Origin: Pseudomonas sp. B21_DOA
GTDB taxonomy: Bacteria > Pseudomonadota > Gammaproteobacteria > Pseudomonadales > Pseudomonadaceae
Reading direction: 5' to 3'
Assembly (NCBI GenBank): GCA_030544685.1
Contig: CP086683.1
Coordinates: 4,278,001-4,342,000 of the forward strand
Length of the DNA stretch: 64,000 bases
Part shown: in pieces, positions 1 to 64,000 of the stretch
How the letters are laid out: each line of letters begins with the position of its first letter
Numbering within the stretch: position 1 is the stretch's first letter
Program-made: the position numbers and the translations under genes
Notes under the pieces: model-generated
What the model was told of the DNA's origin: nothing
The model's input: only the letters and a program-made list of their open reading frames with translations
Database searches by the model: none

Positions 1-1038
1 GTGGCGGTGAAGGCTGACCCGAGCCAATTGGTTCAGCTTTACGACAGCGCTACAGCGATTGGTGCTGCCATCGAACTTGATGACGACGGCAATGGCTCGA
101 CCACGCTCGCTGACTTGACTGTGAAAGGTTACATCCTCAAGGCCAGAGCACTTTATGGTGAACAACTGGAATCGCCGGAGCACAAATTTGCGGTCAAGGC
201 TCATCTGGCAGTAACGCTGGCGTCAGTCAGACACTCGGGAGGCGAACTATCAAATGGAGGCGCAACTACTGACTCCAGCGTCACGCTGAGCGGTACTGTG
301 ACACCCCGTTATGAAGTGCAGATTTATGACAACACCAGTGCAGGACCAAAGATCACCGGACATCCGAGCAACGGCAGTTGGACTACCACTCTGGGCGTAG
401 GCCTTGGCGGACATTCGGTCTATGCAAAAGCGCTGGCAACCGGACAGAATTCCAACACTCGGACTTTCCGCCGGGATAACCCGATCCCTCCCCTGAACTT
501 CAATCAGAACCCGGTAACCCTAGGAGGTAAAACATATATATGCCCAGCCTACCCGAACCTGTTCCCCGCGCCCAACGCGGGCAACTCGGTACGGCATCAG
601 GCATCGGGTGGCTCCGGAGCAATCAGCTACAGCTCCAGCAATCCCGCAGTAGCTGCGGTTGATAATGCAGGTTTCGTTACCGCGCGCGGCCGGGGTTCGG
701 CGTTGATAACAGCAAGGGATGGGGTAAACCAGTCCAAGAGCTACACCGTATATGTGACCAACGTCATCCACTGCATTGGTCTGGGTAATGGCGGCTGGGG
801 CGATATGAATGCGAGCGCATCGGCTAATGGCGCACGAATTCCGAGCATGGCCGAACTCAACGAAATTCATGCGGCCTATGGCGCAAGATGGCCCATGGGT
901 AACCACCATTATTGGTCAACCGATCGAGGCTCCTACTGGAAGCCATTTGCGAGCAGGAGAACCAAGTACCTGGTTACGGGAGGGGACGGCGACGCGAGAG
1001 AGTGGGGCCACGCTTCGAATGGTGTCGGCATCAGATAA
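1..1038 (+). CDS. Ig-like domain surface protein, C-terminal part (5' partial)
   Basis: The reading frame is open from the first base of the window, so the gene very probably begins upstream; the GTG at position 1 is not a supported start. Residues about 90-155 carry an Ig-like repeat with the pattern VTLSGTVTP..EVQIYD. Residues about 195-252 look like a bacterial Ig-like group 2 (BID_2) domain: SSSNPAVAAVD, then GFVTARGRGSALITA. The last 90 residues begin with C-I-G-L-G-N-G-G-W and include RIPSMAELNEI, GARWPMG and YWST, a C-terminal module I associate with intimin/invasin-like proteins of pseudomonads. Known for such proteins: surface adhesion or presentation at the outer membrane. No signal peptide is visible because the N-terminus is missing. 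The substrate or receptor is unknown. Confidence 0.7.
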   Translation: MAVKADPSQLVQLYDSATAIGAAIELDDDGNGSTTLADLTVKGYILKARALYGEQLESPEHKFAVKAHLAVTLASVRHSGGELSNGGATTDSSVTLSGTVTPRYEVQIYDNTSAGPKITGHPSNGSWTTTLGVGLGGHSVYAKALATGQNSNTRTFRRDNPIPPLNFNQNPVTLGGKTYICPAYPNLFPAPNAGNSVRHQASGGSGAISYSSSNPAVAAVDNAGFVTARGRGSALITARDGVNQSKSYTVYVTNVIHCIGLGNGGWGDMNASASANGARIPSMAELNEIHAAYGARWPMGNHHYWSTDRGSYWKPFASRRTKYLVTGGDGDAREWGHASNGVGIR

Positions 1039-1160
1039 TCTCGCTCAATTGTATTGCCAGCGTCCGGTGGGGTCACTCAAGGCAATCAACTGCCCATCGG
1101 ATAACGCCTGAATGGTGAACGGAGAAAGGACGCGCTGCCACTCATCGGAGAACCGCCAAA

Positions 1161-1180
1161 ACCTGTCAGGTTTGACAGGT
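1161..1180. repeat. Perfect 8-bp inverted repeat upstream of the second Ig-like gene
   Basis: ACCTGTCA (1161-1168), a 4-base loop GGTT, then TGACAGGT (1173-1180). It lies between the two Ig-like genes, about 55-75 bases before the likely start at 1238. There is no T-run after it, so it is a poor intrinsic terminator. It could be an operator or a dispersed palindrome. Confidence 0.5.
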
Positions 1181-1237
1181 GCGCTGCCGGTGGTTTTGTC
1201 TCCTAATCACTCCATGTCCCCAGCAAGAGTGCCCGCC

Positions 1238-3423
1238 ATGCTTATCCAACCGCGCAAACGAATCTCGACGCTATCCCTCCTCGACCCGGAAATCCCCGGC
1301 GGGCGGCTGCTGGATGACGGCAAGTGGGGCATCAACCTCGCCGCTGCGCGTCTCAACTACCCCGACAAGGGGCTGAAGATTCAGGTTCCCGCCTGGAACA
1401 ACATGAGCATGAACGACAACTGCAAGTTGTACCTGGGCACCGCCATGGTCGCGCAAAAGACCATCAACGAAGACATTGAAGTGAACAAGCATGTCACTCT
1501 CTTCGTCGCGCCCGAGCGCTTGCTCAGCGGCGACTGGGAGCTGTCCTACGAGGTCACGCGTTTCGGACAGAAGCCCGAGCCGGGACCGACGATCAAGCTC
1601 TTCGTCAAACTCGAACTGCCCGGCGGTCAGGATCTTAACCCTGAATATGGCCACTCCGAACTGACCATCGCCTTCGATCCGCCGAATGTGGTGCGCGACG
1701 GCGTCGACGAGGCCACCGCTGAGAAAGGCGTGCTGATCTACGCCAAACCCAAACCAGGCGATGGCTTGCTCTACAAAGATGCCGCCGTCGGTGACGTGCT
1801 CATCCTGGCCTGGGCCGGGAAAACCGAGAACTCCGAGCCCGTCACTCAGGAACAGCTCGACGATCCGGAAGATAACCCGATCGTCGTTCTGGCCAACAAG
1901 GCCACCATCCTCTCAGCCGGAGACTCCGACGGCGTATTGGTCAGCTACAAGATTCGCGACCGCGTGTACAACGAGTCCGAAGACTGGTGCGAGGCCGTGC
2001 ATATTGTCGTCGACACCGAGGGCTTGCGGCAGGATGCGCCCATCCTCAAACAGGCCAATGGCCTCGTCGTGAAGCTGGATGTGCTGGGGGACAAACCGCC
2101 GATAGTGGAGGTTTGGGCGGTTGACGAGAACATCTTCAAAGAGAACGACAAGATCTACCTCAGCGTCACCGGTATCGACGACGCAGGTCAAGAGATCAGT
2201 GAATTGGTGGACAAGAAGATCGAAAGCGCGCCGCCGGTGGTGGTCTCGATCGAGCACAAGAACAGCACCCTGCGCGCCTTGGCCAAACGCACGGTGGTGT
2301 ACTCTTATCATGTGCGCCGCGGTGGGGTCGTGGTCGACAACTCCCAATCCAAGTCCCGCGCCTACAGCGTAATCGGCGAACCGACACGTCTGGCCGCGCC
2401 GATCGCGATCGATCACATCAGTGGCGCGCTCAACCCTGACGCGCCCCAATACCGCATCCGCATTCCCTACGATCCACTGATCACCACGAACAATGCCATC
2501 GAGCTCAAATGGTTCGGCACCCGGGCGGACCTCACGACTTACGACCCGGAACTGGAGTGGTATTTCCCGAGCAAAGACGAGGCCAATGATCCCGAGGGCT
2601 TCGTCGTCACCGTCCCCGGCGAACACGGCAAAACCCTGGAGGGCGGCACGCTGGATCTGTCATACAACCTGCTGAGCGACGAAGACGGCACCATCACCCG
2701 CCGCGCGTCGCTGCATGCTTCGCGGCTCAACGTCGGCGAAGCGCAACGGGAGCTAGTCAAACCTGTCGTCCTTGGCGAAAAGGACGGCGCCCTGGAACCA
2801 AGGACCTGCCCGGTGGCGCCAGCAAGCTCACCGCCCCACGGCCGGTCGCTGTTCCGAGCGAGGCCAACGATATCGTCACTTATTTCTGGATCGTTGAAAG
2901 CAACAAGCCTGTTACCGACTTCAAAAAACTCAACGCACTGTCCAAGGACAAGGACGTGGAGTTCCCGCTGAACGCAGCGTTTGTGGCGCAGCACATCGAG
3001 CCTAACCGCGGGAAAACGGTGCAGGTGCATTACGAAATCTTCCGGGCCGCCAGCAACACGACCAGTTATTCGAATGTGCTGGATTTTGTAATCGGTGAAT
3101 CGGTGCGCCCCAAACTGCTCACGCTCGACTTGATCAAGGAATGCTCAAGCGGCAAGGAAATCAAGGAAGGTGAGACGACCCATGAGACCAGCGTGGTGAT
3201 TAGCGGCAAAAGTCCCAAGGGGACAGTCTTGGTCGTGGATTCAGAGATTTCAAAATTAGTAGGTTTGGGGCATCCCGATTCTGCGACAGGCGAATGGGAG
3301 GCACTTGTCATTGATCTGAAGCCGGGTTTGCATAGCTTCCAAGCCGCTGTGGCTAACGCACCGGAGTTGGGAACGACGCCAAAGCGGACTTTGACCGTTT
3401 CTACGGTCATTGCTCCTGGCTGA
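1238..3423 (+). CDS. Large Ig-like repeat protein (one frameshift at about 2798)
   Basis: The protein is about 728 residues once one base is restored. The first frame runs to about 2797; from there the continuation (…KDLPGGASKLTAPRPV…) is in the frame ending at 3423. Adding one C to the CC at 2798-2799 joins them seamlessly. I chose ATG 1238 (MLIQPRKR) because an AAGAG-type ribosome site lies about 9 bases upstream and the family-like sequence starts there; ATG 1214 is possible. There is no signal peptide or membrane segment. The sequence is beta-rich, with repeated stretches such as LDVLGDKPPIVEVWAVDE and YSYHVRRGGVVVDNSQSKS that resemble tandem Ig-like modules. It lies 200 bases after another Ig-like gene on the same strand and is followed by a terminator. 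Function is unknown; a structural or adhesive role is inferred only from the fold type. Confidence 0.65.
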
Positions 3424-3525
3424 TGCTGTTTTAGCGGCGCGATGTTCATAGTCAAATCTGTGGGGCGGCCTTGCTCGAAGATGGCCTTCAGCCGATGCAG
3501 CACTTCACGGATAAAAATCGCCGCC

Positions 3526-3550
3526 CCGTTCAATCGGAACGGCGTTTTTT
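3526..3550 (+). terminator. Intrinsic terminator after the Ig-like gene
   Basis: CCGTTC (3526-3531), loop AATCG, GAACGG (3537-3542), then CG and six T (3545-3550). It lies 100 bases downstream of the Ig-like stop codon in the correct orientation. Confidence 0.8.
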
Positions 3551-3565
3551 GTATCACACGGGAGG

Positions 3566-3943
3566 TCAAGAATCCCGATGCAAATCCGGCGGAATCGGCA
3601 GGTCATCCTTCAGCGGATCCGGACGTTTACCCTTGCCCGCCAGGTGTTGGCGAATCTGGCAGGCGTAAGCCAATACCTGCGCGACTGCCAGATATAGCCC
3701 GCCGGGAATTTCTTGCTCAAGTTCCGTGGAATAGAAGATCGAGCGTGCCAGCGCGCGCGATTCAAGCGGTATGAGTTTGTTGGACACACCGATTTCGTGG
3801 ATTTTCAGGGCGATGAAGTCGCTGCCCTTGCCTAGCAGCACCAGCGCGCCGCCCTTCTCCGAGTCGTATTTGAGCGTCGCCCAATGACCACAGGCAGATT
3901 TCTTACAGAATCGAACTACACAGCTGATCGACTTCGCACGCAT
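3566..3943 (-). pseudogene. FlhB C-terminal-domain-like protein with a replaced N-terminus
   Basis: From LKYDSEKGGA (near 3874) to the stop the protein matches the small 'FhlB' family, stand-alone relatives of the cytoplasmic domain of flagellar export protein FlhB: KGSDFIALKIHEIG, SRALARSIF, EIPGGLYLAVAQVLAYA, and a PDPLKDDLPIPPDL tail. Family members are about 105-110 residues and start about 10 residues before LKYD. Here everything upstream of about 3880 is unrelated (…RAKSISCVVRFCKKSACGHW…), with no good ribosome site at ATG 3943. I infer that the true 5' end and any neighbouring fliK-type gene were lost at a rearrangement junction near 3880, leaving a remnant. An alternative is that it is still expressed from ATG 3943 as a chimeric small protein. 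Confidence 0.65.
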
Positions 3944-4066
3944 CAGATGCGAAGCGCCTGACAGATTTGTATCGTCCGTTTGGGGGTGATGTCTCCCTCG
4001 TCCCGCCAGTGACGACAACGAGCCACATCCCCCTTAGGCTGCTTCACATTGATCACGGGGGTCATT

Positions 4067-4261
4067 ATGAGCGCTGAACTTTCACTTATCGTTTCAGACT
4101 TCGAAACCGAAGAAGAGGCTGCGGAATACGACCTTTGGTTTCGTGCGCAGGTCCAGGAAGCACTTGATGATCCGCATCCGGGCGTTCCTCACGATGAAGC
4201 TATGATACTGCTCGCCCAAATGCTCGAAGAGAGGCGCAGGAGCCGCCGCGCTGCTGGTTAG
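4067..4261 (+). CDS. RelB/StbD-like antitoxin
   Basis: A 64-residue acidic protein: FETEEEAAEYDLWFRAQVQEALDDPHPGVPHDEAM. This is the pattern of pseudomonad RelB/StbD antitoxins, which bind the partner toxin and repress their own promoter. ATG 4067 is preferred over TTG 4049 because a GGGGGT ribosome site lies 5 bases upstream and family members start with M-S-x-x-L-S. The stop overlaps the toxin reading frame by about 11 bases, the usual arrangement for co-translated toxin-antitoxin genes. The basic tail RRRSRRAAG is probably involved in contact with toxin or DNA (inference). Confidence 0.8.
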   Translation: MSAELSLIVSDFETEEEAAEYDLWFRAQVQEALDDPHPGVPHDEAMILLAQMLEERRRSRRAAG

Positions 4262-4535
4262 ATGGAGCAACAAGGCTCTTGCTCAACTGGCTGACATCTG
4301 CGAATACATCGACCAATTCAACTCCACCGCTTCGATTTCTATGGAACGCAAGGCTGTAGCAGCGGCGGAAAAGCTTTCATCCATACCCTATGGTTTCCGA
4401 TCTGGTCGAGTGCAAGGCACACGTGAGATGGTGATTCATCCTAACTATCTGCTGGTATATCAGGTGAATGGGGTCATCAAAATACTGACGGTACTTCACG
4501 CTCGACAAAAATATCCGCGATCCCCTCCACACTAA
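4251..4535 (+). CDS. RelE/ParE-superfamily toxin, probable CTG start
   Basis: Reading from CTG 4251 gives about 94 residues starting (M)LVRWSNKALAQLADICEYI and ending VLHARQKYPRSPPH, typical of RelE/ParE toxins in length (90-100), with the conserved R..Y.V.Y…I…V.HARQ. end. RelE members cleave mRNA on the ribosome; ParE members poison gyrase; I cannot decide which. No ATG or GTG exists in frame before residue 31. AGGAG at 4238-4242 sits 8 bases before CTG 4251, which is why I choose it. ATG 4341 would remove the first helices and is unlikely to be functional. Either a rare CTG start or a start codon mutated from ATG would explain this. Confidence 0.75.
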   Translation: MLVRWSNKALAQLADICEYIDQFNSTASISMERKAVAAAEKLSSIPYGFRSGRVQGTREMVIHPNYLLVYQVNGVIKILTVLHARQKYPRSPPH

Positions 4536-4557
4536 AAAAGGCGGCCAACCGGCCGCC
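4534..4557 (-). terminator. Intrinsic terminator for the pdtA-like gene
   Basis: On the minus strand: GGCGGCC, loop GGTT, GGCCGCC, then six T (the A-run at 4534-4539). It lies 24-47 bases beyond the stop at 4581 and overlaps the end of the toxin gene on the other strand. Confidence 0.85.
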
Positions 4558-4580
4558 CAAACGTACTGCACGAGAGTCTG

Positions 4581-7500
4581 TTACAACGTCAGCTGCCCAC
4601 GCTCTTCCTCGGTCAGCTGCTGTTTCGCCTGTTCATCCAGCGCCCCGGCGCCCAGTACCTGCACCGGGCTGTCCGGGTTGTAACCGGTCGCCGGCGTGCG
4701 ACTGGCACCATCACGCGACGGCGCCAGTTGCTCGTTGCCGAAGCTGAGCACCTGCACAGTGAACACCGAGGCCTGGTTCTGCCGCGCTGCTGCCTGTTGC
4801 TGACGGGCGACGTCTTCCGCTGCCTGGGTAGCGGAGGATGCCGCCGAGCTCGCCGAGGTGATTGCGCCAGTGTTGACCGCTGACACCACCGGCACGCCAG
4901 TCGCTTTACCCTGCACGGAAATGTTCGCGGCGTTGACCACCGTCAGCGCGGCGATGTTGACGTTGCCAGACACGCGAATCCCCGCTTCGCCGGCATCGAT
5001 GGTGCCCAGTGGCGCGATCAGGTCGATGTTGCCTGGCGCCACTTCGGCGATCGGGTTGAGCGTGGCGATACCGGCGCCGGTGCTCGGCACCGATGGCGAC
5101 AGCGTGACGTTGCCCCAGCTGTCGTACACACGTTTTGGCGGCGTGTAGACCACGGTGGTTTTCGAGCCGCGACCGGCGTTGATATCGCCCTCGGCGGACC
5201 AGCCGAGAATCGAGCCGCCGAACGTGGTCATGATCCGGCTCTGGCCGAGCAGAATGCTGCCTTGGGAGTACAGCTGAATGTCGCCCGAACCCTGAGTGAT
5301 GATCCCCGCCGTCGACGGCGGCGCAGCGCCTTCGATGCCGAACACCTGACCACCGCCCGGCGTGAGCATCTGGATATCGCCGCCAAACAGCGTCTTGACC
5401 CCGGCGCCGCCGTACATCGTGATATCGCCGTCGTAACGGATCGGATTGCCGGCGACATCAGTGGTCGGGAACAGCGCCGCAATGGCGTTGCGACCGCGCA
5501 AGTAACTGCCGGTGCGCGGGCCACTGGCATCGGTGTATTCCAGGCCGCCGGCACGCAATTCGGCGAAGTACACCTGCCGGGCGAAGATCGCCTGCTCGGT
5601 ACTCGGCAGTGCGGCGAAGAACGCTTGCGCCTGTTCGTCGCCACCCTTGAAGCCATAACCGAGGCTCAGCCAACTCTGCAGTTCTTCGACGTAGGTCTTG
5701 ACCACTTTGCCCGGCTGCGCGCTGAGGGCCACCGCTGAATCCGCTACGTTTTGCGGGTTCAGATAACGCGCAATGAACCGTGAGTAATCCGGCCCCTGCG
5801 CGCCCGCACCCGCTTGCATCACGATGCTCGCACCGGGGCGCTGATCACCTGCCACGACAGGGCCGAGGCTGGTGATGCTGGCGCGATCTTCCATCAGGAT
5901 ATTGCGCCCGGCATTGACGTCCAGAATACCCGGGCCGGCAATGTCGAAGCTGCTGTAGAGAATGTCTCGCCCGGCCGAAACCCGCGAAATGTCGCGCGCA
6001 TCGTTATGCACGAACAGATTGCCGGTAGACGCGATCTGTTCGTTATTGCGACTCATGCCCCCAACGGGCGCAAACGTGGGTTGCCCCAAATTGGTACCGG
6101 ACGCCACGATGTCACGCCCCGCCACCATCCACACCGGGCCTGCCGATTCATACCAGGTGCGCTTCGTGGTCGCGAACGCCAGCGTTTCGCCCGTGCGAAT
6201 TCCTACCAGGTCACCGGTCAGTGCATAGAAGCGCGCCGGCCCCTGAACACTGCTCAACCCCGAGTAGCTATCGGGACCAAAGGCAAACAGTGGATAGCGC
6301 GAATTGGTTTGCGCCAGCACACCATCGCTGCCGGCGTTGGTCGTGATCGGCCGAGCGGACTGGTTGTTGCCGTAGCCATTGAACGCGGGTGCAAACGGTG
6401 TGGCGAGCGCCGCTGGGCTGGCCCTGACTGGTTGATGGCGTAGCCGCCGGCATAGATCGAATCCCCAGCGATCAGTTCAAGCTGCCCCGCGCTGGAAGGT
6501 GCCAACAGCAATGACCAGGCCAGAGCCGGCGCCGGGTTGCCTATGCCGTAGGCCGCTGATGGTCCCGCATAAATCGAGCCCTGGCCGGCCACGGCACGCA
6601 ATATCGAAGGAAAGACGAAGCGGTCATCGGTCGGTGACCCGTTAAGCCCGGCGACGGGGTCCTGCCCGGTGGTTTCCATCAACTGGGTGCTGGGCGTCAG
6701 GTTGCCGCCGGCCGAGGACAAATCGATGGCCGTGTGATCGGTCCACAGCGAGAAACCACTCAAACCGCCACCGGCATGGTAAATGCCATCCGCCGTGGTA
6801 AACGGTGTGGAGTTCTGCAACCTCACGCGGCCCGGATCGGCGGCGCCACCCAACACCAGATCGCCGCGGGTGTTGAGGCGCATGCCGGAGTCACCGGGAA
6901 TCAGCACCAGCCCACCACTGGCATTACTGGCCGTCGAGTTGAACGGGTCGAAGGCGCGCGTTTCCCGTGGGTCATGAAACAGCGCCGAGGCGCCGTACTG
7001 CAGATTGATACCGCCCAACGCGGCGCCCGTCAGTTGCGCCGCACCGCGCAGGTTGATGAGCGCGCCCTGCAAGTCGTGCGTCGGCGTGCCGGTACCCGCC
7101 AGGCCGGCACGTGCCTGCAGAGACGGATTAAGGACACCGCCCAGACGAATATCCAGGTCTCCGCCACCGGTCAGTTGCAGCTTCCCGTCACTGCCCACGC
7201 GGCCCGTACTGCCGACAGCTACGATCAACCCCTGACTGCGAGGGTACGACGCATACCTGTCGTCGCCCATGGCCTTGAGCATGCCGGCATCCCCGCCGGC
7301 GCTCAGACTGATGTTGCCGCCGCCCAGCGTACCGAACCCGGTAAAGCCCACCAGATAAGGTCTGGTTTCCTCGCCCAGCGCTGGCAATGGCTGCGCAGCG
7401 TAGCTGCCGAAATTGATCCACCAGGCAGTCGGTACATCGTTGTTGCCGGTACCCTGGCGCCAGAGCCAATTGCCCACCGCCACACTCGGCACCTGCTCCC

Positions 7501-10500
7501 GCGTACCGTCGCCCGTGGCGACCGAGCGACGGCCAAGCACGTCACCCGACACAGACCCGCCGGCATTGATCGTCAGGTTACCGCCCATCTGCGGATACCA
7601 GGCCTGATAGAGGCTGGCACTGCCGCCATCGACCCATTTTTCGTAATCGCTGCCAGCGCTGCCCAATACCGAGCCATCAGCCGACAGCCTTCCGCGGGGC
7701 TGGTTATAACGCGCGTCGACGTCTGCCGATTGGGTGCCGGCGGTGTAGACGCCGAAAGGTGAGGCCATGCTGAGGTTACCGGCCGCCATCAAATCCAGGT
7801 CGCCGGTGCCAGTACGCAAAACGCTGAACATCTGCGTGTGGGCCTGGGCGCTCTTGCTCGGATTGTTTTCAATACACAGTGCCGGGTCGATGGAGCACCA
7901 GAACAATTCGTCATCGTTCATCGGTGTGTAATCCGGCATGCCCATCCAGTTGCCAGGCGCCCACACACTGCGCGCCATGGGCGCGCAAGAACCGGGAGCG
8001 ATATCACAGAGCACAAGGTATTCCTCGGGAACCGGTTCGTACGGTGTAAAGCCATACTCGTTATCCACCGCCCAGACCAGTTTGCCGGCCACCTCGATCA
8101 TGCTCACACCATAGTGAGTGTCGGCCATCTGCAAGTTGCCGACGCTGGCCTGAGGTTTCACGCTACGGCTGTCGGCCGCGGTCAGATCGGCCCCTGCCAC
8201 CATGCGCATCGACCACGACGCACTGCCCGCCGGCAGCATGCTGGCGATCGCCCAGTTTCGACCTTGCTGGTTTCCATTGGCAGGACGCAGGTCGAGCAAT
8301 ACCGTGCCATCGGCGAGCTTCACGTTGGTCATGGAGGGGATCAGCGAACCCCGCAACAGCGCCAACGTTCCGTTCAACACCACACCCACCGTCTTATTGT
8401 CGGCATCAACCGCACCCGGCAGCGGCACGCCTTTGGGCCAGAGCACGGCCTGCAGTGCGGTGGCGTTGTTCAAGCGAATACCTGCACCCAAACGACTGCC
8501 GGTCGGCAGGGTCACAGCGTTGTCGAGCAACGTACCGGCGGCATACATCAGGTTACCCGCCGCGTCATGCACATCGCCGGCCAGCACCGTTCCACCCTGT
8601 AACACGTAAGGTGCGGCCAAAGTGCTCTGAACCGGCAACACCGTGCCCGCAGCCAGTGTGGCGGCTTGAATCGGCAGGTCGTAATTCAAGGTGGCGCCAA
8701 CCGGAAAGAGCGTCCCTTCGGCAAGGCTGACACCACTGCCCGGTACGATCAGGTCACCGCCGAAAGGCTGTATCCCCGGCAACAGTTTCCAGCCAGCGTC
8801 GTCCACGGTTTCCGGCGGCGGTGCGAAACCGTCGTTGATGCTGCCGTAGATATCGAGGTTGCCACCGGCACGGATCAACAGGCTGCCCGCTTCCCCGCTG
8901 CCATATACCGAGGTCCGGCGAGTGTGCGGGTTGAGGCTGGCGTAACGGTAGCCGGACAAGTCGAGATCGCCCTGCACCACCAGATCGCCGTCAGCGGTTT
9001 TGCTGACGATTTCCACCCCGGGCGCAGATGAAACGCATCGGCATAGGTCGCATTGTTGAGGCCGGCCAGTTTGCGTTGTAGCAGATCACTGTTACCCAGC
9101 GCCGCATCGATAAAGCCACTGCTGTCTGAGTGAATGCGATCCAGGTAGGCTTGATCGATCACTTGATACGGGCGACCGCTGGCCGCCGGATCGGTGCCAT
9201 CGGCAGCATCACTGTAACTTCGCACGGCATTCAGCCCGATGGAGCGGGCACCTTGAATACTCAACGTACCGCTGGCATCCACCGCAATGTCACCGCCGCC
9301 CAGGCGCGGTGCATTCAGCTCCAGCGTCCCACGCAGTACGTCATCGCGTTGTCCCGCCTGGTTTCCAGGCACGGCATCGGTGCCGTGGCGCAGATCAATC
9401 CGTGCACCAGCGGCCAGCGTCAGCACGCCGTCACCTGAATTGAGTTCAACCATGGCGCGGTTCGGTGCGTCGATGATTTTGCCGTAGCTGTCGACGCGCA
9501 GTACGCGGCCATGGGCATCGAGCAGCGCGTTGCCCGTCAGGTTCAAACCGTTTTTGCCGGCAAGGCGAATGCTGCCGACCCGTTCACCACTGGCATCGAT
9601 CACCCCGTCCACGGTCAGGTTGCCGTTGTCCACCGAGACATTGACTTGGCCCGCTTTGAGTTCGTTACCGATACGCAGATTGCCCTGCTTGAACTGGAAG
9701 CTTCGACTGCCCACTACCCCGCCGGCATTCAAGCGCAGGTTAAGGCTGGCAAAGGCCTGGCTCAAATCACCCGCCAGGCGCTGGGCGCGAATGTCCACGC
9801 CACCGGCCTTGTACGGCACCCACGTACCGCCCGCGTCGTAATAGCCACTGCTGCGGCCGACAATCTGCCCTTGCAGATCAACCTGTCCAGCGTCAGTGGC
9901 CAGGGCCACAACGCTCAATTGGCCGGCCTGATTGTTGACGGCGGACAGATCGATTCGCGAGCCCGCCGACTGACGAATATTGCCGTTATTGCTCTGCAAC
10001 GACACGTCGCCGCCCCAGCTGTATTTCTGCACATCATTGAACGGCAGAACCCGGCCCGCCATATCCACCTGCGCGCCGCTGCCAAGCAGCAGATCATCCT
10101 CGGCATTGACCAGCAGCTTGCCGCTGGCGAGGACGATGCGACTGTCGAGCACAACACTGCGTGCCGTCAGGCTCAGTTGCGCACCGAGGGCATCCGCGGC
10201 AGCCGTTGTGGCGCTACCACTCAGCGTCAGGTTGTTGCCCGCCTTGAGTTCACTGACCGAGGCGGCCTCGCCGGTCAGCAATGGCGTGCGCAGATTGAGA
10301 TTGCCGCCGCTGTAGCTGAACCCCTTGACCGCGTCATAAGCTCCTTGGGATTCGTACACCGCCAGACTGCCCTTGTGGTTGGCGGTGATGCGCTCGCTGG
10401 CGTTGAAGTTGACGTTGGCAAACCCCAGGGCCAGTCGGTTATTGCGATCCAGGCCATTGGGCTGCGGGTTCGGGCCGTAACCCAATTCGATCCGCTGCGC

Positions 10501-13500
10501 CTGAATATCCAGCGTGCCGTGCCCGTTGCCGGCGCCGTCCTTGACCACCGTACCCGGGGCCTGAGTCGCCCCGTTCCAGATCAGATTGCGGGTGCGGATG
10601 GTCGCGACATCGGTGGCAGCGCCCGAGCCGTAGATGGCCGGGCTACCCAACACCAGATTCTGCAAACGGCTCTGGCCGGTCTGCGGATCAATGGTGTCGA
10701 GGGTCACGCTGCCGAAAAAGTTGAACGCATCGCGGGCCACCAGACTCAGGGTTTCCAGGGCGGGGGCGCCAGATTGCGTGTCGCCCTGCAACAGGCGATC
10801 CAGCACGTTCTGGTTAAGCGTCAGGCCCGCGGGTGTGCGGCCGCTGGCTGCGGCCAGTGCTTGCGGACTGCCGGCATTGACCACACCGACCGAAAGCCCG
10901 AGTTGGCGAGTGCCAAAGCGCACGCTTTCGCCCAGTTCGAAGTCTTTGTCAGTGGCGGCGATGATGCTGCCGTTGGAGTACAGCAACGCCGCAGCGGTAC
11001 AATCGGCCGTCGGACAGTTGCCGATACGAATGCTCCCGCCCCCGCCATCGGTGGGCGCAAGCACCGGCGTCCAGCCGTTGGACACCACCAGCAGGCTGGA
11101 GCGCCCCGGTTCGTAGACGAAACCGGCTGCGGCATCATACGGAACGTTACCTCGCCCCAAGGTATTGACGCCCGCTCCCGCATCGATGGTGATGCCGCCA
11201 TTGGCGCTGTTACTGCTCAGCACAACCTCTGGCGCCGAGAGGATCGCGCCTTCGCGCAGACGAATCGCCGAGGTATTGCCGATCACCTTGATCGAGCCGC
11301 CCTCCGAACCGTAATACACGGTTGGGGTGCCACCGATGGTCAACCGTCCGGCATTCAAGCGGTTGAGGGTGTCGGCGTACAGCGATACACCGTCGAACCC
11401 TGGCGTTCGCGTATGCCCGGCGCCGAGAATTTCAAACTCTGCGCCGGTATAACCGCCCTGAACGACCGCCGTACCAATGACCCCGCCGCTGGCAGGTTTG
11501 AACAGCACCTGCCCGTTGAAATCCAGGGCTGAGTCGTGCTCGCCGCCACTGACCATGCGCAGGTGCAGCGTGTTGCCGTCCAGCGGTGTGCGGGCGCGCG
11601 GCAGACCGCGGCGGGCAGCATCGTTGAGCACAAATTGGCTGAACCCGGTTTCGTTGTACTGTGAATAGCGCCGCAGCACATCGGCAGACGTCACGATGAC
11701 CTGGCTGGGCAAACTGTCGCGAATACCGGTGTTGGCAATCGACAGCTGTCCGGCCGTGGTCCACGAGCCATTGCGCAACTTCAACGCACTCTCCATCGGC
11801 CCCGCAATCGCTTGACCATTGATTTCGACCCGGAAGGCGCCCGGTAACAAGGCAAAGGTCGATGGCAACAAGGTGTAGGTGCCGGGTGCCAGTCCGGCAA
11901 CGCCGGTCCCGAGGGTGATCTGCTGGCCGATACGCGGGTTGACCGCGCCGGCCTCGGCCAGCATCGGCGCATAGCGGCCCTGGTCACCGGCCACGATTGC
12001 ATACACGGGGTTATTGGCCAGCCCCGGCAAACTGAAGGTGCCATCGGTGGCATTGCGTACCAGCGGATTGAAACGCGCATCGGTGGAGCCACCTCGTCCG
12101 GAGACAAAACCGGCACCGCGCAAATCGCCGCCGCCCGAAAGGTCGATCACCGCCCCGGTCTGCACATTGGTGTATTGCGCATCAAGGATGACCCCGGAGG
12201 TCGCTCCGGCAATGCCATTCAACATCACCGACTTACCGTTGTACCGATAGTCGATACCGTCGGTGGTTCCTCCATAGGGCATGACCAGTCCGGCGGCGCT
12301 GACTGAAGTCACGCTGCCCGGCAGAAGATGAAGTTCACGGGTTTTGACAATGACGTCATCACCCAGGGATATCAGCCCCAAAGGCGCACGAATGACGCCG
12401 CCCTGCTCGATCTGTCCCGCACTGAGTGTCAGGCTGCCGAACACCGAGTAAGGCAAAGCGGTCGGCGCCGCCCCGTGATTGCCGATACGCAACGTATGCT
12501 TCGGCACCGATCCGGCCATACTTTGATAGCCCACTCGCACCTCAGCCGAGACGCCACTGGCCGGGTAGATCTGCGCAGCCCGCATGTGCATGTCACCCGC
12601 AGTCCACAGACGGCTGCGCTGCTGTTCATCGGTTGGCGCGAGGAAGCGCAGGTCGCCCTGGCTGTCGAGCGTGACCAGACCAAAGCCACGGCGGCTGACC
12701 GCCAGCGCCGGTGCGGCCGATTGCACGAGAGTCCCTTCGGTGCCGAATGAAAGCGAGTTGCCCACGTCCAGCAGGTCCGCGCTGGCGGTGAATTGCGCGC
12801 CGGACAACTGCGCTGTCGGATTGCTCATCACTCGCGGACGCACTTTGACTTCCGAGCTCAAATAGGTGCCCAGCCCTGACAGGCGCAGGTAAGGTGCGCT
12901 GAGGTTGACCCGGGCGCTGTCACTCGCCGACTCGGCCAATGAAAGAGAACCGGCGAACAGGCTCAGGCCCTGTCCCATGTGCAGGTCGACATCGCCGTCG
13001 AACGTCATCAGACCGTTGCTCAGCAGACTCACGCTGTCGAAGCCACCGCTCATCAGCTGATCAGCACTCAAGCGTGTACGCCCGTAGCGTAAAAGTGGCG
13101 AAGCCTCACCCGCTCGCAGCGGCTGCGGCAGTGCCGGCGCGGGCCCTTGGGCAATGATCATTTCACGCGGCACGCGCACCGCATTGCTCAAGTTCGCGGG
13201 ACCGTACGCTGGTGTATCCAGAGCGATCTCCAGACGCCCGCCCGCCGCACCTGCACCGCCAGCATTGGCCTGCAGATTGCCCTCGATGAACAGACCATTG
13301 TAGGAACTCAGGGTGATCCGTCCGCCATCGGTGGCCACACGAGCGGGGCCTTGCCCACCGCTATCGAGCACGGCTTGCGCACCAGACGCTTCCAGTCGCG
13401 CACCTTGGCGGACGATGACGTAAGCATCGGCAGCGGTCGCCGTGATTTTCTTCACATCGATCTCGCCACCGACAATGATCGAGCCACCCTTGCCGACCTG

Positions 13501-16500
13501 GCCGTAGACGCGGCCCAGCGCATCGACAGCGGTCGCTGCCCGACCGGCGACATCGATCAAGGCATGTTCACCGATCCAGATCGAACGGTTGTGCGGGGTC
13601 GGATCGGCCTCTTGCAAGGACGTCGCCACATCAATCGCGCCGAACTGCTGTTGACGGATATCGACAATACCGCCCCAGGCGTTGAGTTCACCATCAAGCG
13701 TGATCTGGCCTGCCCCGCGCAAACCGATGCGCTGGCCGGGATCGACACTGATCCGTGAGCCTTCGCCAATCGACAACGGACTGCTGGCGGGATCAATCAA
13801 GCCAGCAAGCGTTGCGCCGGCCTGCAATGCGACAGAAGCGCCGGCCCTTTGCGTCAAGACGCCCTTGAGCGGGTCTTCCTGGAATAACGCGGGCGTCCAT
13901 AGCTCCAGCGCAGCGCGCGGCGACATACCGGACACAATGGTCGAGGCGGATTCGCCAAATCGATAGACCGGCATCTGCACATCGATCGCACTTTGCGCGG
14001 CGACCTCCAGCCCCTTCAGACCGATGATGTTGTAGGCGCTGAACCCCGTGCGGAACAGCTCCGGCGTCAGGCGCAAGGTCTGTTCTTCGGCCACTTCGCC
14101 GGAAGCGCCGATCCGCACCTTGCTGGCCTGCACGGTCAAGGTGCCGCCGCCGTTCACGCCATAGCCCTGCACCTCGCCATCGAGCACCATGCGCGACAGG
14201 CCTGGCGTACTGTTGGCGCTGGATTCAAGCGTCACGTCGCCACCCTTGCCGCCACGCGTCTTGCCGTTGGCCAATACCGCGCCGCCCGACGAAACATCGA
14301 CCAGACTGCCACTGGCCAGCAGAATGTCGCCGGTACTGCGGATCGACACCGTCCCGCCATTGAGGTACGCAAGGCCGCCCGCGTCGTCCGGGTTACTCGA
14401 CAGGTTGCGCCACAGACCGCGTGTCTGCAGCTGCACACCCTGCGCAACCGTCACTCGCGCTTGCTTGCCTGCTGAAACCTGGAGACTGGTGTCATCACGC
14501 CGATCGGTGGCGAGCTGGTTCAAAACGTTGCCCAATTGCAGGCTGCCGCCTTGCGCAATCAGATCGGCATTGACCTGCACGTCAGGGCTGAACAGGGTGA
14601 TGTTGCCACCGTGATCCACGGTCACGCCTTCATTGACTTCAATCGTGTTTTTCGCCGAGATCTTCAGCGCGCCCAGCGCGAAACCATTGAGCAGCCCGGC
14701 ATCGAGGAACAGTTTGCCTGCGCGTTCTGCCGCGACCGCGTCGGTCAGCCCTGCGTTCGCTACGCTGGCATGCGCGGCCCCCACTTGCACCTGATCGAGC
14801 AACGGGTCGAGTTGATAGAGCAGGCCGGCACTGGCAGCGACATAAGCAGCATCGTAACTGCCAACCACCAACTGCCCTCGCCGCGCCCGGGCGGTCTGGG
14901 TCTGGGCGTAGCCGTCCAGACCTGCCCGCGGTGCCTGGATTTGCCGTTCGCCCTGAAACACCTCACCCAACAGCTGGCCATCCAGCACGGCGTTGCCCGT
15001 GGCGATCACCAACTGGCCGGCATCCCGGCCAACGGTGTAACCAGCTTCCTGACGACGCGTCGGCGCGATCAGCGGGCTATAGAAATAATCCGTCTGGCCC
15101 CAGCGCTCGCTGTGACTTTCGTAACCTTTATAAAGACCGTTGTAGAGAATATCGCCCGGCGCACGCGACACTTCGTATAACCGCCCGTCCGCACCGCGCA
15201 GCCAGCTCTGGCGAATCTCGCCGCCCTGCACATCAAGCGTGCCGCCGGACACATTGATCAGCGAACCTTTTTCGCTGATCACGTCCTTTCCGGAAAACCG
15301 CACCTCACCGCCCTGCGCCATCCATTCACCAACGCCATGGCCCTGAGTGCCGAGGTATCCGCCGACCTCCAACAACCCACCGGCGGTGTACCAGCGGTCG
15401 GTGGCGTAACCGTTGGTGCCCGCCGGCACGAATACCAGCTCACGGACATCGACCCAGATGTCGTTACTGTTGAGCGCGCCGCTCTCGCGATTGACCGGCG
15501 CATCACGCTGCTCGTTGCCCTGGACGTTGATCTTGATGTTGTTGTTTGCCATCGCCACTTTGACGCCGAGGGCGCCGGACACGTCGATCACCGCACCCTC
15601 GCGCAATAGACTGCGCCGTCCCGCGGCAACTGCCACCTGCCCACCGGTGGCAAGGGTGATCGAACCGCTTTTGAATTCGACGGTGCCGCCGCTGCCGATG
15701 TCGATGCGTGACTGATCGCTGCGGATCCGGTTGTTGGCATTGACGCCGGTCAGCGCCGCCTCGCGCTGGCTGTCCAGGGCGGTGAGATCACTGCTGTCGA
15801 GCAGAATCGCACTGACGCCATTTTCGCCCAGGGTCACACGGCCTTGGGCATCGCTGGCCGGATTGAGCAGATGCACGGTGCCGCGCGTCGCCACCGAAGT
15901 GCTCGCCAGCAGCACACCGTTTTGCACAACGTCGCGGCCGGTCAGGGTGATGTCGCCGGTGGATGCCTGGATCAGGCCGGTGTTGCTGACTTTGCCCGAG
16001 CTGTCAGCCTTGAAACCGGGAATGACCTCACTGCCGAAGGTGGTTGAATAACCATTGCCGTCGGTGCCCGAGCCCTTGCGGATATAGAAACGGTCCCCGC
16101 ACCCAGCACCGTCTGACCTTTGGCCGTGCTGATCGAGCCGTCGTTCTGCACGTCCTGGCCAAGCAGCAAGGTATAGCCGCCGGCGTCGGTGGAGAGCGCA
16201 GGTTGATGCGTTTGTATGGCTGCGCCACGCTCCACCAGGACTTTGCCAGCAGCGTCGGTGAAGGTTGGCTGACTGCCGGTGCTGTCGAAATACAGACCCC
16301 GATCGCGAAATTGTGCATCGGTCATGTTCGCGGCTGCCGCTACCAGATTTCGCACATTGACCTGGCTGCCACCGCTGAAGACGATGCCGTTGCGGTTGAT
16401 CAGCATCACCGTGCCGTCCGCTTTGATCTGCCCCTGAATCTGGCTGGCCCGTGCGCTCGGATCGTTGACGCGATTGAGCACCGCCCAGTTGGCCTGCTGG

Positions 16501-17063
16501 GCAAATTCCACTGTGGTATTGCGGCCGACGTTGAACGTTTCCCAATTGAGAATCGCCTTGTCGGCGGTCTGCTCGATCTTCACCGTGGTCTTGCCGTCGG
16601 CCTGGGTCTGTTGCGGGCCTTTGGCGTTCATCCAGCCCTGGCTCAGGCTGTTATCGATCTTCAGGCCGCCCTCGCCCAATCCGTCCGGAACCACTTGCAC
16701 ACTGCCCAATGCGGCGGCACGTCCAGCGGCTTGTGCGGCCTGCTGAGCGGCAATCGCTGCAACGGTGTTATTGAGTGTCTGCAAAGAGCGCTGCAACTGC
16801 TGGCTGGCCCGTTGCTGCTGTGCCAGCGGCGGGGTCATCCCCGGCAGACCGCTCCCACCCGGACGCGACGCCGTAGCCTGCTGCGCCGCGCCCTTCGCGG
16901 CAAACCAGGTGGAACTGAACGCTGTCGCCGCCTCGGCACTGCCCGCCACCAGACACAAGGCGACGGCTTGCGCCAATGGCTTGAGCAGCCACTGTGCGGG
17001 ATCGCCCGCGCCACGTTTGATCGGCCGGATACGGTTACTGTGACGGGAGGTGCGAGCAAGCAT
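4581..17063 (-). CDS. pdtA: Giant two-partner-secretion exoprotein, filamentous haemagglutinin family (PdtA-like); three frameshifts
   Basis: About 4160 residues after adding one base at each of GGG 6415-6417, CCCC 9016-9019 and AAA 16088-16090; each repair rejoins obvious homologous sequence. ATG 17063 has an AAGGAC ribosome site 8-13 bases upstream. Residues 1-46 form a long basic signal peptide (MLARTSRHSNRIRPIKRG … VAGSAEA|A). The TPS secretion domain follows at about 115-330 (NWETFNVGRNTTVEF, VMLINRNGIVFSG, NVRNLVAAA). The rest is a beta-helical run of repeats (GDITLTGRDVVQNG, GGDVSLQSNN). The C-terminal third matches the DUF3739-type region of pseudomonad haemagglutinins. In P. aeruginosa PdtA (about 4180 aa) is phosphate-depletion regulated through VreI and exported by PdtB. 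No TpsB transporter gene lies in this window. Gene order next to a DING gene and hxc supports the name. Confidence 0.85.
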
Positions 17064-17182
17064 CACTACAGGTCCTTTTGGATGGCAGGTCGGATCAGCC
17101 CTGCTGTTACGACATAGGCAGTTGGCGAGCCTCACGACCGAACGGATGTCACACAAACTTCATGATCAAGGAGTAAATCGGC

Positions 17183-17209
17183 AAAAAAACAGCAGCCCGA
17201 AGGCTGCTG
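17183..17209 (-). terminator. Intrinsic terminator of the DING/LapA-like gene
   Basis: Minus-strand hairpin CAGCAGCC-TTCG-GGCTGCTG followed by seven T (A-run 17183-17189). It starts 27 bases after the DING gene stop codon and has a stable UUCG tetraloop. It separates that gene from pdtA, which therefore needs its own promoter within 17064-17182. Confidence 0.92.
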
Positions 17210-17235
17210 CCGTTTCATTGCAGTTGAGACAAGGC

Positions 17236-18338
17236 TTACAAAGGACGACCAATGCCGTTGCAGGCGTTGGCGTTGTTGATGTCCAGGTTATTGCCCGAGG
17301 TGTTGGTGATGAAGTTGGCGGTCACAGCGGTTTTCCAGTTGTTGGGAACCGGCGTGAAGCTGTGGGCGACGGTGGCGACGTTGTTGCCCGGATTGCTGTA
17401 GTGGGTGGTCAGGAAGTTGCGCACGGCGGTGGCCACGGCTGCATCTTTGTAGCACTGGCCGAAGATGAAGTTGGTGTAAGCCACAATCGGGTAACCGCTT
17501 GCCGGGTTAGGCACGACCGGGGCCCAGCCAGCCGGGTTGGCAGGTGCGCTTGGCACCGGTGCAGTGCTCAGCGCCAGCGTCACGTTAGCGTTGGTTGGCT
17601 GGACGCCATTGACGCGGGCAACCACAGCGTTGCTGGTGGCGTTCACGCCGTCCGGCCCCACATAGCCGATCGAACCGTCCACGGCGTTCACCGCAGTGGC
17701 CACATCAGCGGTGTTGGCTACGCCGACCCAAGTCGATGGCAGCGCGGAACCGGCCGGCAGACGAGCGTTGGTGAAGGTGGAGTTGACGGCGAATTTGCCT
17801 GGGCAAACGGCGTTCAGGTGGCGACTGAGGATTTCAGTGGTGCCACTGGACACGCTGCGGTAAACCACACGGATCGGCGTGCTGTCGGCGTTACCCAGCA
17901 GAGCGCCCCAAGTGGTGGCGGTGCCCGACAGCGCATCGCACAGTTGAGCGCTGGTCAGGTTAAGCGCGGTCTGACCGGATTTTTGTACGGAATGGCAACC
18001 GAAGTGGCCACCGATGGCAGCTGGATCAACGGGCCGTACGAAGCACCGAAGTTGCTGGTGTAGGTGCTGAGTTCCGAAGCGCTGAGGATCGAGTCGCTAG
18101 CGGCGAAGTGCACGGTGCCGGTGGTGCTGAACTGGGCAGCGTTGTTGGTCAGGAAAGCGCTTTTGCCGACGCCGCTACCGGTCACGGCGTAGCTGAAGTT
18201 GGCGGGCAGGATGCTGTTGGCAGAACCTTTGTACAGCGCGGCAGGCAGCGAGGCGCCACCACCGGTTACGGCCATGGCCTGGGCGGAAGCCAGAGCGGCG
18301 ACGGTCAGTGAGGCGGCGATCAGAGTGCGCTTGAACAT
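17236..18338 (-). CDS. PstS/DING-family phosphate-binding protein or alkaline phosphatase (LapA-like), one frameshift
   Basis: About 367 residues after adding one base to the T-run 17980-17984 (…IPYKKSGQTALNL…). ATG 18338 follows an AGGAG site. The signal peptide is MFKRTLIAASLTVAALASAQA|MA. Mature sequence AVTGGGASLPAALYKG resembles the N-terminus of DING proteins, although the literal D-I-N-G is absent. Phosphate-ligand type motifs seen: TGSGVGKSAF, then SVSSGTTEILSRHL. DING proteins are periplasmic or secreted; in P. aeruginosa the homologues encoded between hxc and pdtA (LapA, LapB) are low-molecular-weight alkaline phosphatases exported by Hxc. Position here, between hxcS and pdtA, argues that this is the Hxc substrate. 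Whether it is an enzyme or only binds phosphate cannot be read from sequence. Confidence 0.82.
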
Positions 18339-18775
18339 GAAGAATCTCCTTTTCAACTTGGTTGGGAACACAGGTTTCGGAAGGCTTGCATGACACCGGG
18401 AGGGTCCACCGCAGTGGAGCCGCAGGGAGAAATTCGCAGCTTCCGGTGACAGATAAAGGAAAAAACCTCGGGAGCTGCGGGGGGATTTTTGTGGGGAATT
18501 CTCGGGTGTTTGCGGTGGGTTGCGGCGCGTCTGGATCGCGGGTTTGGCTGAATCGGGCTGGAGCCGTTGGTAGGTGGTTGCAGATGACAGAATGGAGAAC
18601 CCGAGGATGGCGGGATCGGGACTCGGGTGAGGGTCAGGCCGGTGCAAAATATTTGAGTTTTGTGTTGTCGGGACTGGCGCTTTCGCGAGCACGCTCGCTC
18701 CCACGGTTGAAATGCGTTCCCCTGTGGGAGCGAGCCTGCTCGCGAAGAGGCCGGCCCGGCCAACATCAAATTTGG
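18339..18775. repeat. Intergenic region with a REP pair
   Basis: This 437-base gap between the DING gene and hxcS holds an inverted pair of REP elements: gcgctttcgcgagcacgctc (from 18677) and gtgggagcgagcctgctcgc (from 18724). The remainder (18339-18660) is the DING gene's leader and promoter region; I looked for a Pho box there and found only single TGTCA half-sites, no convincing direct repeat. Confidence 0.7.
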
Positions 18776-19983
18776 CTACTGCACCAACTGGTTGATCTCA
18801 ATAATCGGCAACAACACCGCCATCACAATCACCAGCACCACCCCGCCCATCACCACAATCATTAGCGGCTCAAGCAGCGCGGTCATGCCCATCGCGCGTC
18901 GTTCAATGTCCCGGGAAAGCGTCTGTGCCGCGCGCTCGAGCATCGGCGGCAGTGAGCCGGTTTTCTCGCCGCTGGCGATCAGGTGAATCAGCACCGGCGG
19001 GAACACATTCTCCACGCGCAGCGCGGCGGCGAGGTTGACGCCTTCGCGCACCTTTGCCGTGGCCTCGCTGACGCTCAGGCTCAAGCGGTCGTTGGACAAC
19101 GTCTGCCGCGCTGCTTCCAGTGCACGCAATAACGGCACGCCGGCACCGCCGAGAATTGCCAGCGTGGAGGCGAAGCGCGCGGTGTTCAGGCCGAGAATGA
19201 AACGCCCGAACAGCGGCAATTTCAGCACCCGGTGATGCCAGCTCAACCGCGCCGCCGGATTGCGCAAATAAAGACGCCAGCTCCAGAACGCCCCGGCCAT
19301 CAGCGCCGCACACAACCAGCCCCACGCGCGAATGAAATCACTGGCGGTGAGCATCGCCAGCGTCAACCCCGGCAAATCCTGCCGCGCTTGAGAGAACGCG
19401 CTGACCACCTGCGGCACCACATAGCTGAGCAGGAAAATCACAATGCCGATCGACACCAGCCCGACCACGCCCGGATAGATGAACGCGGTGAGAATCTTGC
19501 CGCGCAGGTTATTGCGTTCCTCGATGTAATCGGCTAGCCGTTCCATCACCTGCGCCAGATCGCCGGACTCTTCGCCAGCGGCAATCAACGCGCGGTAAAT
19601 CTCGGGAAAGTCCCGTGGCCGCGACGCCAGCGATTCCGCCAGACGCATGCCGCTGCGCACATCGGCGCGCACGGCGCTGAGGGTCTGGGCGATGTGCTTT
19701 TCTCGGCCTGCTCGACTGTGGCGCTCAGTGCGGCTTCCAATGGCAGACTGGCACCGAGCAGGCTCGCCAGTTGCCGCGTGGCCCAGGCGAGGTCGTTGTC
19801 GGAGAGTCTGGCGCTGAACAAACCGCCGCCGTGTCGGGCGACGTTGCTTTCCTCGTGCACCGACAGCGCTGTCAGGCCACGTCCGCGCAAGGCACTGAAC
19901 GCTGCGCTCTGGCTGTCGGCCTCAAGGTGCCCGAACTCGATTTTCCCGGTGGCATCCGCCGCTTCAAAGCGATAGCGATTCAT
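18776..19983 (-). CDS. hxcS: Type II secretion inner-membrane platform protein HxcS (GspF), one frameshift
   Basis: About 403 residues after adding one base to TTTT 19698-19701, joining …ATVEQAEKK to HIAQTLSAVRADVRSG. Start ATG 19983 overlaps the hxcR stop. GspF forms the cytoplasmic-membrane platform that contacts the GspE ATPase. Two T2SSF domains are visible: residues about 65-190 (LAWATRQLASLLGASLPLEAAL … YRALIAAGEESGDL) and about 265-390 (FASTLAILGGAGVPLLRALEAA … LIASGEKTGSLPPML). There are three hydrophobic segments, including VGLVSIGIVIFLLSYVVP and MIVVMGGVVLVIVMAVLLP. It is the last gene of the hxc minus-strand operon; the stop at 18776 precedes a REP pair. Confidence 0.9.
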
Positions 19984-21389
19984 CAGGCGTCCCGTGTCAC
20001 ACGAAGGATTTCTTCCGGCGCGGTGGCACCGCTGCGAATCCAGCGCTCACCGTCCTCACGCAGGCTGAACATCCCCGCTTTCGACGCCGCCGCGCGCAGG
20101 GCCTGCTCCCCTGCCCCTTGGTGAATCAGTGTGCGGATGTTGTCGTCGATGCAGAACAATTCGTGGATGCCGGTGCGGCCGCTGTAACCGGTGTGATTGC
20201 ACGCCACGCAACCGACCGGACGCCAGGTGCCGGGCGTGGCCGGGTCTTCCTGTTTGCATTGGTTGCACAGGCGTCGCACCAGACGTTGCGCGAGGACGCC
20301 GAGCATGGATGACGCGAGCAAGAACGGTTCAACGCCCATATCGATCAGGCGATTGACCGCCGACACTGCGTCGTTGGTGTGCAGCGTCGCCAGCACCAGA
20401 TGCCCGGTGAGCGAGGCCTGCACGGCGATTTGCGCAGTCTCGAGATCGCGGATCTCGCCGATCATGATGATGTCCGGGTCCTGGCGCAGAATCGCCCGCA
20501 GCGCCAACGCAAAGGTCATGTCGATCTTGGCGTTGACCTGAATCTGGCTGATCCCCGGCAGGTCGTACTCAACCGGATCTTCCACGGTGAGGATGTTGCT
20601 GGTGCTCGCATCCAGCCGCGCCAGCGCCGCGTAGAGGCTGGTGGTTTTGCCGCTGCCGGTAGGCCCGGTGACCAGAACGATGCCGTGGGGCTGGCGGATC
20701 AGGTGGTCGAGCTTTGCCAATACCTGCGCATCCATGCCGAGGGTTTCCAGATGCAAGCGCCCGGCCTGTTTGTCGAGCAGGCGCATCACCACCCGTTCGC
20801 CGTGGCCGGTAGGCACCGTCGACACACGAATATCGATCGGCCGCCCCGCTACGCGCAAGGCGATACGACCATCCTGGGGCAGGCGTTTTTCGGCGATGTC
20901 GAGCTGGGCCATGATCTTGATCCGCGACACCAGCGCACCGTGCAACGCCTTGCGCGGCGATACCACATCGCGCAGGGTGCCGTCGACGCGGTAGCGCACC
21001 ACCGAATGGGTTTCGAACGGTTCGATATGAATGTCGCTGGCCTCATCGCGCGCGGCCTGGGTGAGCAAAGCGTTGATCATGCGAATCACCGGCGCGCCGT
21101 CCTGGGTGTCGAGCAGGTCGGTGATTTCCGGCATGTCCTGCATCAGCCGATCGAGATCGACCTCGTTCTCAGCGGCGCCAACCACCGCTGCCGCACTGCC
21201 GGTGTCGGCGTAAGCGCTGGCGAGCAAACCGTCGAGCTCGTCATCACGCACCCGCTCCACCTGTGTTGCACCGAACTGCCGACGAACCTCGCTGATCGAC
21301 CAGCCAGGCGTTGACGGGCACACCGTCAACACGCCATCGCGCAAAAGAATGCGCTGCGCCTTGGCCCAGGCATACGGCAATGCACTCAT
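19983..21389 (-). CDS. hxcR: Type II secretion ATPase HxcR (GspE)
   Basis: 468 residues and intact. It is the cytoplasmic ATPase that powers pseudopilus assembly. Walker A GPTGSGKT at 242-249, Asp box LTVEDPVEY near 267-275, Walker B DIIMIGEIRD at 306-315, His box GHLVLATLHTND at 329-340, and a CxxC pair (CNQC near 372, CVAC near 390) of the GspE zinc motif. The N-terminal domain is shorter than in XcpR. ATG 21389 has a GGAGGG ribosome site. A 1.75 kb repeat array lies directly upstream, between it and hxcQ, so it may depend on a promoter inside the array or on read-through. Confidence 0.95.
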   Translation of the reverse strand: MSALPYAWAKAQRILLRDGVLTVCPSTPGWSISEVRRQFGATQVERVRDDELDGLLASAYADTGSAAAVVGAAENEVDLDRLMQDMPEITDLLDTQDGAPVIRMINALLTQAARDEASDIHIEPFETHSVVRYRVDGTLRDVVSPRKALHGALVSRIKIMAQLDIAEKRLPQDGRIALRVAGRPIDIRVSTVPTGHGERVVMRLLDKQAGRLHLETLGMDAQVLAKLDHLIRQPHGIVLVTGPTGSGKTTSLYAALARLDASTSNILTVEDPVEYDLPGISQIQVNAKIDMTFALALRAILRQDPDIIMIGEIRDLETAQIAVQASLTGHLVLATLHTNDAVSAVNRLIDMGVEPFLLASSMLGVLAQRLVRRLCNQCKQEDPATPGTWRPVGCVACNHTGYSGRTGIHELFCIDDNIRTLIHQGAGEQALRAAASKAGMFSLREDGERWIRSGATAPEEILRVTRDA

Positions 21390-21412
21390 CGCTTACCCTC
21401 CCCACAATTCGC

Positions 21413-23157
21413 CATAGCAATGCGATCCCCTGTGGCAATGAGATCCCCAGTGGCGAGGGGATTTATCCCCGTTGGGCTGCGAAGCAGACCCAAAACCTTA
21501 GAACCGGGTTCTCCAGGCAAATCGCGTGTACCGGTTTTACGACTGCTGCGCAGCCGAGCGGGGATGAATCCCCTCACCACAATCATCATTCCAGTCAAAA
21601 CCGAGTGCTCCCTTCAATCGGTACCGTGGCAATGGGATGCCCTGTAGCAATGGGATCCCCTGTAGCAATGGGAACCTCTGTGGCGAGGGATTTATCCCCG
21701 TTGGGCTGCGAAGCAGACCCAAACCTTGAGAACCGGTTTCTACAGGCAAATCGCGTGTACCGGTTTTACGACTGCTGCGCAGCCGAGCGGGGATGAATCC
21801 CTCGCCACAGTCATCATCTCAGTCAAAACCGGGTGCTCCTTTCAATCGGTACCGTGGCAATGGGATGCCCTGTGGCAATGGGAACCTCTGTGGTGAGGGA
21901 TTTATCCCCGTTGGGCTGCGAAGCAGACCCAAACCTTGAGAACCGGTTTCTACAGGCAAATCGCGTGTACCGGTTTTACGACTGCTGCGCAGCCGAGCGG
22001 GGATGAATCCCTCGCCACAATCATCATTCCAGTCAAAACCGAGTGCTCCCTTCGATCGGTACCGTGGCAATGGGATGCCCTGTGGCAATGAGATCTCATG
22101 TGGCAATGGGATCCCCTGTGGCAATGGGAACCTCTGTGGCGAGGGATTTATCCCCGTTGGGCTGCGAAGCAGACCCAAAACCTGAGAACCGGTTTCTACA
22201 GGCAAATCCCGTGTACCGGTTTTACGACTGCTGCGCAGCCGAGCGGGGATAAATCCCCTCGCCACAGTCATCATTCCAGTCAAAACCGGGTGCTCCCTTC
22301 AATCGAGACCTTGGCAATGCGATCCCCTGTGGCAATGGGAACCTCTGTGGCGAGGGATTTATCCCCGTTGGGCTGCGCAGCAGACCCAAACCTTGAGAAC
22401 CGGTTTCTCCAGGCAAATCGCGTGTACCGGTTTTACGACTGCTGCGCAGCCGAGCGGGGATAAATCCCTCACCACAGTCATCATCTCAGTCAAAACCGGG
22501 TGCTCCTTTCAATCGGTACCGTGGCAATGGGATGCCCTGTGGCAATGAGATCTCATGTGGCAATGGGATCCCCTGTAGCAATGGGAACCTCTGTGGCGAG
22601 GGATTTATCCCCGTTGGGCTGCGAAGCAGACCCAAAACCTGAGAACCGGTTTCTACAGGCAAATCGCGTGTACCGGTTTTACGACTGCTGCGCAGCCGAG
22701 CGGGGATAAATCCCCTCGCCACAGTCATCATTCCAGTCAAAACCGGGTGCTCCCTTCAATCGAGACCTTGGCAATGCGATCCCCTGTGGCAATGGGAACC
22801 TCTGTGGCGAGGGGATTTATCCCCGTTGGGCTGCGCAGCAGACCCAAAACCTGAGAACCGGTTTCTCCAGGCAAATCGCGTGTGTCCGGTTTACGACTGC
22901 TGCGCAGCCGAGCGGGGATAAATCCCTCACCACAGTCATCATCTCAGTCAAAACCGGGTGCTCCTTTCAATCGGTACCGTGGCAATGGGATCCCCTGTAG
23001 CAATGGGAACCTCTGTGGCGAGGGATTTATCCCCGTTGGGCTGCGAAGCAGACCCAAAACCTTAGAACCGGTTTCTACAGGCAAATCGCGTGTACCGGTT
23101 TTACGACTGCTACGCAGCCGAGCGGGGATAAATCCCTCGCCACAGTCATCATTCCAG
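21413..23157. repeat. Array of eight palindrome-containing repeats with nested 18-bp subrepeats
   Basis: The core atttatccccgttgggctgc recurs at 21461, 21690, 21900, 22146, 22357, 22603, 22815 and 23025, giving spacings of 229, 210, 246, 211, 246, 212 and 210. Each core is followed about 90 bases later by its near-complement cgcagccgagcggggataaa, so each unit contains a long imperfect palindrome of the REPIN/MITE type. The 246-base units differ from the 210-base units by two extra copies of an 18-base module (tgtggcaatgggatcccc). Open frames on both strands exist only because the unit lengths are close to multiples of 3. A single unrelated-position copy of the palindrome lies at 43328-43464. 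Confidence 0.9.
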
Positions 23158-25550
23158 TCAAAACCGGGTGCTCCCTTCAATCGGTACGGCTTTGATCGTG
23201 GCGCGTGGGCCTGATGTCGGCCCCGGCCCCGCCCCGGCGCTGGCACGCCTTGCGCAGCGCTTGGCAATTGCGGTGCCTGCATGTCGGGCATCGCCCAGCT
23301 GCGTTCCGGCTGCAAGCCGCCCTGGGCGCGGCGCATGAAGTCGTAACGGTTGAGGGTGATGCTGCGCCCCGCTTCGCTGTCGCGGATGATGTACGGGCGC
23401 AGGAACACCATCAGGTTGGTCTTGGTGATCGCCCGGCGTTCGTTGCGAAACAGCGCGCCGATGCCCGGCAAGCTGCCCAGCCACGGCACGGCATCATTGC
23501 TCTGGCTGTAGCCGTCCTGAAGCAAACCACCGAGGACCATGATCTGCCCATCGTCGAGCAGAATGCTGGTGTCGATCGCCCGTTTGTTGGTGACGATGCC
23601 GGCGGCGGTCACGCTGTTGGACGCGCGCTCATCGATGCTGCTGACTTCCTGATAGATATCCAGCTTCACCGTGCCGCCCTCGGAAATCTGCGGGCGCACG
23701 TTGAGCTTGAGGCCGACCTCTTCGCGGGTCACGGTCTGGAACGGGTTGTTGCTGGTGCCCCCGCCGCCGGTGACGTAGCTGCCGCTGACAAACGGGATGG
23801 TCTGGCCGACAAAAATGCTCGCCGCTTCGTTGTCCAGGGTCAGCAGGTTCGGTGTCGACAGCACGTTGGTGCCGCCCTTGCTCTTCAACGCTCGGGCCAG
23901 CACTTTCAGGTCGAGAATCTTGCCGATGCCGGGAATGTCGACGGTGCCGTTGACGTAGCCGAGGTTCAAACCCTGCGGCAGTACGTCGATGCTGTTCTTC
24001 GCTCCCGTATTGAGACCCGCGCCACCCAGATTGGCGCCACCGATCACGCCTTTGCCGCCGAGATTACCGGTCTGCCATTGCACACCGAATTCGCTGGCAT
24101 CGTCCTCGCCGACCTCGACGATCAGGCTTTCGATCACCACTTGCGCACGGCGCTGATCGAGCAGATCGATAACCTCACGCAGATTGCGATACAGCGGCTC
24201 CGGTGCGGAAATCAGCAGCGTGTTGGTGGTGGCATCGGCCTGAATCGTCACCCCGCCGGCGCTGAAGGCAACGTTCTGTTCGCTGCTCTGCGTACCGCCA
24301 CTGCTGCTGCCGCCACCACTACCCTGCGCATAGCTGCCGCCGCTTGCGCCGCTGCCAGTCGTCGTTGAAGTGCCCGTGCTCGGCGTGCTGCTCTGGCCGT
24401 TCTGCCCGGCATTGCCGCCGGTGCTGCTGCCCATCGCGCTGAGCACCGACCGCGCCGCGTCGCTGCTGCCACTGTCACTCTCGCCGGTGAGCAAACCACG
24501 CAAGGCTTGCGCAAGTTTTGCAGCTTGGGCGTTGCGCAGATAAACCACGTGCAGATTGCTTGGATTGCTCTGCGCGTTGTCGAGTTTGTAGATCAGGTTG
24601 CGCGCCAACTCGGTACGCTCGGGGCTGCCGGCGCGGATGATGATGGTGTTGGAGCGCGGGTCTCCGATCACGGCGATTTTCTGCGTCGGATCATTGCCCG
24701 GCGCGTCGAGCAAGTCGGCCACCATCGGCGCGATATCGGCAGCGATGCCGTTCTGGATCTGCACCACATCGGTGTCGATCGCGCTCGGCGTGTCGATGCT
24801 CTCGATCAACTGCGCGACGCGGGTGAGGTTCTCGGCGTAATCGGTGATCACCACGGTGTTGTTGCCCGGGTAGGCATTGATCGGATTGTTCGGCGAAACG
24901 ATCGGGCGCAGCACCGGGATCAGGTTCACCGCGTTCTCGTATTGCAGGCGAAACGTGCGCGTGAGCATGCCGTTGCCGGCCGGTTTGTCGGCGCTGTAGA
25001 TCGGCCCGCCGAGCAGTTTCGCGTCGGCCTCGGGAACCACCTGCGCCACGCCGCCGACATCGACCACGCTGAAGCCTTGCATGCGCAACGCCGCGAGCAG
25101 CATGTCGTAAGCCTGCCGGGCCGGCACCTGGCCTTCCGAGACCAAGGTCAGATTGCCCTTGACCCGAGGATCAACGAGAAACTGCTGCCCGGTAGCACGC
25201 GACAGCGCACGCACCACCGCCTGAATATCCGCCTCGACGAAGTTCAGCGTCACCGGTTGCTCGCCCAACGGATTGCGCGCGACCGAGTTGCTCGTCGCCG
25301 CAGCACCACCGCGCCCGCGCTGGCTGATGTTGTGCAACTGCTTCGGCACCGGCCGCGCCTGAGCCTGCGCCCGTTCGCGATCGGCCACCGCATCGCCGCT
25401 GCGCTGGGTGTTGGCCAGCGGCCGCCCGAGCTCGCTGTCGACCAACAGCGGCGGCTGATTCTGCGGCGTCGTGGTGCTGTTGCACGCGCTCAATGCCATC
25501 AGCAACAACGGCAGCGCCAGACGTGCCGGTTTGCAGCGTGACTCCTTCAT
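23158..25550 (-). CDS. hxcQ: Type II outer-membrane liposecretin HxcQ (GspD), one frameshift near the 3' end
   Basis: About 797 residues. The N-terminus is a lipoprotein signal with lipobox L-S-A-C (residues 20-23, Asn at +2), fitting the known property of HxcQ as a self-piloting lipoprotein secretin. N0/N1-N3 domains follow at about 100-440 (VTLNFVEADIQAVVRAL, NTVVITDYAENL, DPRSNTIIIRAG), with a Gly/Ser-rich insert near 385-430. The secretin domain is at about 455-735 (VIESLIVEVGEDDASEFGVQW, VLSTPNLLTLDNEAASIFVGQ, VGLKLNVRPQISEGG, IMVLGGLLQDGYSQS). In the raw sequence the frame runs into the repeat array to 22944; adding one C to CCCC 23232-23235 gives a Pro/Gly-rich tail ending …IKAVPIEGSTRF at 23158, just outside the array. 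The start ATG overlaps the hxcZ stop region. Confidence 0.9.
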
Positions 25551-26095
25551 GAAGCTTCCTTAGCGCCCTGCGCCTGATCCATGCGAACGGTGCCTGACAA
25601 TGTGCCGGCGGTGACATCGGTCGAGGTTTCGCTTGCGCGCTGCAACTGCGCCTCGACCACCTGCAGAGAAAGTTGTGACGGCTCGCTGAGCAGCCAGTCG
25701 AGCAGCGCATCGGCCGGCGCGGCGTCGACATTCAACTGCCACGTACCGCCCTCCGCTGCTTGTAATTGGTAATGCCCGGTCAGCCCCGCCGCTTGCAGAC
25801 TCTGCTCCAGCGACTGGCCAACGCTTTGCCCCTGAGGCCGCACGTTGACGCTGCGCAACAGCACTTCCAGCGCCTCGGTTTGCGCGCGCAACTTGGGCGT
25901 TTCGCTCTGCCAAAAAGTGATCCTGGCCAACGGCGGCTTAACCAGCGTCAGCCAGGTCAGCACACCGATCAGCACCACGGCCATGCCGGCGACCATGCGT
26001 TTTTCACGCAGCGCCAATGGCTGCCAACGGGCCTGCAACTGGCTGCTGAAGCGCTGCCAGCGCGCACGGTAAATCGCCAGCGTCGCCCTACTCAT
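25547..26095 (-). CDS. hxcZ: Type II secretion protein HxcZ (GspM-like)
   Basis: 182 residues from ATG 26095; its coding region overlaps the end of hxcY by 8 bases and the start of hxcQ by 4, indicating translational coupling. One N-terminal membrane segment (residues about 30-50, MVAGMAVVLIGVLTWLTLV) preceded by a basic cytoplasmic stub, then a coiled stretch and a periplasmic ferredoxin-like domain, the GspM topology. GspM pairs with GspL in the inner membrane. Sequence conservation in this family is weak, so the call rests on topology, size and position between the gspL- and gspD-type genes. Confidence 0.85.
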   Translation of the reverse strand: MSRATLAIYRARWQRFSSQLQARWQPLALREKRMVAGMAVVLIGVLTWLTLVKPPLARITFWQSETPKLRAQTEALEVLLRSVNVRPQGQSVGQSLEQSLQAAGLTGHYQLQAAEGGTWQLNVDAAPADALLDWLLSEPSQLSLQVVEAQLQRASETSTDVTAGTLSGTVRMDQAQGAKEAS

Positions 26096-27208
26096 CGTCT
26101 GCTCCGCTGTCGTCGTCTTCGTTGGTGTTTGCGCTGGATTCATCGCTCGGGCGCAGCGTCCAGCCTGCGTCATCGGTAGTGACGCTGATGCCGGCCTGGG
26201 CCAAGGTGCTTTGCCAGCCCTTGTCGTTGCCGCCACGGTTTGCATCGCTGAGCAGCGCAAGCTGTAAGACGCCGTCGCGGTAATTCAGGCGCTCGACACT
26301 GCCAGCCATGAACGGCATGCCCGTGCCGGCCTGCAACACCAGCCGATTGAAGTTCTGCGCCGGGTCATCGACCGCGCCTTTTGCCGCTGCTCCAGTTGCT
26401 GACGCGCCTGTTGCAGCGGGTTGAGAATCACCGGCAATTCCGGGAACGCCTGCTTCACCCGCTGACTCATCTGCGCCTTGAGCTGCTGGCCCTGCCGCGC
26501 TTCGCGAGCGGCGTAAAGATTCAGCCCGATCACCCAGACTGCCACGGCCAAAGCCACACACCCGACAGCGCGACCCCAGCCACGTTGCTCGCCGCCGCTT
26601 TGCTGCAGACCACCGTGCAACCCCCAACCGGGCAATGGACCGATCCAGCGTTGTGTCGCGTCCGCTGCGAACGATGCCTCATCAACTTCGTCACCGAGCA
26701 ACGGCTCAACCTGCGCGCTGTTCAAACTCTCGCGCCGGAGCAAATGCCCGTCCGCCACACAAGCGACAACCCCCGGCAGCACTGGCAGGCTGTACGGCGC
26801 CGGATACAAACCGCGCAGCGTCAACTTCGCCTGCTTGAGCACCGCAGCCAGACGCTGCAAGTGCTGCCGCGCCACCCAGGCGATTTGCACCTGCCCACTC
26901 GCATCACGAGGGCTGTGGCCGATATGCATCTGGCTGCTATCACCGAGCATCAACGCCTGCGCCGCGCACTGCACAGCGGCCGCGGTTTTGTTAGCGGGCA
27001 ACGGCGGCAGATCAATGCTGGCGAGCAGGCTGTCGGCCGGATGCAGAAAACACAGCAGCGGTGGTTGCTTCGGCCGTTGCCCCAACTGACTCAAAGTCAG
27101 CCGTTCCTCACGACTGACCTGCCCCTGACGATCCAGCCAGGCGCAGCTCACTTCGCTGTGCAACTCCAGCTCCGCCAGCGGCGGCAACCCGACGCGCAAC
27201 TGGCTCAT
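26088..27208 (-). CDS. hxcY: Type II secretion protein HxcY (GspL-like), one frameshift
   Basis: About 373 residues after adding one base to TTTT 26379-26382, which joins …QQLEQRQK to GAVDDPAQNFNRL. The N-terminal cytoplasmic domain (1-215) is actin-like, as in GspL (LCFLHPADSLLASIDLP, NKTAAAVQCAAQALM). One membrane segment at about 222-240 (GCVALAVAVWVIGLNLYAA) precedes a periplasmic domain ending in an acidic tail (ANTNEDDDSGADDE). GspL anchors the GspE ATPase to the membrane platform. The start overlaps the hxcX stop by 4 bases (ATGA type). Confidence 0.88.
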
Positions 27209-28164
27209 GCGCCCACCCGCGACCAGATCACCTGCGGCAGCCGATCCTCGCTGCGGTGCAGCAAAGCGTCGAGACTGACCCGACGCTGATCCCGCCGCGC
27301 CTCACCGCGCAAACGAAACCAGTCACTGGTGATACCGACCTTGACGCTGCTCATTTCCAGCTGCGGCATGCGCAAGCGGTTCACGAAATCGCCGCGATTG
27401 ATAAACCAGCGCCCGGCGTCACGCTCGGCAATCAACGCCGTCGCCCGCTCCAGCGAAAGCCCCGGCACATACGCCGCCAGCACCTGCGCCGTGGCGGTGT
27501 TGCCGTTGATCCACGTCGTCGCCGGAATCACCGTCACGTACGGCGCCAGTTGGCCGATCAGCGCATCCGTCACGCCTTCGACGCTGCGCAAGTCATCGAG
27601 TGTGCGCACCATCGGCACCTTCGGCGGTTGCGGTTTGTGATCGGCATCGGGCGAAGTGGCGCGGCCACTGTCGAAACCGGCTTTGCCCGTCGCACCAATC
27701 TGCGCATTCAGCAAATGCGGATACCCGGCAATCACCCGCTGACGGATGCGCTGGCTGACAACGGCGCTCACACCAATCAGCTCGCACAAACGCTCGAACG
27801 CCTGCACTTGCGCCTCATCGATGCGCTCATTGGCGACCAGATTGCGCAGGTTGAACTTGCCCTGCTCATCCTCCAGCCGCCCGGCAAAACCCGCCGCCAA
27901 CAACGGCTGCGCCCAAGGTTGATCGCGCCGGGTCAACGGATCACGCAGGCGCGCATCCCACAGCAACTGTCGGCTGATCTCCAGACCACCCTGCGCCACC
28001 CAGCGCCCCTGCACCCGCTGCTGATCGGCCTCCAGCGCCCGGGTCGCCACGCTCTGGCGCGTCAACATCCCCGCCGCAATCACCGCCACCACGGCGGCGA
28101 TCAACAACGCGCTGATAATCGCCATGCCCCGTTGCTTCGCCCCGTTGAGCGAACCTGTGTTCAC
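27205..28164 (-). CDS. hxcX: Type II minor pseudopilin HxcX (GspK)
   Basis: 319 residues and intact. A prepilin-type leader with cleavage after G13 (QRG|MAIISALLIAAVVAVIAAG) is followed by the long globular domain typical of GspK, including the helix-hairpin region (TLDDLRSVEGVTDALIGQLAPYVTV). GspK caps the pseudopilus tip together with GspI and GspJ. Processing would need the general prepilin peptidase PilD/XcpA, which is not in this window. Confidence 0.92.
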   Translation of the reverse strand: MNTGSLNGAKQRGMAIISALLIAAVVAVIAAGMLTRQSVATRALEADQQRVQGRWVAQGGLEISRQLLWDARLRDPLTRRDQPWAQPLLAAGFAGRLEDEQGKFNLRNLVANERIDEAQVQAFERLCELIGVSAVVSQRIRQRVIAGYPHLLNAQIGATGKAGFDSGRATSPDADHKPQPPKVPMVRTLDDLRSVEGVTDALIGQLAPYVTVIPATTWINGNTATAQVLAAYVPGLSLERATALIAERDAGRWFINRGDFVNRLRMPQLEMSSVKVGITSDWFRLRGEARRDQRRVSLDALLHRSEDRLPQVIWSRVGA

Positions 28165-28172
28165 GGCCGGCC

Positions 28173-28631
28173 TTACAACTGCCAGGAACCGATATCGGCA
28201 TTCACGCCATCGCCGTCAGGCTGGCCATCGGCGCCGAGGGAAAAGATATCGACCTCGCCATTCGCGCCCGGGTTGAGGTACTGATAAGGCCGGCCCCACG
28301 GGTCATTGGGCAAACGCTCCAGATACGAACGCCAGTTGCTGTTCTTCGCATCCGCCGGCCGCTCGACCAACACCTTCAGCCCCTGATTCATGCTCGGATA
28401 CGTGCCGTGATCGAGGCGATACAACTTCAACGCCTGCATCAACCCACCAATATCCTGCTTCGCCGCCGTCGCCCGCGCCTGATCCGGCCGATCAAGCACC
28501 TTGGGCACCACCATCGCCGCGAGAATCCCCAGAATCACCACCACCACCATGATCTCAATCAAGGTAAAACCCTGCTGGCTACGCGGTGTGCGCGGCGACT
28601 GACTGAGCGTGTTCAAAGGTGCGATATCCAT
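28173..28631 (-). CDS. hxcT: Type II major pseudopilin HxcT (GspG)
   Basis: 152 residues. The leader is cleaved after G21 (QQG|FTLIEIMVVVVILGILAAM). The GspG C-terminal signature is present: LDHGTYPSMNQGL, DPWGRPYQYLNPG and the calcium-loop type end FSLGADGQPDGDGVNADI. It forms the body of the pseudopilus. First gene of the minus-strand hxc operon (T-X-Y-Z-Q-R-S); it diverges from hxcV, so a promoter should lie in 28632-28779. That interval contains one TGTCA half-site at 28687 but no convincing Pho box. Confidence 0.95.
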   Translation of the reverse strand: MDIAPLNTLSQSPRTPRSQQGFTLIEIMVVVVILGILAAMVVPKVLDRPDQARATAAKQDIGGLMQALKLYRLDHGTYPSMNQGLKVLVERPADAKNSNWRSYLERLPNDPWGRPYQYLNPGANGEVDIFSLGADGQPDGDGVNADIGSWQL

Positions 28632-28779
28632 CTCGACATTCCCTGGCTTGACCTGATTTCGACGCGCAGTGTTGCAAGAAGATATGTCAGGGATGTTGAA
28701 AATCCTCGGGTGTTTCCGTCGTCAAGCCGTCAAGGACGGGGGTTAGCGTCGAGGGCTGGGTTTTGCTTTTGGGCCATGT

Positions 28780-29154
28780 ATGCGCGGGTGTTCGAGAGAG
28801 AAAGGATTCACCCTGATTGAAGTGCTGGTGGCACTGGCGATCATCGCCGTCGCCATGTCCGCCGCCGTACGTGTGGCGGGGTTGATGACGCAGAGTAATG
28901 GGGTATTGCGCGATAGATCGATTGCGCTGATTGCTGCGCAGAGTCGGATGGCTGAGTTGCGCCTGGAGGGCCGATTGCCGAATGGGGTGAAGGCTGTTGA
29001 ATGTGATCAAGGGCGACTTATGTTGCGCTGTGAACAGGTGATCGCCAGCGCAGAGAATGGACGGTTGCTCAAGGTTGGAATCCAAGTATTTGACCGCAAC
29101 CAGGATGCGCCGCCGTTGGCCAGGTTGGAAACCTTACTGACCCGCCCACCGTAG
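28780..29154 (+). CDS. hxcV: Type II minor pseudopilin HxcV (GspI)
   Basis: 124 residues. Cleavage after G9 (REKG|FTLIEVLVALAIIAVAMS). The rest fits GspI: LMTQSNGVLRDRSIALIAAQSRMAELRLEGRLP. GspI initiates the tip complex with GspJ and GspK. It is divergent from hxcT. In P. aeruginosa the neighbour on this side is hxcP (PA0679); here about 8.9 kb of other DNA lies between them, starting with a REP-like element at 29152. Confidence 0.9.
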   Translation: MRGCSREKGFTLIEVLVALAIIAVAMSAAVRVAGLMTQSNGVLRDRSIALIAAQSRMAELRLEGRLPNGVKAVECDQGRLMLRCEQVIASAENGRLLKVGIQVFDRNQDAPPLARLETLLTRPP

Positions 29155-29283
29155 GAGCTGCCGAAGGCTGCGATCTTTGATCTTCCCTCCCGCAACAAAC
29201 ACAAATCCCCTGTGGGAGCGAGCCTGCTCGCGAAGGCGCCAGCCCAAACAACAAATCAACCCGCTGGCGCCCCGCACATCACA
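29152..29283. repeat. REP-type elements after hxcV
   Basis: Two short elements: ggagctgccgaaggctgcga (from 29156), the same family as those at 55505-55590 and 62535-62605, and gtgggagcgagcctgctcgc (from 29212). They mark the boundary between the conserved hxc block and the accessory insertion. Confidence 0.75.
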
Positions 29284-29643
29284 TCACCCCGCCACCTCCA
29301 AATTATCCATAACCCGATTCACCGCCAGCTCCCCCAGCATGATCAGTTGAGCAACCCCCAACAACGCCCGACGCTGCGGTGCCGGCAACAGACTGGAAAT
29401 GTCCTGAGCAATCGTCTTCGCCGAAGCAAGCGTTTCACTCGCATCCGCCAGCAGTTCTTCATTCTTGGTATCCGCCGTCACCGCATACATCCCACGCGCC
29501 TTACGTGGCGGAGGCAGGAGATTGTTTGGAGACAGGTAATGATCGAGCGCGCGGTCAGCGGCTTCGTGGAGCTTGTTGGAATCGAGGGATTCGTAGGGAG
29601 ACGTGGGATCGGTTTCGGGTGGGTTGGGTGTTGGTTTGATCAT
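29284..29643 (-). CDS. DUF6124 family protein, copy 1
   Basis: 119 residues, intact: MIKPTPNPPETDPTSPYES at the start, then SNKLHEAADRALDHYL, ADTKNEELLADASETLASA and RRALLGVAQLIMLGELAVN. This is a small, all-helical family of unknown function that is multi-copy in fluorescent pseudomonads. The GGAG ribosome site is 7 bases upstream of ATG 29643, and the start is preceded by a long structured leader (29644-29990). A near-identical second copy lies at 32066-32424 with its own leader. No membrane segment or signal peptide is seen. Confidence 0.88.
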   Translation of the reverse strand: MIKPTPNPPETDPTSPYESLDSNKLHEAADRALDHYLSPNNLLPPPRKARGMYAVTADTKNEELLADASETLASAKTIAQDISSLLPAPQRRALLGVAQLIMLGELAVNRVMDNLEVAG

Positions 29644-29990
29644 GGTGAAGCTCCTTGATTATTGGAGCCGCCACGTTTCGCTGCGAAACGAAGAGAGGTG
29701 GCAGCTGTACGCAGGTTCGCAGACCGGGAATCAAGGAACCCGGCATACCCGAAGGTATCCCGCGCGCAGCCGCCATAAAGCATCACTGCCAAAAATGACA
29801 ACGAACTGGAGCGCTGTGCGCCTTGATTGATCCGGGCTGCGAAACCCGATCGCTGATTCGTCAGCGACGCGACCACAATAGAACCCGCCCCCTAGGCGCA
29901 CAAGCCGGCGGATTCTGGCGTAGCTGTAGGCAAAGGCGCAAGGATATGTAGCCTGGGAGCGTGACTGGAGATGTCTTTTTAAACATGGAC
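29644..29990 (-). ncRNA. Candidate structured leader of DUF6124 copy 1
   Basis: About 345 bases upstream of the DUF6124 start hold nested hairpins. CCTTGATT occurs at 29653-29660 and 29821-29828, and its exact complement AATCAAGG at 29729-29736. A second motif CTGCGAA occurs near 29681 and near 29838, with its complement TTCGCAG near 29716. Hairpins include ATACC-CGAA-GGTAT (29745-29758) and TCGCTGA-TTCG-TCAGCGA (29849-29867). TGTGCGCC 29815-29822 pairs with GGCGCACA 29895-29902. The distal 87 bases (29900-29986) are almost identical to copy 2 and probably hold the promoter. Whether the element acts as RNA or as DNA is not known. Confidence 0.6.
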
Positions 29991-30131
29991 GATCGTCGAA
30001 AAATTACTGCCCCGCCTACCTCCTGAAAAGATCCGTACCGTTACCCGAGAATTTTGCCCGCAAGAGCAAGTCGCGTAGGCTGCTGCTTTTGCACAAACAA
30101 TATGCACCCGCAAGGACGCACAGGACTGCCC

Positions 30132-31471
30132 ATGAACACGACACAAGACTGGCTGGCTCGGTTGGCACGCAAGCAAGGACAGCTCTCCCATTATGAAAAC
30201 TATCGGCGCAACGAGGCGCTGGAGATACTCGCTCACTTCAATAACACCGGTACATGGGCAGACGTGAGCAATCACTCCAACGGTTTCGTCCGGGAAGTCG
30301 CTGTGCGAGAACTGTGCAGGCAACCGTCCCCGAAGCATTAGCCGTGTTGATCGAACGTCTGAACGATTGGGTCCCTCAGGTTCGCGACTTGGCAGCGGAA
30401 GGCCTGAAGCACTACCTGTCACCAGATCACACCCAGGCATGGTTATCAGCACTGGAACCCTTGATGGCATTGGCAGCGCAACGCCGCGTCGACCACGCAC
30501 AGACATTGTCGGCGGTCCGAGCGATGCTGCAATCGGTGGAGTGCTGGGATGAGGTCTACGCCGACTTCTTGAATCGCCAGGGCAAAGCCGCGCGCTACCT
30601 GTTTACGCTGTTGCTTGAAGCCCCCGAGTCTCCCGAAACGCTCATACGAAGCGCGTTGGCTCATCGCGAGTTGACCGTACGGTTGATGGCCGTGTCGGCG
30701 AGCCTGACACTGCCGGCGACGCAGAGTCTGCCGTTGCTCCTTGATGCCATGTCTCACCCCGGTGCCAAAATCCGCGTACGCGTGCTTTATGCGCTGCTGC
30801 CGCTGCTCGCCGATCCGAAACCTGTACTGCGCGAAACTTTGTTGGATGTTTCACCGGCGGTCCGCAATCTCGCGCTTTGGGCTGCGGCTCGTAACGATGT
30901 TGTTGCTCATGCAGTGCTGACCGAGCGCTTACGTCAGCCTTTGCCCACATCAAAACAACATTGGCTGGGCGTGCTCGGGCTCGCCACAGAACTGGGTGTG
31001 GAGTTGCCACAGCGATGGCATACACCTGCGCTGCGCTCGAGCTATGTGACCGTGCGCCAAGCCGCAACACGCCTGCTTCGCGATGATCAACTGTCTGAGC
31101 TGTTCGAGGCGCTTGATGATCCTTCGGAGAAAGTGTTTGCGATGGTGATTGCGAAACTGGACAAAATACCGTGGTCCTTATCGAGCATCAGATTGACGGC
31201 CAAACTTGATCAAGACTGGCATGAGCTTACGTCGGAACGGCGCAGCGCCATTTTCCGACTGATACCGACGTGGCAACAACTCGGCTACTTACTGAAGCGC
31301 CTCGACACGGGGCACGCCGGTCAAACCTATTGGCTCGGCCAAATCGATGCGTGGTGTGACAGGCAGTATCTCGCTTTCGATCCGGTAACTCCCAAGAACG
31401 ATCGCGCCGCATGGCAAGAAAAGCTTCGTGAATTAAAGGCAAACGGGCAGATCCGCTCGGGTGCGTGGTAG
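30132..31471 (+). CDS. HEAT-repeat protein, one frameshift near 30320
   Basis: About 446 residues after restoring one base in 30319-30325, which joins …VREVAVRELCR to …TVPEALAVLIERLNDW. ATG 30132 (MNTTQDWLARLARKQG) is the best start; there is no signal peptide. The body is a series of about 30-residue helical pairs typical of HEAT/PBS-lyase repeats: NDWVPQVRDLAAEGLKHYL, LPLLLDAMSHPGAKIRVRVLYALLPL and YVTVRQAATRLLRDDQLSEL. Such solenoids are protein-protein scaffolds; no catalytic domain is visible. It is flanked by the two DUF6124 copies. Its base composition is like that of the chromosome, unlike the AT-rich island further right. Confidence 0.8.
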
Positions 31472-31513
31472 TCATGGCTGGTTTTGTCGAGCTACAAGTC
31501 AGCTGAAGGAACT

Positions 31514-31908
31514 GTGAAATCAAAGCTTCGATCCTTGTACTTATCGCACTGTATTGCATGGGTATCAGCACAGCGTTTGCCGATGACTCACAGACGCCAA
31601 GCGACATTCACGAGCCAGCAGGCATCGTCGTCGGTGAGCGTTTGGCTGCGGCCAAATCCAAGCTCGTCAAACAAGGATGGAAGCCAACACCGATGCACAC
31701 CACAGACGGTTATGAATACAGTGGCGTGGAGAAGGAGCTGGCTGCACGCAACTACTTCGAACTGGACACCTGCTCGTTTGATAGCTCGCGCTGCATCTTG
31801 TACTACTCGAAGAAAGGCGCTTGCCTGCGCGTCGATACCATCGGTGAGCAGTTCAACGACATGACGGTGACGCGATGGACCGGTGAATGTCCTGAAGCGA
31901 CTCAATAA
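31514..31908 (+). CDS. Small secreted protein of unknown function, one frameshift at the start
   Basis: Adding one A to AAA 31517-31519 lets GTG 31514 read (M)KIKASILVLIALYCMGISTAFA|DD, a clear signal peptide with AAGGA just upstream. The raw sequence otherwise offers only ATG 31558, which cuts the signal in half. The mature part is about 107 residues with three cysteines (TCSFDSSRCILYYSKKGAC) and a repeat-like start (VGERLAAAKSKLVKQGWKP). It is probably periplasmic. It follows the HEAT-repeat gene by about 40 bases on the same strand, so the two may be co-transcribed. I do not recognise the family. Confidence 0.7.
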
Positions 31909-31988
31909 CCACACGAAGACAACGTGGTGATAATCGACTGCTCCCACAGGTTCCAGGATCGTAGAAAACTTCTGCAATCAGCATAAAA

Positions 31989-32021
31989 CCCTGTGGGAGC
32001 GAGCTTGCTCGCGAAAGCGCC
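31989..32021. repeat. REP element
   Basis: gtgggagcgagcttgctcgc (from 31993) in the gap between the secreted protein and DUF6124 copy 2. Confidence 0.8.
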
Positions 32022-32065
32022 AGAATGAGCACCCGATCAATCACCAGGTGATCCGGACACCCGCA

Positions 32066-32424
32066 TCAACCCGGCAATTCCAAATTATCCAGCGCCCGAT
32101 TCACCGCCAGCTCCCCCAACATGATCAGTTGAGCAACCCCCAACAACGCCCGCCGCTGCGGCGCTGGCAGCAAACTGGAAATGTCCTGAGCAATCGTCTT
32201 CGCCGAAGCCAGCGTTTCACTCGCATCAGCCAGCAGTTCTTCATTCTTGGTATCCGCCGTCACCGCATACATCCCCGCGCCTTACGCGGCGGAGGCAGGA
32301 GATTGTTTGGCGACAGGTAATGATCAAGCGCGCGGTCAGCGGCTTCGTGGAGTTTGTTGGAATCGAGGGATTCGTAGGGAGAGGTGGGGTCGGTTTCGGG
32401 CGGGTTGGGTGTTGGTTTGATCAT
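32066..32424 (-). CDS. DUF6124 family protein, copy 2, one frameshift
   Basis: About 119 residues after adding one base to CCCC 32273-32276; the aligned copy 1 sequence shows exactly where a base is missing. Nearly identical to copy 1, differing mainly at the C-terminus (RALDNLELPG versus RVMDNLEVAG). ATG 32424 has the same GGAGCTTCACC ribosome-site context. Its leader (32425-32768) shares structure with that of copy 1 but not the sequence of the pairing motifs. It is the last feature before the AT-rich island. Confidence 0.85.
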
Positions 32425-32768
32425 GGTGAAGCTCCATTTTTATACCTGGTGAAACCACCAAGACTTGTCGCTAAACAAGTAAGGGTGGCAGCTGTGCGCG
32501 GGTTAGCGAACCGAGAGGTATAAGACCCGGCAGACCCGAAGGTCTCCCACGCACAGCCACCATAGCGTCATCGCAAACGCGACAAACTGGAGCGTCGTTG
32601 AACTTATACCTGGTCGGGTCGCTAAACCCGGTCGCTGGATTGCCAGCGACCCATAGACGATATAGACCAGGTACAAAGCCCACAAGCCGGCGGATTCTGG
32701 CGTAGCTGTAGGCAAAGGCGCAAGGATATGTAGCCTGGGACCGTGACTGGAGATGTCTTTCTAAACAA
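32425..32768 (-). ncRNA. Candidate structured leader of DUF6124 copy 2
   Basis: Same architecture as the copy 1 leader but with different pairing sequences. TTATACCT at 32440-32447 and 32604-32611 have the complement AGGTATAA at 32516-32523. The second motif TCGCTAA lies near 32468 and near 32620, with TTAGCGA near 32502. GACCAGGTA 32665-32673 pairs with TACCTGGTC 32607-32615. AGACC-CGAA-GGTCT (32532-32545) replaces the copy 1 hairpin with compensatory changes. Spacings match copy 1 (76 bases between the first two elements in both). The distal 87 bases, from about 32680, differ from copy 1 at only about three positions. Confidence 0.6.
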
Positions 32769-33100
32769 GGATGTTTAACGAAACGTCATCTGTCTCGTAA
32801 CCTTAACGAAATAAGTGATCTAGTCACGCGATTAAAATATGCCCCCTTCATCCTAGCCATTGATTTAAAACAACAAATTAGCAAATCTGGTCGTCATCGT
32901 ACGATAGTCACTGATGACCTCCCTCCTGATTTCGGTCATTTCCAGCTATTGGTGCCGGCCAGAAACGTATCTGGGGGTTAGGAGTCAGTTCGACCACCCG
33001 GAAAATTTTCTGCCTACCCGAAACGCTAAGGGTTGTTTATTGACATAACCACTAATGCTGCTTAGCTATTGAATAATCCGCGTCTAATCAGAGGATAACC
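32769..33100 (+). promoter_or_regulatory. AT-rich intergenic region with promoter for the DUF6119 gene
   Basis: TTGACA (33040-33045), a 17-base spacer, and TAGCTA (33063-33068) form a good sigma-70-type promoter 33 bases before ATG 33101. The ribosome site AGAGGA is at 33090-33095. I see nothing else in the preceding 270 bases; this is where base composition drops to the AT-rich island. Confidence 0.65.
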
Positions 33101-34833
33101 ATGGCCGATCAAGGAGTTGAAATCGCCCAAATATCATTTTTCCTCTCAAGAGAAGAAAGAAAAGTCGACTCTATACTCGACAAAAAAAAGATGTTTTAAA
33201 AAACTCATCTGCGCGAGAATTCAAGTTTTCGGTCAATGAAACAGATTGTCACTTCATTTATTTTGAGACAACGAGCGCAAAATCAAATCCGCCTTGGTTG
33301 AACTTCATCAATGAAAAACTTCCATCGGTAGAAGCACCTCTCTTCAGCTCGAAAGCCAAAAACCCAAATGGAATCTTATTTTTAACCGTCAACGAAAGGG
33401 TGTTTGCTGCGACCTTTGGCCGCAGTGCCGCAAGCTATCTAGATCGAAGTGCTTTCGAGCCGGATTTTGGAATAAAAACAGCTATGAACATGTGCGGCAA
33501 CGAAGAAATACGTCAGACAAAAACCGAGAGCCACGCAATTACCCCAACACATATCGACAGACAGGTAAACAAGCCGATTGACTCTTTCGCTTTCGGCCTT
33601 AGCGAAACGGAAGACCTTCGGTATATATCGGCTCACATGAAAGACCACAGCAATATAACTCTTCAAGGTCGCAACAACTTAACAATAAAAATTATTGGAC
33701 AAGATAAGCTGAATTGGCCGCTATTGATTGGCTATTGCGAAGATTTTTTAGTTGCCTATGCATGCAAGGATTACACCACGCTCTTCCCAAACTACAAGCA
33801 CTTTGACGAAGCGACGGAGTCAGAAAGCAAGATATTAGATGAGTATCTACTCACTCACCTTCGATTAAAGAACACAAGCAATGTTAGTCTAGGGATTCCC
33901 GAAGTACTAATTGATCCGGATTACGGATTCTCGTATTCAAGTAACAAACGGTCCGGCGATAGGACTTATGCGTACCTAGACATCCGCCAATTATTCGACC
34001 ATATGAAGGCTGAAAAAATAACATCCGCAGCATTGAAATCAAAGCATATTTATGCGTATTCCCATGAAGAAAACCAAGTGCTAGGCTACAAGAAATGGCC
34101 AATATACAACTGCCTATCTTTTGAACAAGCCTTAGGGGATAAATACTTTGTATTAAGCGACGGGAAATGGCTGGAAGTAGATAGCGACTTTTACACGGAA
34201 ATAATAAACTTCACTAAAGTCACACTCCACGAAGAAGCATGCGAAGATACTTATAGACATATCGATATCAGCGACGATATAAAAATGCAAAACAGAGAGA
34301 GCATCTTTAATAAAAAAATATGCGAAATACGCCCTTCGTGCGTTTTGTTTGACCAAGCGAAGCTCCAGATAGGATCCGGTCGCAAAGACAAAGAATTTTG
34401 TGACATTTTAGATCTCACCGATAATAATAAGATGAGAATTATTCATTGCAAACCATACAAAAATGCCTCTTCAACAAACTATTTGTTTTCACAAGCCCAA
34501 TTCTACTGCCAAGCTTTCATCAATGACCAAACTTTTCTCGACGAAATCAGGCGCCACACAAGTTTGTCTGTTAGTACACGAAAACTAGAATACCTGGAGT
34601 ACATTAAATCCAGTATTGCGGACATCCATGGCGAAGACTACATAGTGTGCCTGTGGCTCCTATGCGACCAGCGCTTACCGATGCCAGTTAAAACTGACAT
34701 ACCATTGATGGCTCAGTATGAATTAAAATTGATGCACGAACATTTGCGAAATGTGTGCAAATTTCACGATGTAATAATACGCTTTATCCCCGTTATTAAG
34801 AAAAATTATATAAAAGACATTTCCCGCTTATAA
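33101..34833 (+). CDS. DUF6119 / TIGR04141-family 'sporadically distributed' protein, one frameshift
   Basis: About 577 residues after adding one A to the run of eight at 33182-33189 (…LDKKKDVLKNSSAREFKF…). ATG 33101 has a ribosome site and promoter. Family-like features: N-terminal AQISFFLSREERKVDSIL, then FGRSAASYLDRSAFEPDFGIKTAMNM, the block RQVNKPIDSFAFGLSETEDLRY, and C-terminal DNNKMRIIHCKPYKNASSTNYLFSQ (split here at natural lengths in the protein), VCLWLLCDQ. The family is patchily distributed and often found in mobile or defence-type islands; its biochemical activity is not established to my knowledge. Very AT-rich codon use compared with neighbours indicates transfer. It converges on the ParA-SIR2 operon. 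Confidence 0.72.
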
Positions 34834-34992
34834 ATCAAAGGAGACGGATTTATTTATCAAACAATTCAAAATAGACCCGTCGCCATTGTTGATTAAACGA
34901 CCTCAACTGAATGAAGCCTACAAACGACCACATAAACATCGTAATCAGCAGCGAATGCCCAACCGCGGACGCGGAGCACAACGTTTTATTTG

Positions 34993-35869
34993 CTACCACG
35001 CTTGACTTTTACTCAACTCAATTCTTTCAAGCTCGACCAACACCTTTAATGAGTCGAGTTCTTTTGATAAGTTAGCATGATCCTTAGTCGCAGCATATTC
35101 TATGAAATTTATTTTCAATGAATCACTTAATACAGACTTGACCTCTGAGCAAAAATTATTTGAGGCGGTTACAAAATAATGACTTTGCCCATACGGATGT
35201 CTGTACCTGTAGTTTTCTAATAGAGATCTAATATCCGGATCACTTACACCACACCCAACAAAAATAAAGGTATGGGTGCGAAGAAGCGCATCTAACAGCT
35301 CATAAAACTGACTATGAGAGTTACGAGCTTTAGCGTAATCGGCTCTTGTGAAAATCAGCTTGTTCGGAGAGGAAATCGTTCCGTGACTCTTTATCAAAAC
35401 TCGCTCATGTCTGCGTAAACAATCTGCAATGTCGTCATCATGATAAATCTTTGTAGTAAGTGCTCCGGCCCCGCGCTCACCTGCTGCGGTCTCGTAGATG
35501 CTGTCAAAGTTAGGCGTAATTGCTATTCGCAAGTCTAAATTAAATAGCGTCTTGTGTATTGGGGCTGCTTTGAAGTCAGGCGTGTGGAAACGCGATTTTA
35601 CCAAGTTTGTAAATTTTTCCTGTCTAATTTCGTTCCGTATAACTTCGGCTGCGGTGAGGTAATCCCCAGCTTTTATAAGTGCGTTAATTTCCTTAACTAT
35701 CTTCTTACCAGGAGCGCCTATCTCCCTTGCGGCCTCAGTTAAAAAACTTGCCCAACTCGGGGTCTTACACCACCGTTCCCTGAAGAGTTCATAGAGACGC
35801 CAGCGCCAAAAAAAGCACACAGCGCCTGCAAGCTATGGAGTGAATTAGTTCCTTTGGCCAAATTGACAT
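34993..35869 (-). CDS. SIR2-family protein (SIR2_2), two frameshifts
   Basis: About 292 residues after adding one base to A7 at 35808-35814 and one to TT 35765-35766. The reconstructed start is MSIWPKELIHSIACRRCVLF followed by FGAGVS (the NAD-binding GAGxS motif, near residues 22-26). Also present are the T-P-N-F-D type motif (AITPNFDSIYE), the HG active-site region (KSHGTISSPNKLIFTRADYA) and FVGCGVSDPDIRSLLENY. SIR2 proteins of this type in defence systems bind or hydrolyse NAD; catalytic activity here is inferred. ATG 35869 abuts the ParA stop (TAAATG), so the two are translationally coupled. AT-rich; last gene of a three-gene minus-strand operon. Confidence 0.8.
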
Positions 35870-36880
35870 TTAGATAATCTCATCCATATTCACACGTAGA
35901 CTTGCAGCGATGTCTGCGATGACCTTTTCAAATTGTTTTACCTTGTCAAAGTGCGCACCCACTACTCCATCAGCCGACTTCAGCATAAATATTGGCTTCG
36001 TAGATGTTTGGGCCATTGGAACCAAACTGCTGAAGTAAGGGATTTCACCAAGTTTGTACTCTAATACCTTTCCATGGTTTATTTTCTCTATCAGACTTTT
36101 TTGATAGCTGGCCCGATACGTTTTATGATCTTTTCGTAAGCATCTACGGGTTGTTTTTTTCCTGCTACGGTTTTAGCAGTGTATTGCTGGGTAACATAAC
36201 CGAGAAACTTAATGCCTTGAGGATTTCTTTGATGCAGACCATCAAATAGAAAATCTTCATTATTATCTTCTTTGTAACTTGTAAGACCACGCTCCAAGCC
36301 CTTAGTCCAACTGGTAATTGCAACCTCTATATTTTGAAGCCCCCGCAAGCTAAAAATATCCGAGGACATAGGCAAAATAAAATAGTCACACGACAAAAGA
36401 ACAGTGCGATTTATCGCGCCAAGTGAAGGACCTATATCAAAAAAAACATAATCGTATTTTTTTTCGAAGCCCACTCCAGCAGCGCTCTAAAAAGAAATGT
36501 AGTTTTTAATCCTCGCTCCTGCCCGCTAGTTGCATCTACCCAGTCCTTCGCCAAAAAATCCTCAGCTAAAGAAAACCTAGGATCGCCGGGTACTACATCC
36601 ACGCCGAAAGATTCACTTTTTTAATCGGAATCTCAGAGTAACCCTTCGATTTTTTCAAGGAAGTCACTAACTGATTTATAGTTTCTCCATCTTTAGATGA
36701 CGCATAAAGATCATCAAGGACCTTCTCCTTGAACATATATGCGGTAGCATTGCATTGTGGGTCAGCGTCAACCACAAGCACCTTCTTATTACTTCTCAAA
36801 GCATAATGCGCAGCTAAATTACAAAGTAGGGTTGTCTTGCCAACTCCACCTTTATTATTGAAAACGCAAAAAGCTTTCAT
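35870..36880 (-). CDS. ParA-family ATPase, three frameshifts
   Basis: About 337 residues after adding one base at each of T6 36617-36622, T8 36457-36464 and T6 36097-36102. Deviant Walker A KGGVGKTT (residues 10-17), Walker A' VVDADPQCNAT (about 36-46), and Walker B YVFFDIGPSLGAINR. The C-terminal third ends …IADIAASLRVNMDEII. ParA/MinD-type ATPases form ATP-dependent dimers on DNA or membranes. There is no ParB or centromere-like repeat nearby, and the neighbours are an unknown protein and a SIR2 protein, so a plasmid-partition role is unlikely. A role as a switch or sensor in a defence-like operon is inference. Confidence 0.85.
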
Positions 36881-36919
36881 ATTAGATCCTTAATTGAAAA
36901 TTAACCAAGCACTAGCATG

Positions 36920-37824
36920 TCAGGCACGAAACAACTGCCGGATTTTTCCTGTCCATTTTTTGTCATGTATTATTCTTAGATATTCGTGCCCACCATTAAT
37001 AATCTCTTCCTTCGACAACGATGAAAGCTTTTCCCAGTCATCTCCAAATATATACGTAGCATTGTTGAGATGAATACTTTCTAAAAAATGAAGCTTTTTA
37101 GATGTAAAACCATAGACAAAATATCCTGAGTACCCGCCACGGCCTGTAGCTAAAAAATCTGGTTCGTACTTGGATATTTCTCGCATTCTATGCTCAATTA
37201 CTCCTTTTTCTGACTGACTGAGCTTTGTAAGGTAGGGAGCCACAATGCCCGAGGCTCTGCTCCAAGGGTATTTCCTTGGGGCAGTACTTCCCATTGAAGC
37301 TGGCGCGCGGATAAATCTGAGATCGTGCCTTTTGAAAAATCGAATATTTGAAACTCATTGAAATATTCAAGTAGCAGATTAGCCAAATGCAAGGCAAGTA
37401 CTGCATCACTCGAGAGATCTATTTGACGTGTCGCGATGTACAATATTCCGCCAAAATCTTTAAGGAATAGTTTTTCACTGGGAGGAGAAATAAAATCTAT
37501 AGGGTATACATCCATAGTCCGATGCTGGATGCCGTCATGCTCTCGCCCATGCCAGTCTTTCCATGTCCTATACTGAGGTATAACCTTTTTTATTAGTGGA
37601 AGATCTCTCCGCTTAATTTCTTTCCCGCTGATATTAAAGCTAGAGACTTTTCCAACGTCCGAGGCAAGAATTGAATCGCCATCATGCTGGAGATAATTAA
37701 TACCAATTTCTTTTTGCCGGACTGGAGTTACAGAGTCCCGGCGGACGACGAACATCACATCACTTGCACCTTTTGCCTCAACGATAAGGCGCGCGGTACT
37801 CTTTATTGACTGTCCCTTGATCAT
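36920..37824 (-). CDS. Unknown protein, first gene of the ParA-SIR2 operon, one frameshift
   Basis: About 301 residues after adding one base in 37271-37275 (…WEVLPQGK then YPWSRASGIVAP…). ATG 37824 has an AAGGGG site upstream. I do not recognise the family. Visible features: N-terminal ARLIVEAKGASDVMFVVRRD, an aromatic-rich middle (YRTWKDWHGREHDG), a hydrophobic helix (AVLALHLANLLLEYF), and a compact C-terminal block: GRGGYSGYFVYGF, FLESIHLNNATYIFGDDWEKL, ITHE-less end EYLRIIHDKKWTGKIRQLF. There is no signal peptide or membrane segment. It precedes parA by 39 bases on the same strand, so it is probably expressed with it. It could be the recognition or effector component of the operon. Confidence 0.65.
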
Positions 37825-37875
37825 TCCTGCCCCTTCGTGTGAGGTTGTCCGTTCTCAAACGGTAGCATCCTGACA

Positions 37876-38016
37876 TCACTCTTGGAACCCCGATAATCGA
37901 AGGAGTCCACTTTTGAAGCACTTAAGTCGCATCTGGCCATGCCCGTTAGTGAGTGCTTCCAATAATTCGTTGCGGGCAAAGACAGAAGCGAATACCCGGC
38001 TCTTCAGTTTATCCAT
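37876..38016 (-). CDS. Small ORF of 46 residues at the island boundary
   Basis: ATG 38016 to TGA 37876 encodes a basic peptide beginning MDKLKSRVFASVFARN and ending KCFKSGLLRLSGFQE. It sits 19 bases after the hxcP stop, exactly at the junction between conserved hxc DNA and the accessory block. It may be a remnant of a gene end left by the insertion rather than a functional gene. I do not recognise it with certainty. Confidence 0.3.
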   Translation of the reverse strand: MDKLKSRVFASVFARNELLEALTNGHGQMRLKCFKSGLLRLSGFQE

Positions 38017-38035
38017 TCGACATTTCAAGGCCGCG

Positions 38036-38454
38036 TCAACGTCGGCAACACCACCCCTCCCCCAACCTCTCCACCCCCAAACTCACCCTCTCCCCACCCC
38101 GCTCAATCACCACCCCATCCCCCTCTACCCCCACCAACTTCACCCCAACCCCAACCTTCTCCCCCACCAAAAACTCCTCGGCGCGCCATCATTCAAACTC
38201 AATATCGCCACCGTCCCACTCCCGCCTGCGATCACCCCGCTCACCTTGATATCCACCGGTGCGGTCTCATTGGAGAACCACTGCAACGCCGGGCTATCGC
38301 TCCTCGCCGCGAGCACTTGCGGGGTGGCTGCGGGGGTGTGGGATTCCGCCGTGGTCAGCAGCAACGACGACCAAGTCGCGACGCCCACCAGGGCGGCGAG
38401 CAGGGCCAGGGTCTGGACGGTTTGCGCCGGGGTAATCCGTGCGGTGAGTTTCAT
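38036..38454 (-). CDS. hxcP: Type II secretion protein HxcP (GspC-like, short), one frameshift
   Basis: About 140 residues after adding one base to A5 38169-38173 (…APRSFLVGEKVGVGVKLVGV…). ATG 38454 has AAGGAG upstream. One N-terminal membrane segment (LALLAALVGVATWSSLLL) and then a GspC homology region: SPALQWFSNETAPVDIKVSG, VAILSLNDGAPRSFLVGE, and VEGDGVVIERGG. GspC links the inner-membrane platform to the secretin. No PDZ or coiled-coil extension is present, as expected for a HxcP-type short protein. It is separated from hxcV by the accessory insertion. Divergent from hxcU. The C-terminal 20 residues are G-rich and may contain a further error. Confidence 0.78.
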
Positions 38455-38574
38455 GGGTTGTCGCTCCTTGTTGTCCCTGCTGCCAGCCTACGCGGCAATT
38501 CTCTCCGTTTTATTTCACATGCCTTACATGTTCGCCGGGCACGATGGGGTGGGACGCCAAGGAGCGCGTGGGTG

Positions 38575-39021
38575 ATGAGCAGGCAGCAGGGTTTTACGTT
38601 GATCGAGTTGATGGTGGTGCTGGTGATCATCGGGATTGCCAGTGCGGCGATCAGTTTGAGTATCAAGCCCGATCCGTTGCAGTTGTTGCGCAAGGATGCC
38701 GAGCGGGTTGCGCAGTTGTTGCAGGTGGCGCAGGCCGAGGCTCGTGCCGATGGGCGGCCGATTGTGTGGGTCGCGGATGCCAAGGGGTTTCGCTTTGGGC
38801 GGCGTGGGGATGATGGCGTGGGGTTTGAGTCGTTCAAGGAGGATGCGCAGTTGCGCCCGCGTGCGTGGCAGAGCCCGAAGGTGGAGGTGCGTGTGGAGCC
38901 CCGGCAGACGGTGGTGCTGAATGCCGAGTGGATCAATCCGCCGTTGCGGCTGATTTTGTCTGATGGGGCCGATCGGCTGAGTGTGCTGCGCGATGGCGCT
39001 GGGCGGATCAGTATTCAATGA
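38575..39021 (+). CDS. hxcU: Type II minor pseudopilin HxcU (GspH)
   Basis: 148 residues from ATG 38575, chosen because AAGGAG lies at 38559-38564 and a canonical leader follows: MSRQQG|FTLIELMVVLVIIGIA. The rest fits GspH: LRKDAERVAQLLQVAQAEAR (typical helix), PIVWVADAKGFRFGRRG. It is a minor pseudopilin of the secretion pseudopilus. It overlaps the start of hxcW by 4 bases (ATGA). G-rich codon choice (many GGG, CGG) is shared with hxcW and contrasts with the rest of the operon. Confidence 0.9.
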   Translation: MSRQQGFTLIELMVVLVIIGIASAAISLSIKPDPLQLLRKDAERVAQLLQVAQAEARADGRPIVWVADAKGFRFGRRGDDGVGFESFKEDAQLRPRAWQSPKVEVRVEPRQTVVLNAEWINPPLRLILSDGADRLSVLRDGAGRISIQ

Positions 39022-39608
39022 AGACTCAGCAAGGGTTCACTCTGATAGAGGTGATGGTCGCGATTCTGCTGATGGCGGTGGTGAGTCTGATTGCCTGGCG
39101 CGGGCTGGACAGTGTGACGCGGGCGGACAGTCATTTGCAGGCCAGCAGTGAGCAGAGCGACGGGTTGTTGCGGGTGTTGAATCAGTTGCAGCGCGATGTG
39201 GACATGCGCGCGGGGGTGGAGTTGAGCGAGCCGCGCAAAGTTGGGGTTGAGGATGAGGCGCCGACTGCGCCGCCGGCGGTGACGGTGCGTAGTAGCGACA
39301 GCAAGGGGTTTCGGCTGGACATTATTCGTAGCGCGGCGGATCAGCCGGGGGCTTTGCAGCGGGTGCGCTGGTGGGTCAAGGGGGATACGTTGTATCGGGC
39401 GGTGTCTGAGGCGCGCAGTCGCTATCCGTTGCCGGCGCCTGGGAATGGGGTGGCGGTGTTGAGTGAGGTGAGTGATGTGCAGGTGCGGGTTTGGGAGGTG
39501 GACAAGGGCTGGCGGCAATTGAGCGGCAATCGGCGGGAGGATCCGTTGGGGTTGGAGATTCGTTTGAGTCGGCAGACGGCGCAGGGGTTGAGCGGTATCG
39601 GCAGGTGA
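39018..39608 (+). CDS. hxcW: Type II minor pseudopilin HxcW (GspJ)
   Basis: 196 residues. Leader MKTQQG|FTLIEVMVAILLMAVVS, then GLDSVTRADSHLQASSEQSD and NQLQRDVDMRAGVELSEP, and RVRWWVKGDTLYRAVSEARS. These are the GspJ features (ligand of the tip complex with GspI and GspK). The start overlaps the hxcU stop. It is the last gene of this short plus-strand unit; a tandem REP array follows 30 bases later. Confidence 0.9.
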   Translation: MKTQQGFTLIEVMVAILLMAVVSLIAWRGLDSVTRADSHLQASSEQSDGLLRVLNQLQRDVDMRAGVELSEPRKVGVEDEAPTAPPAVTVRSSDSKGFRLDIIRSAADQPGALQRVRWWVKGDTLYRAVSEARSRYPLPAPGNGVAVLSEVSDVQVRVWEVDKGWRQLSGNRREDPLGLEIRLSRQTAQGLSGIGR

Positions 39609-39639
39609 TTGGGTTGTTGCAGTAGCCGGGACCACCGCA

Positions 39640-40585
39640 GGGCTTTTGTAGGAGTGAGCCTGCTCGTGATTGCGGTGGGTCAGTCAATATTGTTGTTACT
39701 GGTAGACCGCTTTCGCGAGCAAGCTCGCTCCCACAATTGGGTTGGTGGCGGGCAGTTGCAGGTTGGTTGGCTGTTAGGCCGTCATCGCTGGCAAGCCAGC
39801 TCCCACAGGGATCGAGTGCGACCGGAAAATATTGGTCAGTTGGGCAACCACCTTCGCGAGCAGGCTCGCTCCCACAATTGGGTTGGGGGCGGTCAGTTGC
39901 AGGTTGGGTGGCTGTTAGGCCGTCATCGCTGGCAAGCCAGCTCCCACAGGGATCGAGTGCGACCGGAAAATATTGGTCAGTTGGGCAACCGCTTTCGCGA
40001 GCAGGCTCGCTCCCACAATTGGGTTGGGGGCGGTCAGTTGCAGGTTGGGTGGCTGTTAGGCCGTCATCGCTGGCAAGCCAGCTCCCACAGGAATCGAGTG
40101 CGACCGGAAGATATTGGTCAGATGGTAGACCGCTTTCGCGAGCAGGCTCGCTCCTACAACTGGGTTGGTGGCGGTCAGTTGCAGGTTGGTTGGCTGTTAG
40201 GCCGTCATCGCTGGCAAGCCAGCTCCCACAGGGATCGAGTGCGACCGGAAGATATTGGTCAGATGGTAGACCGCTTTCGCGAGCAAGCTCGCTCCCACAG
40301 TTGGGTTGGGGGCGGTCAGTTGCAGGTTGGTTGGCTGTTAGGCCGTTATCGCTGGCAAGCCAGCTCCCACAGGGTTCGAGTGCGACCGGACGATATTGGT
40401 CAGTTGGGCAACCGCTTTCGCGAGCAGGCTCGCTCCCACAATTGGGTTGGGGGCGGTCAGCTTTAGGTTGGTGGGCTGTTAGGCCGTCATCGCTGGCAAG
40501 CCAGCTCCCACAGGGATCGAGTGCGACCGGAAGATATTGGTCGGCTGGGAAACCGCCTTCGCGAGCAGGCTCGCTCCACGGGGAT
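39640..40585. repeat. 141-bp tandem array of paired REP elements (about 6.2 copies)
   Basis: The element 'cgctttcgcgagca' starts at 39708, 39849, 39990, 40131, 40272, 40413 and 40554, spacing exactly 141 in each case. Each unit carries two REP palindromes, gcgagcaggctcgctcccac and atcgctggcaagccagctcc, plus a constant linker (gtgcgaccggaagatattgg). It lies between the convergent hxcW and vreR genes. Long open frames across it result only from 141 being divisible by 3. Confidence 0.95.
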
Positions 40586-40602
40586 CTGTGTGTGGCAGGC
40601 AG

Positions 40603-41541
40603 TTAGCTGAGCACGACCACGCCGCCCGGCAGTTCGGTGCATTTGACGCCGTAGGCATCGCGGATCAGCAGGGCGACGCCGGCGAGTTGGTCGAGGTTGA
40701 AGCGGGCCTGGACGCGGCGTTGGCCGAGTTCGCGGTTGAGCAGCAGGAGCATGCCGGGGCGGTAGCGGTTGATTTCGTCGATCATCTGGCTGAGGGTCGC
40801 GCCGTTGAACACCAGCACTTGTTGGCGCCAGTTCATCACGGCGGCGGTGTCGACGGTTTGCACGTTGCCGATTTGCCGTGCGTCGTAGGTGACTTGCTGG
40901 CCCGCTTCGAGGCGCAGGTTGCGGCCGTCGATGGCGACGTCGACCGCGCCGTCGAGGCAGGTCACGCAGACTTGCTGGTCGGTGTTGCGCAGGTTGAAGC
41001 GCGCCTGACTGGCGCGCAACCACCCTGCCCCGGCCTGCATCGCCAGCGGCAGGCGTGCGGTTTGCACTTCGACTTCGCCGCTGACCAGTTCAAAGCCCTG
41101 CACGCCGTTTTCGACGCTGCGCTGGTTGATGCGGGTCTGCGTGTTGAGTTCGAGGCTGACGCCTTGTGCCGGTTCGACGCGGCGCTGCTGGCCGACTTCG
41201 GTGATGTAGTCGGCGCCCAGTCCTTCGAAGCCGCCGGGAATGGTGCCGCGCACCAGCAGGAACGCGGCGGATGCGGCAATCGCGCCGCCGAGAAATGCCC
41301 GTCGACCGAAACTGCGTCGGCCCTGCACGGCTTCGGCGGCCGGTTGCAGGTGATGCCATAGCCGCTTGGCTTCTTCGAAGGCCCGAGCGTGTTCGCCACT
41401 TTGCGCGCACCATTCGCGCAGGGCGCGGGCGTCGGCGACGGTGGCGCGGCCCGAGGTCAGCAGGATCAGCCAATCTTGGGCTTCGCTGTGCAGAGACTCG
41501 GTGGCCGAAGGCTCGGCGGGTTTCAGTCGAAAGATGTTCAA
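40603..41541 (-). CDS. vreR: FecR-family anti-sigma factor VreR
   Basis: 312 residues. The N-terminal DUF4880-type cytoplasmic domain (about 20-65: AQDWLILLTSGRATVADARAL … HARAFEEAKRLW) would bind the sigma factor. One membrane segment follows at about 83-97; it is preceded by an RR pair in a Tat-like context (GRRAFLGG, residues 79-86). The FecR domain (about 108-200: VEPAQGVSLELNTQTRIN, VSGEVEVQTA, CLDGAVDVAI) and a C-terminal STN-like region (FNLDQLAGVALLIRDAYGV) are periplasmic. FecR proteins transmit a periplasmic signal to an ECF sigma factor. Order vreA-vreI-vreR and proximity to hxc match P. aeruginosa PA0674-0676. Confidence 0.88.
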   Translation of the reverse strand: MNIFRLKPAEPSATESLHSEAQDWLILLTSGRATVADARALREWCAQSGEHARAFEEAKRLWHHLQPAAEAVQGRRSFGRRAFLGGAIAASAAFLLVRGTIPGGFEGLGADYITEVGQQRRVEPAQGVSLELNTQTRINQRSVENGVQGFELVSGEVEVQTARLPLAMQAGAGWLRASQARFNLRNTDQQVCVTCLDGAVDVAIDGRNLRLEAGQQVTYDARQIGNVQTVDTAAVMNWRQQVLVFNGATLSQMIDEINRYRPGMLLLLNRELGQRRVQARFNLDQLAGVALLIRDAYGVKCTELPGGVVVLS

Positions 41542-41573
41542 ACGCGCAAATTCTCAACGGATTAATCGGGTCA

Positions 41574-42125
41574 CTATTCGCTAGACGGTTTTCCGGCCCC
41601 GCGACCGAACCGCTGAAACACTTTTCTTTCAAGTTTCGCTGCGCAGAAGCCCAGCGCGGCTTTGATTTCCTTCTCGACCATGCGCGTGGAAATGCCGAAA
41701 CGCTGGGAGATTTCCAGGTGCGGCGCCTCTTCCAGCCGCGCGGCGATGAAGATCCGCCGACGTCGTGCGGGCAGTTCGTACAAGGCGCTGAGCAGGGCCT
41801 GCATCTCCTTTTGCCCGCCGACCACCCGCGCCGGGTCGAGGGCCTCGTCGCCCAGTTGCAGCAGCTCTTCGACCTCAGTACCGGTGAGCAGGCGCGCATC
41901 GGCCTGACGGCGGTCGGCGGCGATGTTCAGGGCCATGCGATACAGGTAGGCGTTGGGCTTGAGCAGGTTCGGCGGGGTTTCCATGCGATCGACCCGCAGC
42001 CAGGTTTCGTGCAGCACGTCGTTGGCCAGGTCCTCGGAGCCGAGGCGGCGGCGCAGGCGCACGCGAAAATCCTCGTAGGAGCTGAGGAACAGCTGGCCCA
42101 TCACGCTTTGTCCGGCGTCTTTCAT
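41574..42125 (-). CDS. vreI: ECF sigma factor VreI
   Basis: 183 residues from ATG 42125, which overlaps the vreA stop as ATGA, so the two are translationally coupled; a longer frame to 42155 lies inside vreA. Sigma region 2: FRVRLRRRLGSEDLANDVLHETWLRVDRM. Region 4: LPARRRRIFIAARLEEAPHL and ISQRFGISTRMVEKEIKAAL (helix-turn-helix). It is a FecI-type ECF sigma factor. In P. aeruginosa VreI, with PhoB, activates hxc and pdtA under low phosphate. Here all those targets are in the same window. Confidence 0.9.
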   Translation of the reverse strand: MKDAGQSVMGQLFLSSYEDFRVRLRRRLGSEDLANDVLHETWLRVDRMETPPNLLKPNAYLYRMALNIAADRRQADARLLTGTEVEELLQLGDEALDPARVVGGQKEMQALLSALYELPARRRRIFIAARLEEAPHLEISQRFGISTRMVEKEIKAALGFCAAKLERKVFQRFGRGAGKPSSE

Positions 42126-42883
42126 CCCCCGGAAACTCCTTCCCATCTCGTGCATTCCATGCGTTTCCCTGACGACTCCGGTAACAACAGCAACGTGACC
42201 GGCTGGCGCAAGGCGCTGGGCGTCGGCCGATCGATTGTGAGGTTGCGAAAACTTTCCACCAGCGCGTTATCGCGCCGTACATCGCCGGTCGAAGTGACCA
42301 ACCGGTTGTGCTGCACCACGCCGTCGCGCCCGACCCACACCTGCAACACCGCGCGATAACTGCCCGGCCGGGTCAGCGGCGAACGGCACAGCTTGCGCTC
42401 GATCGCCGCTTGCACCGCCGTCGCGTAACTGCGGTTGACCGCGACAGCGGCCGGCGTGGGTTTGTCCGTCGCCACTGGCAGGTCTTCCACCTGCGCCGCT
42501 TGCAGGGTGAACGCGTCGGCCCGGGCGTAGCGCGCCATCAACCCGGTGCCGCCGAGCAGATGGCGCAAAGCGTCGGCGGCGGTGAATTCGCCATCCACGG
42601 CAAGGGAGCGACGGCCCCGGCTCAACTGACTGTCGACCAACACCGCGACGCCCGTGGCGCGGCTGTATTGATCCAGCGCCCGGGCCAGCTCCTGGGCCGG
42701 GATGTGCAAGGTCAGGCGCATGTCCGCCGCTGCCGGATCAGCATTGGCCGCGTTGGCCAGCAGACCGAGCAGCCACCCCAGACCCGCGCGGCGCACAAGC
42801 GTCGCCGAGCGCTGAAGACTGATCCGCGAACTGCCTCGCTGCACGACTGGCGCACCCCTGAAAATCGCTATCCTGCGGGGCAT
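42122..42883 (-). CDS. vreA: VreA-like signalling protein (STN domain plus TonB-like C-terminus)
   Basis: Up to 253 residues from ATG 42883. A hydrophobic signal region (LGWLLGLLANAANA|D) is followed by an STN domain (about 55-125: LTLHIPAQELARALDQYSR … GTGLMARYARADAFTL) and a TonB C-terminal-like domain (about 150-235: ATAVQAAIERKLCRSP … YRAVLQVWVGRDGVVQ). There is no outer-membrane barrel, which matches VreA of P. aeruginosa. A Pho-box-like site sits 3 bases before ATG 42883, too close for a promoter feeding that start; GTG 42844 with AGGGG about 10 bases upstream is a better candidate, giving about 240 residues. First gene of the vreAIR operon. Confidence 0.88.
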   Translation of the reverse strand: MPRRIAIFRGAPVVQRGSSRISLQRSATLVRRAGLGWLLGLLANAANADPAAADMRLTLHIPAQELARALDQYSRATGVAVLVDSQLSRGRRSLAVDGEFTAADALRHLLGGTGLMARYARADAFTLQAAQVEDLPVATDKPTPAAVAVNRSYATAVQAAIERKLCRSPLTRPGSYRAVLQVWVGRDGVVQHNRLVTSTGDVRRDNALVESFRNLTIDRPTPSALRQPVTLLLLPESSGKRMECTRWEGVSGG

Positions 42884-42885
42884 TT

Positions 42886-42903
42886 ATGACTCTGGTATGA
42901 CGG
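42886..42903 (-). promoter_or_regulatory. Candidate Pho box upstream of vreA
   Basis: On the minus strand the site reads CCGTCAT-ACCA-GAGTCAT. Against the PhoB consensus (two CTGTCAT repeats with a 4-base spacer) it matches 6 of 7 and 5 of 7 positions, in the orientation of vreA. PhoB control of vreA is known in P. aeruginosa; binding here is inferred. Confidence 0.6.
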
Positions 42904-42992
42904 GCGGTGCAAAAAACCATCACGGGTTTTGCGCCGCGCTTGCACTAGACTCCAACCCAGAGCGGCCCATTCCGGCGGGCCAGGAGGCGGAC

Positions 42993-43295
42993 ATGAAAAC
43001 GCGGTGGATGTGGGTCTTGCTGATGACGGTGGGCGCGGCGCAGGCGGAGGAGCCGCTGGGCTGTATCGAGGTCACGGTCGGCGGTTACAAGGCGCCGAAT
43101 TACGATTGCCTGAGCCAACAGATGGGCAACAATCCCGACGGCGCGGCGGCGGCGCAGAAAAACATGGAAGCGTTGAATGTGCCGGTGCACAAGCGCGCGC
43201 CGAATCAGGTAGGGCTGGCTACACCGTCGGCGACCAGTACGCGGATGGGCAATACGTTTGGCACCTCGGTGAAACCGCAGCGGCCGGCGAATTGA
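42993..43295 (+). CDS. Small exported protein of unknown function next to vreA
   Basis: 100 residues. AGGAGG lies 6 bases before ATG 42993. Signal peptide MKTRWMWVLLMTVGAAQA|EE. The mature peptide has two cysteines (LGCIEVTVGGYKAPNYDCLS) probably forming a disulfide, then a low-complexity Ala/Gln stretch and a basic, Pro-rich tail. Divergent from vreA, sharing the intergenic region with the Pho box, so it could also be phosphate-responsive. Probably periplasmic; I do not know its function. Confidence 0.75.
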   Translation: MKTRWMWVLLMTVGAAQAEEPLGCIEVTVGGYKAPNYDCLSQQMGNNPDGAAAAQKNMEALNVPVHKRAPNQVGLATPSATSTRMGNTFGTSVKPQRPAN

Positions 43296-43327
43296 ATCGC
43301 ACTGTGGGTGCTGAGGGGATTTAGCGC

Positions 43328-43464
43328 CTGTGGTGAGGGGATTTATCCCCGTTGGGTTGCGCAGCGGCCCCGAAGTCGCCTGACTCTGATCTGTCAGATA
43401 AACCGTTTTCACCGTTTTGGCGTCTGCTGCGCAGCCGAACGGGGATAAATCCCCTCGCCACAGG
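43328..43464. repeat. Single-copy 137-bp palindromic element (REPIN/MITE-like)
   Basis: Left arm ctgtggtgaggggatttatc (from 43328) and right arm ggataaatcccctcgccaca (ending 43463) are near-perfect inverted repeats about 38 bases long, around a unique core. The arms match those of the units in the 21413-23157 array, so this looks like a solitary member of the same family. Confidence 0.85.
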
Positions 43465-43476
43465 GATGGGCGCTTT

Positions 43477-43917
43477 TCAGTCACTCGGGGTCTGGCGGAA
43501 ACTCACGGCCAAGCGATTCCAGCTGTTGATCGTGCTGACCGCAACCGTCAAATCCACCAGTTCACCTTCATCAAATTGCTCGCGCGCCTGCTGGTAGACG
43601 TCATCGGGCACGTGGCTTTCGGCCAACAGCGTCACCGCCTCGGCCCAGGCCAGCGCCGCCCGCTCGCGAGGGTTGAAGAAGTTGCTGTCGCGCCACACCG
43701 CGATCGCGTAAAGGCGCCGATCACTCTCCCCGGCTCGCCGCGCGTCCACCGAGTGCATATCGGTGCAGAATGCGCAGCCGTTGAGCTGCGAGGCGCGGAT
43801 CCGGATCAATTGCAGCAGCGGCGCTTCGATGCTCAGGTTGCTGGTCAGCGCCTCCATGGCAAGCATCGCTTTCATCGCCTTGGGCGACGCGTTGTAGTAA
43901 TCCAGACGCAGGGACAT
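43477..43917 (-). CDS. Carboxymuconolactone decarboxylase / AhpD-like family protein
   Basis: 146 residues, intact. The AhpD core includes LIRIRASQLNGCAFCTDMHS with the redox C-x-x-C and downstream His, and an acidic helix (RERAALAWAEAVTLL), the usual pattern of the PF02627 family of alkylhydroperoxidase-like proteins. These act as small oligomeric peroxide- or thiol-related enzymes; the substrate is unknown. It is cytoplasmic. It stands alone on the minus strand between REP-rich gaps. Confidence 0.88.
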   Translation of the reverse strand: MSLRLDYYNASPKAMKAMLAMEALTSNLSIEAPLLQLIRIRASQLNGCAFCTDMHSVDARRAGESDRRLYAIAVWRDSNFFNPRERAALAWAEAVTLLAESHVPDDVYQQAREQFDEGELVDLTVAVSTINSWNRLAVSFRQTPSD

Positions 43918-44360
43918 GGCGCGGCTCTCGGCAGGCGGAATGATGAGTTCACGGTAAGGGCTGTGCAGGCTGTGTTACAGCCCCAATTCCACGAATTTCG
44001 GCTACACCACTGAACCTCGGCCAAACGCAATACCTGTGGGAGCGAGCTTGCTCGCGAAAGTGGTTTCCCAGACCAATATTCATCCACTGCACCACCGCCA
44101 TCGCTGGCAAGCCAGCTCCCACAAGGTTTAACGTCGTTCACAAGATTTGTGCACGCCGCAAAAACTGTGGGAGCTGGCTTGCCAGCGATAGCGGAGTGTC
44201 AGACAACGAATCTGTTCAATGACCCACCGCTTTCGCGAGCAGGCTCGCTCCCACAGGGATTTACGCCAATTTGCGGTTTTTACTCCACGCAACTACTGCC
44301 AAAAGCCCAACAACGCTAATCTGACCGACACTTCACTCAACACCCGGGAGCCTCGTCGGT
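43918..44360. repeat. Intergenic region with four REP elements
   Basis: gtgggagcgagcttgctcgc (from 44036), atcgctggcaagccagctcc (from 44100), its reverse gggagctggcttgccagcga (from 44169), and gctttcgcgagcaggctcgc (from 44229). Two of them form an inverted pair. The last 100 bases contain the promoter region of the MocR-type gene. Confidence 0.85.
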
Positions 44361-45793
44361 ATGGAACTTCATGTCGTGATCAACGGCCGCAAGGATCTTG
44401 CCGGACAGTTGTATCAGCAGTTGCGCGCGGCGATTGAATCCGGGCGGTTGGCGGCGGGTACGCAGTTACCGCCGAGCCGCTTGCTGGCCGAGCAATTGGG
44501 CATCTCGCGCAAGACCATTTCCGACACCTATGCGCAGCTGACCTACGAAAATTTCCTCACCGGGGTGATCGGCAAAGGCACCTATGTCAACGCCCGCCCG
44601 GCGCAGGTGCAGCGCAAGCAGAGCCACACCGAGCTGGCCAGTGCCGAGGTGATCGAGAGCTGGCGCAATCTGCCGGTGTTCCTGCGCCACCCGACGCTGC
44701 AAGGTTCGCTGCGCTACGACTTCATCGGCGGCGCCACCAGCAAAGGCCAGTTCCCGCACGACGACTGGCGCCGCTGCGTCGCCCATGCGATGCGGCAGAT
44801 GGCGCAGTCGAAAGGTTTCTACAGCGTCGCCGAAGGCTTGCCGGCGCTGCGCAATGCGATCGCCCGGCACATCGCGTTTTCCCGTGGCATCAACTGTCAG
44901 GACGAGGACATCGTCGTGTGCAACGGCGCGCAGCAGGCGCTGGACCTGATTGCCCGCGTACTGACCCGTCCCGGCAGTCTGGTGGCCATGGAAGACCCCG
45001 GCTACCCGCCCGCGCGCTTGTTGTTCGGCACGCATGGCGCGGAGGTGGTCGGGGTGCCGGTGGATGCCGAGGGCATTCAGGTCGAGCACATTCCCGATGG
45101 CACCCGGCTCATCTATGTGACGCCATCGCATCAGTTTCCGCTGGGCATGGCCATGAGTCAGGCGCGCCGCGAGGCCCTGCTCGCCCGTGCCCACGAGCTC
45201 GGCGCGATCATCATCGAAGACGATTACGACAGTGAATTCCGCTACGAAGGCCGGCCTACGGATTCGCTGTACAACCTCGATCAGCGCGGCATCGTCGCCT
45301 ACGTCGGCACCTTCTCGAAAACCCTGCTGCCGGAGTTGCGCCTGGGCTACGCGATCCTGCCGCCGTCGATCATCGAGGCAGTGATCCGCGCCAAACAGCT
45401 CACCGATCTGCACGCCTCGACTCTGCCGCAATGGGCGCTGGCCAAGTTCATCGCCGAGGGTTGCCTGCTCAAACACATCCGCCGCTGCCACACGATCTAC
45501 GCGCAACGCCGCGAGCGGATCCTGGCGCGCATGACGACTGACCTTGCACCGTGGCTGCAAGCCGTGCCGGCCAGCGCCGGGTTTCACATGGCGGTGTTCT
45601 GCAAGGTGCCTATCAATTTGCCGTTGGTCATCGAGCTGGCAAAAAGGTCGAGGTCGGCCTGTATGCGATCAGTGGTTTCTACTACCAGCAGCCGGCGAAA
45701 GAAGGCCTGTATTTCGGCTTCGGCGCCATCGAGACCCTGGACATCGACATTGCTCTGGATCGCCTGCGCGACATCCTCGAACAGCTGTCATGA
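44361..45793 (+). CDS. MocR/GntR-family regulator with aminotransferase-like domain, one frameshift
   Basis: About 478 residues after adding one base to A5 45641-45645, which restores the C-terminus …IELAKKVEVGLYAISGFYYQ … LDRLRDILEQLS. N-terminal GntR winged helix (about 12-78: LAGQLYQQLRAAIESGRLAA, RLLAEQLGISRKTISDTYAQ). The remainder is a fold-type I aminotransferase domain that binds PLP: GAQQALDLIARVL, EDPGYPPAR, EDDYDSEFRYEG, and Schiff-base lysine K320 in GTFSKTLLPELRLGY. MocR proteins usually sense PLP or an amino compound. Target genes are not obvious; the small monooxygenase-like gene 120 bases downstream is a candidate. Confidence 0.9.
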
Positions 45794-45916
45794 GCCGTTG
45801 GTATAAGGCTTTTACCGCCGATTGGTTATTGGTGATTCATGGCGGCAGGCCTATTCTGCACAGGCGTTATCCCTCAGTGAGCAGGATTCGTCCGGCCTGA
45901 TTCAGGAGTGTGAGCA

Positions 45917-46210
45917 ATGTCCAGCGAAGTGATCAATACGGTTGAGGTGAAGGCTGCTGCGGGCCGCTCGGAAGAGCTCGGCAAGCAATTGCAGAAGATC
46001 GTCGACACCCTGCGCGAAGCTCCGGGCTGCGATTCCTACCTGGTCGACCGCTGCCCCGAAGACAGCCACCGCTGGACGGTCAGCGCGCGCTGGCAGTCCG
46101 AAGCCGCGATGCAGGCGCATTTCAACCGGCCCGAGGCGCAGGGGTTCATCGACCTGATCGACAGCCGCCTGGCCAACAGTGTGGATTTCAACAGCTTTCC
46201 CATCGTCTGA
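45917..46210 (+). CDS. Antibiotic-biosynthesis-monooxygenase-fold (ABM) protein
   Basis: 97 residues with a ribosome site AGGAG 8-12 bases upstream. Pattern of the ABM dimeric alpha-beta barrel family: INTVEVKAAAGRSEELGKQL, EAPGCDSYLVDR, WTVSARWQSEAAMQAHF. Members are quinol monooxygenases, haem-degrading enzymes or stress proteins. No haem ligand can be assigned with certainty. Cytoplasmic. Located just after the MocR-type regulator on the same strand. Confidence 0.85.
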   Translation: MSSEVINTVEVKAAAGRSEELGKQLQKIVDTLREAPGCDSYLVDRCPEDSHRWTVSARWQSEAAMQAHFNRPEAQGFIDLIDSRLANSVDFNSFPIV

Positions 46211-46438
46211 ACCGGCCTCTTCGCGAGCAAGCTCGCTCCCACAGGTTTTTTGTTGTTCACAAGATGGGTGAGCAACCGCAAAACCTGTGGGAGCGAGCTT
46301 GCTCGCGAAGGCGATTTGCGCCACACCGAAATCCTTGCGCGACCAATTGGTCACCTGATCTTCGCGAATATTGGCCGTTTGAACCGGCCCCATTGCGGCC
46401 TACTGTGAGCACACCCCAACCATCACAGGTAACCCGCC
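46211..46438. repeat. Inverted REP pair between ABM and cupin genes
   Basis: cttcgcgagcaagctcgctc (from 46219) and gtgggagcgagcttgctcgc (from 46287) face each other and could fold as a long hairpin after the ABM stop. The remaining 125 bases form the cupin leader. Confidence 0.85.
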
Positions 46439-46840
46439 ATGAAAGCCCTGCCCTTCTTTGCCGCCGCCCTCGCCTTCAGCCTGTCCGCTTCGGCAATGGC
46501 TCACGACCCGTCCGAGAAAGTCACCGTCCTGCAGGAACAACTGCTGAAAAACGCCCCCGGCAAGAAAGCCATGATGATCGAAGTCGACTACAAGCCCGGG
46601 CAATCCTCGATCGCGCACAAACACGAAGGTACGGCGATGGCTTACGTACTCGACGGCGAGGTCATTTCACAGGTCAAAGGCGAACAGGCCATCACTTACA
46701 AGAAGGGCCAGTTCTGGTACGAGCCGGCCGGTTCCGAGCATCTGGTGTCGAAAAACGCCAGTTCGACCAAGCCGGCCAAGTTGCTGGTGTTCATGGTCCT
46801 GGCACCGGATGAGCAGGTGCTGATCCCGCTGGAAAACTGA
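46439..46840 (+). CDS. Exported cupin-domain protein
   Basis: 133 residues. Signal peptide MKALPFFAAALAFSLSASAMA|HD. A single cupin barrel: GQSSIAHKHEGTAMAYVLDGE (metal-site motif 1 with H-x-H and E) and the second motif YKKGQFWYEPAGSEHLVS. Metal binding is therefore likely. Small periplasmic cupins of this type are common in pseudomonads, without defined substrates. The ribosome site is CACAGG/AGGT-like before ATG 46439. A strong terminator follows at 46865. Confidence 0.88.
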   Translation: MKALPFFAAALAFSLSASAMAHDPSEKVTVLQEQLLKNAPGKKAMMIEVDYKPGQSSIAHKHEGTAMAYVLDGEVISQVKGEQAITYKKGQFWYEPAGSEHLVSKNASSTKPAKLLVFMVLAPDEQVLIPLEN

Positions 46841-46864
46841 TGGCTGCCTGACCAGCCATAAACG

Positions 46865-46896
46865 AAAGGCGCGAATCGAACATTTGCGCCTTTTTT
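46865..46896 (+). terminator. Intrinsic terminator after the cupin gene
   Basis: GGCGC … GCGCC within aaaggcgcgaatcg…tttgcgcc followed by six T (46891-46896), 25 bases after the stop codon. Confidence 0.85.
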
Positions 46897-47057
46897 ATTG
46901 CGCGGCGGCATTAACTGCGAACGCTTAAAGCCAATAAAACTAACCGCGCAAATGTTATTCAGCCAACGGTCAGGCCGGCAGGTTTAACCTGAATATCCGC
47001 CGATATCTTCGGCCCCTGCACACTCATCGACAGACCTTGTTTCACGGGAGAAACACC

Positions 47058-47771
47058 ATGAAACCTGCGCTTCCCGCCTTGCTGGCGATCTCCGTTCTGC
47101 TGCTCTCTGCCTGCTCTGTTCCCACTGCTCCGCAAGCCGTGTCATCCCTCGACACGCTGCTGCCGCACCCGACCGGTCGCAGCAGTGCTACTCAGGTCAA
47201 GAGCGGTCCCGGCGTCTCGCTGGGGGTGATTTACAGCCCCGGCACCCAGGCGAATCGCCAATACCTGCGCGAGTATCAGGCCAAGGCCGGCACCGGTTTT
47301 GGTCAGAGCCTGCTGGTGCAGCCGATTCACGACGCCTACGTCGCCAGCTCCAGCCCGGATCGCGCGGTGGAGTGGGTCAACGCTTCGCTGCAACGTCAGT
47401 TCGGTTCGGTGACGGTGTACCCGGACATGCAAAGCCTGCGCGCGGCGAGGCCTGATGTGGTGGCGATCGTCGATACCCACAGCCAATTGATCACCTCGCG
47501 CAGCTCGGATATCCGCGCAGATGTCAGTGCCGATTTCTACGATGGGCAATTGAACTACATCGGCACCGCGAAGGGTTCGGAGGCTAGGGAGCTGACGCTA
47601 GTGTGGGCGGACTTCAAGCGTTCGGAAGAGATCGTGGCCGATATCAATCAGCAGGAAGAATTGCAGGTTGAGGCGTTAAGGGAGTTTGATCGGTCACTCA
47701 GTAATCTGGTTGTGCGGCCGGTGGAGAAAGTGTCGATGCTCGAGAGTAAACCAGCTCAAAAATTGTATTGA
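47058..47771 (+). CDS. Predicted outer-membrane or periplasmic lipoprotein
   Basis: 237 residues. Lipoprotein signal MKPALPALLAISVLLLSACS with lipobox L-S-A-C. GGGAG lies 8 bases before ATG 47058. The mature protein has an alpha-beta pattern: PHDAYVASSSPDRAVEWVNA-like stretch, VTVYPDMQSLRAARPDVVAIVD and IRADVSADFYDGQLNYIGTA, resembling lipoproteins that carry a domain with nucleotide-independent Rossmann-like fold (compare GNA1162/LpoB-type). I cannot assign a function. It is a single-gene unit followed by a REP pair. Confidence 0.7.
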   Translation: MKPALPALLAISVLLLSACSVPTAPQAVSSLDTLLPHPTGRSSATQVKSGPGVSLGVIYSPGTQANRQYLREYQAKAGTGFGQSLLVQPIHDAYVASSSPDRAVEWVNASLQRQFGSVTVYPDMQSLRAARPDVVAIVDTHSQLITSRSSDIRADVSADFYDGQLNYIGTAKGSEARELTLVWADFKRSEEIVADINQQEELQVEALREFDRSLSNLVVRPVEKVSMLESKPAQKLY

Positions 47772-47780
47772 ATGTAAGTA

Positions 47781-47858
47781 CCTCTTCGCGAGCAGGCTCG
47801 CTCCCACATTTTGGAATGCGATCAACTGTGGGAGCGAGCCTGCTCGCGAAAGCGCCAG
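47781..47858. repeat. Inverted REP pair between lipoprotein gene and gdhB
   Basis: cttcgcgagcaggctcgctc (from 47783) and gtgggagcgagcctgctcgc (from 47828). Lies between the convergent gene ends. Confidence 0.85.
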
Positions 47859-47885
47859 CCCAGACACCACAAAAAACACGGGCAT

Positions 47886-47922
47886 AAAAAAGCCCCTGCA
47901 TCTTCCGATACAGGGGCCTTTC
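47886..47922 (-). terminator. Intrinsic terminator of gdhB, possibly bidirectional
   Basis: GCCCCTG 47892-47898 pairs with CAGGGGC 47911-47917. On the minus strand it is followed by six T (A-run 47886-47891); on the plus strand by CTTTT. It lies 14 bases beyond the gdhB stop. Confidence 0.88.
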
Positions 47923-47935
47923 ATTCAGCCACTAC

Positions 47936-50900
47936 TTACGCCAGTTCAAGCTCGGCATTCGCAGCAACCGCAGGCACGATTGCTTGCCCGCTCAACGCCA
48001 GATCCAGCAGTTCACGGTTGGCCACCGCGTACATGGCGTAGTCCGTGCCGCTCGCAGCACGGATTTCCACCAGCATGGCGCGCCAGCGTTCGATCATGCT
48101 TTCGTGCTGGGCCATCCACAGCGCCAGGCGTGCTTCCACGTCCTGGGAGCCGTCGCCCTGTTGCAGGACGGAGATGGTGATCGCCCGTTGCTGCCAGTCG
48201 ACGTCATCACGGAACGCTTCACGGGCCAGAGCCTGCCAGTTGTTTTCTACCGGCAGCGCGCTGATCTGTTGCAGGTACCAGGTGATGTCCAGCGCAGAGC
48301 CCACAGCGAAGTAAGCCTTGGCCACTTCGGCCGGGTCCTGCCCGGTGACGTCTGCGGCTTCGATGATCGGCAGCAGCGTGTACAGGTGCGAAGTGCCCGC
48401 AACCATCCGCGCCAGCAGTTCCGGCACACCGGCTTCGACGTACGCCTGATAGCGCGACTGCCAGTTCTCGCGGATTTCGCCGCTGAGCAGTTCGTCGAGT
48501 TTCAGGCCCAGCTCTTTCAGGTGCGGACCGAAGTGCGCGACGTCACGGGCAGCGTTCTGCTCGTTGCGGCGGGCACGCAGGAACCAGCGCGTGGCGCGAC
48601 GGCCCAGACGCATCAGCTCGTCCATCAGCTCCAGCTGGACGTCAGCGGAAACCTGATAGTCCAGCGCTTCGATCTGACGGAACCAGTGCGGGAGGTGGAA
48701 GATGTCGCGCACGATCACGTAAGCGCCAGCCACGTTTGCCGGGCTCATGCCGGTCGACTCTTTGAGTCGTTGCACGAAGGTGATGCCCATGTGGTTGACC
48801 AGATCGTTGGCGATCTGGGTGCTGACGATCTCGCGCTTCAGACGGTGACGACGCATGGCTTCGGAGAACTTGCTGACCAGGGTCGGCGGGAACGCCGTTT
48901 CCATGTCGCGGGTCAGGTAATCGTCGTCCGGTACCAGCGAGCCCAGCAGCTGCTCTTTCAGGTCGATCTTGCTATAGGAAATCAGCACCGACAGCTCAGG
49001 ACGGGTCAGGCCGTGGCCCTCAGCGACGCGCTCGGTCAGTTGCTCTTCGGTCGGCAGGAATTCGATGGCACGGTCCAGCTTGCCACGGCCTTCCAGATCG
49101 CTCATCAGACGCTTGTACTCAGCGATGCGCGCGTAGGCACGGCGCGCCGCCAGGGACAGGGCCTGAGTCTGCTTGTAGTTGTTGCCCAGCACCAGATTGC
49201 CGACTTCGTCGGTCATGCTCGCCAGCAACTGGTTGCGTTGCTTGTCGGTCATGTCACCGGCCTGAACCACTTCGTTCAGCAGGATCTTGATGTTCACTTC
49301 GTGGTCGGAGCAGTCCACGCCACCGGCGTTGTCGATGAAGTCGGTGTTGGAACCGCCACCATTGAGACCGAATTCCACACGACCCAGTTGGGTCATGCCG
49401 AGGTTACCGCCCTCGCCCACGACCTTGCAGCGCAGCTCGTTACCGTTGACGCGCAGTGCATCGTTGGCCTTGTCGCCGACATCGGCGTGGCTTTCGGTGC
49501 TGGCCTTGACGTAGGTGCCGATACCGCCGTTCCACAACAGATCCACCGGCGCCTTGAGCAAGGCGTTGAGCAGTTCGGTCGGGGTCAGCTTGTCAGCCTG
49601 GATGTCGAAGCGTTCTTTCATCTGCGGCGAGATCGCGATGCTCTTCGCGCTGCGCGAGAAGATACCGCCACCTTCGGACATGATGCTGGTGTCGTAATCG
49701 GTCCAGGCCGAACGCGGCAGGTCGAACAGACGCTGACGCTCGACGAAACTGGTCGCCGGGTTCGGGTTCGGGTCGATGAAGATGTGCATGTGGTTGAACG
49801 CGGCCACCAGTTGCAGCTTGTCGGACATCAACAGGCCGTTACCGAACACGTCGCCGGCCATGTCGCCGACGCCAACCACGGTGATGCTGTCTTCCTGAAC
49901 ATTGATGCCGCGCTCGCGGAAGTGGCGCTGCACGCCGACCCACGCGCCCTTGGCGGTGATGCCCATTTTCTTGTGGTCGTAACCGGCCGAACCACCGGAC
50001 GCAAACGCGTCACCCAGCCAGAAGCCGTAATCGATGGCAATGCCGTTGGCGATGTCGGAGAACGTTGCAGTGCCCTTGTCCGCCGCGACCACCAGGTACG
50101 GGTCATCGTCGTCATGACGCACGACATTGACCGGCGGCACCAGTGCGCCGTCCTTCAGGTTGTCGGTGATGTCCAACAGACCGGAAATGAAGATGCGGTA
50201 GCAGGCGATGCCCTCGGCCGCGATCTCGTCACGGCTGCCGCCCAGTGGCAGACGACGCGGCAGGAAGCCGCCCTTCGCGCCCACTGGCACGATGACCGAG
50301 TTCTTCACTTGCTGGGCTTTTACCAAACCGAGCACTTCGGTACGGAAGTCTTCTTCACGGTCGGACCAGCGCAGACCACCACGGGCAACGTTGCCGAAGC
50401 GCAGGTGCACGCCTTCGACGCGTGGCGAGTAGACGAAGATTTCAAACTTCGGCACTGGCTTGGGCAGCTCAGGGATCGCGTGCGGGTTGAACTTGAAGCT
50501 GAAGTACGACTTGTTCTGGCCGTTGGCGTCAGTCTGATAGAAGTTGGTGCGCAGGGTGGCTTTGATCAGGTCGAGGTAACGACGCAGGATGCGGTCTTCG
50601 TTGAGCACCTGAACATCGTCCAGTGCGGTCAGAATCGCTTGTTCCAGACGCAGTTGCTTGTCTTCCAGATCATCGCTGCCGAGCTTGCGCGCCAGGTAGA
50701 AACGGGTCTTGAACAACCGGGTCAGCTCGCGAGCGATGTCGGTGTGGTTGTTCAAGGTGCTGGCGATGTAACCCAGGTCGAAACCCAGACGAATCTGCTT
50801 CAGGTAACGGGCGTAGGCACGCAGCAGCGCCACGTCGCGCCATGGCAGACCGGCGGTCAGCACCAGACGGTTGAACGCATCGTTCTCGGCATCGCCGCGC

Positions 50901-52830
50901 ACGATGTGGACGAACGCGTCCTGCAGCGTGTCGTTGAGTTGCTGGATGTCGAGGTCCAGACCTTCAGCGGCGGTGAAGGCGAAATCGTGAATCCAGAACT
51001 CGCGGCCGTTGGTGTGACGCAGACGGTACGGGAATTCACCCAGTACGCGCAGGCCGAGGTTTTCCAGAATCGGCAGGACGTCGGACAACGCCAGCGGCGT
51101 GTCGGCGTGATACAGCTTGCAATGCAGCTCGCGCTGGCCGGAAACCTGACCGAGCGGCTGATAGAAGCTCATCACCAGCGGATTCTTTTCGTTGAGGCTC
51201 AGCAGGTGCTGCATGTCGACCACGGCCGAATGCGCGGCAAAACGCTCGCGGTAACCGGCCGGGAAGCCTTTCGGGAAGTCGGCCAGCACGTTGGTGCCGT
51301 GGGCTTCGCCGAAGCTTTCGACGGTCAGTGCGGCGTAGTCGTCCTGCCAGCTGCGGCAGGCCTGGACCACTTCTTTTCCAGCAGCAGCGGGTCGATGTCG
51401 AGACGGTTCTTCGGATCGACGCGCAGAATCAGCTGCACGCGGGCCAGCACGGATTCCGAGAAGAAGGTCCAGAACTCGCAGTCGGAAGCCTTCAGGCGCT
51501 CCATCAGCACTTGCTGGATCTTCTGGCGCACTTCAGTGGAATAGATATCGCGCGGCACGTAGGCCAGGCAGTAGCAGAAGCGACCGTACGGGTCTTTGCG
51601 CAGGAACACGCGGATCTTGTTGCGTTCCTGGATCTGCACGATCGACATCACGGTGGTGAACAGTTCGTCGACCGGGGTCTGGAACAGGTCGTCACGCGGC
51701 AGCACTTCGAGGACCTGCGCCAGTTCCTTGCCCAGGTGAGCCTTGGACTGGAAGCCGGAGCGGCGCTCGATTTCTTCGACCTTGCGGCGGATGAACGGGA
51801 TGACCCGCACGCTCTCGCCATACACCGACGAGGTGTACAGGCCCATGAAACGGTGTTCCTTGATGACTTTGCCATCGGCGTCGATTTCGCGGATCGACAC
51901 GTAGTCCGGGTAAGCCGGACGGTGTACGCGGCTCGGGTGCGCAGCCTTGGCGAACGACAGCAGGGTCGGTTCGCGCAGGTAGGACACGGCGTAGTCTTCG
52001 ATGCGCAGGTCTTCGTAGGTCAGGCCGGTGCGCAGCAGTTTGGTCAGGCCGAGGAAGGAGCTCTGGTCGTACTCGATGTGGCCGCCATCGGCCTGATCGG
52101 TGACCACGAACTCTTCGTAGCCGAGGAAGGTGAAGTGGTTGCCCACCAGCCATTCCAGGAAGCTCTTGATTTCGTTCTTTTCGTCGGCATCGACCGGATA
52201 GGCGCTGTTGTCGAGCTGGGTGAGGATGTCCTGCACCTTGGCTTTCATCGGCTCGAAGTCAGCGACGGCAACGCGCACTTCACCGAGCACCTGCTCAAGC
52301 TCTTTGCTCAGCACGTTCAGCTCGGCCGCGTTGGCGCAGCGGTCGATTTCCAGGTACATCAGCGATTCGTGCAGCACGCCTTCGCCGGTGCTGCCTTTTG
52401 GCAGGATTTCCAGCAATTCGCCCTTGCTGCCACGACGCACGCTGAGCACGGTGGTCTGCAGGGTGTGGATGCTGTAGCCGCGACGGTTCAGCTCGGTGCG
52501 CACCGAGTCGACCAGAAATGGCAGGTCGTGGTGTAGCACTTCGACCGCGGTGTGGGTCGACTGCCAGCCGTGGCGTTCGTAATCGGGGTTGTAGACACGC
52601 ACTTGCGGTTGCGCGTGATCGAAGCGCTCAAGCAGGCGCCACGCAGAGAGAGTACAGCCAGCGAGGTCGGAGAGGCGACGTTGAGTCAGCTCGTCCAGGG
52701 AAATGATGCCGAAGAATTGTTCAGCGAACAGCGCCACTTGTGGCAGTGCCTGTTCACTGATGTGCTGCGCCAGTGCCGCTTGCAGTTGGTGCTGGAAGTC
52801 GGCTTTGCTGGCTGCGGTGAAGAACGCCAT
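47936..52830 (-). CDS. gdhB: NAD-specific glutamate dehydrogenase (large, 180-kDa class), one frameshift
   Basis: About 1631 residues after adding one base to TTTT 51374-51377 (…DPLLLEKE then VVQACRSWQDDY…), close to the usual 1600-1620 of the class. It oxidises glutamate to 2-oxoglutarate with NAD. ATG 52830 (MAFFTAASKADFQHQL) is the conserved start. The N-terminal half carries ACT-like regulatory segments; the catalytic domain (about residues 740-1250) includes RWSDREEDFRTEVLGLVKAQ, NSVIVPVGAKGGF, the dinucleotide region VVGVGDMAGDVFGNGLL, and DLLWNGGIGTYVKAS. The C-terminal helical domain ends VPAVAANAELELA. It has its own terminator. Such a housekeeping enzyme being split argues for a sequence error. 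Confidence 0.95.
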
Positions 52831-53309
52831 CTGTGGTACTCCGCTTAAGCTTGTTATTGATGGAAAGCGTCGCGTGCAACAGCCCTTTCGGGCCTCGTGT
52901 CGCCCTGTTCCTGATTCTCGGGCAGAGGAAACAGGGAGACAGGTGGGTGAAGCTGGACGGGACACTCAGGTCACATTCACCTTCCATGAATGAGCATCTG
53001 CAAAAGCGACTGCCAGCGCTGCCGGCAATGCCTTTACGGGTGCTCATCCGTTGCGCAGCTTAATGGGTGCGACAATGTGTCTGCTTGCGGTGCTGCGACA
53101 TATTCGGTCATTGGCACGTAAATGCGGGGTTTGGTCTGCATCAACACTAGCAGGCGTGCGCCGAAATGCAGGTTCGAAACCCCGATTTCACGGGACTTTC
53201 GTGCCAGGTCGGTCGCCGAGGACGTTACATATCCGGAAACGAAAACGCCCAAGGCCCTGTTATCGACCCTGAGCGTGGCATCCGGTTCAGCGCCAGCGGT
53301 TGACGCGGA
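52831..53309. other. Intergenic region upstream of gdhB
   Basis: About 480 bases between the gdhB start and the stop of the next minus-strand gene. No convincing coding sequence, REP element or terminator was found. The gdhB promoter should lie in the part nearest 52831; several overlapping short open frames here look spurious. Confidence 0.5.
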
Positions 53310-54704
53310 TCAGTCCGGCAGTTCCTCAAAGGCTCTGAATTTGCTCACCGTGGCGCAGTCGTAGCACATCGTCTGCAGGATCTGCTTGTCCATGCTGGCG
53401 TCGATGTTGCTCGAATCGCATTCGCGGCAGAACAGGCGCAGGTGGCTGAGCAAGTCGCTGTCGAAGGCCACGGCGGAAAAGAATTGCGGGACCAGTTCGT
53501 CACGCCAGTACATGCCCGGCGATTTGGAAAATCCGGCGCCGCTGTCCTTGAGCACCACGTCGTAAAGCAAGCGCTGCAAGGCCGTTTGCGGCACCCGCGC
53601 GTCGCGATGGGCGTTCTTGCGCCAGTTGCGCGCGAGCGCGTCCTGCGCCGTGCCCAACATATTGCGCGGGATGGTGTTGGAGGCATGGCTGCGTCCCTTG
53701 GAATTGCCGGTGGCGTAGAAGTGCGCGGCGTTCCTCACCGCGAGGCGGGCGAAGTAATACAACTGACTCACCGAGAAATCCTGCAGCAACTGCCCGACCA
53801 CCTCCTCGGCACGGGCTTCGGCCGTGAAGGCAAAATCCACTTCAGCGGCCAGCACACGAATGTATTGAATGGACGCTTCGCGGGCGAGACTGAAGACCAG
53901 CGAATAGATTTCGCTCTTCCAGGCGGCTTTGACGCTGCCCGATAACTCCTGATACAGCACACGGTACAAACTCTCGCGGGTACTGCGCGCCACGCCGTCG
54001 AGCGTGACGCTGGGCAGCCAGCGCACCGCGCTGTACTCGCGGATATTGCAGCCCTCACTGCGATCGAAGGCGTTGATGTCGGAATCGGTGGAAACTGCCA
54101 GCACCCCGGCTTCGTGCAGGCCCTTGAGCAACTCTTCACGGGCCTCGAACGTCAGGGCGAGCAGCTCTTCTCTGGATGGCGCATTCAACGGCGCAATCCA
54201 TTCAACGGTCGCGCCGTAACCATCATCCAGCAAGGCGAGCAACGTCAGCTTCTGCACGAACCCCAGATTGGCGTAAGGCACTGCGGGGCATCGCGCGCCA
54301 TACCGAGCTTCCAATTCCAGGCGATCACGCGCGGCCCGGGCGGCAAGCTGCTGATGGCGTAACTTGAAACACTCTGTGCAGCTGCACGTCGTCTGGCGGC
54401 TATGGGTACCGGGAAGGCTTTGCTGGTGCTCACAGCGTACGCATTTGAATGTACTGCGCAGCGAAAGCGGAGTACCTCTGGCGTGTCGGCGTATCCACAT
54501 CGGCAGATTGCAGTAAGGACAGCTGAGGTCGGCACTGATAACCGGGGGCAGAACCTTGAGCAGACTGCGCACCGTTGCAGGGATCTGAAATTCCGCCATC
54601 AGCGCGGCAGTTTTTTCGCCGTCGAGATAGCGCTTGTAGATCTCCTCGATCTGTTCCTCGGACAGGTGGCGGATTTCTTCGGCGCGGTCGAAATATTGGG
54701 TCAT
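53310..54704 (-). CDS. Conserved unknown protein with cysteine-rich zinc-ribbon-like N-terminus
   Basis: 464 residues from ATG 54704, chosen because AAGGAA lies 8 bases upstream and the frame before it reads through the leader. N-terminal helix-turn-helix-like stretch (LSEEQIEEIYKRYLDGEKTA), then CPYC, CVRC and CSCTEC (residues about 62-125), probably one or two zinc ribbons. The middle is helical (LTFEAREELLKGLHEAGVLA), and the C-terminus has another CREC … CYDC set. It resembles no enzyme I know. DNA or RNA binding is suggested only by the zinc-ribbon-like pattern. Divergent from the small gene at 54998. Confidence 0.7.
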   Translation of the reverse strand: MTQYFDRAEEIRHLSEEQIEEIYKRYLDGEKTAALMAEFQIPATVRSLLKVLPPVISADLSCPYCNLPMWIRRHARGTPLSLRSTFKCVRCEHQQSLPGTHSRQTTCSCTECFKLRHQQLAARAARDRLELEARYGARCPAVPYANLGFVQKLTLLALLDDGYGATVEWIAPLNAPSREELLALTFEAREELLKGLHEAGVLAVSTDSDINAFDRSEGCNIREYSAVRWLPSVTLDGVARSTRESLYRVLYQELSGSVKAAWKSEIYSLVFSLAREASIQYIRVLAAEVDFAFTAEARAEEVVGQLLQDFSVSQLYYFARLAVRNAAHFYATGNSKGRSHASNTIPRNMLGTAQDALARNWRKNAHRDARVPQTALQRLLYDVVLKDSGAGFSKSPGMYWRDELVPQFFSAVAFDSDLLSHLRLFCRECDSSNIDASMDKQILQTMCYDCATVSKFRAFEELPD

Positions 54705-54997
54705 GGCAAAGTTCCTTTTTTGGGGTCGTCGTAACGCACTCCATTGCGCAAGAGCGGCGAAACTAACGGTAAAAAGGCGGCCATCACAAGCGAAAAATCG
54801 CAATTTCGGGTGGATTTTGCGCATCCGGCAATTGCCTTACGCTGGCGTCGGATTTTCCCTTCTTGCTACTCGGAACTGGGCGACGGAAATGTCCTGCTTT
54901 GCCACTTTTTACCGATGCAGGCAGCGCGAACGAGCAGAGACTGGCAAAATCGCGCCTTCGAACAGATTCATCGCCGCCACTGCCCAGGATTTCCCCA

Positions 54998-55351
54998 ATG
55001 CAAATGACCACCGCCCTACTGATCGTCAACCCGTGCGACGACGAAGAAGACAACATGGCCATGCTGTGCTGCCACAGCGACAAAGGCGAGATGTTCCTGA
55101 TGAGCCGTTATCCGGATGAGGATGAGCTGGAAATCACCCTGGATGGCGAGCCTTCGACGCTTGACGGGGTGAAGGTCACGCTGACGTCGAAACTGCTTAA
55201 GATCGAGATTGCTGCGGCGGATGCCGATGCGTTGAATGGCGATGATGTGCTGGAGATCGCGTTCAACCCGGATATGGTGGATATGGATGAAGTTGTCGAG
55301 ACTTTGAAGAACATTCTCGATGGGACCGGGACCTTTATCAGCGAGGTTTAA
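54998..55351 (+). CDS. Small acidic protein of unknown function
   Basis: 117 residues from ATG 54998 (MQMTTALLIVNPCDDEEDNM); ATG 55004 is an equally possible start. Strongly acidic with two predicted beta-rich halves: CHSDKGEMFLMSRYPDEDEL and LDGVKVTLTSKLLKIEIAAA. No motif is recognised. The preceding 290 bases contain the divergent promoters for this gene and the zinc-ribbon gene. It is followed by REP elements. Confidence 0.65.
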   Translation: MQMTTALLIVNPCDDEEDNMAMLCCHSDKGEMFLMSRYPDEDELEITLDGEPSTLDGVKVTLTSKLLKIEIAAADADALNGDDVLEIAFNPDMVDMDEVVETLKNILDGTGTFISEV

Positions 55352-55359
55352 TGGGGCCT

Positions 55360-55600
55360 GCAAGGGCCCTATCGCTGGCAAGCCAGCTCCCACAGGGACC
55401 GATGCGCTGCACCAATCGCATGCACTGCGCCGAAACCTGTGGGAGCTGGCTTGCCAGCGATAGGGCCGGTACTGGCGCCGCTACAATTTCCTGCTTTGCG
55501 AAAGATCAAAAGATCGCAGCCTTCGGCAGCTCCTACAGGGGATCGCATTCCAACCGGGAAGCTGCCGAAACCCGCGATCTTTTGCTCTTTTGCACAAAAT
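55360..55600. repeat. REP pair and second-type REP pair upstream of moxR
   Basis: atcgctggcaagccagctcc (from 55371) with its reverse gggagctggcttgccagcga (from 55441), and gatcgcagccttcggcagct (from 55514) with its inverted partner gaagctgccgaaacccgcga (from 55558). Two REP families sit side by side; the rest of this 345-base gap is the moxR leader. Confidence 0.85.
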
Positions 55601-55696
55601 GCCGTTAGTCGCCGCCCCCACGATGGATTAAAGTAACGCCCCCAGCCCCGGCGTTATCCGAACGCCCCGGCCACCCCTTTCCAGGAACAGTCACCG

Positions 55697-56656
<960 letters not shown>

Positions 56657-56661
56657 CCCCC

Positions 56662-57606
56662 ATGAACGCCGCCCTGCCCTCCGAACCCGGTATCCGCATC
56701 AGCCTCGCCGAGCTGATCGAAATGCGTCACCGCGTGCGCGAGGTACAGTTGTTTTCCACGCCGAGTCAGCGCAGCCCGCTGATCGGTCTGCATCACTCGA
56801 AATTCCGTGGCCGTGGCGTCGACTTCGATCAGGTGCGGGTGTATCAGGCCGGAGACGATGTGCGCACCATCGACTGGCGCGTCACCGCGCGCACGCAAGA
56901 GCCGCACACCAAGCTGTTCCATGAAGAACGCGAGCGGCCGATTTTCATCATGGTCGAGCAAAGCACGCGGTTGTTTTTCGGCTCGGGGCTGATGTTCAAA
57001 TCGGTGCTGGCGGCGCAGGTCGCGGCGTTGATTGGCTGGGCGGCACTGGGGCACAACGACCGCGTCGGCGGATTGGTGTTCGGCGACAACGAGCACTACG
57101 AAATCAAGCCTCGCCGGAGCAAGCAGAGCCTGCTGCAATTGCTCAACCGCCTGGTCAAGGTCAATCAGTCGCTGCACAGCGAGCGCGAGCCGGATCGCGA
57201 TGCCTTCGGCGTGGCCCTGCGCCGCGCCCGGGAAGTGCTGCGACCGGGCAGTCTGGCCATCGTCATTTGCGATGAACGCGCGTTGTCCGACAGCGCCGAG
57301 CAGCAGTTGAGTTTGCTGGCGCGGCATTGCGATCTGCTGATGTTGCCGCTGTCCGATCCGCTCGATCACGCCCTGCCCGCCGCTGGTCTGCTGCGCTTCG
57401 CCGAGCGTGGCGCGCAACTGGAAATCGACACGCTGAATTTCGACCTGCGCCAGACCTACCGCGCTCAGGCCGAAGCGCGCATTGCCCGCTGGGAATTGCT
57501 CGCACAAAAGCTGCGGGTGTTGCTGATGCCGTTGAGCACGCAGAGCGAAATGGTCGAGCAGATGCGCGAGTTCCTCAACCCGCAGCGTCCGGGGAAAGGT
57601 CGATGA
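56662..57606 (+). CDS. DUF58 domain protein
   Basis: 314 residues from ATG 56662; the TTG 56653 inside the moxR stop is less likely. DUF58 signature: SPLIGLHHSKFRGRGVDFDQ, RVYQAGDDVRTIDWRVTART and FHEERERPIFIMVEQS, a von Willebrand-A-like fold. It is the standard partner of MoxR in this operon type, probably a scaffold or MIDAS-type adaptor. Its stop overlaps the next start (ATGA). Confidence 0.92.
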   Translation: MNAALPSEPGIRISLAELIEMRHRVREVQLFSTPSQRSPLIGLHHSKFRGRGVDFDQVRVYQAGDDVRTIDWRVTARTQEPHTKLFHEERERPIFIMVEQSTRLFFGSGLMFKSVLAAQVAALIGWAALGHNDRVGGLVFGDNEHYEIKPRRSKQSLLQLLNRLVKVNQSLHSEREPDRDAFGVALRRAREVLRPGSLAIVICDERALSDSAEQQLSLLARHCDLLMLPLSDPLDHALPAAGLLRFAERGAQLEIDTLNFDLRQTYRAQAEARIARWELLAQKLRVLLMPLSTQSEMVEQMREFLNPQRPGKGR

Positions 57607-58100
57607 ACGGCCTCGACCAACTGCAACCGCTGATCTCGCCGCCGCCGATCGCCTTCTGGCCGCCAGCACCGGGCTGGTGGCTGCTGCTTCTGCTGTTGCC
57701 GCTGCTGGGTTTTGCCGTGTGGAAGTTGCGCCGCTTCATTCCGATGAAGAAACGCCCGGTGATGCGCGCCGAGCAACCACTGGACCCGGTACGCATCGCC
57801 GCGCTCGCCGAACTGGCGCAAATGCCCAAGCCTTACGACGGCGCTCCGGCCGGTGCCTGGCTGCAACAACTCAACGGCCTGCTCAAACGCCTGTGCCGCA
57901 ACCACTATCCGTACAGCCAGAGCCACACCCTCAACGGGCGCAAATGGCTGGCCTTCCTCGATAACCGCTGCCCGGCTGCCGGCCTGACGCGTTGGATGGT
58001 GCTGGTCGAAGGCGCGTACAAACCGGAATGCAAACTCGACGACAAAGCCATCGCCGGCCTGACCCAAGCGGTCGACACGTGGATTCGCAAACATGTTTGA
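57603..58100 (+). CDS. DUF4381 membrane protein
   Basis: 165 residues. One N-terminal membrane helix (PGWWLLLLLLPLLGFAVWKL) followed by a cytoplasmic domain ending VDTWIRKHV; GAWLQQLNGLLKRLCRNHYP is a characteristic block. A constant companion of Bat operons with no defined activity. The start overlaps the DUF58 stop and its end overlaps batA by 8 bases. Confidence 0.9.
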   Translation: MNGLDQLQPLISPPPIAFWPPAPGWWLLLLLLPLLGFAVWKLRRFIPMKKRPVMRAEQPLDPVRIAALAELAQMPKPYDGAPAGAWLQQLNGLLKRLCRNHYPYSQSHTLNGRKWLAFLDNRCPAAGLTRWMVLVEGAYKPECKLDDKAIAGLTQAVDTWIRKHV

Positions 58101-59172
58101 GTTCGCCTGGCCGTGGATCTTCGTGCTGTTGCCGCTGCCGTGGTTGATGCGTCTTGTCCTGCCGGTGGCCGACAGCGGCGAGCCGGCGCTGAAAGTCAGC
58201 TTCCTCGCCGACCTCGAAGGCCTCGCCCGCCGCCGCGCTCGCGCCAACTTGCCGGCCTGGCGGCAGCAGGCGCCGTTTATCCTGTTGTGGCTGATCCTGC
58301 TGATCGCCGCCGCCCGCCCGCAATGGCTTGGCGAGCCACTGCCGATTGCCGCCAGTGGCCGTGATCTGCTGGTGGCGGTGGACGTGTCCGGTTCGATGGA
58401 TTTTCCCGATATGCAGTGGCAGGACGAAGAAGTCAGTCGCCTGTCGCTGGTGCAGCACTTGCTCGGCGATTTCCTTGAAAGCCGCGACGGCGACCGCGTC
58501 GGTCTGATCCTGTTTGGCAGCCAGGCCTATCTGCAAGCACCGTTGACCTTTGACCGGCGCACCGTGCGCGTGTGGCTCGACGAGGCGCGGATCGGCATCG
58601 CCGGCAAGAACACCGCGATTGGCGATGCCATCGGTTTGGCCCTGAAACGCTTGCGCCTGCGCCCGGCGCAAAGTCGCGTGCTGATTCTGGTCACCGACGG
58701 CGCCAACAACGGCGGCGAAATCAATCCGCTGACCGCCGCAAAACTGGCCGCCAGCGAAGGCGTCAGAATCTATCCGATCGGCATCGGCGCCAATCCCGAG
58801 GACAGCGGCTCGACCGGCCTGCTCGGGGTCAATCCGAGCCTCGATCTGGATGAGCCGGCGCTCAAGGCCATCGCCGAAATCACCGGCGGCCAGTACTTCC
58901 GCGCCCACGACGGCCTCGAGCTGCAAGCGATCAAGGACACCCTCGATCAGCTCGAACCGGTGACCCAGCAACCGACTCAGGCACGTCCGGCGCAAGCCTT
59001 GTATCACTGGCCGCTGGCATTGGCGCTGTGGTTGAGTCTGTTGCTGGTCGTCCGCGAACTGTGGCCGGATAACCCACTGCAACGCCTGTTTACCAAGCAA
59101 CTGTATTTGCAAAGTCCGCTGCCGGACTGGCGTCAGCGCTTGCAGCGTTTGCGCCTGCGGAGGCGCCGATGA
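58093..59172 (+). CDS. BatA-like membrane protein with von Willebrand A domain
   Basis: 359 residues. Two N-terminal membrane segments (about 6-24 and 60-74), a VWA domain at about 90-285 with MIDAS motif DVSGS (97-101), TDG (ILVTDGANNGG) and a later Asp, and a C-terminal membrane helix (LALALWLSLLLVV) followed by a short basic tail. MIDAS proteins bind metal and partner proteins. Its end overlaps the next start by 4 bases. Confidence 0.92.
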   Translation: MFEFAWPWIFVLLPLPWLMRLVLPVADSGEPALKVSFLADLEGLARRRARANLPAWRQQAPFILLWLILLIAAARPQWLGEPLPIAASGRDLLVAVDVSGSMDFPDMQWQDEEVSRLSLVQHLLGDFLESRDGDRVGLILFGSQAYLQAPLTFDRRTVRVWLDEARIGIAGKNTAIGDAIGLALKRLRLRPAQSRVLILVTDGANNGGEINPLTAAKLAASEGVRIYPIGIGANPEDSGSTGLLGVNPSLDLDEPALKAIAEITGGQYFRAHDGLELQAIKDTLDQLEPVTQQPTQARPAQALYHWPLALALWLSLLLVVRELWPDNPLQRLFTKQLYLQSPLPDWRQRLQRLRLRRRR

Positions 59173-60904
59173 TCGCGCTCTGGCCGCACTGGTTCCGCCC
59201 TTGGTGGCTGCTGCTGTTGCCGCTGCTCGGCTGGCTGCTCTGGCAACTCTGGCACCGGCAGAAACGCGCCGGGCGCTGGCAGATGATTCTGCCGCCTGCA
59301 TTTCACGCTGCGCTGCTCAGTGGCGGCAGCGGGCGCCAAAGCAAACTGCCGTGGGTCGCCCTTGGCGTGGCGTGGTTGCTGACCATTCTGGCCTTGCTCG
59401 GGCCGAGCTGGGAGCGCGTCGAACAGACCAGCCAGAAACCCGCCGACCCGCTGGTAGTCGTGCTCGAACTGACCCCGGAGATGCTCGCCACCGACTCGCC
59501 ACCGACGCGTCTCGAACAGGCGCGGCGCAAGCTGTTCGACCTGTTGCAGGCGCGCAGCGATGCGCAGACCGCCATCGTCGTCTATGCCGGCAGCGCGCAC
59601 ACGCTGGTGCCGCTGTCGGATGATCTGGCCACCAGTCGCAATCTGCTCGACGCGCTGAAGCCGTCGCTGATGCCGGAAGCCGGCCACCGCGCCGATCTGG
59701 CCGTGGGCAAAGCATTGGCCTTGCTCAAGCAAGGTGCGCTGGGACAGGGGCGGATTCTGCTGATCGGTTCGTCGCTCAATGAAGAAGAACGGCGCGGTAT
59801 CCGCCGCGCGCTGAATGGCGAGTCGACGCAACTGCTGATGCTCGGCATCGGCACCGCCGAAGGTGCGCCGATCGCCCAGGAGGACGGCAGTTTCCTCAAG
59901 GACGAGCAAGGCGCGATCCGCGTGCCACAACTCGATAGCCCGGGCCTGGCGACATTCCTAAACAGCGTCGGCGGTGAGTATCACCCGGCGCGACTCGATG
60001 AGGCTGATCTTGGCGCCCTTGGTCTGCTCAACGGCCCGCGCAGCCTGCGCGACGACGGCCAGACCGTGCGCCTCGACACGTGGGCCGATCAGGGTTACTG
60101 GCTGCTGCTGCCACTGCTGTTGCTGGCGGCGTGTGCCGGGCGCCGTGGTTGGCTGTTCTGCCTGCCGCTGCTGTGGTGCCTGCCGCAACCGAGCTACGCT
60201 TTCGACTTCGAAGACTTGTGGCTGCGCCCCGATCAACAGGGTTTGCACTTGCTCAAGCAGAAACGACCGGCCGAAGCCGCGCAGCATTTTGAAGATCATC
60301 AGTGGCAAGGGGTGGCGTTGTACGAGGCCGGCGACTACAGTGGCGCCGCTCAGCGCTTCGCCGAGGGCAGCGATGCCCGCGCCCACTACAATCGTGGCAA
60401 CGCTTTGGCGAAAAGCGGTGAGCTGGAAGCGGCGATCGATGCCTACGAACAGGCGCTGGAACTGCAACCGGATCTGCGTCCGGCGCAGACCAACAAGGCG
60501 CTGGTGGAAAACCTGCTGAAGCAGAAAAACGCCCCGCCGCCGCCCGAACCGGATAACCAGCCAAACGAACAAAGTCTGCCCGGCGATGAGCCTTCGCCCA
60601 CTACCGCGCCCCTCCGGCGGTGAGCAGCGAAACCCAGAGCGAGGCGCAACCGGCCGAGTCGGCCAGCGAACCACCGCCAACCGTCCCGCCGCTGCCAGGC
60701 CCCAATGAAATCCCCGGCAGCAACGAGGAAGAGGAAACCGACACGGTGCCGACCCTGCGCCCGAGCGAGAACAACCTCGAAGGCGAGCAGCGTCAGGCGC
60801 TCGAGCAATGGCTGGGCAAGATCCCGGACGACCCGGGCGAACTGCTCAGGCGCAAATTCTGGTACGAACAGCAACAACATCAGGATCAGGAAAACAATCG
60901 ATGA
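59169..60904 (+). CDS. BatB-like protein: VWA domain plus TPR repeats, one frameshift
   Basis: About 578 residues after adding one C to CCCC 60609-60612 (…TTAPPPAV then SSETQSEAQPAES…). N-terminal membrane segment, a second at about 58-76, and a VWA-like domain (about 95-290: VVVLELTPEMLATDSPPTRL) in which the MIDAS serines are replaced (L-T-P-E-M), so metal binding may be lost. A third membrane helix (about 305-330) is followed by periplasmic TPR repeats (about 355-450: EAAQHFEDHQWQGVALYEAG, AHYNRGNALAKSGELEAAID). A Pro/Glu-rich linker and a Gln-rich end (EQQQHQDQENNR) complete it. Confidence 0.88.
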
Positions 60905-62531
60905 CCCGCTTCACCGCTCTCTTGCTGCCCCTGCTGATCTGCACGGCCACCGCTCAGGCGGCCGAGCTGACCGCCAGCGTGGATCGCAGTCGCCTGAACT
61001 CCGGCGAGACGGTCGAGCTCACCCTCGAAACTGACGACGTCACCCAGTTCGGCAAGCCCGATCTGTCGGCACTGGAAGCGCTGTTCGAAGTGCGCGGCAC
61101 GCGCCAGGTCAACCAGCTCAACACCCTCAACGGCGACAACCGCGCGACCACACGCTGGATCATCACCCTGCTGCCGAAAGAGAACGGCAGCGTCGTGATT
61201 CCGCCGCTGCAACTGGGCGAAGCACAGAGCCAGCCGATCACCGTGCAGGTGATCGCCAGCGACAACCGCGAAGACAACAACAGCCTTGATCCGGTGTTCA
61301 TCGAAGCCAGCCTCGACCAGACCAGCGTCTACGTGCAGGCCCAGGCCATCCTGACCCTGCGCATCTATCATTCAGTCTCGCTGTACGACGACAGCAGCCT
61401 GAGCCCGCTGCAAATCGCCGATGCGCGCATCGAACAGCTCGGCGACACGCGCACCTATGAAAAAACATCAATGGCCTGCGCCACGGCGTGATCGAGATGC
61501 GCTACGCGATCTATCCGCAACACAGCGGCCTGCTGACCATCGCGCCGCAGACGTTCAGCGCCACGCTGGTCGATACCGCGCCATCGGCAGAGGCCTCGGG
61601 GCCGAAGCCCGGCAAACTGATGCGCGTCAGCTCGGCGTCGATTCCGCTGACGGTCAAACCGAAACCGCTGACCTACCCGGTCGATGCGCCATGGTTGCCG
61701 GCGCGCAACCTCAGCCTCAGCGAAAGCTGGAGCCCGGAACCGGACCACACCCAGGTCGGCGATTCCCTGACCCGCAGCCTGACGCTAAAAGTCGAAGGCC
61801 TCGCCAGCTCGCAACTGCCAGCCCTTCCCGCCACCGACGTCAACGGCCTGCGCCGCTACCCCGACCAACCGGTGCTGAGCAACCAGAGCAGCGACCGCGG
61901 CATCATCGGCAGCCGCGAAGAACGCGAAGCACTGGTGCCAAGCCGCAGCGGCGCGATCGACCTGCCAACCGTCGACGTGGTCTGGTGGAACACCTTCGAA
62001 GACCACCTCGAACACAGCAGCCTGCCCGCGCGCACGCTGCAAGTGGCGAACAACCCGAGCCTGCAAATCGACACCCCGGCCGGCACCCTGCAACCGAGTA
62101 CGCCCGACAACGACACCCTGTGGTGGTGGAAACTCAGCACCCTGATCCTCGCCTGCACCACCCTGCTCGGCTTCGGCCTCTGGTGGCGCGCCCGCTGGCA
62201 ACCGGCAATCCACCGCGCCGCCCAGACCGGCCCGAGCCCACGCACCCTGCTCGACGACATCAAACGCGCCAGCCAGGCCAACGACCCCCACGCCACCCGC
62301 CAGGCACTGGACGCCTGGGCGCGGCAGCAGCCGGAGACACTGGCGGACATGGCCGCGCGGTTTGTACCGTTATCGGACGCGTTGGACGGGCTGAACGGCG
62401 CGCTGTACAGCGAGACCGGGCAGCACTGGCAGGGCGAGGATTTGTGGCGGGCGATCCGTACTATTCCCGCCGCCGAGCGCGTGCAGGATCCGGTGAGTGA
62501 GAGTGGATTGCCGCCGCTTTATCCGAAGTGA
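60901..62531 (+). CDS. BatD-like exported membrane protein, one frameshift
   Basis: About 543 residues after adding one A to A6 61460-61465 (…RTYEKN then INGLRHGVIEMRY…). Signal peptide MTRFTALLLPLLICTATAQA|AE. Periplasmic beta-sandwich domains of the BatD/oxygen-tolerance family (VDRSRLNSGETVELTLETDD, PVFIEASLDQTSVYVQAQ). One membrane helix at about 410-430 (LSTLILACTTLLGFGLWW) and a cytoplasmic tail. Last gene of the moxR-bat operon; the start overlaps the batB stop. Confidence 0.9.
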
Positions 62532-62534
62532 AAA

Positions 62535-62612
62535 GCAAAAGATCGCAGCCTTTGGTAGCGCCTACGGATTGTGAGCAGGAGCTGCCGAAGGCTGCGATCT
62601 TTGATTCTCATA
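62535..62612. repeat. Inverted REP pair after batD
   Basis: gatcgcagcctttggtagcg (from 62541) and gagctgccgaaggctgcgat (from 62579) are inverted copies that can fold as a long hairpin 10-75 bases after the batD stop, and may serve as its terminator. Confidence 0.85.
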
Positions 62613-62639
62613 AGTACTGATTCCTGAGTACCGTCGAAC

Positions 62640-63053
62640 CTAGGGCAGTTTGACCAGCACAATTTCATCGGAGCCCTTTGGCAACTCCAGCAAATACTTC
62701 CAGCTTTCAATAATTTTCTTCCACTCTTCCAAGCTGAATTTGCTTTCCGGCTGACCGATCCAGTCATCGTTTATGTTTATATCGACCTGTACACCACTCG
62801 CATCAATATTCAGGACAACATCATTTCCGCCTTCACAGACTGATAGCTGAGTGCCGTTCATTACTGACGTTAAGGACTCAAGCAGGCGATCACAATCCCC
62901 GGAGTATTGGGCAATAGCGCCAAGGACAGAGCAGACATATAGCTCATACCGTTGAACTCCCTCTTGGCCTGGGCTCACTTGCGCCATGTCATGAAAAACC
63001 TCACCCAATACTGGGTGAGTGCCAGCCCTATGATAAAAAAATTGCAATTCCAT
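62640..63053 (-). CDS. Small unknown protein, possible immunity-type
   Basis: 137 residues. MELQFFYHRAGTHPVLGEVF at the start, a cysteine in VCSVLGAIAQYSGDCDRLLE, an alternating beta strand (DVVLNIDASGVQVDININD) and a C-terminal helix (SLEEWKKIIESWKYLLELP). No signal peptide or membrane segment. AT-richer than the bat operon. Its alpha-beta composition, size and clustering with other small orphan genes resemble immunity proteins of contact-dependent toxin loci; this is inference only. Confidence 0.55.
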   Translation of the reverse strand: MELQFFYHRAGTHPVLGEVFHDMAQVSPGQEGVQRYELYVCSVLGAIAQYSGDCDRLLESLTSVMNGTQLSVCEGGNDVVLNIDASGVQVDININDDWIGQPESKFSLEEWKKIIESWKYLLELPKGSDEIVLVKLP

Positions 63054-63129
63054 AAATGCATTCTCAGCGAGTAATTCGGGAAAGCTACGCAGTCCCAGAA
63101 GATCTATGAGCCTGGTTTTCTGGTGCGTC

Positions 63130-63546
63130 TTACACGGACAACTCTACGTAGACAGCCCCAACGATGGCGTCGCCTTCTTCGAAATCAGGCACATAAAACC
63201 TTAAACCCACGCCAGTGACACTGAAGCCTGAATTATTGAAAACCAGAACCTCTCCTCGCTTGGCCAAAAACTGTCGAACCACAAGCGCATCTTCACCGAC
63301 CAGTTTCTGGTTGTCCCAAACAAGCTCACTCCATTTCAAAAACTCAACGCCAAAGACCCGGTAGCGCTCATCAAAGTAAACGTGCACGCCTAAATCATCG
63401 TAAGCGTCGGTCGGTACTGTCGAATCTTCGGCTTTGTAAAACGCCTCAAACCGACCACCAAGCGCCTTCCTTGATTCTTCTCGGGACATGCCAGCGTGAA
63501 TCAATCCGAGATCACCGCGACTTAAAAAACTAAATACTATTGTCAT
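63130..63546 (-). CDS. Small unknown protein, possible immunity-type
   Basis: 138 residues. MTIVFSFLSRGDLGLIHAGM then SREESRKALGGRFEAFYK, a beta pair (DDLGVHVYFDERYRVFGVEF) and a C-terminal strand set (VTGVGLRFYVPDFEEGDAIV). The N-terminal lines up with a pattern seen in small lipid- or substrate-free 'immunity-like' families, but I cannot name one. Separated from the neighbouring small gene by 76 bases; same orientation. Confidence 0.55.
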   Translation of the reverse strand: MTIVFSFLSRGDLGLIHAGMSREESRKALGGRFEAFYKAEDSTVPTDAYDDLGVHVYFDERYRVFGVEFLKWSELVWDNQKLVGEDALVVRQFLAKRGEVLVFNNSGFSVTGVGLRFYVPDFEEGDAIVGAVYVELSV

Positions 63547-63691
63547 TTTCTTCTGGGATCTCCTGAACCAAGAAAGATGCGCAGTTCCTTCCTAGATGGT
63601 CAGGCTTGACGCCCGCGCCCCTTACTAAAGACCCGATGTCGTCGCATTCTGCACCTATGGATAACTCACTGGTGGTAGCCCTGATCATCAA
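63530..63691 (-). CDS. Short ORF between two small unknown genes
   Basis: About 53 residues from an ATG near 63689 (MIRATTSELSIGAECDDIGS) to a stop at 63530, overlapping both neighbours. It may be a real tiny gene or the end of the upstream gene displaced by another missing base. I cannot tell which. Confidence 0.3.
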   Translation of the reverse strand: MMIRATTSELSIGAECDDIGSLVRGAGVKPDHLGRNCASFLVQEIPEENDNSI

Positions 63692-64000
63692 ATCCTTCTG
63701 GAATATCCGGCCAGACTGGCTTGCGCAGCAGTGCATCCAAATCGTCGAAAATATCCCTGAAAAAATTGGCGAGATCCATGAAGTCCACACGTGAATTCAT
63801 CAGCGCAACTTTCAACATGACATCGTCTGCATTTTCCTTGGCGGATGCCGCTCTGGACATATTGTAGAAAGCGTTTGCTAGCCTTTCCGCTAACTCGTCT
63901 TCCCAGTTCAGCTTGTAATCAGCTTCCCAACTGTCACCATCAAAATCACCGGCTTTATCTTTAACCAACTGGATGATCAGTTTCTTTACTGACTCGAAAT
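63666..64000 (-). CDS. Unknown protein, C-terminal part (runs off the right edge)
   Basis: The frame is open to the window end; the start lies beyond 64000. Visible part, about 111 residues: an acidic, helical sequence with WEADYKLNWEDELAERLANA and LMNSRVDFMDLANFFRDIFD, ending IPEGFDDQGYHQ. No motif is recognised. It is the most upstream gene seen of a same-strand cluster of small orphan genes (62640-64000). Confidence 0.5.
   Translation of the reverse strand, partial: FESVKKLIIQLVKDKAGDFDGDSWEADYKLNWEDELAERLANAFYNMSRAASAKENADDVMLKVALMNSRVDFMDLANFFRDIFDDLDALLRKPVWPDIPEGFDDQGYHQ

What the first reader, a model, noticed from the sequence alone, without database searches (positions are those of the whole stretch)
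29644..32768. Two DUF6124 leaders share structure but not pairing sequences (covariation, including loop-loop motifs)
In copy 1 a motif CCTTGATT occurs twice (29653, 29821) with one exact complement between (29729). In copy 2 the equivalent positions carry TTATACCT twice (32440, 32604) with complement AGGTATAA (32516). Spacing of the first pair is 76 bases in both. A second motif does the same: CTGCGAA twice and TTCGCAG once in copy 1; TCGCTAA twice and TTAGCGA once in copy 2. Thus each copy has a private two-part code whose middle element can pair with either flank. This looks like a mutually exclusive fold (a switch) or a recombination-type site, and is far beyond chance.
Basis: seen in the sequence. 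Interest (0 to 1): 0.85.

Follow-up and report, generated by a model that had tools for sequence, protein, structure and literature searches.

The report
Privately coded C4 antisense RNA switches
The two 'coded' leaders are copies of a phage immunity RNA (C4) that this Pseudomonas carries 22 times, each apparently silencing its own small gene of unknown function through a private pairing code, which would make them a natural set of insulated RNA switches.

Summary
On the minus strand each DUF6124 gene is preceded by a complete C4 antisense-RNA module: c4-a1b1 (RF03163), C4 (RF01695; 81.4 and 78.2 bits), then a2/b2 at or beside the ribosome-binding site. What my searches did not find in print is this expansion. 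The genome holds 22 C4 modules, a relative 47; C4 occurs in 110 of 119 sampled Pseudomonas but 18 of 274 sampled from the class, own genome included. Modules match their own targets (0 of 100,000 permutations), and all 22 and all 47 b' loops differ within a genome. Codes recur across species; leader similarity tracks the code, coding similarity hardly does; three genes for one identical protein carry three codes. Best reading: an autoregulatory C4 switch whose code insulates paralogs as P1/P7 heteroimmunity does. Closest precedent: 21 C4-like sRNAs in Acinetobacter baumannii (PMC5320573). No transcript was measured here.

The parts
29898..29903 (-). copy 1, -35 hexamer TTGTGC of the proposed promoter
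   Evidence: TTGnnn-N17-TAnnnT at a fixed place before a1b1 in 42 of 64 modules; letters checked; the stricter consensus scan did not list it
29875..29880 (-). copy 1, -10 hexamer TATTGT
29829..29881 (-). copy 1, c4-a1b1 element; a1 loop at 29837-29843
   Evidence: RF03163, 55.8 bits, cut-off 46.7
29821..29828 (-). copy 1, b1 (first target of b')
   Evidence: exact complement of b'
29694..29780 (-). copy 1, C4 antisense RNA; b' loop 29729-29736, a' strand 29716-29722
   Evidence: RF01695, 81.4 bits; folds alone at -43.2 kcal/mol, z -4.58, with a' and b' unpaired
29681..29687 (-). copy 1, a2 (second target of a', hairpin loop)
29653..29660 (-). copy 1, b2 (second target of b'), overlapping the Shine-Dalgarno AAGGAG
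29284..29643 (-). copy 1, DUF6124 gene, 119 aa
   Evidence: PF19619, 65.7 bits
32680..32685 (-). copy 2, -35 hexamer TTGTGG
   Evidence: not listed by the stricter scan
32657..32662 (-). copy 2, -10 hexamer TATCGT
32611..32663 (-). copy 2, c4-a1b1 element; a1 loop at 32619-32625
   Evidence: RF03163, 47.3 bits, cut-off 46.7
32604..32611 (-). copy 2, b1
32481..32567 (-). copy 2, C4 antisense RNA; b' loop 32516-32523, a' strand 32503-32509
   Evidence: RF01695, 78.2 bits; -46.4 kcal/mol, z -5.29
32468..32474 (-). copy 2, a2 (hairpin loop)
32440..32447 (-). copy 2, b2; lies 4 nt upstream of the GGAG core (32432-32435) rather than on it
32066..32424 (-). copy 2, DUF6124 gene, reading frame broken in this assembly
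   Evidence: two overlapping ORFs 32260-32424 and 32066-32272; PF19619

Best explanation
Each leader is a C4 antisense-RNA autoregulation module. A transcript starts at the foot of a1b1, runs through C4 and the a2/b2 region and into the DUF6124 gene. C4 folds into its three-helix scaffold and presents two loops: a' pairs with the hairpin loop a2, b' with b2 at or beside the Shine-Dalgarno sequence, which shuts off translation. The upstream a1/b1 copy carries the same two targets and would compete for C4, so C4 can bind either flank; shortage or saturation of C4 would switch the gene on. The sequence of a' plus b' is an address: modules with different addresses should not regulate each other, as P1 and P7 are heteroimmune through C4. 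Shown here by computation: family membership, layout, promoter-like positioning, own-target complementarity, address diversity within a genome and recurrence across species. Inferred: transcription, processing to a free RNA, trans action, repression, relief by a1b1. Purpose of the DUF6124 protein: not established; most likely a small helical protein-binding regulator, inherited from the antirepressor-type targets of C4.
For: Rfam hits above cut-off for C4 and c4-a1b1 in both copies. 18 of 22 C4s of this genome are followed within 600 nt on the same strand by DUF6124; three of the other four by DUF3077. 77 of 77 testable named DUF6124 loci have a C4 ending 49-61 nt before the ATG (loci chosen by similarity to one member; L170 not testable, contig ends). 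Own-target complementarity in 22, 47 and 76 modules, no permutation reaching it. b2 overlaps the SD core in 61 of 77. Promoter-like pair ending 6-7 nt before a1b1 in 41 of 64, spacing 17 (42 with any match; shuffles mean 2.6, max 9). Outside the genus C4 precedes an AntA antirepressor (L197). Published: C4 of P1/P7 blocks the ant ribosome site and sets heteroimmunity (PMC12197685, passages); A. baumannii C4-like RNAs are highly expressed and look RNase P-processed (PMC5320573); isrK and C4 form one transcriptional unit in B. cenocepacia (PMC4603805, passage).
Against: No transcript, processing or translation data for any of these loci. An early whole-region duplex test separated own from other pairs on average (0 of 20,000 permutations) but ranked the own target first in only 8 of 22 (upstream) and 7 of 22 (downstream). 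By summed exact matches, 4 of 22 C4s here and 10 of 47 in G061 have another module's target at least as good, and a' codes are reused (16 distinct of 22; 27 of 47). b1 is the weakest element (6 or more exact pairs in 49 of 76). b2 misses the SD core in 16 of 77 and in window copy 2. The minimum-energy fold of the whole leader shows C4 and hairpins but no a'/b' pairing (such loop pairings cannot be represented by that method). The general promoter scans did not list the proposed promoters.
Confidence: 0.85

Rival explanations
1. Purely cis-acting leader switch: the middle element pairs with either flank within one molecule and C4 is never released as a separate RNA; address diversity is then drift of a cis structure, not insulation.
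For: All partners lie in one short leader of the same transcript; isrK-type loci use alternative intramolecular structures (PMC4825925 passages); neutral divergence with pair-preserving changes would also give private codes.
Against: The C4 scaffold and its multiloop a' are conserved as an independent domain; C4-like RNAs elsewhere are processed out (PMC5320573). Codes of near-identical gene pairs are nearer to random than their scaffolds (9 pairs with gene identity 0.9 or more: scaffold 0.78, a' 0.62, b' 0.52, shuffled b' 0.40), although a code change must be repeated at three places.
Confidence: 0.25
2. C4 modules are prophage remnants or selfish phage-immunity pieces scattered in the chromosome with no host role; DUF6124 is a passenger.
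For: C4 is a phage immunity RNA; some Pseudomonas C4s precede a Bro-N protein (L065) and C4s outside the genus precede AntA and, by eye only, Bro-N- and KilA-N-like proteins.
Against: DUF6124 found in 1 phage record, at its extreme edge, and 0 plasmids. Modules occur in 110 of 119 Pseudomonas genomes, codes recur in up to 10 species, and one protein is kept identical in three modules with 17-28 silent differences: signs of selection.
Confidence: 0.12
3. A recombination-type or DNA-level site.
For: Inverted and direct short repeats; codes at some syntenic loci differ between genomes, so leaders do get exchanged.
Against: Elements match RNA covariance models, loops unpaired in RNA folds, SD overlap and promoter register; no recombinase partner was looked for or seen.
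Confidence: 0.02

Closest known systems
[quoted passage not shown]
   Same: Scaffold, a'/b' loops, a1/b1 before and a2/b2 after C4, target at the ribosome-binding site; different codes mean no cross-regulation (PMC12197685 and PMC5320573 passages).
   Different: Chromosomal, 22 to 47 copies in the two genomes counted fully, mostly before DUF6124/DUF3077 genes rather than icd-ant; in G061 all 47 b' loops differ, so b' carries more of the identity than a'.
Acinetobacter baumannii AB5075 Group 1 sRNAs (PMC5320573; abstract, section 16 and passages seen)
   Same: Many C4-like RNAs (21) in one genome with variable a'/b' loops.
   Different: There the RNAs were found by RNA-seq and, in the parts I read, no targets were identified; variability is said to be in a'. 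Here each C4 has its target in the adjacent gene.
IsrK / orf45 / anrP of Salmonella prophage Gifsy-1 (PMC4825925; passages seen)
   Same: Upstream small RNA element, middle helix and a ribosome-site partner with alternative structures; window a1b1 hits the isrK model (RF01394).
   Different: The isrK hits are below Rfam's cut-off (37.4 and 30.8 bits against 50), the passages do not name C4, and there the target is an antirepressor operon.

Membership tests
C4 antisense RNA (RF01695) | Covariance-model score over the curated cut-off | tested here: met
   81.4 and 78.2 bits against 45
C4 antisense RNA (RF01695) | a' and b' left unpaired in the scaffold | tested here: met
   10-nt hairpin loop and 7-nt multiloop strand in both copies
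C4 antisense RNA (RF01695) | Targets a1/b1 upstream (RF03163) complementary to a'/b' | tested here: met
   RF03163 over cut-off in both copies; in the genome 20 matches, 10 over cut-off
C4 antisense RNA (RF01695) | Targets a2/b2 downstream, b2 at the ribosome-binding site | tested here: met
   in copy 2 b2 is 4 nt upstream of the GGAG core; overlap in 61 of 77 named loci
C4 antisense RNA (RF01695) | Processed from a longer transcript by RNase P | not testable with these tools
   reported for P1/P7 and inferred for A. baumannii (PMC5320573)
C4 antisense RNA (RF01695) | Represses translation of the downstream gene | not testable with these tools
   no expression data
isrK (RF01394) | Covariance-model score over the curated cut-off | tested here: not met
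   37.4 and 30.8 bits against 50; filed as resemblance only
P1/P7 immI operon | Downstream icd-ant antirepressor genes | tested here: not met
   downstream gene is DUF6124 (PF19619)
DUF6124 (PF19619) | Pfam score over the curated cut-off | tested here: met
   65.7 bits (copy 1) and 67.2 bits (copy 2, frames joined) against 27

The most novel reading that the evidence does not exclude
Pseudomonas has turned a phage immunity RNA into a genus-wide system of mutually insulated addresses: dozens of chromosomal genes for very similar small proteins share promoter types and so a common input, while each keeps a private, evolutionarily stable antisense address that is excluded from use twice in one genome. 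Duplicates can be kept only if their code changes at three places at once, a chromosomal heteroimmunity; whole leaders are also exchanged between loci.
Probability: 0.5. Interest if true: 0.8.

Novelty: new variant of a known kind. Interest (0 to 1): 0.62.

Why it matters
If true, bacteria offer a ready-made, evolution-tested library of dozens of orthogonal antisense switches that coexist in one cell, and a natural test of how RNA specificity codes diverge without cross-talk. It would also give a regulation, and so a handle on function, for DUF6124 and DUF3077, families without known function that reach 43 copies of DUF6124 per genome, and show a phage immunity device domesticated on a genus-wide scale.

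Tried and rejected
Recombination site: rejected (see rivals). Riboswitch or plain attenuator: not pursued once both copies matched C4 over cut-off. Whole-region duplex energies: dropped as the main test because stem sequence common to all modules dominates them; own targets ranked first in only 8 and 7 of 22; replaced by loop-only matching. tRNA or other Rfam families in the window: 0 tRNA; only the four C4/c4-a1b1 hits over cut-off. DUF6124 and DUF3077 as one superfamily: profile comparison gave a 35-column match, probability 11, E 0.0026, so left open. Structure of DUF6124 (73 sequences): mean pLDDT 73, three helices, 61-83 and 88-114 confident; Foldseek against the PDB gave no match at E 0.001 or better among 211 listed at E 10 or better, so no function follows. 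Programmed or phase-variable frameshift in DUF6124: many of the genes in this assembly are broken in or near runs of C; G061 copies are mostly intact, and runs of six or more C or G are about 12-fold rarer in this genome's sampled DNA than in G061's (0.15-0.16 against 1.93 per 10 kb), so shortened homopolymers in the assembly are more likely. Gene conversion as the cause of identical proteins: the three identical proteins differ by 17-28 silent bases, so purifying selection explains them at least as well.
Full report
WHAT IS THERE. Rfam finds, on the minus strand and over the curated cut-offs, c4-a1b1 at 29829-29881 and 32611-32663 and C4 at 29694-29780 and 32481-32567. The order 5' to 3' is promoter, a1, b1, C4 (b' then a'), a2, b2, start codon of DUF6124. 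Folded alone, both C4s form the family's scaffold (-43.2 and -46.4 kcal/mol; z -4.58 and -5.29) with b' in a ten-base loop and a' in a seven-base multiloop strand; a1 and a2 are hairpin loops. In copy 1, b2 overlaps the Shine-Dalgarno; in copy 2 it lies 4 nt upstream of the GGAG core.

HOW MANY. The window's genome (one contig, 5.94 Mb) holds 22 C4 matches over cut-off, 22 DUF6124 genes and 20 c4-a1b1 matches, 10 of them over cut-off. 18 of 22 C4s are followed within 600 nt on the same strand by DUF6124; four DUF6124 genes are not so placed, one of them the second of a tandem pair. Three of the other four C4s are followed by DUF3077 (positions). A relative, G061, has 47 C4s. In a genus sample 110 of 119 genomes have C4, 109 over cut-off (at most 33 candidates scored per genome, 17 genomes at that ceiling); 95 of 119 have DUF6124, up to 43 copies. 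The two counts correlate (Spearman 0.886; no genome has DUF6124 without C4; 15 have C4 without DUF6124; kinship and genome size not corrected). In the class sample 18 of 274 genomes have C4, the window's genome included, the others with 1-6 copies (at most 15 candidates scored per genome); in the order sample 20 of 145, again including the window's genome, others 1-6. The 14 control genomes have none. DUF6124 was found in one phage record, at bases 61-405 of 22,689, and in no plasmid.

PRIVATE CODES. For each module I took the a' and b' loops and measured the longest exact complement in its own and in every other module's target windows. Own genome, 22 modules: a'-a2 7.27 against 4.10, b'-b2 7.09 against 4.22, a'-upstream 7.09 against 4.64, b'-upstream 6.18 against 4.48; 0 of 100,000 permutations reached any of these. 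G061, 47 modules: 7.04/3.94, 7.13/4.26, 7.19/4.79, 6.04/4.66; 0 of 20,000. One module per code, 76 codes: own a'-a2 match of 6 or more in 75 of 76 (15% of other pairs), b'-b2 in 61 of 76 (9%), a'-upstream 75 of 76 (18%), b'-upstream 49 of 76 (14%); no permutation of 10,000 reached the own means. Within each of the two fully listed genomes all b' loops differ (22 of 22, 47 of 47), while a' is reused (16 distinct of 22, 27 of 47). By summed a2+b2 matches the own target is strictly best for 18 of 22 and 37 of 47 C4s; one G061 module (L108) has lost its a2 target. So the address is mostly, not perfectly, unique on this crude measure. A whole-region energy test agreed on average only.

EVOLUTION OF THE CODE. 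78 named DUF6124 loci were fetched, the best of 510 stretches by similarity to one G061 protein; every one is Pseudomonas by its record title. 77 of 77 testable ones have C4 49-61 nt before the start codon. Over 146 modules (22 own, 47 G061, 77 named) there are 76 distinct codes; the commonest are shared by 9-10 genomes. Same-code pairs: 1 of 1390 within genomes (L118/L122), 252 of 9195 between. In the subfamily of 81 modules from 36 genomes: 1 of 84 within, 333 of 3156 between, Fisher p 0.0017. There, same-code pairs from different genomes have C4 scaffold identity 0.945, upstream 0.811 and coding 0.885; different-code pairs of one genome have 0.791, 0.642 and 0.908; different-code pairs of different genomes 0.793, 0.648 and 0.878. 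Leader and code travel together; the coding sequence hardly follows the code. In G061, L066, L075 and L101 encode the identical 119-aa protein with 17-28 silent differences under three codes. Nine G061 pairs with gene identity of 0.9 or more have b' identity 0.52 against 0.40 for shuffled loops and 0.78 for the scaffold. Eight of the 22 own codes occur exactly in G061. By flanks, some are at the same locus (both flanks: o13/L098; one flank: o5/L069, o15/L093, o20/L096; near-identical code with both flanks: o7/L067); three loci with both flanks matching carry different codes (o1/L068, o17/L107, o18/L100); and four exact codes (o2, o3, o10, o16) lie where the fetched flanks do not match. So codes are long-lived, and leaders are sometimes exchanged or replaced.

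CONTROL REGION. In 42 of 64 modules with a recognised a1b1 hairpin (69 examined) a TTGnnn-N16-18-TAnnnT/G pair is present, 41 of them with a spacer of 17 and ending 6 or 7 nt before the hairpin; single-base shuffles gave mean 2.6, maximum 9. Upstream, 34 of 69 modules share one element (around CAGAATCCGCCGG), 14 another (GGTTGTCCGTCGGA with AACCTT-AAGGTT), 21 neither by my patterns. The general scans did not list the two window promoters. A shared input with private feedback is an inference from this.

WHAT C4 CONTROLS ELSEWHERE. In G061: DUF6124, DUF3077 (L067, E 1.2e-28; L083, weak), Bro-N (L065, 8e-12) and small proteins without a family. Two Pseudomonas genomes (G008, G030), the first without DUF6124 matches and the second with two elsewhere-unassigned ones, have C4 before a 52-57 aa peptide. 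Outside the genus: an AntA antirepressor (E 1.7e-29), and by eye Bro-N- and KilA-N-like and small proteins, nearly all with own-code targets (five of the 27 loci were cut by contig ends and not read).

LITERATURE. Weinberg et al. 2010 list c4 antisense RNA and c4-a1b1 as motifs of Proteobacteria and phages (PMC2864571, passages). A review states that c4 RNA blocks the ant ribosome site and underlies P1/P7 heteroimmunity (PMC12197685, passages). PMC5320573 (abstract, section 16, passages) reports 21 C4-like sRNAs in A. baumannii, strong expression, RNase P-like processing, and cites a 4-nt difference as enough to separate P1 from P7. PMC4603805 (passage) has isrK and C4 in one transcriptional unit of B. 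cenocepacia. PMC4825925 (passages) shows the IsrK switch. P1 background: PMC8198154 (passages). Searches of the held open-access library for DUF6124 (0 papers), DUF3077 (1), 'C4 antisense RNA' (17), Pseudomonas with 'C4 antisense' (6), RF01695 (4), 'C4 RNA' with Pseudomonas and antirepressor (2) and Pseudomonas with paralog, antisense RNA and heteroimmunity (0) listed no paper whose title or shown abstract describes this Pseudomonas expansion; most of the listed papers were not opened, and subscription journals and supplements were not searchable.

VERDICT. The unusual part is a chromosomal repertoire of dozens of C4 switches with private, conserved codes over similar small genes. Insulation is the best reading of the code diversity but remains inference: old paralogs with diverging leaders could give much of the same pattern.

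Noticed in passing
window 30054-31471 and 33101-34833 (+), 32066-32424 (-): A HEAT-repeat-like gene, a DUF6119 gene and the second DUF6124 gene appear split in frame; C/G runs of six or more are rare in this genome's sampled DNA compared with G061, so shortened homopolymers in the assembly are likely (completeness 95.32 for a one-contig genome).
   Followed up: partly
L190 bases 901-2293 (genome G379, another family of the class): Four tandem C4 modules within 1.4 kb; three share the same b' loop and all four differ in a', each matching its own targets: there a' carries the identity.
   Followed up: partly
own genome C1:809023-809441 (+): A DUF6124 gene with an a1b1-like element (35.7 bits, below cut-off) but no C4 match: a decayed or C4-less module.
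   Followed up: no
N-terminus of DUF6124, residues 1-9: M-x-K-x-T-P-N-P-P is nearly invariant in 73 aligned proteins though predicted disordered; reason unknown.
   Followed up: no
P. putida PP_RS01475 (PMC9630843, passage): A DUF3077 gene annotated as a pseudogene gained a base in furfural-tolerant evolved strains: one of few hints to a phenotype for this group.
   Followed up: no
window about 29213-29240 and 31990-32020: Two similar GTGGGAGCGAGC-TGCTCGCGAA repeats just downstream of the two DUF6124 genes; they look like Pseudomonas REP elements (recalled, not tested).
   Followed up: no
own loci upstream of about -210 from C4: A GTTTAAA motif precedes most modules of both upstream types at a roughly constant distance; possible binding site or end of a neighbouring unit.
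   Followed up: no
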